From contig CANNAM010000001.1 in assembly GCA_947502595.1 (NCBI GenBank), positions 1-64,000 on the forward strand: a stretch of DNA of 64,000 bases, given 5' to 3'. This DNA is from an uncultured Marinicella sp. Lineage in GTDB: Bacteria > Pseudomonadota > Gammaproteobacteria > Xanthomonadales > Marinicellaceae. This document shows, piece by piece, positions 1 through 64,000 of this stretch (position 1 is its first letter; every line of letters begins with the position of its first letter). The notes beneath the pieces are model-generated. The model was not told the DNA's origin. It searched no databases and saw only the letters and a list, made by a program, of their open reading frames with translations. The position numbers were made by a program, and so were the translations under genes.

Positions 1-71
1 ATGTATAATTGAGCATCGGCCAAAAGGCTAAAGTAAACTAAAAACCATTGAATTAATTGAGGCGTTCATAT

Positions 72-455
72 ATGTCCTCGGTAGACTGCTCGGTAGACTG
101 CTCGGTAGACTGCTCGGTAGACTGCCTAGAGTGGATTGATGTGCATTTCGAACAAATACATATAAACGATGTAAATGATACAAGTAGACGGGCTAATGAA
201 TTGCAGGAATGGCATAAAGGTTTAAAAAAATATAAAGATTGTGCAGCAATAGCAGAATCCGAAAGTTACCACTGTGACTATTTTCTAACCTATGATTCTG
301 ATTTGTTAAAAAATCTCCGAAAAGAGTGTCGAGATTTAAAGTTATGTAGTCCAAGTGAGTTCTGGACTATTCTTGATATACCTAAAGGGGTTCGGCCTGT
401 AATGATACCAACCACACCTAACTCGTTAAGTACTGTAGATTGGTGGTCGTGGTAA
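72..455 (+). pseudogene. 5'-truncated PIN-domain protein with 12-bp tandem repeat at its start
   Basis: The product resembles only the second half of a PIN-domain nuclease: a K-Y-K-D-C-A-A-I-A-E segment followed by D-Y-F-L-T-Y-D-S-D-L-L, the usual spacing of the later acidic residues of the fold, then a P-S-E-F-W stretch. The N-terminal beta strand with the first catalytic Asp is missing. In its place the reading frame starts with four near-identical V-D-C-S units encoded by a 12-bp tandem repeat. The ATG at 72 has GAGG about nine bases upstream; a TTG at 57 is also in frame. Either this is a decayed gene whose 5' end was replaced by the repeat, or a short product is still made. Toxin activity is unlikely without the first Asp. 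No antitoxin gene is visible beside it, though only 71 bases lie upstream. Confidence 0.5.
81..125 (+). repeat. 12-bp tandem repeat, about 3.75 copies
   Basis: The unit GTAGACTGCTCG is repeated head to tail three times exactly, and a fourth copy diverges after nine bases. It is a multiple of three, so copy-number change would keep the frame and add or remove Val-Asp-Cys-Ser. Confidence 0.9.
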
Positions 456-788
456 TCAGTTTATGCATAACAAACGCATGCAATTGGACGCAGCTAAGCG
501 CAAGCGCAATGCGGCCAGTGCGCGCCTACAATGACACCCGATGAATTTCCCAATAAGTGCTGCCTCAAGTTGTCCAAATGGACAGAAGTAGAAACACAAG
601 ACTTAAGCCACAAGAGAGATATGCTTGAAAAAAGGCATGCTTTAAGGTCTGAAGGTGCATGTATATAAGCAAAGAGACTGAAGAGGTAAATAACAGACAA
701 CAACCCACTTTTTCTTGCGTCTTATTTGTTAAACTTTGTCGGATTATCAACACAGCAAATGGCTCGAAACCATTGCACTTAAAAGGTC
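456..788. other. Accessory intergenic region with attC-like half site
   Basis: Just downstream of the PIN reading frame, from about 466, the sequence GCATAACAAACGCATGC followed by AATTGGACGCAG looks like the 5' half of an integron cassette attC site (AACAAACGC-type start). A matching right half with a GTTRRRY core at attC distance was not found, so the site is at best truncated. A 45-codon reading frame starting at 531 (MTPDEFPNK...) has no recognisable features. The remaining sequence up to the TRIC gene is AT-rich, and I see no confident promoter. Confidence 0.3.
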
Positions 789-1409
789 ATGACAATTTTA
801 GATTCTATTTACTATGCGGGCGTGTTTGTATTTGCGGTCAGTGGTGTTATTTCAGCAGCAAGAAAAGACTTGGACTGGGTGGGTGCTACAGCACTGGCAT
901 TAGCCACCTCATTGGGTGGAGGGACGTTCAGGGATTTGGTTTTACAGAGACCCGTCTTTTGGGTCACTGATCCCTTTAATATATGGACCGCCATCATTGC
1001 ATCGTGTTTTGCTATTGTGTTTTTGCGCTACTTTAAACCGCCAGATAAATCATTGCGCTTATTTGACGCCATAGGCTTGGCATTCTTCACCATTTTAGGT
1101 GCCGAAATAACCAGTAATTACCACGACTCAGTGATTATTATTGTGATGATGTCTTTGTTCACTGGGGTATTGGGTGGTGTAATCAGGGACCTGCTTTCAA
1201 ATGAAGTGCCCTATTTATTCAGGTCAACAGAAACCTTGTATTCGGTGTCGGCATTGGTTGGTGTGGTGTTGTATTTGTTGTTGTCGTATTATCGACTGAA
1301 TACCACGGTGGTGAATATGGTTTCAATTTCATCCATCATCATCATTAGAATGGCCTCAATTCGTTTTAACATTTCTTTGCCTTCGGTGAAGATTAAAGGT
1401 GAAGTTTGA
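789..1409 (+). CDS. TRIC-type (UPF0126) trimeric cation channel family membrane protein
   Basis: A 206-residue, almost entirely hydrophobic protein with about seven predicted membrane segments. It has the two internal repeats of the UPF0126/TRIC family: the glycine-rich S-L-G-G-G-T-F-R-D-L-V motif in the first half and G-V-L-G-G-V-I-R-D-L-L in the second, each with the characteristic G-G-x-x-R-D. Prokaryotic TRIC proteins form trimeric monovalent-cation channels in the inner membrane. The physiological role in bacteria is unclear and nothing here adds to it. The gene stands alone after the accessory left end; its TGA overlaps the ATG of a short reading frame at 1409. Confidence 0.9.
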   Translation: MTILDSIYYAGVFVFAVSGVISAARKDLDWVGATALALATSLGGGTFRDLVLQRPVFWVTDPFNIWTAIIASCFAIVFLRYFKPPDKSLRLFDAIGLAFFTILGAEITSNYHDSVIIIVMMSLFTGVLGGVIRDLLSNEVPYLFRSTETLYSVSALVGVVLYLLLSYYRLNTTVVNMVSISSIIIIRMASIRFNISLPSVKIKGEV

Positions 1410-1627
1410 TGCAAATGAAACAGCATGACGCTGACAAATCGCATTTGGGGCGGTTGCTCTGTGAGCTCGTTGGTTTTGACCCCGCGGGAGACTGGGGTTT
1501 TCGTGAGGCTTTGGCTTCAATCAGGAAGATAAGTAGAGTTGGATCTGGCGAGGATTCGCGGGTGCACGTCTACGGTACTGTAGCTGGCCAATTAGGCTGG
1601 GCTCTGCCCATCACAAACTTAAGTTGA
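1409..1627 (+). CDS. Short hypothetical reading frame, doubtful
   Basis: A 72-codon frame whose ATG shares a base with the stop of the TRIC gene (TGATG). It encodes no motif I recognise and runs into the left arm of the inverted repeat at 1593-1656, where it stops. Composition is more GC-rich than its neighbours. The coupling favours a real gene; the ending inside a repeat favours a decayed or chance frame. Confidence 0.2.
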   Translation: MQMKQHDADKSHLGRLLCELVGFDPAGDWGFREALASIRKISRVGSGEDSRVHVYGTVAGQLGWALPITNLS

Positions 1628-1656
1628 AAAGTTGTTGATGGGTGGCGCCCAGCCTA
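1593..1656. repeat. REP-like inverted repeat (TAGGCTGGGC ... GCCCAGCCTA)
   Basis: The arms 1593-1602 and 1647-1656 are perfectly complementary over 10 bp. After a 3-base mismatch the stem continues (GCCCATCA against TGATGGGT, one mismatch), around a loop of about 22 bases. The TAGGYTGGGC...TGCCCA head is typical of dispersed palindromic elements seen in many proteobacteria. The rest of the gap to queG (1657-1884) shows no gene. Confidence 0.7.
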
Positions 1657-1884
1657 CTCAAGACCCAGCATTTAATCCGATGATTTATGTTGCTTAACAG
1701 CTGCGATTCATGTGCTTTATGCAGTCAATTAAGTTACAAATTCAATCCTTTGCTGTTGCTGATTTATCAGTTGGGCTGTTAGCAACATGACAGTCAACAA
1801 CTACAAGGCGCTTGGTGTGGCGTATACGCCTGCATTTTGACTCAGGTCAGCATCTAAGGAACCCGTTTATCGGGCAAGGCCCAC

Positions 1885-2943
1885 TTACAAAGCCAATTGC
1901 TGCAATGCCCACTCGATGTGCTCTTTGACCATTGGTGAGGCTGTGGTGCGTTTTTCCTGTAGGGCTTTGATGATTTGGCTGGTTGGTTCAGCATTGCCTA
2001 GGCCCACAGCTAAGTTTCTTTGCCAGGATTCATAACCAATTCTTCTTATCGGCGAGCCTTCGGTGTTGGACAGGAACTCAGCTTCGGTCCATTGAAACAA
2101 GGTCAATAATTCAGTGTCATCTAAGTGGTTTCTGGGGGCGAAGTCAGTTTCGGTGGTTGCTTGGGTGAATTTATTCCAAGGACAAACCACTTGGCAGTCA
2201 TCGCATCCGTAGATTCGATTGCCCATGGCCTGGCGAAACTCAACCGGTATTGGGCCATGGTTTTCTATGGTCAAGTAAGAAATACAGCGTTTGGCATCGA
2301 CTTGAAAAGGGGCCACTATGGCTTGGGTGGGACAGTCTTGGATGCATTGGGTGCAGCTGCCACAATGAAAACTGTGTTTTTGGTCCGCTTCTAAAGGTAA
2401 GTCAGTATAAATTTCACCGAGGAAAAAATACGAGCCAGCTTTTGAATTTAAAACATTGCTGTGTTTACCAATCCACCCCAGCCCGGCTTTTTCGGCAATG
2501 GCTTTTTCCATCACTGGGGCTGAGTCGGTAAATACCCGGTGCCCGAATGGGCCAATTTCCGCACTGATTTTGGCCGTCAGCATTTTCAGTTTTTTGCGCA
2601 ATACTTTGTGGTAATCACGGCCCAATGCATACCTGGAAATGGCGGCTTTATTGGGCTGCTTGGTGATGTTTTCATAGGGTGTTAGTTCGGGTTGCAAGTA
2701 ATCCAAGCGCACAGAGATGATGCTTAGGGTGTCTGGCACCAACTGTTCAGGACGGTAACGTTTCTCTCCGTGGCGGTGCATGTAGTCCATATTGCCATGG
2801 AAGTTTTTCGCCAGCCATTGATTCAAGTATTCGCCGGCTGCAGCCAAATTTACATCGCTGACACCTGCTTGTTGAAAGCCCAAATCCTGTGCCCATGATT
2901 TGATTTGTTGTTTTAACTGTTGATAATCGATGTTTTGTTGCAT
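1885..2943 (-). CDS. queG: Epoxyqueuosine reductase QueG
   Basis: Catalyses the last step of queuosine synthesis, reducing epoxyqueuosine to queuosine in the anticodon loop of tRNAs, using cobalamin and two [4Fe-4S] clusters. The ferredoxin-like cysteine motifs are visible: C-G-S-C-T-Q-C-I-Q-D-C-P, a following C-I-S-Y, and G-C-D-D-C-Q-V-V-C-P-W-N. The family signature R-Y-A-L-G-R-D-Y-H lies in the N-terminal half and is followed by V-F-T-D-S-A-P-V-M-E-K. The frame stays open upstream to 3060, but the extra 39 residues are a hydrophobic run unlike the family. The ATG at 2943 (MQQNIDYQQL) gives 352 residues, near the usual length. It is divergent from nnr, the arrangement found next to yjeF/yjeE in enterobacteria. 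Confidence 0.95.
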   Translation of the reverse strand: MQQNIDYQQLKQQIKSWAQDLGFQQAGVSDVNLAAAGEYLNQWLAKNFHGNMDYMHRHGEKRYRPEQLVPDTLSIISVRLDYLQPELTPYENITKQPNKAAISRYALGRDYHKVLRKKLKMLTAKISAEIGPFGHRVFTDSAPVMEKAIAEKAGLGWIGKHSNVLNSKAGSYFFLGEIYTDLPLEADQKHSFHCGSCTQCIQDCPTQAIVAPFQVDAKRCISYLTIENHGPIPVEFRQAMGNRIYGCDDCQVVCPWNKFTQATTETDFAPRNHLDDTELLTLFQWTEAEFLSNTEGSPIRRIGYESWQRNLAVGLGNAEPTSQIIKALQEKRTTASPMVKEHIEWALQQLAL

Positions 2944-3022
2944 GCAAGTAACTGTTAAAATGCTGGTATGAATCTCGGCCATTATAAACCAATGCAGGTG
3001 CAACCATGTCATCAACACCACC

Positions 3023-4540
3023 ATGAATAAGCTGTACAGCAGTGATAAAACCCAACGCATCGATCAGTTGGCGGCCTCATACCTGGGGGTGAATTCATTT
3101 GAGCTGATGCAATTGGCGGCAGCTGCGGTGTATCAGCATGTACAGACGTATGCCAGGGTATTGGTGATTACCGGACCTGGTAACAATGGCGGGGACGGGT
3201 TTGTGGTTGCTGAATTGGCCAGACAACAAGGGCAATCAGTGCAGGTGCTGGCGCTGCGTGCAGTGGCTGAGCTGCATGGTGATGCCCGGTCGGCAGCTGC
3301 ACTTTATCAAGGTGAAATATTCACGGTACAAGACTTGGAAAAGGTTAAATTACTTGAATATGATGTGGTGGTGGATGCCATGTTTGGTACTGGTTTGAAG
3401 CAAGTTGTGCGGCAACCTTATGCCGAAGTGATTAACTGGCTCAACCAACAGCCGACACCGGTCATCGCAGTCGATGTGCCCAGTGGCTTGAATGCCAGCA
3501 CCGGACAAATTGAGGGTGTGGCCGTCAGCGCTCAGCAAACCATTGCTATCTTGGCCCGCAATACAGGTTTGTATACGGCAGATGGTAAGGACTGCTGTGG
3601 AGTGGTGGAGTTTGAGTCCTTGGGCGTACCTGAAGAGTGCTACCAAAGTGTAGCTGTGGATGCGCAGTTAATCAGCGCTGCAGTGTTACAAGCATTGCCA
3701 TTGAGTCGATCGCACAACAGCCACAAAGGTCGGTTTGGGCATGTGGTTGCGGTGGGCGGTCAAACCGGCATGTTGGGTGCGGTATTGCTGGCCAGTAAAG
3801 CGGTGCTAAAGTCCGGTGCTGGATCGGTCACAGCGGTGACTGATGCCAGACATGTTGATGCTGTACCATTGTACGCTGCGGAAATCATGAGCAGTGGTTT
3901 TGCTGAACAAAGTGAAGCAAGTGATATAGCCTATGGTCTGGCAGGTTTGCTGGACAAGAAGCCTGCTGATGTTTTGTTGTTAGGAATGGGTTTGGGTCAA
4001 ACCACTTGGGCAGAACAGCTGTTCAAAGCCTGTCTGACCGTCAATGTGCCATTGGTGGTTGATGCCGATGGCTTGAATTTGTTGTCAGTTACAGGCGCAG
4101 TGCCAAAAGACTTGGCAGTCATCACACCACACCCCAAAGAAGCGGCCACGTTACTGCATATATCGGTAAGCCAAGTGCAAGCCAATCGTTGGCTGGCGGC
4201 TCAGCAATTGGCGCAAAAATACCATTGTGTGGTGGTGCTCAAGGGAGCGGGAACTTTGGTTGCTGATGCAGAACAAACTTGGTGTTGTCCCTATGGCAGT
4301 GCCAATTTAGCCACGGCTGGATCTGGTGATGTATTGGCGGGCATGGTTGCAGGGTTAATGGCGCAGGGTTTCGCTGCACTGCAAGCCGCTCAAATGGCTG
4401 TGGTTTGGCATGCCTTGGTGGGTGAACACAACCGGTTTGGATTGTCCATGACTGCTACAGATTTATTGAATACTTTGCATGAAGTCTGGACATGTGAGGC
4501 CAGCATGGCAATTGGTGCAAAAAGTGAGGAATACCGATGA
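3023..4540 (+). CDS. nnr: Bifunctional NAD(P)HX epimerase / ADP-dependent dehydratase
   Basis: Repairs hydrated NADH and NADPH. The N-terminal YjeF_N domain (about residues 1-215) epimerises R- and S-NAD(P)HX and carries G-P-G-N-N-G-G-D-G-F. The C-terminal ribokinase-like domain (about 225-500) dehydrates S-NAD(P)HX with ADP and carries I-T-P-H-P-K-E-A and the late G-S-G-D-V-L-A-G-M. At 505 residues the protein has the full bifunctional length. It is first in the nnr-tsaE-amiB run; its TGA overlaps the tsaE ATG (ATGA), so translation is probably coupled. Confidence 0.96.
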   Translation: MNKLYSSDKTQRIDQLAASYLGVNSFELMQLAAAAVYQHVQTYARVLVITGPGNNGGDGFVVAELARQQGQSVQVLALRAVAELHGDARSAAALYQGEIFTVQDLEKVKLLEYDVVVDAMFGTGLKQVVRQPYAEVINWLNQQPTPVIAVDVPSGLNASTGQIEGVAVSAQQTIAILARNTGLYTADGKDCCGVVEFESLGVPEECYQSVAVDAQLISAAVLQALPLSRSHNSHKGRFGHVVAVGGQTGMLGAVLLASKAVLKSGAGSVTAVTDARHVDAVPLYAAEIMSSGFAEQSEASDIAYGLAGLLDKKPADVLLLGMGLGQTTWAEQLFKACLTVNVPLVVDADGLNLLSVTGAVPKDLAVITPHPKEAATLLHISVSQVQANRWLAAQQLAQKYHCVVVLKGAGTLVADAEQTWCCPYGSANLATAGSGDVLAGMVAGLMAQGFAALQAAQMAVVWHALVGEHNRFGLSMTATDLLNTLHEVWTCEASMAIGAKSEEYR

Positions 4541-4962
4541 ATGCAGTGGTTCATGAAGTGTCAGAGCTGGCGCAGTTAAAAGCTGTGGCAGCTCAACTTA
4601 AAAACCAAATTCAGGCGGGGGATGTGGTTTATTTGGTGGGTGACTTGGGTGCTGGAAAAACCACCTTCACACAGTTTTTTTTACAAGCCTGTGGTGTGAC
4701 AGGGGCGATCAAAAGCCCTACTTACACACTGTATGAAACCTACATGGTGCAGGACAAACATTATGTGCACATGGATTTATACCGTTTAACAGATCCCGAA
4801 GAACTGTATTTTATTGGCATTGAAGATTTGTTGGATGGCAACAATGTCCTGTTGGTAGAGTGGCCAAATAAAGGTGCTGGGGTGATGCCAGAGCCGGATT
4901 GGCTGCTTGAATTTACGCAGAATAAACAGGCTAGAAACTTAAAGATAACATCAAAACATTAA
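4537..4962 (+). CDS. tsaE: tRNA threonylcarbamoyladenosine synthesis ATPase TsaE
   Basis: A P-loop ATPase that works with TsaB and TsaD to place threonylcarbamoyl on A37 of ANN-decoding tRNAs. Walker A is G-D-L-G-A-G-K-T-T at residues 35-43, followed by the family's S-P-T-Y-T-L-Y-E block and a D-L-Y-R-L segment. The 141-residue length is typical. It starts inside the nnr stop codon and is followed after 83 bases by amiB, as in many gammaproteobacteria. Confidence 0.95.
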   Translation: MNAVVHEVSELAQLKAVAAQLKNQIQAGDVVYLVGDLGAGKTTFTQFFLQACGVTGAIKSPTYTLYETYMVQDKHYVHMDLYRLTDPEELYFIGIEDLLDGNNVLLVEWPNKGAGVMPEPDWLLEFTQNKQARNLKITSKH

Positions 4963-4973
4963 CCTATCCTGTT

Positions 4974-5021
4974 GATTTTATGCAAAAATACTTGATTAGA
5001 TAGTTGCATTTGCATAAAATC
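4974..5021. promoter_or_regulatory. Perfect 13-bp AT-rich inverted repeat upstream of amiB
   Basis: GATTTTATGCAAA (4974-4986) and TTTGCATAAAATC (5009-5021) are exact reverse complements separated by 22 bases. They fill most of the gap between tsaE and amiB, ending 24 bases before the amiB ATG. There is no T-run after it, so a terminator is unlikely. It may be an operator or an mRNA structure controlling amiB. Confidence 0.6.
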
Positions 5022-5045
5022 GATCCAAATATTGCTTAAATAACC

Positions 5046-6326
5046 ATGAGAAAACTGTTTGTCCTATTGTTCATAATGTTGTTTTTTGTTGCAGCCCATG
5101 CCACAAAGATAGAAGGCATGCGTGTGTGGACAGGGCCTGATCATACCCGTGCGGTGTTTGATTTAAGTGATGCTGCAGATTACCAGTTGTTTGAGTTACA
5201 AAACCCGCCGCGGGTGGTGATCGATTTGGATGATTCTAAGCTGGTTTCAAGTTTGATGGTCAAAGACAACCAAGACATCAAAAAAGTCCGGTTCAGTAGT
5301 AAAAATAATAAAGTACGGATTGTGTTGGATTTACATGATGAACTGAAAACCAAAAGTTTTTTACTGAAACCAACAGGTGAATACGGTCATCGTTTGGTGG
5401 TTGACTTGAACCGTGACATCAAACCGCAGATCAAAACCATCGCCGAAGTTACTAAGCCCAACCGTGATGTGATTGTGGCGATTGATGCCGGTCATGGCGG
5501 TGAAGACCCTGGTGCCATTGGTGCCACTGGTACCCATGAAAAAGTCATAACTCTGAATATAGCCAAAGCCTTGGCGAAAAAAATTGATGCCCAACAAGGC
5601 ATGCAAGCGTTAATCATCAGAACCGGTGATTATTACATCAAACACCGTGAAAGGTTTGAAAAGGCCCGAGAGCAAGGTGCTGATTTATTTGTTTCAATTC
5701 ATGCTGATGCATTTCACTCTCGTGATGTGAATGGTGCCAGTGTGTATATTTTATCGCAACGTGGTGCTTCATCAGAGGCTGCAAAATGGTTGGCCAAGTC
5801 AGAGAACAAGTCAGATCAAATTGGTGGTGTGGTGATTGAAGACAAACAAGATATGCTGTCAAAAGTGTTGTATGACCTGTCACAAAATGCGGCTCTGGAA
5901 GAAAGTCATAAAGCCGCTAAAGCCGTTCAAGGGTCGTTAAAACAAGTGGTGAAATTACATGGTAATGGTTTTGGCCAAGCCAATTTCTTGGTACTCAAAT
6001 CACCAGATGTGCCTTCCATGTTGATTGAAACTGGTTACATCAGTAACCCCGGGGATGAAAAGAAACTCAAAGACCCCAGCCATGTGGACAAACTGACGCT
6101 GCAAATCACCGAGGGTATAAGGAACTATTTTTACCAAAGCCCACCGCCCAATACATGGATAGCAGCCCAAGCCAAAAGTAAAAAAATCAAACATGTGGTG
6201 CAATCGGGTGACACCTTAAGTGATATAGCCAGTCGCAACGGCATCAGCATGGCTGCAATCAAATCAATCAATAATAAATCGAGCAACAACCTGATGGTTG
6301 GTGAAGTGCTGTATTTACCGAATTGA
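5046..6326 (+). CDS. amiB: N-acetylmuramoyl-L-alanine amidase AmiB (AMIN + Amidase_3 + LysM)
   Basis: A periplasmic zinc amidase that removes stem peptides from peptidoglycan during daughter-cell separation. An N-terminal signal peptide (about residues 1-19, ending A-H-A) precedes an AMIN septal-targeting domain (about 22-123). The Amidase_3 domain follows, with zinc ligands visible at H150 (D-A-G-H-G-G), E165 (H-E-K) and H219 (S-I-H-A-D-A) and the catalytic E328 (L-I-E-T-G-Y). A C-terminal LysM domain spans about 383-425. The position behind tsaE matches amiB of other gammaproteobacteria, but the usual mutL-miaA-hfq does not follow: the next gene is convergent and unrelated. Confidence 0.94.
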   Translation: MRKLFVLLFIMLFFVAAHATKIEGMRVWTGPDHTRAVFDLSDAADYQLFELQNPPRVVIDLDDSKLVSSLMVKDNQDIKKVRFSSKNNKVRIVLDLHDELKTKSFLLKPTGEYGHRLVVDLNRDIKPQIKTIAEVTKPNRDVIVAIDAGHGGEDPGAIGATGTHEKVITLNIAKALAKKIDAQQGMQALIIRTGDYYIKHRERFEKAREQGADLFVSIHADAFHSRDVNGASVYILSQRGASSEAAKWLAKSENKSDQIGGVVIEDKQDMLSKVLYDLSQNAALEESHKAAKAVQGSLKQVVKLHGNGFGQANFLVLKSPDVPSMLIETGYISNPGDEKKLKDPSHVDKLTLQITEGIRNYFYQSPPPNTWIAAQAKSKKIKHVVQSGDTLSDIASRNGISMAAIKSINNKSSNNLMVGEVLYLPN

Positions 6327-6350
6327 ACCACGCCAAATCATTGGCTTTAT

Positions 6351-6845
6351 TCAAAAACTTTTTTTCGTTATAGATTTTCCAATTTCATTGACTTGCAGCA
6401 AAGCCGCAGATCCGTACCAAGGAATAAGCTCCATTACCAATCGACCAGCTTGAATAGCAGGGTCTGATAAAGTCAGTTGTTCAGCAGCTTCTATGCTGGT
6501 GACATTGAAGATATAAATACCTTGGATACCCATGTCATTTTTGCCAAATGGCCCTGCCAAAACCAAATCACCAGTTTCAGCCATTCGCCTGATGTTGTGC
6601 ATATGAGCTTGTTGTAATTCTGCGGCTTTGGCGGCAGAATGCTCACGGTTGGGGCCTGCTTTTAAAAACGCCATGACGTACATCTTCATGCCATATTCGT
6701 CGGCACCTAATTGTGTTGCCAGGGCTTGATTGTATTTGGACTGGTCTTCGACCGGTGGCGCTGCAACAGGCGTCTCTTCGGCTGATGCAGGATTCAATGC
6801 GCCTAACCATGCGAACATCAATACCGTGCTTATACGTAAAGTCAT
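6351..6845 (-). CDS. Exported YciI-like (YCII-related domain) protein
   Basis: 164 residues with a signal peptide (about 1-22, ending A-S-A) and a proline/alanine-rich linker. A YCII-related ferredoxin-like domain follows, recognised by Y-V-M-A-F-L-K-A-G-P, H-M-x-N-I-R-R-M-A-E-T-G-D-L-V-L-A-G-P-F and a late D-P-A-I-Q-A-G-R-L. Family members are small proteins of uncertain enzymatic role and most are cytoplasmic, so an exported copy is less common. GGTGA upstream of the ATG is a good ribosome-binding site. It is convergent with amiB and divergent from the M16 protease. Confidence 0.8.
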   Translation of the reverse strand: MTLRISTVLMFAWLGALNPASAEETPVAAPPVEDQSKYNQALATQLGADEYGMKMYVMAFLKAGPNREHSAAKAAELQQAHMHNIRRMAETGDLVLAGPFGKNDMGIQGIYIFNVTSIEAAEQLTLSDPAIQAGRLVMELIPWYGSAALLQVNEIGKSITKKSF

Positions 6846-7081
6846 GTGATCACCTTTGTTGGTGTTGAAAATTGATTAAATTACCACAGTTAGGCTTGGA
6901 TGTTAAATCATTGTTGAATAATGTAAACCATACATGTGGCAATAAATTCATGACTTTAGTCGGGTTAATAGTTTGACACTTTTCAGTTAAAATATTGTCC
7001 AATCTTTACGCGCTGCATTTTGCATGGACGATTCATGTCAATTGCTGTGTTGTTCTTGTTTATTAATTCAGAGGAATCTAT

Positions 7082-9826
7082 ATGACGGTTAAACCAGTTT
7101 CTAAGTGGCTGTTGCTGCTTTTATTTTTAGTTTTGGGCAATGCTTGGGCAAAACTGCCAAAGGGCATTGATAAAGTTACTTCAGTTGAAGGCATCACCGA
7201 ATACCAGTTGGACAATGGTTTGCAGGTTCTGTTATTTCCAGACCAATCCCAAGAAACCCAAACGGTTAACATCACCTACCACGTGGGTTCTAAACATGAA
7301 AACTATGGTGAGACTGGAATGGCGCATTTGTTAGAGCATTTGGTCTTTAAAGGTACGCCAAAACACCCAAACATCCCCAAGGAATTAACCGATCGTGGCG
7401 CTGAGCCCAATGGCACCACTTGGACCGACCGCACCAATTACTTTGAAACCTTTGCTGCATCGGATGATAATTTGGAGTGGGCACTGGAATTAGAAGCCGA
7501 TCGCATGATCAATTCATTCATAGCCAAGAAAGATTTAGATTCAGAGATGACTGTGGTACGCAATGAGTTGGAAAATGGCGACAACAACCCAATTCGTGTG
7601 TTGTTACAAAGAATGGGTGCAGTGGCAATGGATTGGCACAATTATGGTAAAAGCACCATTGGTGCACGCTCTGATTTAGAAAACGTAGATATTTCGAACT
7701 TACAGGCATTTTACCGCAAGTATTACCAACCAGATAACGCCACTTTGATTGTGGCCGGTAAAATAGATGAAGCCAAGACGCTGGACTTAATCAGAAAACA
7801 CTTTGGTAAAATCGCCAAGCCCAAAAGACAACTGCCTGAACTTTACACCGAAGAGCCCATCCAAGATGGTGAGCGTTCGGTAACAGTACGCCGTGCTGGC
7901 GATGTACAGGTGGTGGGTGCCATGTACAAAGCACCAGCTGGCTCAGATGCTGCATTTCCTGCCTTGAATGTGTTGTCACAAATCATGGCGCACCCAACCA
8001 CAGGACGGTTGAATGAAAACGTGGTTAAACAAGGTTTGGCTGCTGGTTCATTTGGTTTCAACTTTCAATGGGCTGAGCCTGGTGTCAGTAATTTTATGAT
8101 TCAAGTGGCCAAAGACAAAGACCTTGAGCCGGCCAAAGCAGCTTTCTTGGCGACTTTAGAAGGCGTTGCTGATAACCCAATCACTGCAGCAGAAGTAAAA
8201 TCGGCCAAAGCCAATTTAATCAAGCAATTTGAGTTGTCTTTCAACTCATCAGAGCGCATTGCTTTGAGCTTGAGTGAATGGGTTGGTATGGGAGATTGGC
8301 GATTGATGTTTTTGAACCGTGATCGCACCGAAGCGGTAACAGTTGAACAGGTACAAACGGCTGCGGAAGAGTATTTGGTTAATGACAACCGCACTTTGGG
8401 TTTGTTCATTCCAGAAACAGATTTTAAACGTGCAGATTCAATCACACGTTATACTTTGGCTGAAGTTAAAGCCATGGTTGATGGTTATACGGGTCGTGAA
8501 GCAGTGGCGCAAGGAGAAGATTTTGATCCGTCATTTGATAACATTGATGCGCGAACAGCAAGAGTGAATTTAGTCAATGGTGCTAAATTAGCTAAATTGA
8601 AGAAAAAAACCCGTGGCGGTTCTGTGGTGATGAATGTGCGTTTGGATTTAGGCAATGAAGCGGCACTGTATAACCAAACCACACTGGGATTGTTGGCTGG
8701 TAATATGTTGGATCGAGGCACTGAAAACTACAGCCGCAATGAACTTAAAGCAAAATTTGATGAACTTAAGGCCAATGTCAATGTGTCAGGCACTTCTCGT
8801 GGTGCCAACGTCAGTATAAGAACCACCCATGAAAACTTACCTGCAGTGATTGATTTATTAGATGAGGTTTTGAAAAGACCCAGTTTTGATGCTGCTGAAT
8901 TACAGGTATTGAAAGAAGAGTTAATTGTTGGTTTAGAGCAACAGAAGCAACAGCCACAAACTCAAGTGTTCTTGCAGCTGGGCCAACACTTAGACTCTTA
9001 TGAACCAGGTCACCCTCGATACCGCATGGCAATCGATGACCAAATTACCGAAATTAAGGCAGCAACAGCTGATCAGGTGAAAGCATTTCATAATCAATTT
9101 TATGGTGGTCAGGATGCTGATATCAGTGTGGTTGGTGATTTTGATGATGCTGCGGTGACTGAAAAGATCAATCAATTATTACAAGGTTGGGACAGCAGTG
9201 TTGAATACCAACGGGTGCCAGCTACCTATACTGCAGTTGATAGCATCAATAAATTTGTTGATACGCCCGATAAGTCAGGGGCTGCATTTGGTGCAATGAT
9301 GCGATTACCCATCAATGATGACCATCCTGATTACCCAGCCTTGATGATGGCCAATCAAATGTTTGGCGGTGGTTTTATCAGCAGTCGCTTGGCCAACAGA
9401 TTGCGCCAACAAGATGGTTTAAGTTATGGCGCAGGTTCGTTCTTCAATGCTTCATCCTATGATGCAACTGCCACTTTTGGAGCCTATGCTATTTGTGCGC
9501 CTGAAAACTTGGAAAAAGTTGAAGTTGGATTCAAAGAAGAGCTGCAAAAGGTCATCGATGAAGGCTTCACCCAACAAGAGCTTGATGATGCCAGAAAAGG
9601 TGTACTACAAAACAACCGCATTGACCGCGCTAAAGACAGCCGATTGGCCAGTGAATTGGCTGATTTTCTGGACCTGGGGCGCACCCAGCAATGGAACAAG
9701 GGTTATGAGCAAGCGATTGAAGACCTGACTATTTTACAAGTCAACATGGCTTTCAAGAAGTACGTTAATGCCGATAGTCTTTCGATAGTAAAAGCCGGTG
9801 ACTCAACTAAAATGAAGGCTGAATAA
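7082..9826 (+). CDS. Exported M16 family zinc metalloprotease (pitrilysin-like, two-domain)
   Basis: 914 residues with a signal peptide (about 1-23, ending A-W-A). The inverted zinc motif H-L-L-E-H is at 82-86 and the distal glutamate ligand is probably E162 (R-N-E-L-E-N), the HxxEH-x(~76)-E spacing of M16 proteases. A second, catalytically inactive M16-type half follows (from about residue 500), so the protein is the duplicated clamshell form in one chain. Expected role: degradation of peptides in the periplasm or cell envelope; the substrate is unknown. AGAGGAA precedes the ATG at 7082. Monocistronic, closed by the hairpin at 9861. Confidence 0.93.
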   Translation: MTVKPVSKWLLLLLFLVLGNAWAKLPKGIDKVTSVEGITEYQLDNGLQVLLFPDQSQETQTVNITYHVGSKHENYGETGMAHLLEHLVFKGTPKHPNIPKELTDRGAEPNGTTWTDRTNYFETFAASDDNLEWALELEADRMINSFIAKKDLDSEMTVVRNELENGDNNPIRVLLQRMGAVAMDWHNYGKSTIGARSDLENVDISNLQAFYRKYYQPDNATLIVAGKIDEAKTLDLIRKHFGKIAKPKRQLPELYTEEPIQDGERSVTVRRAGDVQVVGAMYKAPAGSDAAFPALNVLSQIMAHPTTGRLNENVVKQGLAAGSFGFNFQWAEPGVSNFMIQVAKDKDLEPAKAAFLATLEGVADNPITAAEVKSAKANLIKQFELSFNSSERIALSLSEWVGMGDWRLMFLNRDRTEAVTVEQVQTAAEEYLVNDNRTLGLFIPETDFKRADSITRYTLAEVKAMVDGYTGREAVAQGEDFDPSFDNIDARTARVNLVNGAKLAKLKKKTRGGSVVMNVRLDLGNEAALYNQTTLGLLAGNMLDRGTENYSRNELKAKFDELKANVNVSGTSRGANVSIRTTHENLPAVIDLLDEVLKRPSFDAAELQVLKEELIVGLEQQKQQPQTQVFLQLGQHLDSYEPGHPRYRMAIDDQITEIKAATADQVKAFHNQFYGGQDADISVVGDFDDAAVTEKINQLLQGWDSSVEYQRVPATYTAVDSINKFVDTPDKSGAAFGAMMRLPINDDHPDYPALMMANQMFGGGFISSRLANRLRQQDGLSYGAGSFFNASSYDATATFGAYAICAPENLEKVEVGFKEELQKVIDEGFTQQELDDARKGVLQNNRIDRAKDSRLASELADFLDLGRTQQWNKGYEQAIEDLTILQVNMAFKKYVNADSLSIVKAGDSTKMKAE

Positions 9827-9860
9827 GCAGTACATTAAGCCAACATTTAAGCCAGTTATA

Positions 9861-9888
9861 ATCCCCGCAATCATGTGGGGATTTTTTT
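9861..9888 (+). terminator. Rho-independent terminator after the M16 protease gene
   Basis: ATCCCC and GGGGAT pair around a loop of about ten bases, with seven T directly after the stem. Confidence 0.85.
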
Positions 9889-10017
9889 GGCTGTGTGTAA
9901 GAATTTGAATATATTGCTGGTTGATGACGAAGGTTAATTTTGCGTTATGACTTCCAGCATGCGACTTTTTTAGCTTATATTGATACAATAAATTTTATTT
10001 AATTTTGAGTAGTGTCT

Positions 10018-10911
10018 ATGAGTGATAAAGTTTCTATTGCCAAGTTTATTCCATTGGTTTTTATCTTGGTGTTGATAGTTATAGGTTCCAGATTTTGGGT
10101 CAGTGTGCCTGCTGGTCATGTGGCGGTGGCCACTTTATTTGGTGAAGTGCAGCAAAAAACCTATAAAGAGGGTTTGAACATACCGGTGAACCCTTTGTTG
10201 AAATTCCATGAGTTTGACGTGCGTGAGAAAACCCACACTGAACAAGCACAAGTGCCATCACAAGACCAGTTGAGTACTCGGATTGATGTGTCTGTTCAAT
10301 ACCGTTTGAACGGTGAAATGGCCAACCATATATTACAGGACACAGGAAATATCGACAGCATGATTCGGGTGCAGCTGGTGCCTAAGCTGCGCTCATTATT
10401 ACGTGAGCAAGGCAAATCCATTAAACGGGCAGAAGACTTTTTCTTGGAAGAAACCCAAGCGCGTTTACAGGCAGATTTAACTGCTGGTTTGTCAGAGTAT
10501 TTAGAGCCTAAAGGCATCAATGTTTCAGCAGTACTGATCAGGGATATTTCTTTGCCTCCATTCATTACCAAGGCGATCGAAGCCAAAAAGGAACGGGAGC
10601 AAGAAGTTGAGAAACAGAAAGCTGAGCTGGAACGTTATAAAACCGAGCAGCAACAGTTGATTGCAGCAGCAGAAGCACAGCGCTTGGCGGCTGAAGAAGA
10701 AGCACAACAAAGAAGGCTGTTGGCTGATGCACAGGCATATGAAATTGAAAAAATTAATACCGCCATTGGCAGCAACCCAAACTATGTCAAACTGCAGGCT
10801 TTGGAAGCGTTAAAAAGTATTTCAAAAGACCCTGCTTCAAAAATTTATTTTATTGACAGTAATTCACCGCAACCACTGCCGTTGATGCATTTGTCAGACC
10901 CACAAAAATAA
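10018..10911 (+). CDS. SPFH/Band 7 (prohibitin-like) membrane protein
   Basis: One N-terminal membrane segment (about residues 10-30) is followed by an SPFH domain (G-H-V-A-V-A-T-L-F-G-E-V through about residue 190). A long charged coiled coil rich in Lys, Glu, Gln and Ala (about 190-245) comes next. Such proteins oligomerise at the membrane as scaffolds and often associate with proteases. The ATG at 10018 is preferred over an in-frame GTG two codons earlier. The two genes that follow encode membrane PH-domain proteins, which suggests a shared envelope role (inference). Confidence 0.88.
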   Translation: MSDKVSIAKFIPLVFILVLIVIGSRFWVSVPAGHVAVATLFGEVQQKTYKEGLNIPVNPLLKFHEFDVREKTHTEQAQVPSQDQLSTRIDVSVQYRLNGEMANHILQDTGNIDSMIRVQLVPKLRSLLREQGKSIKRAEDFFLEETQARLQADLTAGLSEYLEPKGINVSAVLIRDISLPPFITKAIEAKKEREQEVEKQKAELERYKTEQQQLIAAAEAQRLAAEEEAQQRRLLADAQAYEIEKINTAIGSNPNYVKLQALEALKSISKDPASKIYFIDSNSPQPLPLMHLSDPQK

Positions 10912-10928
10912 CCGAAAGTCACATGAAT

Positions 10929-10963
10929 GGCGGATTGAGTCTTGTCAGTCTGCCAAATTTTTT
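10929..10963 (+). terminator. Weak hairpin with T-run between the SPFH and ydbS-like genes
   Basis: GGCGGATT pairs with AGTCTGCC through eight positions including two G-U pairs, followed by A3 and T6. It may partly separate the SPFH gene from the PH-domain genes. Confidence 0.45.
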
Positions 10964-10990
10964 AAAGCATATTTAGAAGGGTCTGTACCT

Positions 10991-11470
10991 ATGAAAACAT
11001 TTGACTTTAAACCGCTGGAAATAAAATACTTGATGGTTTTTAGAATCAGTGCTGTGTTGGTGACACTGCTGGTAAGTTTGCCACCGAGTGTTGGTGTTTC
11101 TAAGTTTTGGGATTTAGATTGGCCGCTGCGAGTTATGGCGTTTTTGGGTATTTGGCTGTTGCTTTATGGGTTGAGTCACTGGTACTCGAAACATTGGTAC
11201 AAAGCCTATCGGTATAAACTGACCGAAGCTGGTTTGAAAATTCATAAAGGTGTGTTTTGGCAACAACAAAACATGGTGCCCAGAAACCGTGTGCAACACA
11301 TCGACATCACATCTGGGCCGCTTGAGCGAAAGTTCGGCTTAAGTAAATTGGTGGTCCACACAGCTGGGACACGAAACGCTTCTGTCACCTTGCCAGGTTT
11401 GTTGTTGGATGATGCGACTGATTTACGCCAAGAGTTGATTAATACCAACCAATCTGAGGACACGGTTTAA
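10991..11470 (+). CDS. Bacterial PH-domain membrane protein, YdbS type
   Basis: 159 residues: two N-terminal membrane segments (about 17-35 and 47-65) followed by one bacterial PH-like domain (DUF304/bPH_2) with the family motifs Y-K-L-T-E-A-G-L-K-I-H-K-G-V and P-R-N-R-V-Q-H-I-D-I-T-S-G-P-L-E-R-K-F-G-L. The function of the family is poorly defined. It almost always occurs beside a longer YdbT-like partner, here only four bases downstream. Confidence 0.88.
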   Translation: MKTFDFKPLEIKYLMVFRISAVLVTLLVSLPPSVGVSKFWDLDWPLRVMAFLGIWLLLYGLSHWYSKHWYKAYRYKLTEAGLKIHKGVFWQQQNMVPRNRVQHIDITSGPLERKFGLSKLVVHTAGTRNASVTLPGLLLDDATDLRQELINTNQSEDTV

Positions 11471-11474
11471 GCAA

Positions 11475-12968
11475 ATGGAATTAAAAACCAAAGGCTACCG
11501 CTTACACAATATATCTCCCTTGTTTCTGTTTATTGAAGCGGTAAAAAAAATGGTGTTACCACTGTTGTTTGGTATCGTGGGTACCAGTGGCGATCGCCAA
11601 GACATGTTCATCATAGGTATAGCGGCGTTTGCTTCGATCGTTACTATTGTACAGTTTTGGTTTTATCACTACTGGCTAGAGGAGGACCGGCTGGTGGTTA
11701 AAGAAGGCATCTTATTCAAATCCTTGCGCCAAGTGCCTTATGAACGGATTCAGAACCTCAATATTGAAAGGAATTTGCTGCATAAGTTTTTTAAAGTGGG
11801 TACCCTGCAAGTTGAATCGGCCTCTGGGGTTAAGCCGGAAGCTGTGATCAGGGTGGTTGCTGATGAGCGCATCAAGCACATCCAACAAGTGATAAAATAC
11901 AAAACTGCCCTGCACCAAGAGGCCAGCGAATCACCGTCAACAGATACTGAATCAATACCAACAGAAAATGCAGCTGTTCCGCTGTACCAAATGAGTAATA
12001 AAGATGTAACAAAATTTGGATTCATCTCACACAAAGCCCTGGTGCCAATAGGTATTGTAGGTTCAGTGTTGTCACAAAATGATTATTACCGTGATAAGTT
12101 CATCAGTTTTGCGCAGAAATTTGTTGGTGATTTACATGTGGAACTTTGGGCCTTTACTGAGTGGGTGGTTTATGGATTAATGCTGGCCGTTGTCATGTTG
12201 GTTTCAATATGGTTGTCCTCGATTGCTTTGGCATTTTTGAAACTCTACCAGTTTAAAATTTCCCGGGTAGATAACAACCTGCATGCTGAAATGGGTTTGT
12301 TGACCAAGATTACGGCCAATATACCCATCAAAAGAATTCAGTTGATAAAAATAAAACATTCACCCTTGCATCGGTACTTTAACAAGGTGGCAATCAAAAT
12401 GGAAACGGCAGGCGGTGTCACTGAACAAAACGGTATAACCATGAGATGGATTGCACCCTTAGTGAGCAGGTTCAATGGTCAACAATTAATTGCAAAAATT
12501 CAACCTGAAGTCAACTGGCAAGCCATTGAATGGCTGGGACTGGAAACCAGGGCTTGGAAGCGGGTGTTTAAACGAATGATGTTATTCTTGTTGGTGCCTA
12601 TGGTGCCCTTGGTATATTTTTATCATTGGGTTGGCCTGACTCCTTTGTTGTTAACACCATTGGTCTATATCTATGCCAAAGCGTATATAGACAAAGCCGG
12701 CTATGCGGTCAATGACCAAATAGTGGCCTACCGCCACGGGGTGTTTTTTCACAGCCTCAGTATTGTTAAGATTACCAAGATTCAAAACATCACATACCTG
12801 CAAACGCCATTTGATCGCCGCAATCAAATGGCCCGTTTATCAGTTGATACAGCTGGCTCAAATCCGGTAACTCAGGACATCAATTTGCATTACTTAGATG
12901 TTGAAAAAGTGGATGAATTGATGCTGCAATTGTCTGAAAAAGTCAGCCAGTCAAAGTTTGTCTGGTGA
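11475..12968 (+). CDS. Bacterial PH-domain membrane protein with three PH units, YdbT type
   Basis: 497 residues carrying three DUF304/bPH_2 units, each in the pattern R-x-x-V-x-E-G-I-L-F ... Y-E-R-I-Q-N-L-N-I-E, with hydrophobic pairs between them: about 20-60, about 175-255 and 365-400. The repeated motif is visible at Q-V-P-Y-E-R-I-Q-N-L, I-P-I-K-R-I-Q-L-I and I-V-K-I-T-K-I-Q-N-I-T. It is probably co-translated with the YdbS-like gene and forms a membrane complex with it. Confidence 0.88.
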   Translation: MELKTKGYRLHNISPLFLFIEAVKKMVLPLLFGIVGTSGDRQDMFIIGIAAFASIVTIVQFWFYHYWLEEDRLVVKEGILFKSLRQVPYERIQNLNIERNLLHKFFKVGTLQVESASGVKPEAVIRVVADERIKHIQQVIKYKTALHQEASESPSTDTESIPTENAAVPLYQMSNKDVTKFGFISHKALVPIGIVGSVLSQNDYYRDKFISFAQKFVGDLHVELWAFTEWVVYGLMLAVVMLVSIWLSSIALAFLKLYQFKISRVDNNLHAEMGLLTKITANIPIKRIQLIKIKHSPLHRYFNKVAIKMETAGGVTEQNGITMRWIAPLVSRFNGQQLIAKIQPEVNWQAIEWLGLETRAWKRVFKRMMLFLLVPMVPLVYFYHWVGLTPLLLTPLVYIYAKAYIDKAGYAVNDQIVAYRHGVFFHSLSIVKITKIQNITYLQTPFDRRNQMARLSVDTAGSNPVTQDINLHYLDVEKVDELMLQLSEKVSQSKFVW

Positions 12969-13100
12969 ACAGTAAAGGTGGTTGACTCAAGTTTATATCA
13001 GCCAGCGATAATTCGTAACAATAAACTGGTCATAACAAGTATATATGCTGTTAATGGCGTTTAGGGTTAACAAGTACTGTAATGCTGTCAATCATCAGTA

Positions 13101-13131
13101 GGCATGTTGATCAAGTTGATAGCAACATGCC
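13101..13131. terminator. Hairpin between convergent ydbT-like gene and algC
   Basis: GGCATGTTG and CAACATGCC are exact complements around a 13-base loop in the gap between two converging genes. No strong T-run follows on either strand, so termination is likely but not certain. Confidence 0.4.
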
Positions 13132-13142
13132 AAAGAGGTTGT

Positions 13143-15590
13143 TTAAAAAGGCAGCTCTAAGCTGTCACTGACTGCCAGTAACTGTGTACGGAAATCATCT
13201 TTGATGCGCTCCAGTGATTGTTCATCTTCGGCATCAAAACGAATGACCAAGCACGGCGTAGTGTTAGAACATCTGACCAAACCCCAACCATAAGCAAAAT
13301 CAGCCCTGATACCGTCTATGGTGGTGATTTTAGCATCTGGAAATTCTGCTCTTTTCAAGAATTCTTCCATGAACATATAATGCTCACCTTCTTGCATGTG
13401 TACTTTCAGCTCAGGGGTGTTGATGCTGTTAGGTAAGGTGTCAAAAACTTCTTGTGGCGTGCCTTTTTCTTGGTCTAATATTTCTAACAGCCTGGCTGCG
13501 GCATAAATGCCATCATCAAACCCAAACCAACGTTCATTAAAAAAGAAGTGACCGCTCATTTCACCTGCCAGTGCGGCATTGGTTTCTTTGAGCTTTGCTT
13601 TCATGAAAGAATGGCCGGTTTTCCACATGATTGGCATGCCTCCATATTTCACAATGGTCTTAGGCAAGTGGCCAGTGCATTTCACATCAAAAATAATGCT
13701 GGAACCAGGCTGCCTGCTTAACACGTCTTTGGCAAATAACATCAGCAAACGATCGGGGTTAATGATTTCACCCGATTTAGTCACCACCCCTAAACGGTCG
13801 CCATCACCATCAAAAGCAATACCTATATCGGCATCCACAGACTTCAGGGTGCTGATTAAATCTTGTAAGTTTTCTGGTACGCTAGGATCTGGGTGGTGGT
13901 TAGGGAAGTTACCATCAACTTCACAATGCAATGGAATCACATTGCAGCCAATTTCTTCAAGTACTTCTGGTCCAAGTATGCCTGGAATACCGTTGCCGCA
14001 ATCAACCACTACAGTTGGTTCATTTTCCAGCTGAATTTCGGAGCTGATGCAGTCTACGTAATCATCAGCAATATCCAGCTCTTGTACTGAACCTTGGCCA
14101 TGCAACAAATCACCATTGGCAATCATGTCATATAAATCAGTAATTAATTTACCGGCCAGCGTTTCACCGTCCAACATAATTTTTAAGCCGTTGTAATTGG
14201 CCGGGTTGTGGCTGCCGGTCAACATCACCCCGGAGCCTGTCTCTAAGTGATGAGTAGAGAAGTAAAGCACACCAGTTGGGACTGCGCCAATGTTGATGAC
14301 ATCACAGCCACTGCGGGTTATACCGTTGATCAGCGCTTCCAGTAAACTGGGTCCAGACAAGCGGCCATCTCTTGCCACTACGATGGTCTTGCGCCCTCGG
14401 TTAAGGTTTTCTGAGCCAATGGCGTGACCTATTTGTTCAACTGCATCAATGGTTAAGGTGTCGTCAACTATGCCTCTGATGTCATAGGCTTTAAAAATTG
14501 ATTTATCGGGTAATTTACTTGGGGCTTTTTTATCAGTTAAGGCCTGTGGATCTTTTTGTTGCCCATCTATATTACTCAGGTCACCAATGGCTTTCTTGGT
14601 AGGTTGGTGAACATATACATTTTGTTCTTTAGGTCTGGCTTTTCGGGCTTGCAGCTGAACAATCCTTTGTTGTCTTTTGATGAAAGTCAGGACTGCCAAA
14701 ATCAAGGCGGCCATAAAAGCCACCGCGCTGCTAAAAAATGACAGTTTAAATAAGCCGCTGTAACCTTTCTCTACCGCATAAGTGACGTAAAAATTAGAGT
14801 TAGGTACACTGGTTTGTTCATAACTTGAAGCGGCACTTTGGTTCACTGCGCCCCATTTTTGTAGTTCGATATTACTGTAAGTACCCGACTGTTGGGTCAA
14901 CACCAACTCACTTTTGTCAAACCTCAGGTGTTGTGGTTTTATGATTAAGTCAACAGGGTAACTGACCACCACATAAGCATGATCTGGTTTTTGTATGTAT
15001 ACAAAATTGAGGTATTGGTTGCTTTGTCCGTACAAATGGATTTCAGGCCACTGTTCTTGTTGGGTTTCGCTGGTCTTGCGCAGCATATCCAAGGTGGCGA
15101 AATTTATGCCAGGAAACACGGTATTAGGTTCAATGTCATCGACTGGCTCGATCACCCTCAGTATACGCAGCGTGTTATCCACTTCTTTTTCAATTAATTC
15201 TACAATGTTTTCTGCGTCTGGGTTTTCTGCAATGATGCCGGCTGCCAATAACCTCACTTGTTCAGTGCTTTGTTGAACGGATTGAGCCAACTCCTTGCTT
15301 TGTTGTTTAAGCTCTGACAGTGCTCGTGATTCAAAAAAGTTGAACTTCAATAAATAACCAAACAACAAACAAGCCAGTACGGCAGCAGCAAAGAAACTGG
15401 TCCACAGTAATTCATCTGAAAGTTTTACCGTGGTTTTCGTGGTTTCAGTGCCATTTTGTTTGGCGGCTTGGTCTGAGGATGTGCTACTTGTTTTATCCTC
15501 ATTCTTAGGGTTTTCGGTGTTTACCTCACCTTCGTCTGATTTTTTTGTTAGACGGTTTTTTAAATCAGAAAATAAGTTGTTCAAATCCAT
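13143..15590 (-). CDS. algC: Phosphomannomutase/phosphoglucomutase AlgC with membrane-anchored N-terminal domain
   Basis: Interconverts hexose 1- and 6-phosphates for LPS and exopolysaccharide precursors. The C-terminal catalytic part (about residues 364-815) has the phosphoserine loop T-G-S-H-N-P (Ser460), the Mg loop D-G-D-G-D-R (594-599), the sugar-binding G-E-M-S-G-H (676-681) and the phosphate-binding R-C-S-N-T-T-P. The N-terminal 360 residues are an acidic, low-complexity start, a membrane segment (60-82), an extracytoplasmic region of about 200 residues and a second segment (about 280-304). Long AlgC forms of this kind occur in several gammaproteobacteria, so this is not a frameshift fusion. 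It begins right after dut, an arrangement shared with Pseudomonas. Confidence 0.93.
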   Translation of the reverse strand: MDLNNLFSDLKNRLTKKSDEGEVNTENPKNEDKTSSTSSDQAAKQNGTETTKTTVKLSDELLWTSFFAAAVLACLLFGYLLKFNFFESRALSELKQQSKELAQSVQQSTEQVRLLAAGIIAENPDAENIVELIEKEVDNTLRILRVIEPVDDIEPNTVFPGINFATLDMLRKTSETQQEQWPEIHLYGQSNQYLNFVYIQKPDHAYVVVSYPVDLIIKPQHLRFDKSELVLTQQSGTYSNIELQKWGAVNQSAASSYEQTSVPNSNFYVTYAVEKGYSGLFKLSFFSSAVAFMAALILAVLTFIKRQQRIVQLQARKARPKEQNVYVHQPTKKAIGDLSNIDGQQKDPQALTDKKAPSKLPDKSIFKAYDIRGIVDDTLTIDAVEQIGHAIGSENLNRGRKTIVVARDGRLSGPSLLEALINGITRSGCDVINIGAVPTGVLYFSTHHLETGSGVMLTGSHNPANYNGLKIMLDGETLAGKLITDLYDMIANGDLLHGQGSVQELDIADDYVDCISSEIQLENEPTVVVDCGNGIPGILGPEVLEEIGCNVIPLHCEVDGNFPNHHPDPSVPENLQDLISTLKSVDADIGIAFDGDGDRLGVVTKSGEIINPDRLLMLFAKDVLSRQPGSSIIFDVKCTGHLPKTIVKYGGMPIMWKTGHSFMKAKLKETNAALAGEMSGHFFFNERWFGFDDGIYAAARLLEILDQEKGTPQEVFDTLPNSINTPELKVHMQEGEHYMFMEEFLKRAEFPDAKITTIDGIRADFAYGWGLVRCSNTTPCLVIRFDAEDEQSLERIKDDFRTQLLAVSDSLELPF

Positions 15591-16045
15591 TATTTAACCC
15601 CTGTGTGCCCGAAACCACCTTCGCCTCGAGATGTATCTGTGAATGATTCAACTTGGTTAAAGTTTACTTGTGCAACGGGTATCACAACCAATTGAGCAAG
15701 TCTGGCACCACGTTCCATAGTATAGGAGGTGTCCGAACGGTTCCAACATGAAACAAACAACTGCCCTTGGTAGTCGGCATCAATCAAGCCCACCAAATTA
15801 CCCAAAACAATGCCGTGTTTATGACCCATACCAGAGCGTGGCAAGATGATTGCCGCCAATTGAGGGTCTTGAATGTGTATGGCGATGCCAGTGGGGATTA
15901 ATTGGGTTTGGCCGGGTTCGATGCTTAAGGTTGAGTCAATGCATGCCCTCAAATCCAAGCCTGCAGAACCTGCGGTGCTGTATTGTGGTAAGCCGAATTC
16001 TGCTATGAATTCAGGGTCCATTATTTTTAAGTCTACAGTTTGCAT
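15590..16045 (-). CDS. dut: Deoxyuridine 5'-triphosphate nucleotidohydrolase (dUTPase)
   Basis: Hydrolyses dUTP to dUMP and pyrophosphate, keeping uracil out of DNA and supplying dTMP synthesis. The trimeric dUTPase motifs are present in order: [24 protein letters not shown], and the C-terminal [10 protein letters not shown] that closes over the active site. The start is ambiguous: ATG at 16045 ([11 protein letters not shown]) aligns with the family, but in-frame ATG codons at 16057/16054 and GTG at 16063 are possible and no start has a strong ribosome-binding site. Its stop shares a base with the algC start. Confidence 0.95.
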
Positions 16046-16112
16046 CAAAAACATCATATTCACGTGAGCATAGATTTTAAACCACCTGCCATAAAATCGC
16101 CAATGTTATGCT

Positions 16113-16132
16113 TTCTTACACAGAAGTAAGAA
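16113..16132. promoter_or_regulatory. Palindrome TTCTTAC-N6-GTAAGAA between dut and radC
   Basis: Two exact 7-bp arms, spacer ACAGAA, midway between the divergent dut and radC starts (60-70 bases from each). The same arms and spacer length recur upstream of gpmA at 20241-20260. Probable operator for an unidentified dimeric regulator. Confidence 0.6.
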
Positions 16133-16192
16133 TAGATAGACAGCTATTTGGATGACTAATGGTTAATATAAACATTTTTTGTCACAAAATAT

Positions 16193-16888
16193 ATGCCAAA
16201 TCAAATGATTGAGTCTACCCATGGTGCTTTATTTATCAATGCCATGCCACGTGAGAAGTTGGTGAATTTTGGCGCAGAGACACTGACAGACGCTGAATTG
16301 TTGGCGATTTTTCTGCGCATTGGTGTAGCTGGTAAAAGCGCCATTGAATTGGCTGAAGATATGTTGCTGCACTTTGGCGGGGTTAAACAAGTGATCAGCG
16401 CGTCATTGCATGAGTTTTGTGAAATCAAAGGTTTAGGTTTGGCTAAGTTTGCGCAATTTCAAGCGGCCAGTGAGTTGGTTAAACGGGCCATCAATCAAGG
16501 CTTCAACGCCCAAACCTGTTTCACAGAGCCTGCAGTGGTAGAACAATTTCTATTGGCTAACTTTGAACATTCAATGCATGAAAGGTTTGCCGGTCTGTTT
16601 TTGAACAGTAAGAATCACCTGATTAAGTTTGAATATTTGTTCAATGGCAGCATAAATTCAGCGCAAGTTTATCCGCGTACGGTAGCCCAATACTGTTTGA
16701 AGCACAATGCAGCCGCAGTGATATTTGCACATAACCACCCGTCAGGAGACACCCAGCCCAGTGAATCTGATATTACATTGACATTGCAACTGAAGAAGAC
16801 ATTGGCGTTGATTGACGTTAAAGTTTTAGACCATTTTGTGGTCGGTACCAACCAAACATTTTCTATGGCCAGTCATCAAATGATATGA
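16193..16888 (+). CDS. radC: RadC family JAMM/MPN-domain protein
   Basis: 231 residues. An N-terminal helix-hairpin-helix-like region (P-R-E-K-L ... L-T-D-A-E-L-L-A-I-F-L-R-I-G) is followed by the MPN+ domain with the metal-binding H-N-H-P-S-G-D ... S-x-S-D near residues 182-195. Despite the name, a direct role in repair is not established for the family. It is divergent from dut, sharing the palindrome at 16113. Confidence 0.94.
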   Translation: MPNQMIESTHGALFINAMPREKLVNFGAETLTDAELLAIFLRIGVAGKSAIELAEDMLLHFGGVKQVISASLHEFCEIKGLGLAKFAQFQAASELVKRAINQGFNAQTCFTEPAVVEQFLLANFEHSMHERFAGLFLNSKNHLIKFEYLFNGSINSAQVYPRTVAQYCLKHNAAAVIFAHNHPSGDTQPSESDITLTLQLKKTLALIDVKVLDHFVVGTNQTFSMASHQMI

Positions 16889-16944
16889 TTTTTTGCTCAT
16901 TATTTGTTAAGCTAGGATGCAGTTAACAAAGCAGATAATAAACT

Positions 16945-17484
16945 GTGTTTGGAAATAGATTAAATCCAGTTGCCCGAGCTGAAAAATACATAGATAAAGG
17001 TAACTATAAAAAGGCCATGAAAATCTTGGCCAATACCTTTAAAAAATATCCCAACAGTCTGGATTTGGCTCGTCTGCGCTTTGAATATGGCAAATACATT
17101 CCATTTGACGATTTTCATCACCAAGCAGCCATTGATTATTTCAATTTACAGTTACAGTTCGATGTTTCCGGTGAAAAAATTCACAGTGATTTTGTGAAGT
17201 ATATGACCACCACACAAGGCAGGATTCAATTAGATGACCCTACGCTGGTCAAGCTTTCAGTGGTCTTTGCTGCCAATGGCTTTGAAAACAACGCAGTGTA
17301 TATCATCAATTCTATGGTCAGAAAAGAATGTGAGTTGCCAGAATTTGTTGATTCTTTGGTGGCAATCATTAATTACCTGGAAGAAAAAGGTGCCGATAAG
17401 AAAACCGCCAGTTATAAAAACTACCTTAAATGGCACTATCCAGATCATGAAATGACGCATTACATTCTGGGTAAAAAGAATTAA
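16945..17484 (+). CDS. Small TPR-like hypothetical protein
   Basis: 179 residues, GTG start (MFGNRLNPVARAEKYIDKGNYKKAMKIL). The A-E-K-Y-I-D-K-G-N-Y-K-K-A-M-K-I-L segment is a clear tetratricopeptide-like helix pair; the rest is helical and charged without catalytic motifs. No signal peptide. Probably cytoplasmic and protein-binding. It is convergent with dxs and lies 56 bases after radC. I do not recognise the family. Confidence 0.7.
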   Translation: MFGNRLNPVARAEKYIDKGNYKKAMKILANTFKKYPNSLDLARLRFEYGKYIPFDDFHHQAAIDYFNLQLQFDVSGEKIHSDFVKYMTTTQGRIQLDDPTLVKLSVVFAANGFENNAVYIINSMVRKECELPEFVDSLVAIINYLEEKGADKKTASYKNYLKWHYPDHEMTHYILGKKN

Positions 17485-17520
17485 AAGTTCACTGGCTTAA
17501 GCCTTTTCTGCAGTTCAGCA

Positions 17521-19422
17521 TCATATCGAATACACCTTTGAGCCTTTTTGTTGTTTAATGAAATTGTTGATGGTTAGCAACATTTTATCGGTACTCAAAC
17601 CAGCTTCGTCTAACAACTCTTCTCTTGATCCGTGGTCTTGGAAGCTGTCAGGCAATCCCAAGTTCAGCACCGGTGATGTGATTTTCAGCGCATGCAATAT
17701 TTCATTCACAAAACTCCCGGCACCGCCTTGAATGACGTTGTCTTCAATGGTGACTATGTGGCTGTGGGTGCGGGCAATTTTTTCAATCATTTTGCGGTCA
17801 ATGGGTTTAATGAATCGCATATTGATTAACGTGGCATCAAGCTCTTCAGCGACCAACATTGCTTCACTTAATAAGGCGCCAAATGAAAGTATGGCCACCA
17901 CTTTGGCACCTTTTCTGACGCGTTCGGCTTGGCCAATTGTCAATGCTTGCATTTTGGGCAATATAGCAGAACCAGGGCCTTTACCTCTGGGGTAGCGCAC
18001 CGCCACAGGGCCTGCATGTTGGTAGCCCGTATACAACATTTGGCGACATTCGTTTTCATTGGCAGGAGCCATGATGGTCATATTGGGTACGCATCGCAAA
18101 AAGCTCAAATCTAAGTTGCCTGCGTGGGTAGCACCATCAGGCCCAACCACGCCGCCACGATCGATGGCAAACAACACATCCAGATTTTGAATGGCTACAT
18201 CGTGAATCAGTTGATCGTATGCACGTTGTAAAAAAGATGAGTAAATGGCCACCACTGGTTTGGCCCCTTCACAAGCCATACCAGCAGCCAGAGTCACGGC
18301 ATGTTGTTCTGCGATGCCCACATCAAAGTACCGTTTAGGAAACAATTTAGAGAACTCAACCAGACCGGAACCTTCGCGCATGGCAGGGGTGATGCCGACC
18401 AGGTTTTTATCAATCCGCGCCATATCACAAAGCCATTGGCCAAACACTTCGGTGTAACTGGGGGTAGAAGGTTTGTTTTTGCTTTGAATGCCTTCACTTG
18501 GGTTGAACTTGCCCACTGCATGGTATTTTATTGGGTCTTCTTCAGCTGGTTTATAACCTTTGCCTTTTTTGGTGATGATGTGCAGCAGTTTCGGGCCTTT
18601 GATTTCTTTGGCAACTTCCAGTGTTGCTACCAGTTGGTTGACATCATGGCCATCGATTGGTCCGAGGTGATGAAAGCCCAATTCTTCAAATAAGGTGTTG
18701 GGTACAAACATGCCTTTGGTGTGTTCTTCCCAGCGCGACATGAATTTCCACAGCCAAGAGCCTCGACGCATGATGCGTTTAGATTTTTCACGCATGCGGT
18801 TGTAAGTTCTGCCGCTGACAATTTTAATCAACATGCGTGACAAGGCACCTACATTGGGTGAAATAGACATCTCATTTTCATTCAGTACCACCAGCATATT
18901 GGTGTCCAATTCGCCGCCGTGATTCAAAGCTTCATAAGCCATTCCAGCAGTCATGGCACCATCACCAATGACTGCCACCACTTCACGTTCAGTACCGGTT
19001 ATTTGGCTGCCCAGTGACATGCCCAATGCGGCACCAATCGAAGTGGATGAATGACCCACGCCGAACGTATCGTATTCACTTTCGGTGCGCTTAGGAAATG
19101 GTGCCAGACCGCCTTTTTGTTTGATGGTGGTGAGGCGATTCTTGCGACCCGTCAAAATCTTGTGTGGGTATGCTTGGTGACCAACATCCCAAACGATGCG
19201 ATCATGTGGAGTCTGAAACACATAATGCAAAGCCACTGTCAGCTCAACTGTCCCCAGTCCTGAGCCAAAATGTCCACCGCTTTGTGAGACCTGTTCGATT
19301 AAATAAGCGCGCAATTCATCAGCAGCCTGGGTCAGCTGTGATTTGTCTAGTTGTCTTAAGTCGGCTGGTATATTGATTTGGTCTAACAAAGGGTATTCGG
19401 TGTTCATGATTGACTCGCTCAT
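17521..19422 (-). CDS. dxs: 1-deoxy-D-xylulose-5-phosphate synthase
   Basis: First enzyme of the MEP isoprenoid pathway: thiamine-diphosphate-dependent condensation of pyruvate with glyceraldehyde 3-phosphate. The 633 residues carry V-G-H-Q-A-Y-P-H-K (about 80), the ThDP/Mg motif [15 protein letters not shown] and the transketolase pyrimidine-domain block [15 protein letters not shown]. An alternative start is Met6. It follows gpmA by 18 bases on the same strand, so both are probably one transcript; phosphoglycerate mutase and DXS both sit around the triose/pyruvate node. Confidence 0.97.
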
Positions 19423-19440
19423 TGTGCTATAAGTCGGGCG

Positions 19441-20190
19441 TTAACCCTGTGCTTTACCTTGTTTTTCCACCGCGGCCATGGCGGCAGTTAATGCTTGTTC
19501 ATCACCGAGGTAATAACTTTTAATTGGCTTCAGTTGATCATCAAGTTCATAAACCAATGGCACACCCGTAGGGATGTTCAGTTTAAGAATTTCAGTCTCA
19601 GAAACATCGTCTAAATACTGTACCAACGCCCGCAGAGAATTGCCGTGAGCGGTGATGATGATGCGTTTGCCGGCTTGCAAATCTGGCACTATGTTTGCAT
19701 GCCAATAGGGCAACACCCGTGCAACGGTGTCTTTCAAGCATTCACCCAGTGGTATTTGTTCTTTGCTCAGTGCCTGGTAACGTCGGTCATTGGCAATGTT
19801 GCGTTCATCATCCCAATCAAGCTTAGGCGGTGGAGTGGCATAACTGCGGCGCCAAATGTGGACTTGTTCATCACCATATTTGGCGGCTGTTTCAGCTTTA
19901 TTAAGACCTTGAAGCGCGCCATAATGGCGTTCGTTCAAGCGCCAACTGCGATTCACTGGTAGCCATGATTGATCCATCACGTCGGCAGCAATGTTATAGG
20001 TTTTGATTGCCCGCTTTAAAACGGAAGTATAGGCTTGGTCAAATTCAAAGCCAGAATCACGCAAAAGCTGGCCTGCTGACTGTGCTTGCTTGACACCATT
20101 TTCAGTCAAATCAACATCTTTCCAGCCCGTGAAGCGGTTGGCTAAATTCCACTCACTTTCGCCATGTCTTAATAACACCAATTTAATCAT
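19441..20190 (-). CDS. gpmA: 2,3-bisphosphoglycerate-dependent phosphoglycerate mutase
   Basis: Interconverts 3- and 2-phosphoglycerate in glycolysis. The phosphohistidine motif [10 protein letters not shown] is at residues 7-16, followed by [12 protein letters not shown] and the second active-site histidine in [11 protein letters not shown]. 249 residues, full length. First gene of a gpmA-dxs unit; a TATAAT box (20223-20218) and a palindrome over the -35 region lie upstream. Confidence 0.97.
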
Positions 20191-20217
20191 ATTGAATTTT
20201 TTAATTTGAACGCTTGA

Positions 20218-20223
20218 ATTATA
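20218..20223 (-). promoter_or_regulatory. Probable -10 box of gpmA-dxs
   Basis: A perfect TATAAT on the minus strand, 28 bases before the gpmA ATG. At 17 bases upstream the -35 position falls inside the TTCTTAC-N6-GTAAGAA palindrome and has little consensus of its own. Confidence 0.5.
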
Positions 20224-20240
20224 TCACGGGTGTCTATGTT

Positions 20241-20260
20241 TTCTTACAAGTGAGTAAGAA
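20241..20260. promoter_or_regulatory. Palindrome TTCTTAC-N6-GTAAGAA upstream of gpmA
   Basis: Second exact copy of the arms seen at 16113-16132, with spacer AAGTGA. It covers the expected -35 element of the gpmA promoter and lies 83 bases before the small gene at 20344. Confidence 0.6.
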
Positions 20261-20343
20261 TATTGCGGTGGTTTAAGGACTGGATTAAATTTAAACTGTA
20301 TAGTCAATACAGCGCTGATGCTGAATGACAGTAGGAATGACTG

Positions 20344-20514
20344 ATGAATCAAATTGAACTGCAAAAAATTATGTATGAAATAGAAGCCATTATCAACCAA
20401 TTGGCTGAGTGCAATTACTGCAAGCATGGCATTGGCCGTGAAAGTAAAAAGCTGCTCAGTGAATTATTTAAGCTGAAAATCGAGCAGGCCTGCCAAATCA
20501 AACAAGTCAGTTAA
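20344..20514 (+). CDS. Small 56-residue protein with C-x2-C
   Basis: The frame MNQIELQKIMYEI... ends at a TAA at 20512. TAGGA lies seven bases before the ATG, a good ribosome-binding site. The predicted product is two amphipathic helices joined by a turn containing C-N-Y-C-K-H-G-I-G, and a third Cys near the C terminus. A metal- or thiol-binding helical hairpin is possible but unproven. It converges on the SLC13 gene with a 4-base overlap. Confidence 0.5.
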   Translation: MNQIELQKIMYEIEAIINQLAECNYCKHGIGRESKKLLSELFKLKIEQACQIKQVS

Positions 20515-22349
20515 AACAGCCAGTTAATCATGCTCAAAGATACGGCCATAAAAATCACCGTCATGATGCTGCCGACTTTCAGGAAATCCGCAACACTGTA
20601 TCCGCCTGGGCCCATGATTAAAGCCGATACTTGATGGGTGGGTAGAATGAATGCATTGGAAGTTGAGATAGCCACAATCAGCGCATATACCATTGGATTG
20701 CCACCGGTTTCGATGGCAATGTTAATCGCCAGTGGTACCAACAACACTGTGGCGCCTACATTCGACATCACCAATGAAAATAAAGTGGCCAAAGTGGCAA
20801 TCGCCAGCTGGTAAATCAGCTGTGGAACCGAACCTAAAGTGCTGATCACGTATTGGGCTATCCAAGTGGCGGCACCCGTGTGTTCCATGGCATAGCCCAA
20901 TGGAATCAAGCAGGCCAATAGGAACACGGTTTTCCAGCTGACTGCACGGTAGGCTTCATCCATGTTCAGCACACCAAAAATAACCATCCCAATGGCGCCA
21001 GTCAGTAATGACAGTGACAGTTTTAAATCAGTAAAAATCACCAAAAATATACTCAGCGTAAAGAACAGCAAAGCAAAGGGAATTTTTTGTGGTCGTTGTG
21101 GTTCGGCAGGTACGTCACTGACCAAGGCCACATTGCGTGAGCGACTCAAGCCCATTTGATCTGCCCAGCGACCGTGAATGATAAAAGTATCTCCGAGTTG
21201 TAACTCCAAGTCATACATTTCCTCACCGGTATAAATTTTGTTGTTTCTCGATACGGCCAGGATGGTGATGGCATATTCTTTGCGAAAATGAAATTCAGAC
21301 AGTTTAAGGCCCAAATACCTTGAGCCTGGTACCACCACAGCTTCGGAGGTGCCGGATATAGATGGATTGAAATCCAGTTTAAACTGTTTGAGTTTAGGTA
21401 GAATGGTGAGGTTGAACTCTTCGGCAAATTGGTTGATTTGATCTTTGCTGCCCATGACGCCCAAGATGGCTCCATTCCAGATGAATTTTTTGCGTGAAGG
21501 GGACAAGCTGGACTCGCCTTCAGTGAACAGTGCAATCACATGAGGGATGTGATTATCAAATTCTAGCTCCTCAATCATTTTACCCACCAGCGGACTGTCT
21601 TTGTTGACAATCATTTCTGTGATGTTTTTATCTATGCCGTAGTTGTCACGAAAATAGGAGTCGGATTTGTGGTTGTTGATGTGTGAAATTTCTTTGGCTT
21701 GAGGCAACAGAAACCGGCCAATAACTAAAAAATAGATCACCCCGCTGGCCAATAAAGCCAAGCCAATTGGGGTGGTAGAAAACAGACTGAAGGTGTCTAT
21801 GGTGTCGGCACCAGGCGGCAGCGATAGGTTGGAGGTTTGAATCAAGTCGTTCAGCAAAATCAAGGGTGATGAACCCACCATGGTAACCGTGCCACCTAAG
21901 ATGGCACAAAAACCCATGGGCATTAACAACCTTGAGATGGGTAAATTTGCGGCACTGGAAATTTTACTCATGACCGGTAAAAACAGGGCTGTTGCGCCCA
22001 CATTTTGCATAAATCCTGAAATCCCACCCACAGTCAATGAAACAACAGGCATCACGGTTTTTTCGGTCTTACCACCGACCCTTAAAATCAAATTAGCCAC
22101 AGCAGTCATCACACCCGTGCGGTCTAAACCTGCGCCCAGAATCATCACTGCAATGATGGCGATCACTGCATTGGATGCAAAACCATCGAATATGTGGGTG
22201 TCAGGTACCAGTCCGGTCAAACCCAACATAACCAAAATCAATAAAGCCGCGACATCAATGCGTATAACCTCGGTCACAAACATCAGAATGGTGTAAGCCA
22301 GAATAGCAAATACCATCATCATCTCATTGGTCAGCGGAATCATTTCCAT
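20511..22349 (-). CDS. SLC13/DASS family transporter with two RCK_C (TrkA-C) domains
   Basis: 612 residues. Two blocks of hydrophobic segments (about 10-200 and 420-612) flank a soluble centre (about 230-410) with two TrkA-C-type regulatory domains, ending in L-Q-L-G-D-T-F-I-I-H-G-R. This is the architecture of the SLC13-type permeases annotated for sulfate, citrate or other anions; the substrate cannot be called from sequence. Repeated N-V-G-A-T-A/V-L-L motifs near both block ends fit the DASS substrate sites. The start ATG shares its A with the trmB stop (TGATG), so it is translationally coupled. Confidence 0.88.
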   Translation of the reverse strand: MEMIPLTNEMMMVFAILAYTILMFVTEVIRIDVAALLILVMLGLTGLVPDTHIFDGFASNAVIAIIAVMILGAGLDRTGVMTAVANLILRVGGKTEKTVMPVVSLTVGGISGFMQNVGATALFLPVMSKISSAANLPISRLLMPMGFCAILGGTVTMVGSSPLILLNDLIQTSNLSLPPGADTIDTFSLFSTTPIGLALLASGVIYFLVIGRFLLPQAKEISHINNHKSDSYFRDNYGIDKNITEMIVNKDSPLVGKMIEELEFDNHIPHVIALFTEGESSLSPSRKKFIWNGAILGVMGSKDQINQFAEEFNLTILPKLKQFKLDFNPSISGTSEAVVVPGSRYLGLKLSEFHFRKEYAITILAVSRNNKIYTGEEMYDLELQLGDTFIIHGRWADQMGLSRSRNVALVSDVPAEPQRPQKIPFALLFFTLSIFLVIFTDLKLSLSLLTGAIGMVIFGVLNMDEAYRAVSWKTVFLLACLIPLGYAMEHTGAATWIAQYVISTLGSVPQLIYQLAIATLATLFSLVMSNVGATVLLVPLAINIAIETGGNPMVYALIVAISTSNAFILPTHQVSALIMGPGGYSVADFLKVGSIMTVIFMAVSLSMINWLF

Positions 22350-23032
22350 CAGGTTTTCTGCATGATTAAATCGTAGGTGCCATGTTCGAGTCGTTGACCG
22401 CGCCGTTCAAATTTAGTCACAGGTCGCCATGCTGGCCTAGGAGCAAAGCCGTTGTTAGGCTGTTGGTTTTGCAACCAAGTGTTTTCTGCAAACAAGGCCT
22501 GGACTTCCAACGCGTAAGGTTCCCAGTCTGAGGCATAGTGTAAGCGGCCACCGGTGGTGAGTTTGGGCTGGATTAAATCCAGAAAATCCTGATTGATGAT
22601 ACGTCGTTTGTGGTGCCGTTTTTTATGCCAAGGGTCAGGAAAGTAGATGTGTATCGCTGCCAGTGATTGGTCGGGAATGAATAAGTTGAGCATGTCGACC
22701 GCATCGTTGCGAATGATGCGCACATTACGCAGCTGCAACTCATCGATGCCCATCAACAAATGACCGACACCAGGTAAGTGGACTTCAATGCCTAAAAAGT
22801 TCACCTCAGGGTGCTTTTGTGCTGCATGGATGATGGATTCACCGTTGCCAAAACCAATGTCCAGCCACACTGGGTTGTCATTGCCAAACAGCTGTTTAAA
22901 ATCAATGGCTTGGTCAGGGTTGAATGCAAAAACAGGCAACAATGCTTCAACTGCTTTTTTCTGACCGGTGGTCATCTTGCCTTTTCGCAGTACAAAGCTG
23001 CGAATTTGTCGGTCAGTTGATTCGAATTTCAT
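22349..23032 (-). CDS. trmB: tRNA (guanine-N7-)-methyltransferase TrmB
   Basis: Methylates G46 in the variable loop of tRNAs using S-adenosylmethionine. The SAM-binding L-D-I-G-F-G-N-G-E-S, the I-Y-F-P-D-P-W-H-K-K-R-H-H-K-R-R signature and the late T-K-F-E-R-R-G block are all present in 227 residues. Overlaps the start of the SLC13 gene. Confidence 0.96.
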   Translation of the reverse strand: MKFESTDRQIRSFVLRKGKMTTGQKKAVEALLPVFAFNPDQAIDFKQLFGNDNPVWLDIGFGNGESIIHAAQKHPEVNFLGIEVHLPGVGHLLMGIDELQLRNVRIIRNDAVDMLNLFIPDQSLAAIHIYFPDPWHKKRHHKRRIINQDFLDLIQPKLTTGGRLHYASDWEPYALEVQALFAENTWLQNQQPNNGFAPRPAWRPVTKFERRGQRLEHGTYDLIMQKT

Positions 23033-23238
23033 GCTAAGCCATCAGGTTAAATAATCACATTCTACCGAAGTTCAGACGTACATGACTACCCCTTTTTTGC
23101 ATCTCATGAAATAGTATTTTTTAATGAGCCGCAGCAACACTTATTTGAGCTGTGCCAATCAGCTTGTAAGTTCGCAGGTTGCTATTTTCAACTAGGCTGG
23201 GTTGCCTGCCGGTTCTGGTGCAATCAAAAATGTTTCGG

Positions 23239-23835
23239 TTAAGGTGTCTGACACAGTAACAACTGTTGTTGGTTTAAACTGCCTTGCAGCTGCGTGTAGT
23301 CATGCAGTCGTTGGTTGTGTAAATCCAATATATGATCATGAGGATAGGGATTTTTGTCATAGAAAACTAAACCGCGGTAACCAATCTTTTGTATTAACTT
23401 GGCATCGATTAAAGTTTTGATTTCAGTGTTGAAGTCGGTGTACCAAGGCAATTGATTGTCAATTAGCTGCTGCAGGGTTTGTTGACTGGGGTGTTGTGCG
23501 CTCATGCGGATGAACAGCAATAACTCGCACAATTCATTGTGCTGGTTAAGCTGTAGATTTTTGATGTCGTCATAAACTTGGTATTGGTGCAAACAACGTT
23601 GGTGGTAAAAGCTGGCTTGAATCAATAAATGCTGTGCCAACTGTTTTTCAATTTGAAAAACAGTGTGGTGTTCGGTGGTGGTGCTTGACAGCTGCTTCTT
23701 AATCAATCGAAACAGGTGTTGAGCCAACGGGCCAAACCAACTGCGTAACTGCTTGTTTTTCTTGTGGTGGTTAAGTTGTAAACAGCTTTCGCCTGATTGT
23801 TGGTGGTTTTCGGTGTAAGTTAATTGCCAAGTCAT
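23239..23835 (-). CDS. Divergent Fur-like protein (uncertain), preceded by a Fur box
   Basis: 198 residues. The C-terminal half (about 95-180) has the look of a Fur-family winged helix followed by the start of the dimerisation domain: Q-Q-T-L-Q-Q-L-I ... F-N-T-E-I-K-T-L-I-D-A-K-L-I-Q-K-I-G-Y-R-G, then F-Y-D-K-N-P-Y-P-H-D-H-I-L-D, comparable to the P-H-H-H-L-I-C block of Fur. The zinc CxxC pairs of Fur are absent and the first 95 residues (Gln/His/Leu-rich, helical) match nothing I know. A good Fur box lies 32 bases before the ATG, so expression is probably iron-repressed. It could also be an unrelated iron-regulated protein. Confidence 0.55.
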   Translation of the reverse strand: MTWQLTYTENHQQSGESCLQLNHHKKNKQLRSWFGPLAQHLFRLIKKQLSSTTTEHHTVFQIEKQLAQHLLIQASFYHQRCLHQYQVYDDIKNLQLNQHNELCELLLFIRMSAQHPSQQTLQQLIDNQLPWYTDFNTEIKTLIDAKLIQKIGYRGLVFYDKNPYPHDHILDLHNQRLHDYTQLQGSLNQQQLLLCQTP

Positions 23836-23866
23836 GTGGTGTAGTAAATAAAGAATGCCTTCAAAT

Positions 23867-23885
23867 ATAAATGATAATCATTCTC
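23867..23885. promoter_or_regulatory. Fur box
   Basis: ATAAATGATAATCATTCTC matches the 19-bp Fur consensus at about 15 positions, with an intact central ATGATAATCAT. It lies between the Fur-like gene (minus) and the MarR-hut genes (plus), closer to the former. Confidence 0.75.
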
Positions 23886-23909
23886 ATTACAATAATTTTG
23901 TGAAAGTTG

Positions 23910-23932
23910 TTGACTGAATGCACCTGTGGTGC
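23910..23932 (+). promoter_or_regulatory. Possible -35 and short palindrome upstream of the MarR gene
   Basis: TTGACT (23910-23915) is followed by GCACC-TGT-GGTGC (23920-23932), an exact 5-bp inverted repeat. This is a plausible place for autoregulation of the MarR-hut operon; the -10 box is not clear. Confidence 0.3.
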
Positions 23933-23994
23933 GAAGATTTACGGCTAATTACGCAACATATTACATTAATCGTTTTTGGGCCTACAATCATGAC

Positions 23995-24519
23995 ATGCTT
24001 AGCGCCACTTATAAACTCACCAGAATAATGAGTAAAGCCAGTTCTGACCACAACATCAGCCAAACTTTCATTGGTAAACAAGCCGATGATTTGGGCCAAC
24101 TCATCAGTGTACAGATTAAACCAATCTACCAAGCATTGGGCATCATCGTGCCAGTCAAATCTTGTTCCATCATTCATCAGTTGCAGGTAGCTGAGCAAGC
24201 ATCGGTGACTGAATTGGCCAAAGAGTTGAAGCAATCACACCAGTTGGTCAAACAAAAATTACCGCGATTAATTAAGTTGGGTTTAATTGAATCAAGGCAT
24301 GATACAGGTGACAAAAGGCGTATATATTATCGCTTAACTTCACTGGGAGAAGACCAAGCTGAGCGCCTGAATCAACATTCCATGGCGCAGGTGTATGCCA
24401 GTTTATCCGCCGAAATAAATGCAGACTTGTACCAAGTATTAACTGCAGCCATCAATGGGTTGAAGCAAAAAGATTTGCTCAGCCGTTTCCAACAATTACA
24501 AAACCAGCAGAAGAACTAA
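23995..24519 (+). CDS. MarR family transcriptional regulator, leading the hut operon
   Basis: About 174 residues from the ATG at 23995. The winged helix is visible as [32 protein letters not shown], followed by the wing [13 protein letters not shown]. Upstream in-frame codons to 23926 are probably untranslated; Met at 24028 is an alternative start. It ends five bases before hutU, so it is almost certainly co-transcribed with the histidine-utilisation genes and is a candidate regulator of them. Most proteobacterial hut operons use the GntR-type HutC instead. Confidence 0.85.
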
Positions 24520-24524
24520 GAATC

Positions 24525-26213
24525 ATGAAAGAACCAGCTATCAATCGTCAAATAAAAGCGCCCACCGGCACAAAGCTCAATGCCAAATCATGGCTCACCG
24601 AAGCGCCGTTAAGGATGTTAATGAACAACTTAGATCCTGAGGTGGCTGAACGGCCAGAGGATTTGGTGGTGTACGGAGGCATCGGCAAAGCCGCTAGAAA
24701 CTGGGCTTGTTATGATGCCATTGTTGCCAGCTTGAAACAGCTTGAAAAAGATGAAACTTTACTGGTGCAATCAGGCAAGCCGGTCGGCGTATTCAAAACC
24801 CATGCCGATGCACCCAGGGTGTTGATTGCCAATTCAAATTTAGTGCCCCATTGGGCCAACTGGGAGCACTTTAATGAGCTGGATAAAAAGGGCTTGATGA
24901 TGTACGGCCAGATGACGGCGGGTTCGTGGATTTATATTGGCTCACAAGGCATCGTACAAGGCACTTATGAAACCTTTGTTGAAGCAGGGCGCCAACATTT
25001 CAATGGCGACACCTCAGGTAAATGGATTTTAACTGGTGGCTTGGGTGGTATGGGTGGTGCTCAACCCTTGGCTGCAACCATGGCTGGTTACAGTATGGTT
25101 GCTGTGGAATGTGATGAAAGCCGCATTGATTTCAGGATGAAGACTGGTTATGTCGATAAAAAAGCCCGTTCCATCGATGAGGCCATGGGCTTATTAAATG
25201 CCGCCATTGAACAGGGGCAAGCCATTTCAATTGGTTTGTTGGGTAATGCCGCAGATGTGTTTCCACAGTTGTACCAAGCAGGTGTGCGTCCAGATTTAGT
25301 CACTGACCAAACCTCGGCACATGACCCGACCAATGGTTATTTGCCGCAAGGTTGGACCGTTGAACAATGGCACAAAGCTTCCAGGGACGAACCGCAAAAA
25401 GTGGCCGCTGCTGCCAGACAATCCATTGCCGTCCAAGTCCAAGCAATGCTGGACTTTCATGCTTTGGGCATTCCAACTGTAGATTACGGCAATAACATCA
25501 GACAAGAAGCTTTTAATGAAGGGGTTACAAAGGCCTTTGATTTTCCTGGATTTGTGCCGGCTTATGTCAGACCGTTGTTTTGTCGTGGTGTTGGCCCGTT
25601 TCGCTGGGTGGCGCTTTCAGGTGACCCGGAAGACATCTATAAAACCGATGCCAAAGTTAAAGAGTTGATTCCAGATGATCCGCATTTGCACAATTGGTTG
25701 GACATGGCCCGTGACCGTATTCAGTTCCAAGGCTTGCCGGCGCGTATTTGTTGGGTAGGTTTGGGGCAGCGACATAAGCTGGGCTTGGCCTTCAATGCAA
25801 TGGTTGAATCTGGCGAGCTCAAAGCACCGGTGGTGATTGGTCGCGATCATTTGGACTCTGGTTCTGTGGCCTCACCGAATCGTGAAACCGAAAGTATGCA
25901 AGATGGCTCGGATGCGGTATCTGATTGGCCGTTGCTGAACGCCATGTTGAATGTGGCTGGTGGTGCCACTTGGGTTTCATTGCACCATGGCGGTGGTGTG
26001 GGCATGGGCTACTCGCAACATTCTGGGGTGGTGATTTGTTGTGATGGTACGGACGAAGCGGCCAAACGGATTGAACGTGTGCTGTGGAATGACCCGGCCA
26101 CCGGTGTGATGCGCCATGCCGATGCAGGGTATGAAATTGCCCAAGCCTGTGCCCGTGAACACGAATTAAATATACCAATGTTAAACCCAACCAATGCAGG
26201 GAGCCAATCATGA
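24525..26213 (+). CDS. hutU: Urocanate hydratase
   Basis: Second step of histidine catabolism: NAD+-dependent hydration of urocanate to imidazolonepropionate in the cytoplasm. 562 residues, the family length, with the N-terminal [13 protein letters not shown] block, the dinucleotide-binding [10 protein letters not shown] region and the R-I-C-W-V-G-L-G segment holding the active-site cysteine. The [17 protein letters not shown] signature lies near the C terminus. Its stop overlaps the hutH start (ATGA). Confidence 0.97.
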
Positions 26214-27748
26214 GTTTCATTATCACTAACCAAGGTTTCAGCCTGGCTGATCTACGTAACATTTGGACCAATGCAGTTCAAATAAATGTTGATGACCACA
26301 TGTTGCAAGGGGTGATTCGTTCACGCCAAATCATTGAGAAAGTGGCGGCTTCAGATGCCACAGTTTATGGAGTAAATACCGGTTTTGGCTTATTGGCCAA
26401 CGTCAAGATCCCTAAAAGTGAGCTGGATACATTACAACGCAATTTAGTGATATCGCACGCCACGGGTATCGGTAAACCCATTGATACCAGTACCACACGC
26501 CTGATCATGGCGTTAAAGGCCATGAGCTTGTCACAGGGTGTGTCGGGTATCCATCCCAATACTTTGAAGTTGTTGCTGGACATGATTAACCATGAAATCT
26601 ACCCCATCATTCCTGAAAAAGGCTCGGTGGGCGCATCCGGTGATTTGGCGCCATTGGCGCACTTGAGTGCGGCCATGATTGGTTTGAGCGAAGTCATTTA
26701 CCAAGGCCGTCAAATGTCCGCCATGGAGGCCTTGGACCAAGCTGGACTTAAGCCCATAAAATTAGGGCCCAAGGAGGGCTTGGCTTTACTTAATGGTACC
26801 CAGGTTTCCTGTGGTTTGGCTCTGAAAGGCTTGTTCTTGGCCGAGAACTGCTTCAATGCAGCGATCTTGGCAGGGGCCTTGTCGATAGATGCAGCCAAAG
26901 GCTCGTTGGCCCCTTTTGATGAGCGCATCCACCAAGCCCGCCGACAAACCGGACAAATTCAGGTGGCCAGAACCATTCGTGGTCTGTTGAAAGACAGTGA
27001 AATTGTGCATTCACATGAAGATTGTGACCGGGTACAAGACCCTTATTGTTTGCGTTGTCAGCCACAGGTGATGGGCGCAGTGTTAGACAGTATTAATTAT
27101 GTGGCAGAAAAATTACTGATTGAAGCCAATGCAGCAACCGACAACCCTTTGGTTTTTGCTGACCAAAATAATGGCTTGGGTGATGTGCTTTCAGGTGGTA
27201 ACTTCCATGCCGAACCAGTGGCTTTGGTGGCTGATTTCTTAGGCATTGCCGTCACCGATATGGTCAATATGTCTGAACGCCGCATGGCGATGTTGATTGA
27301 TCCAAGTTTAAGTCGTTTACCGGCCTTTTTGGTGCCTGATTCAGGAGTCAACTCAGGTTTTATGATTGCCCATGTGACCGCCGCTGCTTTGGCTTCAGAA
27401 AATAAAACTTATGCCCATCCTGCCAGTGTAGACACCATTCCGACATCAGCCAATCAAGAGGACCACGTGAGCATGGCTACTTTTGCTGCTCGAAAACTGA
27501 CTGATATTGCAGAAAATTCTGCAGCAGTGATTGGTATTGAAATGATGGGTGCTTGTCAAAGCATAGACTTTCATGAAGGCTTAAAAACTTCGGCTGTGTT
27601 GTACTCAGTGTATCAACAGGTACGTAAAGATGTGCCATTCCTTGAGAAGGATCGATTGTTGTCACCTGATATCAATCACATGCAACAATTGGTACTTTCA
27701 GGTCAGTTGAATGAATTTGTTGGAGGCTTATGTCCGTCTTTGATTTAA
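26210..27748 (+). CDS. hutH: Histidine ammonia-lyase
   Basis: First step of histidine catabolism, non-oxidative deamination of L-histidine to urocanate. The MIO cofactor triad A-S-G is at residues 142-144 within [13 protein letters not shown]. The catalytic tyrosine lies in V-Y-G-V-N-T-G-F-G (Tyr53), and the Q-E-D-H-V-S-M substrate-loop motif is present. 512 residues, full length. It overlaps both hutU and hutG. Confidence 0.97.
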
Positions 27749-28506
27749 AGCTTGCAGATTCTCCATTGGTGGTCAGTGTGCCGCATGATGGTGCACTGAT
27801 ACCTGATGACATCAAAGCCACCATGACCGATGCGGTACTGGATTCAACTGATCGTGATTATCTTATTGCTCAGGTATTTGATTTTGAGGGCTTGGCCTAC
27901 TCTAAAATCCAAGCCAACTATTCCCGGCATGTGATTGATTTGAACCGACCGGCAACTGGTGAAGCTTTGTACCAGGGCCAAACTGAAACAGAATTGTGTC
28001 CAACCACGACTTTTGCTGAGCAAAACATCTACTTGGCTGGTGCAAAACCCGATGCAACCGAAATCAAGCGCAGAACAGAATTGTATTGGCAGCCTTATCA
28101 TGACCAGTTGCAACAGCTGATTGAAACAGCCAAACAACGCTTTGGTTTTTGTCTGTTGATAGATGCCCACAGCATTGATGATGAAGTGCCGCGATTTTTC
28201 GCTGGAAAACTACCCGACATCAATGTGGGTACATTTGCAGGTAAAAGTTGTGCGCCAGAGCTTGAGCAGTTGTTGCTGAATGAATTGGCCAAACAAAACG
28301 AATTCAGTTTTGTGGCCAATGGTCGTTTCAAAGGTGGTTTCATCACCCGCAACTATGGCCAGCCAGCGCGCAACATCCATGCCATTCAGTTAGAACATGC
28401 CAAAGGCGCATACTTGGACAGCAATTTGAAGTTATCGCCCAGAAGCCGGCACTTGTCCCAATTTTGGTGTGCAAGCTTGCAACACATGCTGCAAGGCTGT
28501 CATTGA
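27730..28506 (+). CDS. hutG: N-formylglutamate deformylase
   Basis: Hydrolyses N-formyl-L-glutamate to glutamate and formate, the last step of the five-enzyme histidine route that runs through HutF. Family motifs: V-S-V-P-H-D-G (zinc and substrate region), D-R-D-Y-L, S-R-H-V-I-D-L-N-R, L-I-D-A-H-S and a C-terminal Q-L-E. GGAGG lies just before the ATG, inside the end of hutH (19-base overlap). The enzymes between HutU and HutG (HutI and HutF) are not encoded in this window. Confidence 0.93.
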   Translation: MSVFDLKLADSPLVVSVPHDGALIPDDIKATMTDAVLDSTDRDYLIAQVFDFEGLAYSKIQANYSRHVIDLNRPATGEALYQGQTETELCPTTTFAEQNIYLAGAKPDATEIKRRTELYWQPYHDQLQQLIETAKQRFGFCLLIDAHSIDDEVPRFFAGKLPDINVGTFAGKSCAPELEQLLLNELAKQNEFSFVANGRFKGGFITRNYGQPARNIHAIQLEHAKGAYLDSNLKLSPRSRHLSQFWCASLQHMLQGCH

Positions 28507-28689
28507 AGTAGTCGCGGTAAGAAGGCTTGGAAAACCAGAAGGGCGTGGAGATCATAACCACGTCAAACGTGGTGTTGCAAAACTTTGTCCGTCATGTGAA
28601 TATAGATGCTTTGAATGTTTAATGAGGTGTCTGTTCATGGTCAATTTAATGGCTGATTTTGTTTCTGATTCTGGTGTTGCAGGTCAAGT

Positions 28690-29844
28690 ATGCATAATTT
28701 ACTAGTGTGCCTTGCGGCTTTTGCATTGACCGCCATTTGCAGTGCACAAGTCGCCACTGAAGACAGGGCAAATCCACCCGAGTCTAGCGCGTTGATTGTG
28801 GATGGTTTTGAACAAAAACTTCCGGACATGGATGCCCTAGAAGAAGAGCTGGCGGCCATGGGTGGGGAAGAATTTCCTTTGATTCCAACTGGTGACTTGC
28901 ACGGTGATTGGTTGCTGGTGGCATTGGAGCCTTCTTTTCAGCCGCTGTTCGCCACCCAAATCATGCATGATGAAGCTGCGCCAACTGCCAGCGGTGATGT
29001 AGATATTCGGGCCAATGGTTGGGACCTTGGTGTAACAACCGGGCATGAACGTTTTAATGTCAGCCGCAATGGTGAGCAACTCGCTTTTGTTGCCCAGCTG
29101 TCAAATCGATCTTATCATGGAGACTTGCATTGGGATGGGCAGTTCTGGCATGGCAGAATGCAATATGGTGAAGACAATACAGCTCAATTGCCTGTGGTGT
29201 TACTTCGGCCACATGATTTTGATCTTGGTCTTAAAACTTATTACCCAGCATTGTTGGCGGTCAGTTTCATTGCTGTTGATGAGCGCGGTCAGCCAATTCA
29301 TACACCTACCAAATGGTATATAGAGCAAGGCAGTGCCCAAGATGGGGTGGTGGTGGCAACTGCAGTGGGTGAATACCATGCCACAGTGCTGCCACCAGAC
29401 ACCTACTTTATCAAAGCCATGACCGATGGTATGTCCGGTATTGTTCATGTCATACACGGCGAGCGTGTGAATCAAAAACATATTGTGGTACTGCGTTCCA
29501 GCGATGAAGGCGCAGAGCTGCCGATTGAAACGGTTTTTTACTGTTCTGAAGGTGAAGACTGTGCAATGCAGATGGTCGACATACCAGTGTCATTCACATT
29601 ACCCGTGGGTTGGGGTGCTGAGCGGCCTTATTTATCACGCTCTGAGAGCTTGACTTTCGATATGGTCAAGTTGACTGCAAATGGACCGTTTTGGGCCACT
29701 TTGAATCAACGGCAACGCATGTCTGAACTGGGCCCTTGTCGGGAAATTGTGTGGGGGACATTCTGTCACGACGCCACAACTGATCTGACATTGCTTAATG
29801 AAGTTGAAACAATCGCCCAATCCTTGTCAATGCAAGCTGAGTAA
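28690..29844 (+). CDS. Exported protein of unknown function
   Basis: 384 residues with a signal peptide (about 1-19, cut after C-S-A), then an acidic stretch and a long beta-rich region without recognised catalytic motifs. Cysteines come in two close pairs (F-Y-C-S-E-G-E-D-C and P-C-R-E-I-V-W-G-T-F-C) that could form disulphides in the periplasm or outside. The middle part (about 190-280) resembles an Ig-like or carboxypeptidase-regulatory-like fold, but this is a weak impression. It is next to two secreted metalloproteases; an inhibitor or accessory role is possible, with no direct evidence. Confidence 0.7.
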   Translation: MHNLLVCLAAFALTAICSAQVATEDRANPPESSALIVDGFEQKLPDMDALEEELAAMGGEEFPLIPTGDLHGDWLLVALEPSFQPLFATQIMHDEAAPTASGDVDIRANGWDLGVTTGHERFNVSRNGEQLAFVAQLSNRSYHGDLHWDGQFWHGRMQYGEDNTAQLPVVLLRPHDFDLGLKTYYPALLAVSFIAVDERGQPIHTPTKWYIEQGSAQDGVVVATAVGEYHATVLPPDTYFIKAMTDGMSGIVHVIHGERVNQKHIVVLRSSDEGAELPIETVFYCSEGEDCAMQMVDIPVSFTLPVGWGAERPYLSRSESLTFDMVKLTANGPFWATLNQRQRMSELGPCREIVWGTFCHDATTDLTLLNEVETIAQSLSMQAE

Positions 29845-29857
29845 TGTCAAATCTATA

Positions 29858-29878
29858 ACAGCCATTTGAATCGGCTGT
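29858..29878. terminator. Hairpin between convergent exported-protein genes
   Basis: ACAGCC and GGCTGT pair around a short loop between the two converging stops; only weak T/A runs flank it. Confidence 0.4.
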
Positions 29879-29881
29879 GAT

Positions 29882-31246
29882 TTATTCAAAGCCATGGGCA
29901 AAAATAAGATCAAAGTTTGGGTTGAAATCAGTGATACAAGCAGGGTAATTGGCGCTCAAACGAGTGGCCAGTTTGCCGGCTATCAAAGGATGGATGTCAT
30001 TGCTGTTATCACAGTTGGCACTTGCTGGTGGTCCACTGGCCGGGTCGCCGCCATCAAACCCACTTTCAGGTGCATGACAATAGCTCATTAAGGTGCCGGT
30101 GCCATTGGTGCCACCTGGACAAGATGTGGTGCCAACGTAGCAGCCATTTTCATTGGAATAACAATGGTCTACGTAACTGGTTCCGCCATTGGCCAGTTGT
30201 TCACAGTGGGTGTGGCTGGTGCCGAAATTATGCCCCAATTCATGGGCAGTGCCGCCGGCTGTGAAAGCTGCAGGTAGGCCGCTACCGACCTTATTGAAAC
30301 TGTAACTGTAAGTTTCATTGCAGTAGGCGTCAACCCAAGCAAGACCGCTGAATGAGAAATTGTTGATACTTCTACCAGAAATCATCATCGCTGTCACCCG
30401 ATTGATGTGGTTGTAATTGTCGCGCCAATAATCGCCAAACTCATGCAGGCCGATATTGAAACCTGCTGGATCTGCATTGAAATCTGGGTTGTTGGCAGGC
30501 GTGGTATCTACCCGCAAAAACAACGCACTTATTTGGATGCGAATATTCAGTTCGCTTTCATAGATGAGGTTCATATTAAGGAATAAGTCCTCAATCCATT
30601 GGCTGGCATCGGTGGTGTTGTTGGTGAATTTATACCATAAAAATTCATTGTCCGTGTCCACTGCAACCGTGGCTTGGAAAGCCGGGTCAGCACCATCGGG
30701 TGTGAATTGAGTTGGGTGATGTTGGGGTGTTGTTGAACCTAGGTTCAAGGTTGATAAACTGACTGGATCAATGCTGGGCTGAGTGTACAAGTCATTCAAA
30801 CAGTCAAATTCCATTTTCTCACTGGCCTGATGGATGGTTAAGGGAGCGAAGTTGCCATCGGTGGTCGCAGTCAAGGTGCCTCGGGCATGGAATTTCTTGT
30901 TGTTCTGGTGAATGTCTATATGTATGGCATTGGTTTTTGGGTCCAATGACAGCGCCACTTTTTTGGTTGTGTTGCTTGAGATGAAAAACCAACGCTGAGA
31001 AATATTCAGCTTTTGTGAGTCTGTTTCGGTAAGTACTTTTATTTGTGCTTTAGGTGCATAAATTGCAATGCGTTTGAATTTTAACTCATCTGTAAAGCCG
31101 GTTAAGCTGAACGGTTTTTCGGGTTTGGCACCCAGTAGCAGGCTTAAGTCTGCAGCAGTGAGTTGTAATTTGGGGTGTTCGGCAGGGCTCGCCCAAATAG
31201 GCAGGGTGGTCGAAAATAAAACAATTAATAAAATACTTCTGTACAT
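29882..31246 (-). CDS. Secreted metzincin-type metalloprotease (reprolysin-like) with C-terminal IFxxGFE tail
   Basis: 454 residues. A signal peptide (about 1-19) is followed by an N-terminal propeptide-like half, then a catalytic domain with the zinc motif H-E-L-G-H-N-F-G-T-S-H (335-345) and a Met-turn T-L-M-S-Y-C (Met387). This fits M12-type reprolysin-like proteases. Eight or more cysteines around 309-412 suggest disulphides, so it acts outside the cytoplasm. The last residues are D-L-I-F-A-H-G-F-E, shared with the beta-helix protein ending at 57456. It is convergent with the exported protein at 28690. Confidence 0.9.
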   Translation of the reverse strand: MYRSILLIVLFSTTLPIWASPAEHPKLQLTAADLSLLLGAKPEKPFSLTGFTDELKFKRIAIYAPKAQIKVLTETDSQKLNISQRWFFISSNTTKKVALSLDPKTNAIHIDIHQNNKKFHARGTLTATTDGNFAPLTIHQASEKMEFDCLNDLYTQPSIDPVSLSTLNLGSTTPQHHPTQFTPDGADPAFQATVAVDTDNEFLWYKFTNNTTDASQWIEDLFLNMNLIYESELNIRIQISALFLRVDTTPANNPDFNADPAGFNIGLHEFGDYWRDNYNHINRVTAMMISGRSINNFSFSGLAWVDAYCNETYSYSFNKVGSGLPAAFTAGGTAHELGHNFGTSHTHCEQLANGGTSYVDHCYSNENGCYVGTTSCPGGTNGTGTLMSYCHAPESGFDGGDPASGPPASANCDNSNDIHPLIAGKLATRLSANYPACITDFNPNFDLIFAHGFE

Positions 31247-31774
31247 GCGTGTGGCCTGCTGGTAAATCGCTCAGTTATTATTTTATCACAATTTAAGCGT
31301 TCGGTGATTACAGCCCGTCACTGTTGTTGATGCAGGCATGCAAACAGTATAGTCAGTTAATTCAATTTGGTTCATGTGAATGGCTGGGAAAAATCAGCAT
31401 TGCTTTTGATTATTATTAAAGATTTGCATTAAAATGCACTCTGTTTTGAACTCCAGAATTTGTTTTCATTATTTATTGGTTTGTAAAGAAGTATTCAATG
31501 CTTTTGAGCAGACTTATGTACCATTTTGAATCTACTGAGAAGTTATAATACACTTGGTTTCGGCCGCTGTGGTGGTTCGTGCCAGTGAAGTGGTGGTTGA
31601 TGAATAAGTGCAAACTACATGGAAGTGCTTTATAGTGCTTTGTCCAAGTGTAATGCACTGAATTTTGGCTTCAAGTCTTGTCTTTTTAACAACAAAAGTG
31701 AGCTGGTCCCACGAGGTTTTCTGCTTGGGTTTTTGAAACCAAGTACCTCGGTACATTAAATAGAGGTGAATGTA
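31247..31774. other. Long intergenic region between divergent metalloprotease genes
   Basis: AT-rich, no open frame of note. TATAAT at 31544-31549 is a possible -10 for the plus-strand protease, though no good -35 lies 16-18 bases upstream. The pair CTTGGG...CCAAG near 31730-31745 and the AGTGCTTT direct repeat near 31622-31641 are minor. No RNA gene recognised. Confidence 0.5.
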
Positions 31775-33133
31775 ATGAAATATTGTTTTTTATTGGTGTT
31801 GTTAAGTACCACTGTGATGGCGAATAAAGAGGCGCTCGAAGGCGTGTTGTTGTATGAATATGGCGATGCAGCAGATGGTCAATCACACCAGCGCTTTTAT
31901 TTACAAACAAATCTAGCCAAGATTCAACTGAGCAGCAGTGACGCTTTTGCCAGTCGTATACCCATACATTTGTGGTCAGGAAAAAAAGTTTCGGTATTTT
32001 TTAAGGATGTCGTTGCTGTAGATGGTGTTAGAGCGATTCAAGCCATTGAGTTGATTGAGGGTGCAGTTGAAAAAGCTGGCATTTCAGGGCCGCAAAAGTG
32101 GGTTTCTCTGGCATGTAAATTCAATGATGTGAGCGATGAGCCACGCAACGAAGCTTTTTTTGATGGCATGTACGCCAATTCGGCAGGTGGTTTGGATGAC
32201 TATTGGCGTGAGGTGTCTTATGGGGTTGCCAATGTGGCTGGTTCAGTGGCTTTTGATTGGGTGACATTGCCTTCAAATCAGACGACTTATATACCCAGTC
32301 CTGGCAATGATTTTGATGCAGATTTAGACTTGTTGTTTGATGACTGCACTGAAGCGGCCATAAACGCCCATCCTGCTTTGGATATCAACGATAATTTTGT
32401 GGGGATCAATATGATGTTCAATGCCAGCTTGGACTGTTGTGCATGGGGTGGTGGCAAGTACACTGGTTTGGATGGTGGCTCCCCCAAGCTGTGGAGAGTG
32501 ACTTGGAACCCACCTTGGGCATTTGCCAATGCAGCAGTAATTGCGCATGAAATGGGCCATGGGTTTGGGCTGCCACATGCCAACAATTCAGACGGAGATG
32601 ATGACCCCTATGACAATCCATGGGACGTGATGAGTGCGGCCCAAAGTTACGCAGTTACTAATGGAGTCTATGGTCGTTTAGGTAAACACATAAACATGTA
32701 CTATAAATACATTTTGGGTTGGGTAGATGACAGTGATGGTTTAGTGGCAGTTGCTTTTAGTGACCAAACCAGGGTCGTTACAGACACAGCTCTGGGGTCT
32801 ACATCGAACCTGAGGTTTGCCCGTATTCCATTATATGATGGCACTCAATATTTCGTCGAAACACGCAAAAAACATGGTGTATATGAGGCTAATATAGTTG
32901 CCTCTGCGGTCATTATTCATCATGTTGATGGCAGTCGAACTGAGCCGCCTTGGGTGGTTGACAAAGACCTGCCTGCCGCTGATTTTTCAGACAATGAAGG
33001 CACCATGTGGAAAGTGGGTGAGACATTCCATGATCCAAAGGATGGGGCGTCGGTGCGCGTTTTGTCCTCCACTTCTTATGGTTACCGCCTGCAAATAAAA
33101 GGTTCTGATGTAATTTTTAGAGCTGCTTTTTAA
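31775..33133 (+). CDS. Secreted zinc metalloprotease (HExxHxxGLPH type)
   Basis: 452 residues from the ATG at 31775, chosen because GAGGTG sits six bases before it; a GTG three codons earlier is part of that site. Signal peptide about 1-16 (ends V-M-A). The zinc motif H-E-M-G-H-G-F-G-L-P-H is at about 258-268, with a Met-turn N-P-W-D-V-M-S at 281-287, as in bacterial metzincin-like M6/M10-type enzymes. A C-terminal region of about 160 residues looks like a beta-sandwich. The last residues are S-D-V-I-F-R-A-A-F, reminiscent of but not identical to the IFxxGFE tail of its neighbour. Probable secreted protease; substrate unknown. Confidence 0.88.
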   Translation: MKYCFLLVLLSTTVMANKEALEGVLLYEYGDAADGQSHQRFYLQTNLAKIQLSSSDAFASRIPIHLWSGKKVSVFFKDVVAVDGVRAIQAIELIEGAVEKAGISGPQKWVSLACKFNDVSDEPRNEAFFDGMYANSAGGLDDYWREVSYGVANVAGSVAFDWVTLPSNQTTYIPSPGNDFDADLDLLFDDCTEAAINAHPALDINDNFVGINMMFNASLDCCAWGGGKYTGLDGGSPKLWRVTWNPPWAFANAAVIAHEMGHGFGLPHANNSDGDDDPYDNPWDVMSAAQSYAVTNGVYGRLGKHINMYYKYILGWVDDSDGLVAVAFSDQTRVVTDTALGSTSNLRFARIPLYDGTQYFVETRKKHGVYEANIVASAVIIHHVDGSRTEPPWVVDKDLPAADFSDNEGTMWKVGETFHDPKDGASVRVLSSTSYGYRLQIKGSDVIFRAAF

Positions 33134-33329
33134 CCGCAGTTTATCAGCTGGACTGTCTGGAGTAGGGGGTCAGCATTTTTTGCACTTTTTGCTGCCGCAA
33201 GTGTAGGAAATAAGCTGTAGATTGGTGGTGGTATAGGATCTGTCCGATCGATTCAGTGATGTTTTGTTGAGTTGACTGTTGTGGTGGGCTTAATATTCGA
33301 TTGTTTGCACTGATTTAATGGCGTTGATT

Positions 33330-33338
33330 TGTTATAAT
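33330..33338 (+). promoter_or_regulatory. Extended -10 promoter of icd
   Basis: TGTTATAAT is a full extended -10 element (TGN plus TATAAT), 65 bases before the chosen icd start. The -35 region is poor, as is usual for extended -10 promoters. An 8-bp inverted repeat (CGCCATTC at 33342, GAATGGCG at 33371) would form a hairpin in the leader. Confidence 0.6.
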
Positions 33339-33402
33339 TCGCGCCATTCAAATTAAGCCAAATTCTTACAGAATGGCGGCTTTCACTTATATTGGAGCGG
33401 AC

Positions 33403-35625
33403 ATGACCAAACAAACCATCATATACACCATAACAGATGAGGCGCCAGCCTTAGCCACATACTCTTTTTTGCCCATCGTACAAAAATTTGCTGCCCAAGC
33501 GGGTGTAGAAGTAGAAACCAAAGACATTTCTTTGGCCAGTCGTATTTTGGCGCAATTTCCTGAGCGTTTAAGCGCCGACCAAAAATCTGAAGATGCTTTA
33601 GGTGCGCTGGGCGCGTTGGCCAAAACACCAGAAGCCAACATCATAAAACTGCCCAATATTTCAGCCTCAATTCCACAATTGAATGCCGCGATCAAGGAAT
33701 TACAAGCCAAAGGTTATGATTTGCCTGATTACCCTGAAGAAGCAGGCAATGATGAACAAAAGTTGATTCAAAGTAAGTATGCCAAAGTGTTGGGCAGTGC
33801 AGTTAATCCAGTGTTGCGTGAAGGTAACTCAGACCGCCGTGTGGCAGCAGCAGTAAAAGCCTATGCGCAGAATAACCCACACCGTTTGGGGGCGATTGAG
33901 AAAACATCAAAAACGCATGTGGCGCATATGGATGCAGGTGACTTTTACGGCAGTGAACAGTCGTATGTGATGCCAGAAGCCGATGAGGTTCGTATTGAGC
34001 ATGTGACTGCCGATGGTGCAGTTACAGTCATGAAAGCGGGTTTGAAGTTGCAAGCCAAAGAGGTGATTGATTCAGCTTGTATGAGTAAAAAAGCCTTGCG
34101 AAAATTTTATGCCAAAGCCATTAAAGAGGCCAAGTCAGAAGACGTATTGCTGTCATTGCATTTGAAAGCCACCATGATGAAAGTGTCTGACCCAATCATG
34201 TTTGGTCATGCGGTCGAAGTGTATTATGCCGATGTGTTCAAAAAACACGGTGAGTTATTTGAGGAACTGGGTGTTGAGGTCGACAATGGCTTGGGCAGTG
34301 TATACAGCAAGATAGATTCATTGCCAGCTGCCAAGCAGGCTGAAATCAAAGCCGATATTGCTGCTTGTTATGTAACTGGGCCGGCTTTGGCGATGGTTGA
34401 TTCTGATAAGGGCGTCACCAATTTACATGTGCCAAATAATGTCATCATCGATGCATCTATGCCGGCTGCAATCAAGTCATCAGCAAAAATGTGGAATGCA
34501 CAGGGTAAGTTGCAAGACACCAAGGCCATTATTCCGGACCGCAGTTATGCTGGAATTTACCAAGAAATCATCAGTTACTGTAAGGAACATGGTGCTTTTG
34601 ATGTGGTGACTATGGGCAACGTATGTAATGTTGGACTGATGGCACAAAAAGCCGAGGAATATGGTTCGCATGACAAGACTTTTGAGGTGGCTGCTGATGG
34701 CATGATGCGCGTGGTTAATTCGGCGGGTGAAATTTTGACCCAACATGATGTGGAGGCAGGTGACATTTGGCGAGCGTGTCAAACCAAAGACTTGCCGATT
34801 AAGGATTGGGTAAGACTGGCGGTGTTGCGTGCTAGGAACACAGGTTCTGCGGCCATCTTTTGGTTGGATGAAAACCGTGCCCACGACCGTAATTTAATTG
34901 AAAAAGTCGAAGCTTATTTGCCTGAACATGACACCGAAGGCTTAGAAATTAAAGTCATGAACCCAAAGGATGCCATGCGATACACCTGTGAGCGGGTAAC
35001 TGCAGGTTTAGACACCATTTCAGTGACTGGTAATGTATTGCGTGATTACCTCACTGATTTGTTTCCAATATTGGAACTGGGCACCAGTGCCAAAATGTTA
35101 TCGATTGTACCACTGCTGGCTGGTGGCGGTTTGTTTGAAACCGGTGCAGGCGGATCAGCACCTAAGCATGTGCAGCAATTTGTGGAAGAAGGACATTTAC
35201 GTTGGGATTCATTGGGTGAGTTTTTGGCCTTGGCAGTTTCTCTGGAAGACATGGCCGATAAAACCAACAACCAAGCAGCTAAGGTTTTGGCCGCTGCATT
35301 GGATGTTGCCAATGAAAGGTATTTAAGTGAAAACAAATCACCTTCGCGCAAGGTCAATGAATTGGATAACCGTGGTTCACAGTTTTACCTGACTCTGTAT
35401 TGGGCAGAAGCGCTGGCCAAGCAAAGCACCGATAAGGCTTTGCAAGATGTCTTCAGTAAAGTCTACGCTGAATTACAGCAAAATGAAGCTAAAATTTTAC
35501 AAGAGCTGTTGGCAGCACAAGGTGATAAGGTCGAAATTGGCGGGTATTTTGAGCCTAACAACCAGTTGGCGGAAGCGGCCATGCGACCAAGTCAAACTTG
35601 GAATGGTATTGTTGATTCAATCTGA
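33403..35625 (+). CDS. icd: NADP-dependent isocitrate dehydrogenase, monomeric type
   Basis: Oxidative decarboxylation of isocitrate to 2-oxoglutarate with NADP+ in the TCA cycle. The 740-residue single-chain form is unrelated in length to the dimeric E. coli enzyme. Family blocks visible: [14 protein letters not shown], the [21 protein letters not shown] substrate-loop segment, [17 protein letters not shown] and [10 protein letters not shown]. The ATG at 33403 is preferred (GGAG just upstream) over the ATG at 33373, which lies in the leader hairpin. Monocistronic, ended by the strong hairpin at 35754. Confidence 0.96.
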
Positions 35626-35753
35626 TGTAAATTGCTGAGCTTGTCGCAATGCCTTATTTAAAGTTTCAAGGCGTTTCAAGCTTGGCTGGGCTTCGATAGG
35701 TTCTGGCATCTACCAACAAGGGGTGCTGTTGAACTGGTCAAAGTGTCGCGTTT

Positions 35754-35790
35754 CCCCACCCAGTACCACTTGTGGTATTGGGTGGGGTTT
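35754..35790 (+). terminator. Strong terminator after icd
   Basis: A 15-bp stem (CCCCACCCAGTACCA with its complement, one G-U pair) and a 4-base loop, followed by TTT. The rest of 35626-36016 holds the mraZ promoter region and no gene. Confidence 0.8.
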
Positions 35791-35946
35791 AATGCATTAA
35801 AATCCCTCAATTCCCTGAGCTGTTGCTGCTGTCAGAGCGCACACCTTGCAAATATTCACTCCATATAAATCAATAACTTACAGCTCTTTATTAATGTTAA
35901 ATATTGGTTAAGTTGTTGATTCTATTCATATTTTCTTATTTCATGC

Positions 35947-35975
35947 TTGACTTGAACTGGTTTTAATCATAAAGT
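35947..35975 (+). promoter_or_regulatory. Probable mraZ (dcw) promoter
   Basis: TTGACT (35947-35952), 17-base spacer, TAAAGT (35970-35975). Transcription would start near 35982, about 35 bases before the mraZ GTG, within the MraZ repeat array. Confidence 0.55.
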
Positions 35976-36008
35976 GCATAAATGTGGGGTAAAGTGTATT
36001 TTAGTGGG
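35974..36008 (+). promoter_or_regulatory. MraZ operator: four GTG repeats in 10-bp phase
   Basis: GTGCA (35974), GTGGG (35984), GTGTA (35994) and GTGGG (36004) recur at exactly 10-base spacing, matching the GTGGG-N5 direct-repeat architecture known for MraZ binding in other bacteria. The array covers the -10 and start region of the promoter, fitting autorepression. Confidence 0.75.
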
Positions 36009-36016
36009 AATTAATA

Positions 36017-36466
36017 GTGTTTTACGGTGAAGTAGCATTGAATTTAGACATCAAAGGCCGGTTGGCGATACCATCTATGTATCGCGAACCGATCAGTGCT
36101 GCCTGTGACAATCGCTTGGTGCTGACCTATAACGCCTATGAAAATGACTCACTGTGGCTTTACCCGGAACAAGAATGGGAAAAGGTGCGTGATGCCGTGA
36201 TGGCACTCAGTACTTTTGATCCAATGCACCGTGCTTTGCAGCGCCGGCTGGTTGGTAGTGCGTACCATGTGGTCCCCGACAAAGGTTCCAGAATATTGTT
36301 ACCCATTACTTTGCGCCAAGTGGCTTCAATGGAAAAACGTGTGGTTATATTGGGTTTGGGCAGTAAGTTTGAAATTTGGAATGAAGATGCTTTGCACAAA
36401 ACCAGGCATCAAGTGCCGGCCATGAATGGTGAGGTTTCCGAAGCAATGAAATCTTTGGTGCTGTGA
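36017..36466 (+). CDS. mraZ: Transcriptional regulator MraZ
   Basis: 149 residues, two SpoVT/AbrB-like halves, each with the D-x-K-G-R-L/x-x-I-P pattern (L-D-I-K-G-R-L-A-I-P and V-P-D-K-G-S-R-I-L-L-P). MraZ binds direct repeats upstream of its own gene and represses the dcw operon. GTG start (MFYGEVALNLDIKGRL) as the family alignment requires. First gene of the cluster; its TGA shares a base with the rsmH ATG. Confidence 0.96.
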   Translation: MFYGEVALNLDIKGRLAIPSMYREPISAACDNRLVLTYNAYENDSLWLYPEQEWEKVRDAVMALSTFDPMHRALQRRLVGSAYHVVPDKGSRILLPITLRQVASMEKRVVILGLGSKFEIWNEDALHKTRHQVPAMNGEVSEAMKSLVL

Positions 36467-37389
36467 TGGAGCAGACTTTGCACCAATCAGTACTACTCAG
36501 TCAGGCAGTGGATGCTCTGGCGATTAAACCATCAGGTCATTATTTGGATGCCACTTTTGGTCGTGGCGGTCACAGTCGTTTGTTGCTGTCGCAACTGAAT
36601 GAAGCAGGCCAGCTGGCAGTGGTGGATTGTGATCCGGAAGCCATTGCGGTGGCCGAGCAATTACAACAACAAGATTCGCGGCTGTCAATTTACGCTGATG
36701 GCTTTGAACAGGCTTTGACGGCGATGAATGAGGCGGGCATGCAGTTTGATGGCATATTGTTTGATTTTGGTGTTTCTTCACCACAAATTGACCAAGCTGA
36801 GCGTGGTTTTAGTTTTCAGAAAAATGGCCCTTTAGATATGCGCATGAACAATGCAGCAGGTATGACAGCAGCGGAGTGGGTCAATACGGCCTCTGCAGAT
36901 GAAATGAAAAAAGTGTTTTGGCGTTATGCGGAAGAAAAAAATGCCGGGCGCATCGCACGCAAAATTGTTGAAGTAAGAGAAACAAAGCCCTTTGTGACAA
37001 CTTTTGATTTGGCCGATGTGGTTAGTGAAGTCAATCCGCCATTTTACAAAATAAAAAAACACCCTGCGACACGGGTTTTCCAGGCCATCAGAATTTTTAT
37101 CAATGATGAATTGGGTCAAGTTGAAAGGGTGTTGCCTTTGGCCTTTGACCTGCTGAAGCAAGGTGGACGTTTGGTGGTGATTAGTTTTCATTCTCTTGAG
37201 GATCGTTTGGTAAAGCGATTCATCCGCACCTTGTCACAACCAGCAAAAGTAGACAGGCGCATGCCAGTGGTGCCGAATGATGAACAACAACCTGTGTTGA
37301 AGTCACTCGGCAAGCCAATCAAGGCAGTTGATCACGATACCAATGTGCGGGCCAGAAGTGCCATCATGCGAGTGGCAGAAAAGTTATGA
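36466..37389 (+). CDS. rsmH: 16S rRNA m4C1402 methyltransferase RsmH
   Basis: N4-methylation of C1402 in 16S rRNA with S-adenosylmethionine. SAM-binding motif D-A-T-F-G-R-G-G-H-S near residue 30, then D-F-G-V-S-S-P-Q-I-D and the C-terminal R-L-V-V-I-S-F-H-S-L-E-D-R. 307 residues from the ATG at 36466; a GTG one codon earlier is in frame. Overlaps ftsL by ATGA. Confidence 0.96.
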   Translation: MEQTLHQSVLLSQAVDALAIKPSGHYLDATFGRGGHSRLLLSQLNEAGQLAVVDCDPEAIAVAEQLQQQDSRLSIYADGFEQALTAMNEAGMQFDGILFDFGVSSPQIDQAERGFSFQKNGPLDMRMNNAAGMTAAEWVNTASADEMKKVFWRYAEEKNAGRIARKIVEVRETKPFVTTFDLADVVSEVNPPFYKIKKHPATRVFQAIRIFINDELGQVERVLPLAFDLLKQGGRLVVISFHSLEDRLVKRFIRTLSQPAKVDRRMPVVPNDEQQPVLKSLGKPIKAVDHDTNVRARSAIMRVAEKL

Positions 37390-37655
37390 ATATGCAGAAC
37401 GGAATAACCTTGTTGTTGGTGTTTATATTAATTGGGGTGTTGGTGAACTACGTGTTTTTTCAAAACGAGACGCGCAAGCTGTTTGCTGAAACCCAAAGTG
37501 TAGAAAAACAAAAATTAGAATTAAATGCTGAATGGGCGCGGTTGCAAATCGAAAAATCAACTTTGGTGTCAAATAACCGCATCGAGCAAGTGGCGCGTGA
37601 ACAATTGGGCATGAAATTGCCAGAAGATGAACAGGTTTTGGTCATAGTGCGATGA
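37386..37655 (+). CDS. ftsL: Cell division protein FtsL
   Basis: 89-residue bitopic protein: short cytoplasmic tail, one membrane segment (about residues 6-25) and a periplasmic coiled coil, ending with the family-typical N-R-I-E-Q-V-A-R-E-Q-L-G-M motif. It forms the FtsQLB complex that activates FtsWI. ATGA overlaps on both sides. Confidence 0.93.
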   Translation: MNMQNGITLLLVFILIGVLVNYVFFQNETRKLFAETQSVEKQKLELNAEWARLQIEKSTLVSNNRIEQVAREQLGMKLPEDEQVLVIVR

Positions 37656-39385
37656 GAAAATCACAACACAAACAAGTCAACATCAGCCTCAGGATTGCCA
37701 TAGTGATGGCATTTTTGTTGTGTTGCTTTGTGGTGGTGGTTGTTCGGGCATTCTCTATTCAGGTGCGTGGGGCTGAGTTTTACCAAAGCCAGGGCGAAAA
37801 ACGGCATGTGCGAGAGGTAGAGATTCCAGTTTCACGTGGCTCTATTTATGACCGCAATGGTGAACCGTTGGCTTTGAGTACAGCCATGGTTTCCGTAGGT
37901 ATTGTGCCAGGACAGCTGTTAGATCAATTCAGTAAGGTTGAACAATTGGCTGAAGTCTTGGATTTAAATGCAGATGAATTAAAGCAAATCATCACTTCCA
38001 GAAAAGACCGTCAGTTTTTATTCATTAAACGGCGCATTACGCCCATGCTTGCTGATCAAGTTAAGGCATTGAATATGAAAGGCGTAGAGTTCAGAACAGA
38101 ATTTAAGCGGTTTTATCCTGCTGGTGAAACATTGGCTAATGTGGTTGGTTTCACTGATGTAGAGGATGTAGGGCAAGAAGGCTTGGAGCGCACTTATGAC
38201 AATTGGTTGACAGGAACTTCGGGTAAAAAGACCGTGGTTAAAGACTTGTTGGGTCAAGTGGTTGCGGATATAGATATTGATGAGTTGGTGCAAGCCAAAC
38301 CTGGCAAGGACCTGCACTTAAGTATAGATCGTCGTTTGCAGTATGCGGCCTATTTAGGCTTAAAAAAAGCGGTGTATAAGTTCCGAGCAACATCAGGCTC
38401 AGCAGTGGTTTTGGATGTTAAAACAGGTGAGATTCTGGCGATGGTAAACCAGCCTTCATTCAATCCGAATGGAACCAAGGAAAGTAATGAAGGCTTGCGC
38501 AACCGCTCAGTCACTGATATTTATGAACCAGGTTCAGTAATGAAACCTTTTGCTGTGGTTGCGGCGCTAGAAAGTGCTGAGTATACACCGCAGTCAGTGG
38601 TAAATACCTCACCAGGCGAATACGAAGTGGATGGTTTTGTGATTCATGATTTCAGGGACTATGGTGAATTGAGTTTGGTGGATATTTTGGTGAAATCAAG
38701 TAACATTGGCGTCGCTAAACTGGTATTGGGCTTGGGCAAAGAGCACCTTTGGGATGTATACCACAGATTTGGTTTTGGCCAATCATCTGGCAGTGGTTTT
38801 ATGGGTGAAAGTGCAGGGTATTTGCCACACCATGACCGTTGGAGAACCGCCGATCATGCTGCTTTGTCACGTGGTTATAACTTGTCAGTCACAACTTTAC
38901 AAATGGCTTCGGCTTATTCGGTGTTTGCCAATCAAGGCCGATACCGTTCACCTACATTCATTAAAGGTAACATCAATGAAGACAAAGCCATCATTGACCC
39001 CATGATTGCTTCACAGTTGACCGATATGTTGTCGCATGTGGTTCAGGACAATGACGGCCACAAAGCCTTTATTCCAAACTACAGTGTGGCAGGTAAGACC
39101 GGCACCGCCAGAATTGCCGAAAAAGGTGGTTATTCAGATAATTACATGTCTTCTTTTGTTGGCTTTTCACCTGTGTCTTCACCCAGATTGGTGGTGGCTG
39201 TGACCATCAACAACCCTCAAGGTGATGCATATTATGGTGGTTTGGTGGCAGCACCGGTGTTTGCCGAAATCATGAAAACTGGTTTGCGTTTACTTAATGT
39301 GCCAGCCGATCAAATGTCACGTACCTTGGCGGACAGCACCGTTGATGCTGTGCCTTTGATGCAGGAGGTCGGTGATGTCCAATAA
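37652..39385 (+). CDS. ftsI: Peptidoglycan transpeptidase FtsI (PBP3)
   Basis: Septal D,D-transpeptidase partnered with FtsW. Membrane anchor about residues 13-35, pedestal domain with R-G-S-I-Y-D-R-N-G, and transpeptidase motifs S-V-M-K (Ser295), S-S-N (349-351) and K-T-G-T (482-485). 577 residues, normal. Overlaps murE by 11 bases. Confidence 0.97.
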   Translation: MRKSQHKQVNISLRIAIVMAFLLCCFVVVVVRAFSIQVRGAEFYQSQGEKRHVREVEIPVSRGSIYDRNGEPLALSTAMVSVGIVPGQLLDQFSKVEQLAEVLDLNADELKQIITSRKDRQFLFIKRRITPMLADQVKALNMKGVEFRTEFKRFYPAGETLANVVGFTDVEDVGQEGLERTYDNWLTGTSGKKTVVKDLLGQVVADIDIDELVQAKPGKDLHLSIDRRLQYAAYLGLKKAVYKFRATSGSAVVLDVKTGEILAMVNQPSFNPNGTKESNEGLRNRSVTDIYEPGSVMKPFAVVAALESAEYTPQSVVNTSPGEYEVDGFVIHDFRDYGELSLVDILVKSSNIGVAKLVLGLGKEHLWDVYHRFGFGQSSGSGFMGESAGYLPHHDRWRTADHAALSRGYNLSVTTLQMASAYSVFANQGRYRSPTFIKGNINEDKAIIDPMIASQLTDMLSHVVQDNDGHKAFIPNYSVAGKTGTARIAEKGGYSDNYMSSFVGFSPVSSPRLVVAVTINNPQGDAYYGGLVAAPVFAEIMKTGLRLLNVPADQMSRTLADSTVDAVPLMQEVGDVQ

Positions 39386-40910
39386 CAGCACCCATACAAG
39401 TAAAGATTTACACTGGTTATTGGAAACCTTGAATCAGTTGTCTGGCGCCAGCCCGGTGAAAATACGCAATGAATCGATGGGACATGCAGTAATCAACGAC
39501 CTGTGTTTAGACAGTCGTGAAGTTCAGGCAGGTGATGTGTTTGTGGCGTTGTCAGGATTTAATGTGCATGGGCTTGATTATGCGTACCAAGCTGAAAGAG
39601 CGGGTGCCATTGCGGTGCTTACTGAACCTACAAAAGCTTCAAGAACAACTTCAGTTGGTCGACAAAAGCCGTTAAAAATACCGGTGGTTGAATGTGCGGA
39701 CTTAAGTGGTGTGCTGGGTGATTTGGCCTGCGAATTTTATGACCACCCAAGCAAACAATTGAAAGTAACTGCGATCACAGGCACCAACGGAAAAACATCA
39801 ACGGCCTGGTTGTTGATGCATGCTTTGCAGCAATTGGGTGTCAAAGCAGGTTACATTGGCACCTTGGGAGTGGGCGGAATTGATCAGCTGACAGCGATGC
39901 AAAACACCACGCCTTCAGCCATTGCAATTCAAAAGAACATGGCTGCCATGTTACAAGCAGGCTATCAGCATGTCTGTATAGAAGTGTCCTCACATGCTTT
40001 ACACCAGCAGCGTTTCAATGGCACTCAAGTGCACACTGCTGTATTTACCAACCTCAGTCGTGATCATCTGGATTACCACCAAAGTATGGCCGCTTATGAG
40101 GCCGTCAAACTTAAATTGTTTCAACAATTCAAACCACAGGTCAGCATCATCAATGCAGATGACCAAATAGGACAAGCATGGTTAGCCAATGAATACCTGG
40201 GTGAACAGGTCTGGTCTTTTGGTATCAACCAAGCAGAACTGGATTACCAGGCTTCTGAGGTCCGCTTAGAGTCAACGGGGATTGCTTTTAAACTTACGCA
40301 TAAGGCAGAAAATCATGAGTTCAAAACCAGTTTGTTGGGTGAATTCAACGTATTGAATATGTTGGCAGTGATTGCAGCTTTACAAGCAGTGGGTTTTGGT
40401 TTACAAAAAATACAAGCAGTTGTTGCGCGTTTAAAACCAGTGTTGGGTCGAATGAATCGCATTGATGACCACCGCAATGGTTCAATTATGGTGATTGATT
40501 ATGCCCACACTCCCGATGCTTTAAAGCAAGTGCTATTGGCCTTGCGGGCGCACACTGATCAACAATTATGGTGTGTATTTGGTTGCGGTGGAAACCGCGA
40601 TAAAGGCAAGCGAGCAATGATGGGAGCCGTGGCAGAACAGTATGCAGACAAAGTGATCTTAACAGATGACAACCCGCGCTTTGAATCGTCAGCGCAAATC
40701 ATTGCTGATATTGAAGCTGGTATGCAACTTAAACCTCATGTCATCAATAACCGCAAACAGGCCATCGCTTATGTGCTGGATCAATGCAACCGCGGAGATG
40801 TTATTTTATTGGCTGGCAAAGGCCATGAGTCAACCCAAGAAGTTAACGGCGAACTGTTGCCATTTAATGACATTAAAGTGACCCAAGAACTGCTGGGGGT
40901 GGCATTGTGA
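39375..40910 (+). CDS. murE: UDP-MurNAc-tripeptide synthetase MurE, meso-DAP type
   Basis: Adds meso-diaminopimelate to UDP-MurNAc-dipeptide. ATP-binding G-T-N-G-K-T-S; the D-D-N-P-R-F-E motif (D-N-P-R) marks meso-DAP rather than lysine specificity. The ATG at 39375 has AGGAGG six bases upstream; a GTG one codon earlier is less likely. It depends on MurD, whose gene is not in this cluster. Confidence 0.96.
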   Translation: MSNNSTHTSKDLHWLLETLNQLSGASPVKIRNESMGHAVINDLCLDSREVQAGDVFVALSGFNVHGLDYAYQAERAGAIAVLTEPTKASRTTSVGRQKPLKIPVVECADLSGVLGDLACEFYDHPSKQLKVTAITGTNGKTSTAWLLMHALQQLGVKAGYIGTLGVGGIDQLTAMQNTTPSAIAIQKNMAAMLQAGYQHVCIEVSSHALHQQRFNGTQVHTAVFTNLSRDHLDYHQSMAAYEAVKLKLFQQFKPQVSIINADDQIGQAWLANEYLGEQVWSFGINQAELDYQASEVRLESTGIAFKLTHKAENHEFKTSLLGEFNVLNMLAVIAALQAVGFGLQKIQAVVARLKPVLGRMNRIDDHRNGSIMVIDYAHTPDALKQVLLALRAHTDQQLWCVFGCGGNRDKGKRAMMGAVAEQYADKVILTDDNPRFESSAQIIADIEAGMQLKPHVINNRKQAIAYVLDQCNRGDVILLAGKGHESTQEVNGELLPFNDIKVTQELLGVAL

Positions 40911-42253
40911 TTCAAATGAATTTGCACCAGGTTTCAGCCATTGTTGGCGGCAATTTTGTCGGCAAAGAAGCACGCATACAAGGTGTAACCACCGATTCCA
41001 GAGGTGATTGTAAAGGTAAATTATTTGTGGCACTAAAAGGTGAAAATTTTGATGGTGAAGCGTACTGTCAAGCAGCCGTAGAAAAAGGTGCAGCTGCCGT
41101 ACTGGTGGCCAATGCGGTCGAAGTTCATGTGCCACAACTGATCGTAAAGGACACTTTGGTGGCATTGCAGGCAATGGCCACCGCATGGGTCAAACAAACT
41201 GGAGTTAAAGTCATAGCCATAACAGGTTCAAATGGCAAAACCACAGTTAAAAACATGCTGCTATCGGTGTTGAGCCAAAAGTACCAATGTCATGCCACTG
41301 CTGGAAATTTTAACAATGAAATTGGCGTGCCTCTGTCTGTTTTAGGCATCCGTCACAGCGATGAAGTTGCAGTGATAGAGATGGGCGCCGCACAAGTTGG
41401 TGACATTGCCAGTTTGACTGAAATTATTCGTCCAGACATTGCCCTGGTGACCAATATTGGTGAAGCCCATGTAGGCCGTTTTGGCAGTGTTGAAAAAATC
41501 GCTGTTGGTAAAGCAGAAATATACCAGGCCTTAAATGCTGATGGATTGGCAATCATTAATGCCGATTCGCCCTACTGCGAACAATTCAGTGCTGATTTAG
41601 AAGGCAGAAAGATAACTTTTGGCAAGCATTCAACTGCTGATTTTCGTTTGCTTGAAGGTGACAATGGCTACCAAGTATTGACCCGTCGCAACGAAAGTTT
41701 TGCATTGAAACTGCCGGTATTAGGACTACACAATTACATCAATGCCACGGCTGTGGTTGCCATTGCAGTGGCTTTGCAAGTCAGTTTTACAGCAATAGAA
41801 ATTGGTTTAAGCACTTTTGAGCCAGAGCCAGGACGTTTGCAAGTGATGGATGCAGCAAATGGTCTGTGTGTAATAAATGACAGTTACAACGCCAACCCAG
41901 CCAGTGTTAAAGCCGCAATTGATGTATTGGCTGAACAACACACACCCACCTTATTGGTATTAGGTGACATGGGAGAATTGGGTGAGCATGCTGAAACATT
42001 GCACCAACAAGTGGGTGAATATGCCCAGCATGCTGGCATCAATCAAGTGATAGCGGTTGGGGAGTTTGCCGCCGCCGTTTGTCGAGGATACCAAGCAATT
42101 GGTGGCAATGCCCAGTCGTTCAAGACTGTGGCTGAATTAACTGTGCATTTAAATCAACAAGCTCCGGTTCAAGGAACGGTGTTGGTCAAAGGTTCAAGAA
42201 GCATGCGTTTGGAACGTGTGGTAGAAAGTTTAACAAGAGGGCAAGTGGCATGA
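40907..42253 (+). CDS. murF: UDP-MurNAc-tripeptide-D-Ala-D-Ala ligase MurF
   Basis: Adds the D-Ala-D-Ala dipeptide to complete the UDP-MurNAc-pentapeptide. Mur ligase motifs [23 protein letters not shown] and L-G-D-M-G-E-L-G are all present in 448 residues. The GTG at 40907 overlaps the murE stop; an ATG three codons later is the alternative. Confidence 0.95.
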
Positions 42254-43332
42254 TCTATTGGATAGCACAACATTTTAATGAACAGTTCTCTGGTTTAAAT
42301 CTGTTCAGTTACCTCACTTTCAGAGCCATTATGGCGGCATTGACGGCGTTGTTGTTGTCTTTATTTTTGGGCCCTTGGTTTATCCGCACCTTACAAATTA
42401 AACAAATTGGCCAACAAGTTCGCAGTTTAGGGCCAGAATCACATTTGAGTAAGCAAGGCACCCCAACCATGGGTGGTGCGATGATTCTAGCAATCATTGT
42501 TATGACTACATTGTTATGGGGCGATTTGACCAATCAATACGTTTGGCTGTCATTGTTTGTGCTGGTGGGCTTTGGCATGATTGGCTGGGTTGATGATTAC
42601 AAAAAAATTCATTTAAAAAGCTCTGCGGGTTTATCGGCTAAGTGGAAATACAGCATGCAGTCGTTGGTCGGTATTATAGCGGTGGTGTATTTGTATCAAT
42701 ACGGGCACAGCAGCATTCATCAACAGCTGGTGTTGCCAATGATCAGTGACTTCAATTGGTCACTGGGTTGGCTGGCCATACCTTTGGGGTATTTTGTCAT
42801 TGTTGGTTCCAGTAATGCAGTGAACTTGACTGATGGTCTTGATGGTTTGGCCATCATGCCAACAGTTCTGGTGGGATCGGCCTTGGGCGTGTTTGCTTAT
42901 GTGACTGGTAATGCAGTGATTTCTAATTATTTGATTCTGCCATTCATCCCAGGAACGGGGGAGCTGTCAATTTTTTGCGCAGCCATAGCTGGTTCTGGGT
43001 TGGGATTCTTATGGTTTAACACCTACCCAGCGCAGGTATTTATGGGTGATGTTGGTGCCTTGGCATTGGGTGCTGCTTTGGGTTTGGTGGCTTTTGTGAC
43101 CCGACAAGAACTGGTGTTTTTTATTATGGGCGGGGTATTTGTGATGGAAACTGTTTCAGTGATCCTGCAAGTGGCCTCCTTTAAGTTAACCGGTAAGCGA
43201 ATTTTTCGGATGGCGCCGATTCACCACCATTTTGAATTGAAAGGCTGGGCAGAACCTAAAGTTATTGTGCGTTTCTGGATCATTTCAATCATTTTGGTTT
43301 TGATTGGCTTGGCCACATTAAAAATCAGATAA
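42250..43332 (+). CDS. mraY: Phospho-MurNAc-pentapeptide transferase MraY
   Basis: Transfers phospho-MurNAc-pentapeptide to undecaprenyl phosphate, giving lipid I at the inner membrane. Ten predicted membrane segments; active-site motifs [20 protein letters not shown] and [10 protein letters not shown]. 360 residues. ftsW follows after two bases, where murD is normally found. Confidence 0.97.
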
Positions 43333-43334
43333 AT

Positions 43335-44510
43335 ATGAGTGTATCAAACAACAAAAAAGTCAAAGCAAGCTGGTACGTGGTAGGCGTAGATGGCTGGCTG
43401 GCTATGGCATTTTTGGCCTTGATTACCATTGGCGCAATCATGGTGGCATCGTCTTCTATTGCGGTGGCTGAAAGTAAAGTTAATGATGCTTTTTATTATT
43501 TCAAACGGCATATTTTGTTCATTGGTTTAGGTACTGCGTTTGGGGTGATGATGATGAACATCTCCTCTGAATGGATGAATCGATTGAGTCGCCCAGCGTT
43601 GATTTTAGGTGTGTTGGCATTGGTTGTGGTGTTGATTCCAGGCATTGGGGTTGAAGTGAATGGTGCCAGGCGTTGGATTAATCTAGGGGTTTCAAGATTT
43701 CAGGTGGTTGAAGCCATTAAGTTGACATTAATTATGTCATTGGCTACCTATGTGGTTAAACACAAAGCCAGTATTCAAAAATCCATGTTGGGTGTACTCA
43801 AACCATTGGTAATCATGGTTTTAATTGCAGGTTTGTTGTTGGTTCAACCTGATTTTGGTTCTGCTGTGTTGTTGATGATGATCACCTTAGTGATGATATA
43901 TATTGCCGGCGCGCGTTACCGTGATTTAACTCTAATCAGTCTGCTGGGCGGTTCTGCCATGATGGTGATTGCTTGGGCAGAACCCTACCGGGTTAAGCGT
44001 TTGGTCAATTTCGTCGATCCTTGGCAGGACCCTTTTAATGCAGGTTTTCAGTTGGTTCAGGCATTGATAGCTGTTGGGCGTGGTGAGATTACGGGGGTAG
44101 GTATAGGTTCAAGTATACAAAAATTATTTTATTTGCCAGAAGCCCATACTGACTTTATTTTTGCAGTTTATGCAGAAGAAATGGGGTTTATAGGTATTTT
44201 GGCTTTGGTTGCACTGTTTGTGTTATTGATATATCGAATTTTTAAAGTCGCCCGCAATGCCTTTGATCAAGGCAACGAATTTGCTGGGTTCATGTGTACT
44301 GGAATAGCTGTGTGGTTGGCTTTACAAGCTTTTATGAGTATGGGCGTTAACTTAGGAATGTTACCAACCAAAGGCTTAACTTTACCTTTTATCTCTTCAG
44401 GTGGCAGTGCCATTATGATGAATATCATTGCCTTAAGCGTGGTATTCAGGATTTCTTTTGAAAACCGAAAAATACACTACAGAACTACCAAGCCGGAGGC
44501 AACAGCATGA
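43335..44510 (+). CDS. ftsW: Septal peptidoglycan glycosyltransferase FtsW
   Basis: SEDS-family polymerase of lipid II at the septum, working with FtsI. 391 residues, about ten membrane segments, with the conserved extracytoplasmic N-G-A-R-R-W-I-N-L and Q-P-D-F-G-S-A blocks and a late S-S-G-G-S-A. Immediately follows mraY and overlaps murG (ATGA). Confidence 0.95.
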   Translation: MSVSNNKKVKASWYVVGVDGWLAMAFLALITIGAIMVASSSIAVAESKVNDAFYYFKRHILFIGLGTAFGVMMMNISSEWMNRLSRPALILGVLALVVVLIPGIGVEVNGARRWINLGVSRFQVVEAIKLTLIMSLATYVVKHKASIQKSMLGVLKPLVIMVLIAGLLLVQPDFGSAVLLMMITLVMIYIAGARYRDLTLISLLGGSAMMVIAWAEPYRVKRLVNFVDPWQDPFNAGFQLVQALIAVGRGEITGVGIGSSIQKLFYLPEAHTDFIFAVYAEEMGFIGILALVALFVLLIYRIFKVARNAFDQGNEFAGFMCTGIAVWLALQAFMSMGVNLGMLPTKGLTLPFISSGGSAIMMNIIALSVVFRISFENRKIHYRTTKPEATA

Positions 44511-45553
44511 ATTTTGCAATCATGGCCGGTGGCACCGGTGGACATATTTTCCCAGGCATTGCAGTGGCTAAAGCTCTACAGAAAAAAGGCCATAAAATAT
44601 TTTGGCTGGGAGCGCAAGGCGGTATGGAAGAGCGTATTGTACGTCAGCATGGTATACGTTTGACACTGTTGCCGATTAAACCGTTGCGTGGAAAAGGCTT
44701 GTCTGGGATGTTGGCGATGCCATTTCGACTGTTAAAAGGTATTTTTCAAGCGCGCAAATTTTTTAAAGTGAATCAGATTGATGCCGCCATAAGTATGGGT
44801 GGATATGTGGCTGCGCCAGGTGGTTTTGCTACCGCTTTGAGTAAAACTAAGTTGATTGTGCATGAACAAAACAGTGTATTTGGTTTAACCAATAAAAGTT
44901 TGGCAAAACGGGCCAATTTAGTGATGACAGGATTCGATTTATCCGAACAATTTAATGCGCAATGGGTGGGTAATCCAGTGCGAGATAGCATTGAGGCAAT
45001 CGAAAAGCATTCGGACCGCACAGGGCCGTTGAATGTTTTGGTTTTAGGTGGTTCGTTGGGAGCACAATCGCTTAACAGCATGGTGCCTAACTTGTTATCA
45101 GAGTGGATAGAAGCAGGTGAAATCAAAATCAAACACCAGTGTGGGCGGGAAAAATTACGCGCCACCCAAGCTGCCTACGGTGATTTATCCTTGCAAGTTG
45201 ATATTCAAGAATTTATTCAAAATATGGCTGCAGCTTATCAATGGGCTGATGTGTGTATATGTCGAGCAGGTGCGTTGACCATAGCTGAAATTACCACAGT
45301 GGGTATCCCCACGGTTTTTGTCCCATTTCCACAAGCAGTGGATGACCACCAAACCCAGAATGCCTTGAGCTTGGTCAGAAAAGGCGCTGCCCTGATGTGG
45401 CAAGAGTCATCAGATCAATCGTTATTTATTGAACAGTTTAAGCAATTATTGCAGCAACAAGATCGCCACAATATGCGGGCTGCATTGTTGGCGGTTCGAA
45501 AAACCCATGTTGCCGATAAAATTGCCAGCTTATGTGAACAGGTGGTGGCATGA
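44507..45553 (+). CDS. murG: UDP-GlcNAc:lipid I transferase MurG
   Basis: GT-B enzyme that makes lipid II on the cytoplasmic face of the membrane. The N-terminal A-G-G-T-G-G-H-I-F-P-G loop, H-E-Q-N-S, the G-G-S-L-G-A-Q loop and the C-terminal C-R-A-G-A-L-T-I-A-E are clear. 348 residues. ATGA overlaps with ftsW and murC. Confidence 0.97.
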   Translation: MNFAIMAGGTGGHIFPGIAVAKALQKKGHKIFWLGAQGGMEERIVRQHGIRLTLLPIKPLRGKGLSGMLAMPFRLLKGIFQARKFFKVNQIDAAISMGGYVAAPGGFATALSKTKLIVHEQNSVFGLTNKSLAKRANLVMTGFDLSEQFNAQWVGNPVRDSIEAIEKHSDRTGPLNVLVLGGSLGAQSLNSMVPNLLSEWIEAGEIKIKHQCGREKLRATQAAYGDLSLQVDIQEFIQNMAAAYQWADVCICRAGALTIAEITTVGIPTVFVPFPQAVDDHQTQNALSLVRKGAALMWQESSDQSLFIEQFKQLLQQQDRHNMRAALLAVRKTHVADKIASLCEQVVA

Positions 45554-46983
45554 GTTATTTAAATCCAGAACATAAATTTGCCAGTCGCATGCAGCGAATT
45601 CATTTAATCGGAATTGGTGGTTCAGGCATGTCGGGCATTGCAGAAGTATTGCATAACTTAGATTTCAAAGTCAGTGGCTCAGACTTACAGGCAGGCAAGG
45701 TGACAGAGCGCTTAAAAGCCATGGGTATTCAAGTGATGCTGGGTCATGATGCAGAACATGTGGAGCAAGCAGATGTGGTGGTGTACTCCTCTGCAATTCA
45801 GGCGAAAAACCAAGAACTTAAAGCCGCCAGAGCTGCTCAAATTCCAGTGCTAACTCGGGCAGAAATGTTGGCAGAGTTGATGCGCTTTAAAGTGGGTATC
45901 GCAGTGGCAGGAACGCATGGAAAAACCACAACTACCAGTTTGGTCGCCAGTATTTTAACTGAAGCAGGTTTAGACCCCACATTTGTAATCGGTGGTTTGT
46001 TGACTTCAGCAGGTACCAATGCAGGATTAGGTACAGGTGAATACCTGGTGGCTGAAGCCGATGAGTCAGATGGTTCGTTTCAGTTATTACAACCAGTGAT
46101 GGCCATTGTGACCAATATTGATGAAGATCATATGGCCACTTTTGACAATGATTTGGATCAGTTGAAACTGTCCTTTTCGACATTCCTGCATCGTGTTCCG
46201 TTTTATGGTGTGACGGTGTTGTGTGTGGATGATGAACATGTCTTTGAATTGTCACAACAAATCTCGCGGCATCAAATTACTTATGGTTTAACCGAACGGG
46301 CGCAAATTCGGGCAGTGAACTTAAAACAAAATAAACAATTCATGTGGTTTGATGTGATGATCAATGACCAAGTCATGATGCAACAGGTGAAATTAAATTT
46401 ACCTGGCACCCACAATGTTTTGAACGCACTTGCAGCCATTGCCATTGGCATTGAGCTGGATGTGGAAATGCAGGCAATGAAAAATGCCTTGGCAAATTTC
46501 AATGGTGTCGGCAGACGTTTCAATATTTACCCTGATTATCAGCTAGATGATACTGCGGTAACAATCATTGATGATTATGCTCACCATCCAACAGAATTGG
46601 CTGCTGCTATACAAGCATGCAGAGATGGTTGGCCGGACAATCGATTGGTGATGGTGTTTCAACCACACAGGTACAGTAGAACCAGGGATTTATTTGATGA
46701 TTTTGCTGATGTCTTAGATGAGGTTGATTTGCTGTTGGTTAGCGAAGTGTATGCTGCTGGCGAGGCCATTATTTCAGGTGCGACTGCCAATGACCTTTGT
46801 CGCAGCGTCAGAAACCGTGGCAAGTTAGACCCGGTATTTGTTCAAGACCTTAATAATGTACCCAAAACATTGAGTCATTTGGTGGAAGCAGGTGATGTGG
46901 TATTGATGGTGGGTGCCGGTACCATTGGTACATTGATTCAAAACATGTTGCAAGAAGAACACACAGGAGGCCTGTATGTCTGA
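45550..46983 (+). CDS. murC: UDP-N-acetylmuramate-L-alanine ligase MurC
   Basis: First Mur ligase, adding L-Ala to UDP-MurNAc. N-terminal G-I-G-G-S-G-M-S-G nucleotide fold, ATP-binding G-T-H-G-K-T-T-T-T, D-D-Y-A-H-H-P-T-E and Q-P-H-R-Y-S-R-T motifs in 477 residues. The last codons overlap ddl by eight bases and contain its GGAGG ribosome-binding site. Confidence 0.97.
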   Translation: MSYLNPEHKFASRMQRIHLIGIGGSGMSGIAEVLHNLDFKVSGSDLQAGKVTERLKAMGIQVMLGHDAEHVEQADVVVYSSAIQAKNQELKAARAAQIPVLTRAEMLAELMRFKVGIAVAGTHGKTTTTSLVASILTEAGLDPTFVIGGLLTSAGTNAGLGTGEYLVAEADESDGSFQLLQPVMAIVTNIDEDHMATFDNDLDQLKLSFSTFLHRVPFYGVTVLCVDDEHVFELSQQISRHQITYGLTERAQIRAVNLKQNKQFMWFDVMINDQVMMQQVKLNLPGTHNVLNALAAIAIGIELDVEMQAMKNALANFNGVGRRFNIYPDYQLDDTAVTIIDDYAHHPTELAAAIQACRDGWPDNRLVMVFQPHRYSRTRDLFDDFADVLDEVDLLLVSEVYAAGEAIISGATANDLCRSVRNRGKLDPVFVQDLNNVPKTLSHLVEAGDVVLMVGAGTIGTLIQNMLQEEHTGGLYV

Positions 46984-47887
46984 GTTACATGTGGCTGTAC
47001 TACACGGTGGTCAATCTGCAGAGCGTGAAGTGTCGTTGAAATCAGGTGCAGCGGTGGCGAAAGCTTTAACCGCATTGGGTCATCGTGTTGCAATGGTGGA
47101 TGGTATAGCAGCATTGAAATTATTGGATAAGGACAGTATTGATGTGGTGTTCAATATCATGCATGGTGCAGACGGTGAAGATGGTCAGTTGGCTGCATGG
47201 TTAAAACTAGAAGGTTATGTATCGACTTGCGGCAGTTTTGCTGGCGCCAGTTTGAGTTGGCATAAGGACCAAGCCAAAACCATGTTAGCGAAAGCCGGTT
47301 TACTCACACCCAACAGCCAATTGCTCAAGCACCCAGCGGCATTACAAGTGCAGGGCAATGGTCCATGGATCATTAAGCCAGCCACTGAAGGGTCAAGTGT
47401 GGGTCTGTTTAAAGCGAATGATGCCAAGGAGCTGCAATTGGCTGTAGCAGATGCATTTGAACTGGCTGAAGACATCTTGGTTGAAGATTTTATTCAGGGC
47501 ACTGAGTGTACAGTAGGTGTGGTTGGTGATGTGGTGTTACCGGTCGTGAGTATTCAACCGGCCAGTGAGTTGTATGACTTCCATGCGAAATACAGCAGTT
47601 CCAGTACCCAGTACCACTGCCCCCCAAAATTTTCAGAGCAGTGGCAACAAGCGCTACAAGATGATGCCAAGCTTGCTGCTGAAGTGCTTAATATTGATGG
47701 ATGGTGTCGGGTTGATTTTATTGTTGATGCACAAGGCCGAAGGTGGTTTCTAGAGGTCAATACGACACCTGGTATGACCAACAGCAGCTTGTTACCCAAA
47801 GCAGCTGCGGTCCATGGTTGGTCTTTCGAACAATTGGTGGCTGCAATTTTAGCCACAGCAAAAAAAGCTGAAGGGGGTCGGTCATGA
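46976..47887 (+). CDS. ddl: D-alanine-D-alanine ligase
   Basis: ATP-grasp ligase making the D-Ala-D-Ala substrate of MurF. H-G-G-Q-S-A-E-R-E-V-S at the start, the E-G-S-S-V-G-L omega-type loop region, and the C-terminal E-V-N-T-T-P-G-M-T. 303 residues, DdlB-like in length and position. ATGA overlap with ftsQ. Confidence 0.96.
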   Translation: MSELHVAVLHGGQSAEREVSLKSGAAVAKALTALGHRVAMVDGIAALKLLDKDSIDVVFNIMHGADGEDGQLAAWLKLEGYVSTCGSFAGASLSWHKDQAKTMLAKAGLLTPNSQLLKHPAALQVQGNGPWIIKPATEGSSVGLFKANDAKELQLAVADAFELAEDILVEDFIQGTECTVGVVGDVVLPVVSIQPASELYDFHAKYSSSSTQYHCPPKFSEQWQQALQDDAKLAAEVLNIDGWCRVDFIVDAQGRRWFLEVNTTPGMTNSSLLPKAAAVHGWSFEQLVAAILATAKKAEGGRS

Positions 47888-48624
47888 GTAAAACCATGCA
47901 ATTGACCATTATATTCAGTTTGTTGGTGCTGTTATTGGTGGTGGCCATGATGAGTGGTTTGATTCAATCTGAACGCTGGAAAATAAGTCACTTGGAAGTG
48001 GCTGCTGAATACAATCGAATCACCCCAGAACAGCTGCGTTTGATGGTGGCTAAATCACCGGAACGCTCATTCTTTCGCTTGGACGCTGAATATGTAAAAG
48101 CCAGTATAGAGTCCATGCCTTGGGTAAGGTATGCCCATGTAGTTAAACAATGGCCAGACACACTGAAAATAACTATTAAGGAGCATCAGGCCATTGCGGT
48201 ATGGAATGGAGTGGATTTATTGAACCAGTCAGGTGAAGTTTTTCAAGTTGATGCTGTTGATCATCTAAATGCCTTACCAAGAATTTATGGTGTCAAAGAA
48301 GATTCTGTGATGACTTTAGAACATTTCAATCGTTTCAATCAATTGTTAAAGCCTATTGGGCATGAAATCAGCCAGGCCAGGGTCAATGAACGTGGTGATT
48401 GGCAGTTGGTATTGCGCAACGGTTTGGAAGTGTTTTTAGGCACTGAAAAACATGAGGCGCGGATTTTGCGCTTGGCAGAAACATGGGAACAATTATTGGC
48501 TGCATCAGAGCGATTACCTGAACGTGTGGATTTGCGTTACAGCAATGGTTATGTGGTTCGTTGGCGTGAACAACAAAAAGTGAGCGCCCAAAAAATAACG
48601 TTTGATAGGCAGGATATAGGATAA
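47884..48624 (+). CDS. ftsQ: Cell division protein FtsQ
   Basis: 246-residue bitopic division protein: one membrane segment (about 7-26), a POTRA domain (W-K-I-S-H-L-E-V onwards) with the conserved S-M-P-W-V-R-Y-A-H-V, and the FtsQ beta domain with L-R-Y-S-N-G-Y-V-V-R-W near the end. It scaffolds FtsL and FtsB. Confidence 0.95.
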   Translation: MSKTMQLTIIFSLLVLLLVVAMMSGLIQSERWKISHLEVAAEYNRITPEQLRLMVAKSPERSFFRLDAEYVKASIESMPWVRYAHVVKQWPDTLKITIKEHQAIAVWNGVDLLNQSGEVFQVDAVDHLNALPRIYGVKEDSVMTLEHFNRFNQLLKPIGHEISQARVNERGDWQLVLRNGLEVFLGTEKHEARILRLAETWEQLLAASERLPERVDLRYSNGYVVRWREQQKVSAQKITFDRQDIG

Positions 48625-48626
48625 AA

Positions 48627-49850
48627 ATGGCTAAAAAACAAGAAACAAAACTGCAGGTTGGTTTAGATATAGGAACATCTAAAGTGGTGGCGATTGTCGG
48701 TGAGTTACATCCTGATGGCTCCATTGAAGTGGTGGGTATAGGTTCATCACCCTCACGTGGCTTAAAGCGCGGTGTGGTAGTAGACATTGAATCTACGGTG
48801 CAATCTATTAAACGGGCCATTGAAGAAGCTGAATTGATGGCAGGTTGTGAAATTCAATCGGTATTCGTTGGTATCGCAGGCAGTCACATTCGCAGCATCA
48901 ACTCTGATGGCATTGTGGCCATTAAAGACAAGGAAGTCAGCAAAATTGATGTGGAAAAAGTTTTGGATGCAGCCAAAGCTGTGCCAATTCCTAATGACCA
49001 AAAAGTTCTGCATGTTTTGCCTCAAGAGTATGTGATTGATGGTCAAGACGGAATCCGTCATCCCATTGGGATGTCTGGTGTGCGTTTGGAAGCACGAGTA
49101 CACCTTATTACTGGCTCTGAAAGTGCCGCACAAAACGTCACCAAATGTGTGGCTCGATGCGGTTTGTCAGTTGATCAAATGATAGTGGAACAACTGGCTT
49201 CATCAACTGCCGTATTGACTGAAGATGAAAAAGAGCTGGGGGTTTGCATGGTTGATATTGGTGCAGGCACTACAGATATTGCAGTGTTCACTAATGGTGC
49301 CATCAGGCACGTATCGGCGATTCCAATTGCAGGTGATCAAGTAACCAATGACATTGCAGTATCAATGCGTACGCCGACCCAGCATGCGGAAGACATCAAA
49401 TTAAAGTATGCCTGTGCCTTGCGGCAGTTGGCATCAGCAGAGGAGACTATTTCAGTACCCAGTGTGGGTGATCGTCAGCCCAGAAGGTTGGCGCGCCAGA
49501 CCTTGGCGGAAGTGGTAGAGCCTCGGTACGAAGAATTATTCAGCCTGGTACAGGCTGATTTACAGCGCAGTGGTTATATAGATTTAATTGCTGCAGGTAT
49601 TGTGTTGACTGGTGGCGCCTCAAGAATGGAAGGGGCTGTTGAGTTGGCAGAAGAAATATTTCATGTGCCCGTAAGGTTGGGCGTGTCAGTGAATGTGGCT
49701 GGCTTGAAAGAGGTTGTAAATAATCCTGTGCATGCGACAGGTGTGGGTTTATTGCAATATGGCAGTAACAACGATTTTGTTGCTGACAGTACTATGGAAT
49801 CAGAGGGCTGGTTACATAAATTTAAAAAGTGGTTTTTAGGTGATTATTGA
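48627..49850 (+). CDS. ftsA: Cell division protein FtsA
   Basis: Actin-like ATPase that tethers FtsZ to the membrane. Phosphate-1 motif G-L-D-I-G-T-S-K, phosphate-2 D-I-G-A-G-T-T-D-I, late T-G-G-A-S-R-M-E-G, and the C-terminal amphipathic membrane helix (W-L-H-K-F-K-K-W-F). 407 residues, starting two bases after ftsQ. Confidence 0.97.
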   Translation: MAKKQETKLQVGLDIGTSKVVAIVGELHPDGSIEVVGIGSSPSRGLKRGVVVDIESTVQSIKRAIEEAELMAGCEIQSVFVGIAGSHIRSINSDGIVAIKDKEVSKIDVEKVLDAAKAVPIPNDQKVLHVLPQEYVIDGQDGIRHPIGMSGVRLEARVHLITGSESAAQNVTKCVARCGLSVDQMIVEQLASSTAVLTEDEKELGVCMVDIGAGTTDIAVFTNGAIRHVSAIPIAGDQVTNDIAVSMRTPTQHAEDIKLKYACALRQLASAEETISVPSVGDRQPRRLARQTLAEVVEPRYEELFSLVQADLQRSGYIDLIAAGIVLTGGASRMEGAVELAEEIFHVPVRLGVSVNVAGLKEVVNNPVHATGVGLLQYGSNNDFVADSTMESEGWLHKFKKWFLGDY

Positions 49851-49937
49851 AAGTAGGTAGCAATTTGTGCCGATTTGAAAAATCGCAAATGAGATACAAA
49901 AACCAAAATTAGATAATAATGTTCGGAGGTATATAAA

Positions 49938-51113
49938 ATGTTTGAATTAATGGAAACTGAAAACACAGGCGCAATCATTAAAGTGATTGGAGTCGGTGGT
50001 GGCGGTGGTAACACCGTACAACAAATGGTTGAAGCGGATATCGAAGGGGTGGAGTTTATTTGCGCCAATACCGATATGCAAGCTTTAGAAAAGACCCATT
50101 GTAAAAATGTGGTCAGAATTGGACAAAATGTAACCAAAGGTTTGGGTGCAGGTGCCAACCCAGAAGTGGGTAGACAGGCTGCATTAGAAGACACAGAACG
50201 CTTGAAAGAATGTTTGGCCAATACCGATATGGTGTTCATCACAGCCGGCATGGGAGGTGGTACAGGTACTGGTGCAGCCCCTGTGATTGCAGCAATTGCT
50301 AAAGAGATGGGTATATTGACTGTGGCAGTAGTTACTAAGCCGTTCCCGTTTGAAGGCAAACGCAGAATGGATGTAGCCAACAAAGGTATTCAAGATTTGG
50401 AACAGCATGTGGACTCTTTGATCACCATTCCTAATGCAAAATTGTTGACTCATTTTGGTCGTGATGTGACTTTGTTGAATGCTTTCAAAGCCGCCAATGA
50501 CGTGTTGCAAGGTGCCGTACAAGGCATTGCTGAATTGATCACTTGTCCTGGATTGGTGAATGTCGATTTTGCTGATGTGAAAACGGTGATGTCAGAAATG
50601 GGTATGGCAATGATGGGTACAGGTATTGGTAAGGGCGATGAACGTGCAGCTGCAGCCACAGAATTGGCCATGAACTCTCCATTATTGGAAGACATCGATA
50701 TGCACGGAGCAAATGGAGTGTTGGTTAATATCACCGCTGGTATGGATATGACCATTGGAGAATATGAAGAAATTGGTGATTTGGTTAAAGAATATGCATC
50801 AGATGAAGCCACTGTGGTAGTGGGAACTTCGATAGACATGGAAATGACCGATGAAATTCGTGTCACAGTAGTTGCCACAGGCTTAAATAAAGCGGTGAAA
50901 CAAAAGCAATTTAAATCAGTGGAAATTGTGCGCAATGCCACCAATAACCGCATTGAACAGCCTATTCGTGCCACCAGGGAAGAGCAAGAAGTAAAAAGTA
51001 ATTCACACAACAGCGGCCAAGCGGTCATTGATCAATTACGTGATGGTAAGGCGTCGGTAGACAGTGATGACTATTTAGACATACCCACATTTTTACGTAA
51101 TCAGTTAGATTGA
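49938..51113 (+). CDS. ftsZ: Cell division protein FtsZ
   Basis: Tubulin-like GTPase of the division ring. G-G-G-G-N-T-V near the N terminus, tubulin signature G-G-G-T-G-T-G, T7 loop N-V-D-F-A-D-V, a short variable linker, and the C-terminal peptide D-Y-L-D-I-P-T-F-L-R that binds FtsA and ZipA. GGAGG lies nine bases before the ATG; the 87-base gap after ftsA may hold a separate promoter, but I see no clear one. Confidence 0.98.
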   Translation: MFELMETENTGAIIKVIGVGGGGGNTVQQMVEADIEGVEFICANTDMQALEKTHCKNVVRIGQNVTKGLGAGANPEVGRQAALEDTERLKECLANTDMVFITAGMGGGTGTGAAPVIAAIAKEMGILTVAVVTKPFPFEGKRRMDVANKGIQDLEQHVDSLITIPNAKLLTHFGRDVTLLNAFKAANDVLQGAVQGIAELITCPGLVNVDFADVKTVMSEMGMAMMGTGIGKGDERAAAATELAMNSPLLEDIDMHGANGVLVNITAGMDMTIGEYEEIGDLVKEYASDEATVVVGTSIDMEMTDEIRVTVVATGLNKAVKQKQFKSVEIVRNATNNRIEQPIRATREEQEVKSNSHNSGQAVIDQLRDGKASVDSDDYLDIPTFLRNQLD

Positions 51114-51188
51114 CAACTGAATATCTGTGTATAACGATAAGACAATCAAGCGAGCCCGGTTTAGATTGTCAGCAAGAACGTCAACCTT

Positions 51189-51225
51189 GCCGGTCACACC
51201 ACCTCCTGTGGCCGGCACTTTTTAT
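51189..51225 (+). terminator. Terminator closing the dcw operon after ftsZ
   Basis: GCCGGTCAC and GTGGCCGGC form a 9-bp stem with one G-U pair and a ten-base loop, followed by A-C-T5. Confidence 0.8.
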
Positions 51226-51296
51226 TGACATTGTCAGGCTGTGCTTGGCACTGTGGTATAAAAGTCACAAGCGTTGTAAAATTACCACAAAATTCA

Positions 51297-51324
51297 TTGA
51301 ATTGAAGTGCCTATGTGCTACAAT
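51297..51324 (+). promoter_or_regulatory. lpxC promoter
   Basis: TTGAAT (51297-51302), 16-base spacer, and TGC-TACAAT (51316-51324), an extended -10. The predicted start near 51331 gives a 36-base leader, so lpxC can be transcribed independently of ftsZ. Confidence 0.6.
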
Positions 51325-51366
51325 CCACAAAATCAAAAAAATCAATCAATACAATTACTACTGCCT

Positions 51367-52278
51367 ATGATTGCACAACAAACATTAAAAAACACCGTCA
51401 GAGCCACAGGCGTAGGTATCCATTCAGGCCAAAAAGTATTTATCACCCTCAGTCCTGCTCCAGTAGACACTGGCATAGTCTTTCGTCGTGTTGACTATAA
51501 ACGTCCAGTTGCAATTCAAGCCAGTGCCATCAATGTAGGTGAAACCAGCATGTCGACGACCTTGGTTAAAAACGGGATTAAAGTGGGTACGGTTGAACAT
51601 TTAATGGCAGCTTTTGCAGGCATGAATATAGATAATTGTTATGTTGATCTAAGTGCATCTGAAGTACCAGTAATGGATGGATCGGCTGGTCCATTTGTAT
51701 TTTTAATCCAATCAGCGGGTATTGCAGAGCAGTCTGCTGCACGACAATTCATTAAGATTAAAAAAGCAATTAAAATAGAAGCAGGCGATAAGTTCGCCAA
51801 TTTAACCCCTTTTGCTGGCAGCAAATATTCGTTTGATATTGAGTTTGATCACCCTGCATTCGAAGACCACCATAATCATGCCAGTATTGACTTGAACACC
51901 CAGTCGTTCATTAAAGAAATTTCACGCGCACGTACCTTTGGCTTTATGCGTGATATTGAGATGTTGCGTAATAATAACTTAGGTTTAGGTGGCAGTATGG
52001 ACAATGCCATTGTGTTAGATGATTATCGGGTACTCAACAATGATGGTCTGCGTTATGAAGCTGAGTTCGTTCGTCACAAGTTGTTAGATGCCATTGGTGA
52101 TATTTATCAATTGGGACACCCTATTATTGGTGCTTACCATGGATACAAGTCTGGACATGCACTGAACAATGAATTGGCCAGGGCTTTGTTGGCCGATGAG
52201 TCTGCGTATGAAATTGTTAGCTTCACCAGCCATAAAGACAAGGCCGAGTCTATGTTGCCACAAGGGTTATTAGCTTAA
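51367..52278 (+). CDS. lpxC: UDP-3-O-acyl-N-acetylglucosamine deacetylase LpxC
   Basis: Zinc deacetylase, the committed step of lipid A synthesis. Start at 51367 ([21 protein letters not shown]) gives 303 residues, the family length; upstream in-frame codons overlap the promoter. The zinc and catalytic region is visible as [10 protein letters not shown] and, near the C terminus, [10 protein letters not shown] ... G-H-P-I-I-G. Its place behind ftsZ is classical for gammaproteobacteria and shows an LPS outer membrane. Confidence 0.97.
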
Positions 52279-52322
52279 TACCATAATCAGTTAACTACTG
52301 CATTAAGTAACACTGACTGTAA

Positions 52323-53084
52323 TCAGTCTAATTGCGAAGCTGCGAAATCCACATCCATTGCCTGTAATGCATCCAGAGGCTTGACTTCAGCTGCCCGCTG
52401 ATACAAAGCTGTGGCTTCCTTTATGCCCTTATCCCCTTGTAGCAATAACATGGCATTGCCTGCTTCGATTAAATTGATGGCATTGGGTACCAGCTCCAGT
52501 GATTTTTCTATGTGTTGTAATGCTGTTTTGGCTTTGGCGCCATAAGTAAGGCCACCCAAAGTAGCACCTACTTTGTCTATAATCTCAGCATGGTACATCG
52601 CCATGGCTAAATGCGCTTCAGCATGTTCAGGCTGGCTGTCTAATACTGCGCTGAGTAAACTTTTGATTTTGCCCCCAAGTCCTTTGGCCAAGGCTTTGGT
52701 GATGGAGATTGATTGTGAGTAGCGGCCCATAGCCAAGGCAGTGGTGAATTGGTTGTTTACAGCATCGTTGCTGTACTGTTCGCCAAATAAATACGCTTGT
52801 TCTAACAGTTCAACACTTTGCTCGTCATCTTCGCAAATGTAGTCGGTATAGGCGACCACAGACCTAATCAGAACAGGTACGCCATCGGACTTCAGTTTAA
52901 CAGCCGCAGTGGCAGCATCAGCAAAATTTCCATTATGAAACAACAACCAAGCAGCCAATAAGTCTCCAGTAGGTGGATCCGCTACATCAGCAGCATGTAA
53001 TGCCTCCCACTGCTTGAGCAATTCGCTTTTGCTGAGTGATTGTATAAATTGAGTTTCAGTGGATTGCCAGTTAGATATTTTCAT
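52323..53084 (-). CDS. TPR-like hypothetical protein
   Basis: 253 residues, no signal peptide, built of repeated helical pairs with tetratricopeptide character (for example A-L-Q-H-I-E-K-S-L-E-L-V-P-N-A-I-N-L and A-T-A-L-Y-Q-R-A-A-E-V-K-P). The L-D-S-Q-P-E-H-A-E-A-H-L-A-M-A-M-Y-H-A-E-I segment also recalls tetratricopeptide proteins that count chain items. The function is unknown; protein binding is the only reasonable guess. Convergent with lpxC. Confidence 0.7.
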   Translation of the reverse strand: MKISNWQSTETQFIQSLSKSELLKQWEALHAADVADPPTGDLLAAWLLFHNGNFADAATAAVKLKSDGVPVLIRSVVAYTDYICEDDEQSVELLEQAYLFGEQYSNDAVNNQFTTALAMGRYSQSISITKALAKGLGGKIKSLLSAVLDSQPEHAEAHLAMAMYHAEIIDKVGATLGGLTYGAKAKTALQHIEKSLELVPNAINLIEAGNAMLLLQGDKGIKEATALYQRAAEVKPLDALQAMDVDFAASQLD

Positions 53085-53199
53085 GTTTTAGGTTATTTAG
53101 GTGGAATTTTGAATTAAATTTTACTTTAGTGTGTTTACTCTACAAGCAATGATTACTATACCCACATCATCAATAAAACACAACACAATGAGGTGTCAC

Positions 53200-53598
53200 A
53201 TGAATACAAAACAAATGAAAGAATCAGCAAAAAATGCATTTTTAGCCGGCTTGGGTGTGGTTTCAATCGCACAGAAAGAAGCTACTAAAGCTTATGACAA
53301 AGCGTCAAAAGAAGCCAATAAATTTTATGGTACTTTATTGAAAGAAGGTAAATCTTTTGAAAAGAAATCAAAAAAATCTGTTGATCAATTGACCAACCAA
53401 GCAGAAGGTAAATTCAATAACTTCAAAAACATCGCTACCAAGCAGTTCAATAAAATTGAAAATGTTTTTGAAACTAAAGTAGAAACAGCTTTGAACAAGT
53501 TGGACATTCCAACCAGCGATGACCTGAAAGGTTTGAGCAAACGAGTTGATACTTTAATCAAAGAAATCAAAAAGATTGATACCAAAAAAGCTGCATAA
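53200..53598 (+). CDS. Phasin-like / PHA granule-associated protein
   Basis: 132 residues from the ATG at 53200, chosen because GAGGTG lies just upstream. The start M-K-E-S-A-K-N-A-F-L-A-G-L-G-V-V-S-I-A-Q-K-E resembles the conserved N terminus of PhaF/PhaI-type polyhydroxyalkanoate granule proteins. The rest is a Lys/Ala-rich amphipathic helix, strongly basic. No PHA synthase is in the window, so a general lipid-granule or membrane-surface role is equally possible. Confidence 0.7.
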   Translation: MNTKQMKESAKNAFLAGLGVVSIAQKEATKAYDKASKEANKFYGTLLKEGKSFEKKSKKSVDQLTNQAEGKFNNFKNIATKQFNKIENVFETKVETALNKLDIPTSDDLKGLSKRVDTLIKEIKKIDTKKAA

Positions 53599-53644
53599 AA
53601 AAAGCCGCTTAAATCAATCGCGAGTTTTATACCTCGTCCCCCAG

Positions 53645-53674
53645 CAGTAACCAAGGATGGTTGCTGTTTTTTTT
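53645..53674 (+). terminator. Terminator after the phasin-like gene
   Basis: CAGTAACCA and TGGTTGCTG form a 9-bp stem (one G-U) with a 4-base loop and eight T directly after. Confidence 0.85.
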
Positions 53675-53843
53675 GTCTAAAATATATTCAATTCATTGAA
53701 GCAGCAAATGCATGCATGTTACTGTAAACTGCATCATTGGATAAAATTTTCAATTGATTGCTATTTATACCAGCAGCATATAACTGCTTGAAATTTGTTT
53801 AATACACTACATAATATTGCCAATCAGTTATAATAGAGTCATC

Positions 53844-54170
53844 ATGTCATTACAACTTACTCAACCTGCGGCTGACCGCATATTACATTTTATGTCGATG
53901 GATGAATCGGCTGTGGGCTTTCGTGTCTCAGTTAAAAAAATGGGCTGCTCTGGCTGGGGCTATGATGTGGCTTTGGCGCATGAAGTCGCTGACAATGAAA
54001 TCACCTTGGAAGACAAAGGAGTTAAGTTGATTGTGCCAAAAGATGCCATTGATAAGGTCAATGGCACGGTGATTGATTATGAGAAACAAGGCATCAATCA
54101 AATCTTTGTCTACAAAAATCCTAACGCCACTGGCTCCTGTGGTTGTGGTGAAAGTTTTACCACCAACTAA
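53844..54170 (+). CDS. HesB/IscA family iron-sulfur cluster carrier (IscA/ErpA-like)
   Basis: 108 residues from the ATG at 53844. A-type carrier fold with the three conserved cysteines: K-M-G-C-S-G-W-G-Y in the first half and S-C-G-C-G-E-S-F near the C terminus. Such proteins hand Fe-S clusters to apo-proteins. It stands alone rather than in an isc or suf operon, so whether it is ErpA, IscA or SufA cannot be decided from context. TATAAT at 53829-53834 is too close to the ATG for a normal leader unless the message is nearly leaderless. Confidence 0.9.
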   Translation: MSLQLTQPAADRILHFMSMDESAVGFRVSVKKMGCSGWGYDVALAHEVADNEITLEDKGVKLIVPKDAIDKVNGTVIDYEKQGINQIFVYKNPNATGSCGCGESFTTN

Positions 54171-54193
54171 CGCTGCTTCAAGGTCTAATTGAC

Positions 54194-54721
54194 CTAGCCA
54201 CAGCTGTTAATGTTTTGCGCAATCCTCGGTCTGCCTACATTACTGACAATGATGGCTTTGCCATGCTCAGCACCACGCTCATCACAGAAACGAATGGTTA
54301 AATTGGTACCTGGGGCAAATCCGGTGCGGTTGAATCTGATGGTGGGCCGGTACAACGAGGCTTTGGCCTGTAAACCAGTGTTCATGTTATTTTCGTTCAG
54401 CAACATCTGATCATGGTGATTAAATACCCGATCCTGATTGCTGTCAATAAACACCATCCAACCACCATGCCATTGGCTGTTGCCATCGCAGGCCGTAAAA
54501 GACTGGCTGGCACACAACACCACATGTTGACCTATTATAATACTTTGGCTGCGGGCAAAGTTGATGGTCGAAGAGAGGCGGTTTATCTCTTGAGTCATGC
54601 TCTGATTCAGTTTAAATTCCCGGTAATTTGGCAGTCCATAAGCGGACAGTATTGATATGATGCTGAGGGTTATGATGAGCTCAATCAAGGTAAAGCCTTG
54701 GCAGTGTTGTTTCATTGGCAT
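54194..54721 (-). CDS. GspH/FimT-type pseudopilin
   Basis: About 175 residues. A short basic leader ends M-K-Q-H-C-Q-G, followed at the prepilin peptidase site by F-T-L-I-E-L-I-I-T-L-S-I-I-S-I-L-S and the hydrophobic helix. The C-terminal domain has G-G-W-M-V-F-I-D and the I-R-F-N-R-T-G-F-A-P-G segment typical of GspH/FimT minor pseudopilins. The ATG at 54721 has GGAG about eight bases upstream. It is isolated from the gspCD genes at the right end, so a type IV pilus role is as likely as type II secretion. Confidence 0.87.
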   Translation of the reverse strand: MPMKQHCQGFTLIELIITLSIISILSAYGLPNYREFKLNQSMTQEINRLSSTINFARSQSIIIGQHVVLCASQSFTACDGNSQWHGGWMVFIDSNQDRVFNHHDQMLLNENNMNTGLQAKASLYRPTIRFNRTGFAPGTNLTIRFCDERGAEHGKAIIVSNVGRPRIAQNINSCG

Positions 54722-54790
54722 GAGAGTTACTCCAAATGACTCCATTTTGCGCAACTTACGGCTGTCTTGCCGCTGTAAAATTCTGAATAC

Positions 54791-54831
54791 ACTGTCAATT
54801 TTTTCTGACAGTCATTGCTGATGTTGACAGT
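54791..54831. promoter_or_regulatory. TGACAGT repeats upstream of ssb
   Basis: ACTGTCA (54791-54797) and TGACAGT (54806-54812) form an inverted repeat with an 8-base spacer, and a third TGACAGT lies at 54825-54831. It lies between the divergent pseudopilin gene and ssb. The spacing does not match the LexA box. Confidence 0.4.
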
Positions 54832-54850
54832 TAAATATTATTATGTCGGC

Positions 54851-54879
54851 TTGAATCAATGCAAGGCGCACCCTATAAT
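54851..54879 (+). promoter_or_regulatory. ssb promoter
   Basis: TTGAAT, 17-base spacer, TATAAT; predicted start about 20 bases before the ssb ATG. Confidence 0.7.
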
Positions 54880-54906
54880 CTACTTTTAAAATTTAGGATT
54901 CACATC

Positions 54907-55383
54907 ATGGCAAGAGGTATCAACAAAGTCATCTTGGTCGGCAATTTGGGCAATGATCCAGAAGTCAGGTACACACCTGCCGGTGCGGCGGTTACCACCA
55001 TTTCGTTGGCCACTACTGACAGCTGGAAAGACAAGGAAGGCAACAAACAAGAAAAAACAGAATGGCACCGGGTGGTGTTCTTCAGTCGGTTGGCTGAAAT
55101 TGCGGGTGAATACCTGAAAAAGGGCAGCCAAGTTTATATCGAGGGCAAATTGCGTACCAACAAATGGCAAGACAAAGACGGTAATGACCGTTACACCACA
55201 GAAATCATGGCCAATGAAATGCAAATGTTGGGTGGCCGTGGCGATTCAGGTTCTGGTGGTTTCGGCGGAGGTGGTCAATCCATGCCTTCAGCACCCCGTG
55301 CAAACAACAATAACAACAACCAACAGCAGAACAACAACCCCGCACCTAATTTTGATGATTTTGATGATGAAATTCCTTTCTGA
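54907..55383 (+). CDS. ssb: Single-stranded DNA-binding protein
   Basis: Start at 54907 ([21 protein letters not shown]) gives 158 residues: OB-fold (about 1-110) with W-H-R-V-V-F-F-S-R and a glycine-rich then Asn/Gln-rich linker. The acidic tip D-F-D-D-E-I-P-F binds replication and repair proteins. The Asn/Gln run in the linker is low complexity but normal for SSB. Confidence 0.97.
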
Positions 55384-55410
55384 ATCTGATTGGTCAATGC
55401 AGTAACCATT

Positions 55411-55439
55411 AAAAAAACCTCGCCATGTGAGGTTTTTTT
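55411..55439 (+). terminator. Terminator after ssb
   Basis: A-rich stem with CCTC/GAGG core and 7-base loop, flanked by seven A and seven T, so it may act in both directions. Confidence 0.85.
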
Positions 55440-55503
55440 GTTTTTGATGTCATTAAATTAATAGCCCTGTCGTATTTATAACCATTTAATAGAGAGTATT
55501 TTT

Positions 55504-57456
55504 ATGCAGTACATTAAATTAATATGCAGTCTTGTCGGTTTGTTGATAGGTTTTCAGTCATTGGCCGCCATTCATTATGTTGGTGAGGGGTCGCAATGCA
55601 ATGGTACCAATCACCATGATTCTCTGGGCATAGCCTTGTTATCAGCTGCGTTTAATGGCTCTGAAAATGATGAGATCAGATTGACCAATACAGTTGCTTA
55701 CCTTGGTAATGGGGATGGGTCGTACACACTTACGGGTTGGAATTCCTCAGGTGCTGGAAATTTAACCATTAAAGGTGGCTACGCCAACTGTGGAGATCCT
55801 CGTAATGATGTCAATCCGGTCATTGGCAACACAAATTCGGCGGTGTTTGATATCAAAGGTGACTCGGTGGTGACGCTGATAAATATATCGATATTTGGCA
55901 GTGCTTCAAGAGGCATAATCATCAGTGAAAACTCAGATGTGTTTTTAGAAGAAGTAGATGTGTCATCTAATGTAGCGGGTATCAGGGTATTGGGTGGTTC
56001 TTATTTGGAAGTAGGCGCCAGCACTGTGGTGCATAACAATGGAGATTTAAGCGGCATTTCTAAAGGCGGTGGTATTTGGTGTTATGGAAATAACTCTGAA
56101 GTCCGAATCGAAGGTTTATTGGCAGCCAACAAGGCCCAATCTGGAGGGAATATGTACATTGAAGATGGTTGCTTTGCGGTTCTGGAAGGTGGCAGTCAAA
56201 TTAAGGGCAGTCGAGAGTTGGCGCAAATGGATGCTGAAAGCGGCGGTGGTATTATGGTGCATGATGGTGGGGAATTGCTTGCTAATGGTGGCGCAAATCG
56301 AGTAATCATCAGTGACCATTGGGCAAATTTTGGTGGTGGTCTATATGTTTGGGGTTCTGGACGGGCTACTTTATTTAATACTTATATAGCAAGAAACAGG
56401 GCGTTCGATCAAATCAGTGGTGGCAGTGGAATATATGCCATTAATGGTGGTTCCAGTGCCGCTCAAGTCATTATGGATAGAGTCGCCTCATGCCCATTTC
56501 TGATCAGTTGTTCGGAATTTGAACAAAATCAATTCGAAGGAAGTGTAGTCTACATCAATAACTCTAAAGTCAAAATAAGTCGTACAATATTTGAACAAAA
56601 TGAATACATTGCACCTGATGGTGCTTTTAGGGGCATGATTGATACTCAGAACGGTGCAGTCTTAGAAATGAGTTACAGTAATATGATCAGTAATGAAGCT
56701 TATTTCTTATTGGTGAATTATGCTCAAGTTGAGATGAGTCACATAACAGCAGTTAACAACAGCTATAACGATTCTAATATTGGCAGTGGTGATTCTTTTG
56801 TTTGGTACACGCCATTGGGCAACACACGCATTGAAAATTCTATTTGGCAAGATACGCAGGGAGGCGATACCCGTGGCGCCGGCCAGGTTTCAGGTAAGTG
56901 TAATTTGATTGATGACTCATCGGATTGGCCAATCGGTTCTTATACCCTTGGCGCGGCCATCTTCAATAATGTGGCCGGTGGTGATGCCCGTCAACAAGCC
57001 AGTTCTGATGGCGTGGATATGTGCCAGCAAGATACTTTTGCCTGGAGTACCGATCGAGACATAGAGTATCAGGTTTCACCGGTTAATGAAAACACCAACC
57101 CGCAAGGCAATCCCGGCGAAGCCGGTGGTTTGTATGATGCCGGTTTTGATGAGGTGTATGACAACATCGGACCGGATGAATTTTTATTAACAGTTCAGCG
57201 TGAAGGTTCAGGGGAGGGTTTTGTGATCAGTGATCCCCTGGGCATCTCTTGTGGAACAAATTGTACTGAAGTGGTGTTTAACGGCACTTTGATGACGCTG
57301 ACTGCTACACCGTTCACTGGCAGTGACTTTATTGGTTGGCGAGGGTGTCCCTTGGTTAACGGCAGTAACCAGTGCCTAATCAGTGTCACCGAAAGTGTGA
57401 CCACCTATGCCGAATTTCAACCGGATGATTTGATTTTTAGTGATGGTTTTGAGTAA
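55504..57456 (+). CDS. Exported right-handed beta-helix protein with InlB-type repeat and C-terminal IFxxGFE tail
   Basis: 650 residues. A signal peptide (about 1-22, ending S-L-A-A) is followed by a repetitive, Gly/Ser/Asn-rich region with short beta-strand turns (about 85-450) typical of pectin-lyase-like right-handed beta helices. After a spacer comes one divergent InlB B-repeat-like domain (about 565-640: L-L-T-V-Q-R-E-G-S-G-E-G ... F-I-G-W-R-G-C). The protein ends D-D-L-I-F-S-D-G-F-E at the stop codon, the same tail as the metalloprotease at 29882. Probably cell-surface or secreted; no enzymatic residues can be assigned. Confidence 0.85.
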   Translation: MQYIKLICSLVGLLIGFQSLAAIHYVGEGSQCNGTNHHDSLGIALLSAAFNGSENDEIRLTNTVAYLGNGDGSYTLTGWNSSGAGNLTIKGGYANCGDPRNDVNPVIGNTNSAVFDIKGDSVVTLINISIFGSASRGIIISENSDVFLEEVDVSSNVAGIRVLGGSYLEVGASTVVHNNGDLSGISKGGGIWCYGNNSEVRIEGLLAANKAQSGGNMYIEDGCFAVLEGGSQIKGSRELAQMDAESGGGIMVHDGGELLANGGANRVIISDHWANFGGGLYVWGSGRATLFNTYIARNRAFDQISGGSGIYAINGGSSAAQVIMDRVASCPFLISCSEFEQNQFEGSVVYINNSKVKISRTIFEQNEYIAPDGAFRGMIDTQNGAVLEMSYSNMISNEAYFLLVNYAQVEMSHITAVNNSYNDSNIGSGDSFVWYTPLGNTRIENSIWQDTQGGDTRGAGQVSGKCNLIDDSSDWPIGSYTLGAAIFNNVAGGDARQQASSDGVDMCQQDTFAWSTDRDIEYQVSPVNENTNPQGNPGEAGGLYDAGFDEVYDNIGPDEFLLTVQREGSGEGFVISDPLGISCGTNCTEVVFNGTLMTLTATPFTGSDFIGWRGCPLVNGSNQCLISVTESVTTYAEFQPDDLIFSDGFE

Positions 57457-57514
57457 AACTTAGATAGGATACTGTGACAAGCTGGAAGGGCTGAACTGAT
57501 GTTGAAATAAGTAA

Positions 57515-60355
57515 TCATCGATTCAGTTCTTGCAGTTTGGCCCTGATTTCTGGCAAATTCAAATCGTTTTTTGTGACTATACTTTGTGCCAATGACAGTG
57601 AATTATCGGCTTGATCCAGTTGACCCATTGCGGTTGATTGTTCAGCCCATTGCAACAGCCCTGTTAGGTACTTTTTATCAGTTTCACCATATATTTGGGC
57701 TAAATGATTGGTCCATTTTTTATAGAATTCTGCTGCTAATTCATGCTTTTGTAGAGCTTGATTACTCTCTGCTATCAGCTGTAATGAATGGGCATAGTTA
57801 TTCTCATTACCTGCTGTCCATCCATTGATGTGGATTAAGTTTTGCTGAATGGCCAGCCCATGCTTATTGGCCTTGAAATAGACCCTGCCCAGCACGCTGT
57901 GGGCATGGTTAATGAAATTGGGTTCGTTGGTAAAGTTTTGCTTGATTAATTCGATACATGTTTGGGCGTGGTCTATGGCAGCGTCAAATTGACCCAAGTT
58001 AGCTAAAGTCAAAGCCAGTGACTGCTGGGTGTAAAGTGTCGAGCGGTTGTTGGTGCCCAGTGTTGTTGATTCAATAGTGTACATATGTTGCAAAATAGGC
58101 AGGGCTTTTTCTGGGTAGCCAGTGGCGTTTAAAATGGTGGCTAGGTTGGCTTTGGCGTCTATAGTTTCTGGGTGATCTGCACCAAATATATCGGTCAACA
58201 TCTCAGCAGCTAAAGTCAGTGCTGCTATGGCTTCAGGGTATTGGTTTTGGTAATACTGTGTAACCCCTATATTACTGAGTGCTTGTGCCAGGCCTTCGCT
58301 GCGCTCGCCATACCTTTTGCGGTAAATTTGTTGGCTGATTTCAGCGCTGACTAAGGCTTCATCAAGTTCCCCTTCAAGTCGCTGGAAAACGGATAAAGCA
58401 TTGTAGGCAAGTCCTAAGTCTGGGTGATCGTCGCCTAAGATTTGCTGATAGACTTGGATGTTTTCTTGGGTCAATGTCATGGCCGCGCCGAAGTTTCCAA
58501 CTTGGTCGTAATACTGAACCAAATCTGAGTTCAGACTCAGGTTCATTACATCAGTGGCGGGCAGCGGATGGTTGGCTTTGAGTTGTTGTAAGATTTCAAT
58601 TGAGCGGACTGCTTCACCTTTGAGGTAGTACACTTCTGCCAACAAAGCTTGGTTCTTGATGGTTTCTAAGTCTGTTGTTTTTAAAGTCTTAAGTCGGTCA
58701 AATTGTGTAAAAGCCTGCTCAAACTTACCTGCTTGTGCCAATACATTGGCTCGGACTCGTATCACTGCGGCCTTTTGAGCTGAAGTACTGAAAGTGTCTT
58801 CATTGGTTTTGGCCAATAGTTCATTAACGGCTTCAATTTCTCCGGCATTGAACAGGTATTGAGCCAATAAGGCAATGGCTTGTTCGTTTTTTGCTGGTAA
58901 TGTCAAAGCACTATTCAGTAAAGTAATGGCTTCAGGGTAGTAACCCAGTTGGCCATTGGCCAATGCCAAAGCCACATACAGTTCAAATTTTATGGCTGCA
59001 TCCATGTCGCTATCGACGGCCATTTTGTTGGCCGATAAGCGCAATAATTCTTTGGCTGAAAGGTCTACTCCTTGTGAAACATTGGGATCAGTGACGCTGA
59101 AAGAATCGAGCATGAACTGTTTAACGGCATCGGCTTTTTTGACTTCAAGTTTAATCGCTTTATTTTGTAGGCTTAATGCTATGACGGCAGCACCGATGGT
59201 TACACATAATAACAATGAAGTGGTGAACAATGCGGTGCGACGATGAGCAAATCGATTCAAACGATACCACCATGAATCTTTACTGGCACTGACCGGTTTT
59301 TGTGCCAGCCATGCATGCAAATCCTCACTGAAGGCAAACATGTTGGCATAACGGTGCTGGCGATCTTGTTGCAAAGCTTGGATTAAAATATTGCACAGGT
59401 CCTGATCCTGGATGTGGGTTTTCAGTAGTTTTCTGACTTGCGCTTCATCACCAGCACACGCAGTTAAGATCCGATTGGCTGGAAATGGCTGTTGACCCGT
59501 AAGTAAATAGACCGCCACTGCAGCCAGAGAAAATACATCGGTAGTCACATCAATGCGTTGCGCGTTGATTTGTTCAGGTGAAGCAAAAGACGGCGTTAAT
59601 GCCATCAACGTGTCTTTTTGTTGGCCTTTGTAGTTGGTAATCACGTCTTTATTGGGCGGATTAATCAACTTGGCAATGCCAAAGTCCAAAATTTTCAGTT
59701 GACCGTTGGCGTTGATCATCAAGTTAGATGGCTTCACATCACGATGAATGATTAAGTGACTGTGGGCGTATTGCAACGCCTCTGCTGCTTGTACCAGCAA
59801 GGCCACGATTTGTTTTTTGGTTAATTGTTTGCTGTTGACATAGTCATCAATGGCTTGGCCACCATCAAGCAACTCCATAACCAAGTATGAATCTCCTTGG
59901 GTGGTATTTTCGCCGTGGTGGAACTCTATCACATTGGGGTGTGATAAATCCGCCAGTATGGTTTGCTCAGCTTGGAAACGGGCTTTCAGAACAGGGTTTT
60001 GATCAACCAGGTTGAAAATCTTGATGGCCACAGGTTTTTGCGTCTTGCTGTCGATGCGCTGTGCTTTGTAGACCATAGACATACCACCTTGTCCAATTAA
60101 AGCCAGCAGTTCATAACCACCTATTTGTTCGCCCACTTGCCAGTTTTTATGCAAAGGTGCTTGGTAGTGTTGACTGACTTTTTCGGCAAAATATGCGCTG
60201 TGTTGTTGGCTGTTACTGATCAGACTTTTAACCAACTGCAGTACTTCCTCGTCTAGATTGTCATAAGTCTGTAGTAGGTGCATGGCATCATCTGTGGTTT
60301 TTTCAGCCAGTACTTCATAGATTTTATTGGCCTGCTTGAGTTTATCCAGGTCCAT
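57515..60355 (-). CDS. Membrane Ser/Thr protein kinase with C-terminal TPR repeats
   Basis: 946 residues. The N-terminal Hanks-type kinase domain (about 80-350) has G-Q-G-G-M-S-M-V-Y (89-97), the ATP-binding Lys112 (V-A-I-K), catalytic H-R-D-V-K-P-S-N (204-211), D-F-G (224-226) and S-P-E-Q (259-262), all consistent with an active kinase. A single membrane segment (about 374-396) follows. The remaining 550 residues are tetratricopeptide repeats (A-L-A-Y-N-A-L-S-V-F-Q-R-L-E-G-E-L-D-E-A type), presumably outside the membrane. It overlaps the upstream ECF sigma gene by 14 bases, so the two are one regulatory module. Confidence 0.93.
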   Translation of the reverse strand: MDLDKLKQANKIYEVLAEKTTDDAMHLLQTYDNLDEEVLQLVKSLISNSQQHSAYFAEKVSQHYQAPLHKNWQVGEQIGGYELLALIGQGGMSMVYKAQRIDSKTQKPVAIKIFNLVDQNPVLKARFQAEQTILADLSHPNVIEFHHGENTTQGDSYLVMELLDGGQAIDDYVNSKQLTKKQIVALLVQAAEALQYAHSHLIIHRDVKPSNLMINANGQLKILDFGIAKLINPPNKDVITNYKGQQKDTLMALTPSFASPEQINAQRIDVTTDVFSLAAVAVYLLTGQQPFPANRILTACAGDEAQVRKLLKTHIQDQDLCNILIQALQQDRQHRYANMFAFSEDLHAWLAQKPVSASKDSWWYRLNRFAHRRTALFTTSLLLCVTIGAAVIALSLQNKAIKLEVKKADAVKQFMLDSFSVTDPNVSQGVDLSAKELLRLSANKMAVDSDMDAAIKFELYVALALANGQLGYYPEAITLLNSALTLPAKNEQAIALLAQYLFNAGEIEAVNELLAKTNEDTFSTSAQKAAVIRVRANVLAQAGKFEQAFTQFDRLKTLKTTDLETIKNQALLAEVYYLKGEAVRSIEILQQLKANHPLPATDVMNLSLNSDLVQYYDQVGNFGAAMTLTQENIQVYQQILGDDHPDLGLAYNALSVFQRLEGELDEALVSAEISQQIYRKRYGERSEGLAQALSNIGVTQYYQNQYPEAIAALTLAAEMLTDIFGADHPETIDAKANLATILNATGYPEKALPILQHMYTIESTTLGTNNRSTLYTQQSLALTLANLGQFDAAIDHAQTCIELIKQNFTNEPNFINHAHSVLGRVYFKANKHGLAIQQNLIHINGWTAGNENNYAHSLQLIAESNQALQKHELAAEFYKKWTNHLAQIYGETDKKYLTGLLQWAEQSTAMGQLDQADNSLSLAQSIVTKNDLNLPEIRAKLQELNR

Positions 60356-60911
60356 TTTGGTTTTCTAACATGGTTAATAATAAGGTTTTGGCTTGATTCC
60401 ATTGGCGAATGACTTGTCGCTCGGATAATTTAAATATTTCGGCCAATTCCTTAAAAGTGAAGTTAAAAATGATTTTTTGCTGAAACAGGTCGGCTAAATG
60501 CGTGTCTATTGTTGCCAATACATCTATCAAGCGATCAATTTCAATTAAGTCAAAATCGATGTCATTGGCGCCTAGCATTTGTGACATGTGCTGGTGACTG
60601 ACTTGACCTTTTCTCTTGTTTCGATTTTTGCTCCGAATTTGGTCAATCAAGTAGCGCCGCATGGCTTTGGCTAGGTAGTTCAACAAGTGTCTGCGGTTAT
60701 GGTGATCATGACATTCTGCTTGTATCAGTTTCAAGTAACACTCGTGTGCAAGGACAGTGGCACTGATGGTGTTGTTGTTATGGATGTGGGCTAATTGATG
60801 CTTAGCGACAGCTTTTATTTCGTTGTATAGCAGCGCATAAATATGATCTAAATCCGCTTTATTTTTTGGCTCGGTTTGGTTCAGTAAAACTGTGATTTGT
60901 CCTGCTTGCAT
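60342..60911 (-). CDS. ECF sigma factor, TIGR02999-like
   Basis: 189 residues. Region 2 features: L-Y-N-E-I-K-A-V-A-K-H-Q-L and N-T-I-S-A-T-V-L-A-H-E-C-Y-L-K-L, with R-R-H-L-L-N-Y-L-A-K-A-M-R-R-Y-L-I-D. Region 4 helix-turn-helix: F-T-F-K-E-L-A-E-I-F-K-L-S-E-R-Q-V-I-R-Q-W. The pattern is that of the TIGR02999 ECF group, which often neighbours kinases. No anti-sigma gene is present; control by the overlapping kinase, as shown for other ECF-kinase pairs, is the likely mechanism (inference). Divergent from the acyl-CoA dehydrogenase gene. Confidence 0.87.
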   Translation of the reverse strand: MQAGQITVLLNQTEPKNKADLDHIYALLYNEIKAVAKHQLAHIHNNNTISATVLAHECYLKLIQAECHDHHNRRHLLNYLAKAMRRYLIDQIRSKNRNKRKGQVSHQHMSQMLGANDIDFDLIEIDRLIDVLATIDTHLADLFQQKIIFNFTFKELAEIFKLSERQVIRQWNQAKTLLLTMLENQNGPG

Positions 60912-61086
60912 TACTTTATTTTAACTGAAGGACAAAATTAATAACAAGCATTGTGCAAATGCCCAAAGGATTTAGCGCAATAACTGTGAGTCAAGGCGTA
61001 AAAATCGTCCCAAATGTTGCCTTTCTTTATTTCATTTATACAGGCTGAATGATAAAATAGTTGGCTTTAAAACAAACGTTTGAATT

Positions 61087-62859
61087 ATGGCCAATATACC
61101 CGCACCAATTAAAGACATTCAATTCATTGCAGATGAAGTGCTTGACCTCACCACGCACTATAAAAAACTCGGTGTACATGATGACATCGACAGTGAAACC
61201 TTTATGACCATTATTGAAGAGGCTTCCAAGTTTTTACATGAAAATGCAGGTCCCCTGAATCGCAATGCAGATGAACAAGGTTGTCATCACAACGGCACTG
61301 AAGTGACCACTCCAGATGGGTTCAAAGCACTTTATAAAGAATACTGTGAATCGGGTTGGGCAGCATTAGATGGCGATCCAGAATTTGGTGGCCAGGGCTT
61401 AAGCTACTGGTTGCAACTGATATTGGGTGAGATGAATACTTATTATTGCCCAGGTTGGTCAAATTATGCTGGCTTAACCCACGGCGTCAGAGAGTTGGTT
61501 ACAGAATTTGCTGCACCTGAGTTACAGCAAAAGTTTCTAGGAAAATTAACCACTGGTGAGTGGTCAGGAACCATGTGTTTGACTGAGCCACACTGTGGCA
61601 CCGACTTGGGATTAGTCAATACAGCAGCCAAACCCAGTGATGACGGTAGTTATGAAGTGACTGGCACCAAGATATTCATTACTTCAGGCGATCATGATTT
61701 GGTGGATAACATCATTCACTTGGTACTGGCACGCTTGCCAGATGCACCTAAGGGTACCAAAGGTATCTCACTGTTTTTAGTGCCTAAGTTTTTGTTGGAC
61801 GAAAACAATGCCATGGCGCAAAAGAACACATTAGGTGCAGCCAGTATTGAACACAAAATGGGCTTGAATGGTTCGGCCACTTGTGTGATGAATTTTGATG
61901 CGGCAAAAGGTTATTTGATTGGCCAAGGCAATGATGGCTTGAAAATCATGTTCACCATGATGAATGGTGCACGTTTGAATACGGGCATTCAAGGTTTGGC
62001 AGCGACTCAAGGCACCTATGAAAGTGCCTTGGCTTATGCCAAGGAACGCTTACAAATGCGTGCAGCCACTGGTCCAGAATACCCCAACAAGCCTGCTGAT
62101 CCAATCATTGTTCACCCAGATGTAAGGCGCATGTTGTTGACCCAAAAGGCTTTCGCTGAAGGCAACCGAGCTATGGCTTATTTTGTTGGACAGCAAATTG
62201 AAATCATCAAACACAGCAAAGAGCAAGCTGAAGTGGTTCGGGCTGACCGCTTGGTGGCATTTTTAACCCCAATCATTAAAGCGTTCTTAACCGAAGTAGC
62301 TATGGAGGCCACCAATTACGGCATTCAGGTTTTGGGTGGCCATGGTTACATCCGTGAACACGGCCAGGAACAGTGGCACCGTGATGCCAAGATTTTTACT
62401 TTGTATGAAGGCACCACCGGCATTCAGGCGTTGGATTTAACTGGTCGTAAAATGTTGATGATGCAAAAAGGCCAAATTGGCGAAATGGCTGACATCATTC
62501 AGCATTTCATTGATACTGCTGATTCACCTTTTAAACAAGAGTTACAAACTTATTTAGACATGTGGCACGAAATGACACAGTTCATTACCGCTCAGGCGCA
62601 AAAAAATGCCAATGAAGTGGGTGCAGCATCGGTAGACTATTTGATGATGTCTGGTTATGTTATCCTTGCATATTTCTGGGCTCAACTGCATAATTCAGCA
62701 GTCAACAACAAAGGTCAGTTAGGTACCGATTTTTATAATGGTAAGCAGAAAACGGCTCAGTTTTACTTTGCAAAAATCTTACCACGTTGTCATGCATTGA
62801 AAGCCACAATCATGACTGGTGCTGATCCTTTGATGAATATTAAAGAATCAGAGTTTTAA
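61087..62859 (+). CDS. Acyl-CoA dehydrogenase (long, DmdC/AcdB-like)
   Basis: 590 residues, FAD-dependent alpha,beta-oxidation of an acyl-CoA. Visible blocks: M-C-L-T-E-P-H-C-G-T-D-L-G (flavin-binding signature 1), the middle beta domain with T-G-T-K-I-F-I-T-S-G-D-H-D, Y-G-I-Q-V-L-G-G-H-G-Y-I-R-E-H and the catalytic-glutamate region Y-E-G-T-T-G-I-Q-A. The extra C-terminal helical domain (about 465-590) puts it in the long subgroup that is often annotated as methylmercaptopropionyl-CoA dehydrogenase. Chain-length specificity cannot be read from sequence. gspC begins eight bases after its stop. Confidence 0.93.
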   Translation: MANIPAPIKDIQFIADEVLDLTTHYKKLGVHDDIDSETFMTIIEEASKFLHENAGPLNRNADEQGCHHNGTEVTTPDGFKALYKEYCESGWAALDGDPEFGGQGLSYWLQLILGEMNTYYCPGWSNYAGLTHGVRELVTEFAAPELQQKFLGKLTTGEWSGTMCLTEPHCGTDLGLVNTAAKPSDDGSYEVTGTKIFITSGDHDLVDNIIHLVLARLPDAPKGTKGISLFLVPKFLLDENNAMAQKNTLGAASIEHKMGLNGSATCVMNFDAAKGYLIGQGNDGLKIMFTMMNGARLNTGIQGLAATQGTYESALAYAKERLQMRAATGPEYPNKPADPIIVHPDVRRMLLTQKAFAEGNRAMAYFVGQQIEIIKHSKEQAEVVRADRLVAFLTPIIKAFLTEVAMEATNYGIQVLGGHGYIREHGQEQWHRDAKIFTLYEGTTGIQALDLTGRKMLMMQKGQIGEMADIIQHFIDTADSPFKQELQTYLDMWHEMTQFITAQAQKNANEVGAASVDYLMMSGYVILAYFWAQLHNSAVNNKGQLGTDFYNGKQKTAQFYFAKILPRCHALKATIMTGADPLMNIKESEF

Positions 62860-62867
62860 AATCACTA

Positions 62868-63746
62868 TTGAGAAATTATAAAACACACATAAAATCAATT
62901 GTTACATGGGTGCTGTTGGGGCTGACTCTGTGGTTGTGGGTTCAATTTATATTGTTCCCCAAGCACAAGACATCTGCACTGGATGCAGTCACAACACCAC
63001 CCACACAATTGGCTGACTCCGTACAGCGTCCTAAGTTGTCAACTTACCATTTGTTTGGTTCATCATCCGTTAGTGAGGTGCCGCTTGATCTATTACAAGC
63101 TGAAACTTCTTTGGATTTAATCATCACCGGAATTATTGCCAGCACTGACCCAGAACAGGGTTTGGCTTACATTCGCAACCGTCAGGGTGATGAAAAAAAA
63201 TTCAAAGTGGGTGATGATGTATTTGGTTTGGCCAAGGTGGCTGAAATTCATGCAGGGTATTTGTTGTTAAGCCGCGGTGGAGGCAAGCAAGAAAAATTGT
63301 CTTTGAGCAAAGGCTATGCGTTGAACACCACAACTGCACAACCACGCCGTGGCGATGGTGCCACAACAGCCAGTGAAAAGGCGGCCGCTAAACAGCGCAT
63401 CACCAACCACATCAACAAATCTGCTGCATGGCAAGATGCCGTGAACCAACAGAAGTTTGATCCCAATAAAATTGCTAAAATTGTGAACAACATCAGTGTT
63501 GTTAAAGATGGACAAGGCAAGGTGGCTGGCCTGAGGGTTTCTCAATTGTCCAGTGGCAGTGAGTTGGTTAAACAGGGTTTGCGGGCCAATGATCAAATTG
63601 TATCGGTCAATGGTGTGGACATTTCCTATCAGAATATTTTGACTTTACAAAGTCAATTACAAAACAGTTCAAGTGTCAACGTGACAGTGATGCGCAATGG
63701 ACGTAAAATGAATTTAAATCTCAATCTATCCGAGCTGCAACAATGA
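62868..63746 (+). CDS. gspC: Type II secretion system protein GspC
   Basis: Inner-membrane/periplasmic linker that contacts the secretin. One membrane segment (about 11-30), the HR domain (about 55-130: L-F-G-S-S ... L-I-I-T-G-I-I-A-S) and a C-terminal PDZ domain (about 205-290: G-L-R-V-S-Q-L-S ... D-Q-I-V-S-V-N-G-V-D). The only plausible start is TTG at 62868, since no ATG or GTG lies before the membrane helix, and no strong ribosome-binding site is seen. Its TGA overlaps the gspD ATG. Confidence 0.92.
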   Translation: MRNYKTHIKSIVTWVLLGLTLWLWVQFILFPKHKTSALDAVTTPPTQLADSVQRPKLSTYHLFGSSSVSEVPLDLLQAETSLDLIITGIIASTDPEQGLAYIRNRQGDEKKFKVGDDVFGLAKVAEIHAGYLLLSRGGGKQEKLSLSKGYALNTTTAQPRRGDGATTASEKAAAKQRITNHINKSAAWQDAVNQQKFDPNKIAKIVNNISVVKDGQGKVAGLRVSQLSSGSELVKQGLRANDQIVSVNGVDISYQNILTLQSQLQNSSSVNVTVMRNGRKMNLNLNLSELQQ

Positions 63747-64000
63747 AGAAAAACCCATGGTCAATGATTTTGCTACTCAGTTTGTTGGTGGTTGTGCCGG
63801 CGTGGTCAGAAGACCAGATGCACACCTTGAACTTGCAAGACACTGAAATTCGATTATTGGTTGAAACCATCAGCGACATCACTGGTAAAAACTTTGTGAT
63901 TGACCCTGAAGTCAGTGGCAAAATCACAGTGATTTCGGGCCAGCCTGTGCCTGAAGATAAAATATACGATTTATTTTTATCGATACTGAGTGTCAATGGT
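63743..64000 (+). CDS. gspD: Type II secretion secretin GspD (5' part, runs off the window)
   Basis: 86 codons present. A signal peptide (about residues 1-22, ending A-W-S) is followed by the start of the N0 domain (L-N-L-Q-D-T-E-I-R-L-L-V-E-T-I-S-D-I-T-G-K-N-F-V-I-D-P-E-V-S-G-K-I-T-V), characteristic of T2SS secretins. The outer-membrane ring-forming part lies beyond the window. Confidence 0.92.
   Translation, partial: MKKNPWSMILLLSLLVVVPAWSEDQMHTLNLQDTEIRLLVETISDITGKNFVIDPEVSGKITVISGQPVPEDKIYDLFLSILSVNG

Follow-up and report, generated by a model that had tools for sequence, protein, structure and literature searches.

GacA systems are often considered to work exclusively, or almost so, via small RNAs, as the title of a 2009 paper on Pseudomonas aeruginosa has it. 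The UvrY/GacA box, TGTAAGN6CTTACA, is described at the csrB, csrC and rsm small RNAs in the accessible parts of two reports (PMC4682653, PMC8523701), and the ChIP-exo results excerpted from the former name csrB and csrC as by far the strongest UvrY targets (PMC4682653). Direct control of protein genes by regulators of the GacA type has been proposed or reported in the available portions of other work, which name a box at csrA1 in Marinomonas (PMC8523701), a site of TzpA at vfmE in Dickeya (PMC12724241) and protein genes among the GacA ChIP-seq targets of P. aeruginosa (PMC6610081). In Legionella, transformation requires LetA, the GacA homologue of that genus (PMC7811196).

The window analyzed here is a 64,000-nt stretch of DNA from an uncultured Marinicella sp. 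As a preliminary description had stated, the palindrome TTCTTAC-N6-GTAAGAA is present in the dut-radC gap at 16113..16132 (spacer ACAGAA) and again at 20241..20260 (spacer AAGTGA), with no strand assigned to either. The sequence scan detected the exact pattern only twice in the window, and neither copy was within a called long ORF, in agreement with the claim that there are no further copies and none inside genes. Approximately 0.0001 exact copies were expected in the window under a first-order Markov model, and TTCTTAC/GTAAGAA were the sole 7-bp arms that recurred at equal spacing (spacings 0-12). Up to three mismatches yielded 4 matches in the window, compared with 2.15 expected. The genome-wide scan that the description proposed (3,235,424 bases) gave a divided answer: the two window sites were the sole exact copies, but the relaxed palindrome was at chance level, with 12 places at up to two mismatches against 15 for the reversed pattern.

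Downstream of the first palindrome is radC (16193..16888, + strand; match to the NCBIfam RadC family at 243.4 bits, above the cut-off of 180), preceded by a predicted -10 hexamer, TAATAT (16164..16169, + strand), 31 nt past the element, placed from the sequence and the offset peak given below. The ORF called on the other side (15590..16021, - strand), which we presume from its sequence to be dut, was rejected as an equal target, because its putative -10-like TAAAAT (16074..16079, - strand) lies at 33 nt, not 31 nt, and is accompanied by a -35-like TTGGCG of dut's own (16098-16103, - strand). Comparison of the orthologous promoters showed that five relatives change both arms of the dut-radC site together, from TTCTTAC/GTAAGAA to TTCCTAC/GTAGGAA; taken alone, such symmetric changes fit a hairpin acting in RNA too. 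Among the 18 genomes of the genus, the radC site was absent in 4 and degenerate in 2. The second palindrome had been assigned to gpmA-dxs. Divergent gpmA (ORF call at 19441..20190, - strand; name from the preliminary description) probably has its own -10, TATAAT, read by eye at 20218-20223 on the - strand. The same palindrome also precedes a previously unlisted 56-aa ORF on the + strand (20344..20514), with a predicted -10 hexamer, TAAACT (20292..20297, + strand), 31 nt past the element. This ORF had no Pfam match at E values up to 0.1, and similar ORFs of 56-68 aa follow the element in relatives, where the distance is kept to the small ORF and not to gpmA. The assignment to gpmA-dxs was thus not supported, because the second site goes with the small ORF at 20344.

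The palindromes are instances of a broader and largely asymmetric element, TTCYTACA-N6-TMRGAA, which gave 51 matches at 48 places in 18 Marinicella genomes, compared with 3 for a reversed-pattern control. By reading, 45 of the 48 places were assigned to promoters of recurring classes, namely those of radC, comM, IS200-like transposases, whether intact or relic, two types of small-protein gene and a small RNA, rich in GGA, that lies upstream of lpxL. Because promoters within one class are homologous, these represent about six independent promoters. When one mismatch was allowed in the window's own genome, the total was not enriched (15 rows and 13 for the control). One transposase, L110, scored 40.7 bits as an NCBIfam REP-associated tyrosine transposase (cut-off 80) and 22.6 for Pfam Y1_Tnp, just below the cut-off of 23, and is therefore called IS200-like or RAYT-like. 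Transposase genes or relics of their promoter account for 12 of the 48 places, as would fit an element scattered with IS200-like (RAYT-like) transposases as their recognition or end sequence. This origin is very unlikely, because the sites at radC, comM, the small RNA and the small ORF are constant in place and -10 spacing among relatives, and no transposase was called beside those conserved sites. Outside the genus, the class-wide form TTCCTACAN6TCRGAA was discarded, with 7 matches in 274 genomes and 7 for the control; the ORFs called next to these 7 matches included none resembling comM or a transposase. The order-wide form TTTCCTACAN6TCGG occurred at 21 places in 200 genomes, compared with 7 control matches. 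It was located upstream of comM (L133), an IS200-like transposase (L120), a 169-aa ORF (L131) and the Marinicella small ORF (L121), and between a recA-like and another ORF (L135); the remaining places were mostly within long ORFs. We regard the order-wide scan as a mere hint, because L133 and L120 are without a good -10 at 31 nt, as judged by eye. A scan of named genomes with one strong form detected four loci, in a Lysobacterales MAG (L131), in Marinicella (L121) and in two unrelated groups.

Scoring for -10 hexamers, with a hand-entered matrix and background of sigma-70 frequencies, gave a peak exactly 31 nt past the element, positive in all six classes scored. The sample was drawn from 140 sites within two mismatches; 85 lacked a class label and were set aside, and nine of the 55 labelled sites were dropped, namely a chance site (L037), a shifted duplicate (L109), a duplicated half (L074) and six sites at radC in a different genus (L036, L039 and L041-L044), so that 46 were scored. 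That the repeat is a hairpin acting in RNA, or has arisen by chance, is extremely improbable: the element precedes the predicted -10 in six classes, many right arms (TCAGAA) pair incompletely with the left arm, and the counts are far above control. The joint arm changes and the fixed -10 spacing instead favor a protein-binding site at promoters, as the preliminary description had suggested, although the strict palindrome is not the form enriched in the genus.

The lead to GacA came from presumed consensus letters of BvgA, EvgA and LetA. In place of the TetR-, GntR- or MarR-type regulators that the preliminary description named, the half-site matches the published GacA/UvrY box, to which a response regulator binds. 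The element can be read as the meeting point of two Gac-box-like sites, each 18 bp long and arranged back to back, with centers near -64.5 and -42.5. At radC, the putative box 1 would be ATGTTA-N6-CTTACA (16103..16120, + strand; center ~-64.5), with a poor outer half-site, and box 2 AGTAAG-N6-TAGACA (16125..16142, + strand; center ~-42.5). The corresponding boxes at the small ORF would be TGTCTA-N6-CTTACA (20231..20248, + strand) and AGTAAG-N6-GCGGTG (20253..20270, + strand), the latter with a poor outer half-site. Neither window site contained a Gac box even at up to two mismatches, and only the inner half-sites were good. The exact Gac box alone was mildly enriched in the genus, with 16 places compared with 9 for the control, and 7 of the 16 were inside ORFs.

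The small RNA preceding lpxL resembles CsrA-sponge RNAs of the CsrB/RsmZ type, with many GGA motifs, some of them in hairpin loops, conserved hairpins (20 of 48 pairs showing compensatory changes) and a Rho-independent terminator. The GGA counts at nine loci were 9, 11, 3, 10, 8, 9, 9, 6 and 3, compared with expected values, in the same order, of 4.9, 5.2, 2.7, 3.5, 3.7, 4.6, 4.6, 3.5 and 2.9; two of the nine were not raised, and the counted stretches extend to lpxL. None of these loci had an Rfam match at the gathering level, the best weak matches being mir-299 and suhB/mmgR (26.0 bits, gathering 41). In 2 of the 18 genomes no copy of the small RNA was detected, and no csrA was seen in the stretches of sequence examined here. 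An exact TGTARG-N6-CYTACA was present in six of the nine element-bearing small-RNA promoters (G000, G003, G007, G009, G012 and G016), and one half-site of the box varied in those of other genomes. Six genomes outside the motif and model sets kept a related double box at this promoter, with CATAAT or GATAAT as the -10 at 31 nt (32 nt in G017).

A survey covering the GerE-type (LuxR-type HTH) family detected only four such proteins in the genome (E values up to 0.001). One of them, the GacA-type response regulator L147 (G000:C5:89304-89960), is closest to UvrY/SirA/GacA and 51% identical to E. coli K-12 UvrY over 217 residues. Its curated NCBIfam score (275.8 bits) was below the cut-off of 280, and this was still the best family by more than 100 bits; a GacA homologue was present in 18 of 18 genomes of the genus. 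L147 alone among the four has the KTVxxY recognition helix (KTVATYKYR, compared with KTVNSYRYR in UvrY), which is also found in EvgA. The element might belong to a different response regulator or to a dedicated activator, its half-site merely Gac-like and the small RNA one more target. The E. coli EvgA-evgS region has a similar pair, TTCTTAC-N4-GTAGGAT, and the LuxR-type QstR controls comM in Vibrio according to the part of the report available (PMC6237807), so that sites or genes of this kind can serve LuxR-type regulators other than GacA. We consider this alternative unlikely, given that the three remaining GerE proteins are without the KTVxxY helix and that the element stands in front of a small RNA resembling CsrB/RsmZ, the type classically controlled by GacA, and is accompanied there by exact Gac boxes in six genomes.

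Most likely, the palindrome is part of a GacA/UvrY landing site, which in these marine bacteria seems to immediately precede genes for DNA repair, recombination and transposition, in addition to a small RNA of the type that GacA is known to regulate. From the sequence patterns we infer binding, activation, control by phosphorylation and start sites as follows. Each palindrome would form the middle of a composite operator made of two 18-bp boxes, TGTnnn-N6-CYTACA and nGTMRG-N6-nnnACA, standing back to back. Their centers, near -64.5 and -42.5 relative to the start site, would be separated by 22 bp. Each box would be occupied by one dimer of the GacA-type response regulator in its phosphorylated form, which would activate a promoter with a -10 but without a conserved -35. 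The same operator and spacing would serve the CsrB/RsmZ-like small RNA, radC, comM, IS200-like transposase and small-protein genes, and GacA would thus act on protein genes directly as well as via the small RNA. Such composite operators probably allow GacA to activate directly radC, the 56-aa ORF beside gpmA, comM, and the transposase and small-protein genes, in addition to the small RNA. We propose more tentatively, as a possibility somewhat short of an even chance, that in Marinicella GacA directly switches on not only the small RNA but also a group of genes whose products deal with single-stranded or incoming DNA, namely those for RadC, the helicase ComM, conserved small proteins and IS200-like transposases. 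If so, GacA activity would make the cell receptive to recombination and transposition of DNA; a promoter geometry shared by comM, radC and transposase genes would define a direct regulon by sequence and connect the GacA global switch with DNA recombination. These operators may bear on why LetA is required for transformation in Legionella.

Several described systems resemble this arrangement. The TTCTTAC ... GTAGGAT pair in the emrK-evgA region of E. coli, which we take to be the EvgA site, has the same half-site orientation, and EvgA has a similar recognition helix; the pair was rejected as a match because its spacer is 4 instead of 6. EvgA is 28% identical to L147 over the alignment. BvgA sites are described, in the source text available, as heptad repeats without letters to compare. 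QstR of Vibrio cholerae is a LuxR-type comM regulator with ChIP peaks near radC; the accessible text reports its binding site as unknown (PMC6237807). Among the matches listed in literature searches, no title on GacA with comM, transformation or RAYT had Gac boxes at comM, radC or transposases, and no relevant paper appeared for the motif letters TTCCTACA. The protein-gene targets in Marinomonas, Dickeya and P. aeruginosa differ in that comM, radC and transposases are not named in the portions of those reports available. The GacA/UvrY/SirA box shares the half-site TGTARG/CYTACA and the location at a GGA-rich small RNA. Unlike that box, the Marinicella boxes often have one poor half-site each, and their targets include radC, comM and transposase genes. 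In the available part of the csrB description, together with the K-12 sequence, E. coli csrB carries a Gac box plus a TGTAGGAGA half-site 5 bp on, a back-to-back arrangement like that of Marinicella but with one base more, and the UvrY site is located near -183, compared with the Marinicella pair near -64.5 and -42.5 (PMC4682653).

The window sequence contained the two palindromes TTCTTAC-N6-GTAAGAA as first described, at 16113–16132 in the dut–radC gap and at 20241–20260 between gpmA (−) and a 56-aa ORF (20344–20514, +). Approximately 0.0001 exact copies were expected in the window, and a scan of the whole source genome (G000) confirmed that there are no others. Both belong to a wider, mostly asymmetric element, TTCYTACA-N6-TMRGAA, which is a real regulatory element: TTCYTACANNNNNNTMRGAA gave 51 matches (48 distinct places) in the 18 genomes of the genus (Marinicella), against 3 for the reversed control. 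By reading of neighboring ORFs and promoter sequence, 10 of the 48 places were assigned to radC/dut, nine to a small RNA upstream of lpxL (Pfam PF03279), seven to an IS200-like transposase (MTVARKQQIC...), four to relics sharing the promoter sequence of that transposase with no intact gene, one to another Y1-type transposase, six to comM, five to the 56-aa ORF, three to a second small-protein operon and three to others, two of them within genes. Allowing one mismatch in G000 added comM (L005), three transposase genes (L108–L110) and two matches within genes, the totals (15 rows versus 13 for the control) showing no enrichment in themselves. Beyond the family, there is only a hint of the element.

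G000 carries one IS200-like transposase gene as multiple copies and relics (L004, L108, L109, L110 and L010), each preceded by the element, so the site of the regulator seems to move together with the gene. At locus L003, the element is followed by two consecutive ORFs of 72 and 79 aa (1635–1853 and 1886–2125), which matched no family above cut-off and have relatives at L073 and L107.

In the dut–radC gap, 12 of the 18 genomes have a site that differs from the palindrome at no more than two positions, and in five of these both arms show the T-to-C/A-to-G change; by eye, the site is degenerate in G010 and G015, and it is absent from G001, G002, G008 and G011. It is doubtful that dut is a target. 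Nearby, an 815-aa ORF (13143–15590, −) has a long N-terminal extension and a C-terminal part that we take to resemble phosphomannomutase/phosphoglucomutase. The second site, in relatives that have it, mostly reads TTCYTACA or TTCYTACC, then GTCAGAA. The small ORF starts 66–83 nt past the element in six genomes (G000, G001, G005, G009, G014 and G016; start codon taken as the ATG that begins the aligned MN), whereas the distance to gpmA varies from 50 to 150 nt and reaches some 900 bp in G005. This near-constant spacing indicates that the site follows the small ORF, and the assignment to gpmA in the preliminary description was not borne out. By eye, a TATAAT-like hexamer is common to gpmA upstream regions, even those without the site.

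For 46 promoters of six classes, 65 offsets were each scored with a −10 matrix; because promoters of one class are homologous, the number of independent promoters is nearer six than 46. The class-averaged score was highest at 31 nt (3.1 bits, positive in 6/6 classes; next best −2.6, mean −5.4, sd 1.7), which places the 20-mer center near −53.5 when the −10 is taken as −12 to −7. TGTC-A (positions −9 to −4) and C-ACAG (26–31) were also conserved in the profile. The region may thus be read as two 18-bp inverted repeats (−9 to 8 and 13 to 30), putatively centered near −64.5 and −42.5 (22 bp between centers). Position −42.5 is a usual one for an activator touching RNA polymerase.

Between the element promoter and lpxL lies an RNA of about 155–220 nt with a terminal terminator (in G000, GGA-rich, L006 about 1563–1766; G000:C3:5920–6127). 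GGA was raised in 7/9 stretches, and the consensus fold of seven sequences had compensatory changes in 20/48 pairs, with GGA in the loop of hairpin 2 in 6/7 and AGGA in that of hairpin 3 in 3/7. A covariance model (E up to 0.01) matched 16/18 genus and 21/33 family genomes, several matches being weak or partial, and none in G014 or G015. The L006 RNA received no Rfam name and is a candidate new CsrB/RsmZ-like family. Six genomes outside the motif and model sets (G001, G002, G005, G008, G011 and G017), four of them those lacking the radC site, keep a related double box at this promoter, with CATAAT or GATAAT 31 nt past it (32 in G017); the promoter is degenerate in G010. Downstream of lpxL, a strong hairpin (L006 2701–2753) is probably a terminator; Rfam matched it weakly, on both strands, to a microRNA family that is unrelated.

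G000 encodes four GerE-type proteins (E up to 0.001). Of these, L147 has its best match in UvrY/SirA/GacA (275.8 bits, below the cut-off of 280) and shares 51% identity with K-12 UvrY; it is also the only one with KTVxxY at the recognition helix, a feature shared by UvrY and EvgA. A GacA homologue occurs in 30/33 family genomes (E up to 1e-30), including 18/18 of the genus, and was missing at that threshold from G018, G025 and G032; the helix was compared by eye in seven of the 30.

On the best reading, the element is a predicted composite operator of the GacA type, which varies a class already known and whose predicted direct targets form an unusual set. In PMC6237807, comM and radC are linked to competence elsewhere, radC itself showing no significant induction, and PMC7811196 describes a LetA requirement for transformation in Legionella; by analogy, these reports suggest a possible link to natural transformation.

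Neither window site is a textbook Gac box. TGTARG-N6-CYTACA occurred at 16 places in 9/18 genus genomes (control, 9 places): six at the small-RNA promoter (G000, G003, G007, G009, G012 and G016), seven within ORFs, two resembling transposase remnants and one at G000:C32. TGTAAG-N6-CCTACA near the end of a 497-aa ORF in two genomes (L161 and L163, around 1115 and 1501) probably reflects coding-sequence conservation. In PMC4682653 and PMC8523701, the GacA/UvrY box is TGTAAGN6CTTACA, whose half-site CYTACA/TGTARG is that of the element. According to PMC4682653, the E. coli csrB box lies near −183, unlike the Marinicella positions, but the repeat is joined 5 bp downstream by TGTAGGAGA, back-to-back as here, with one base more.
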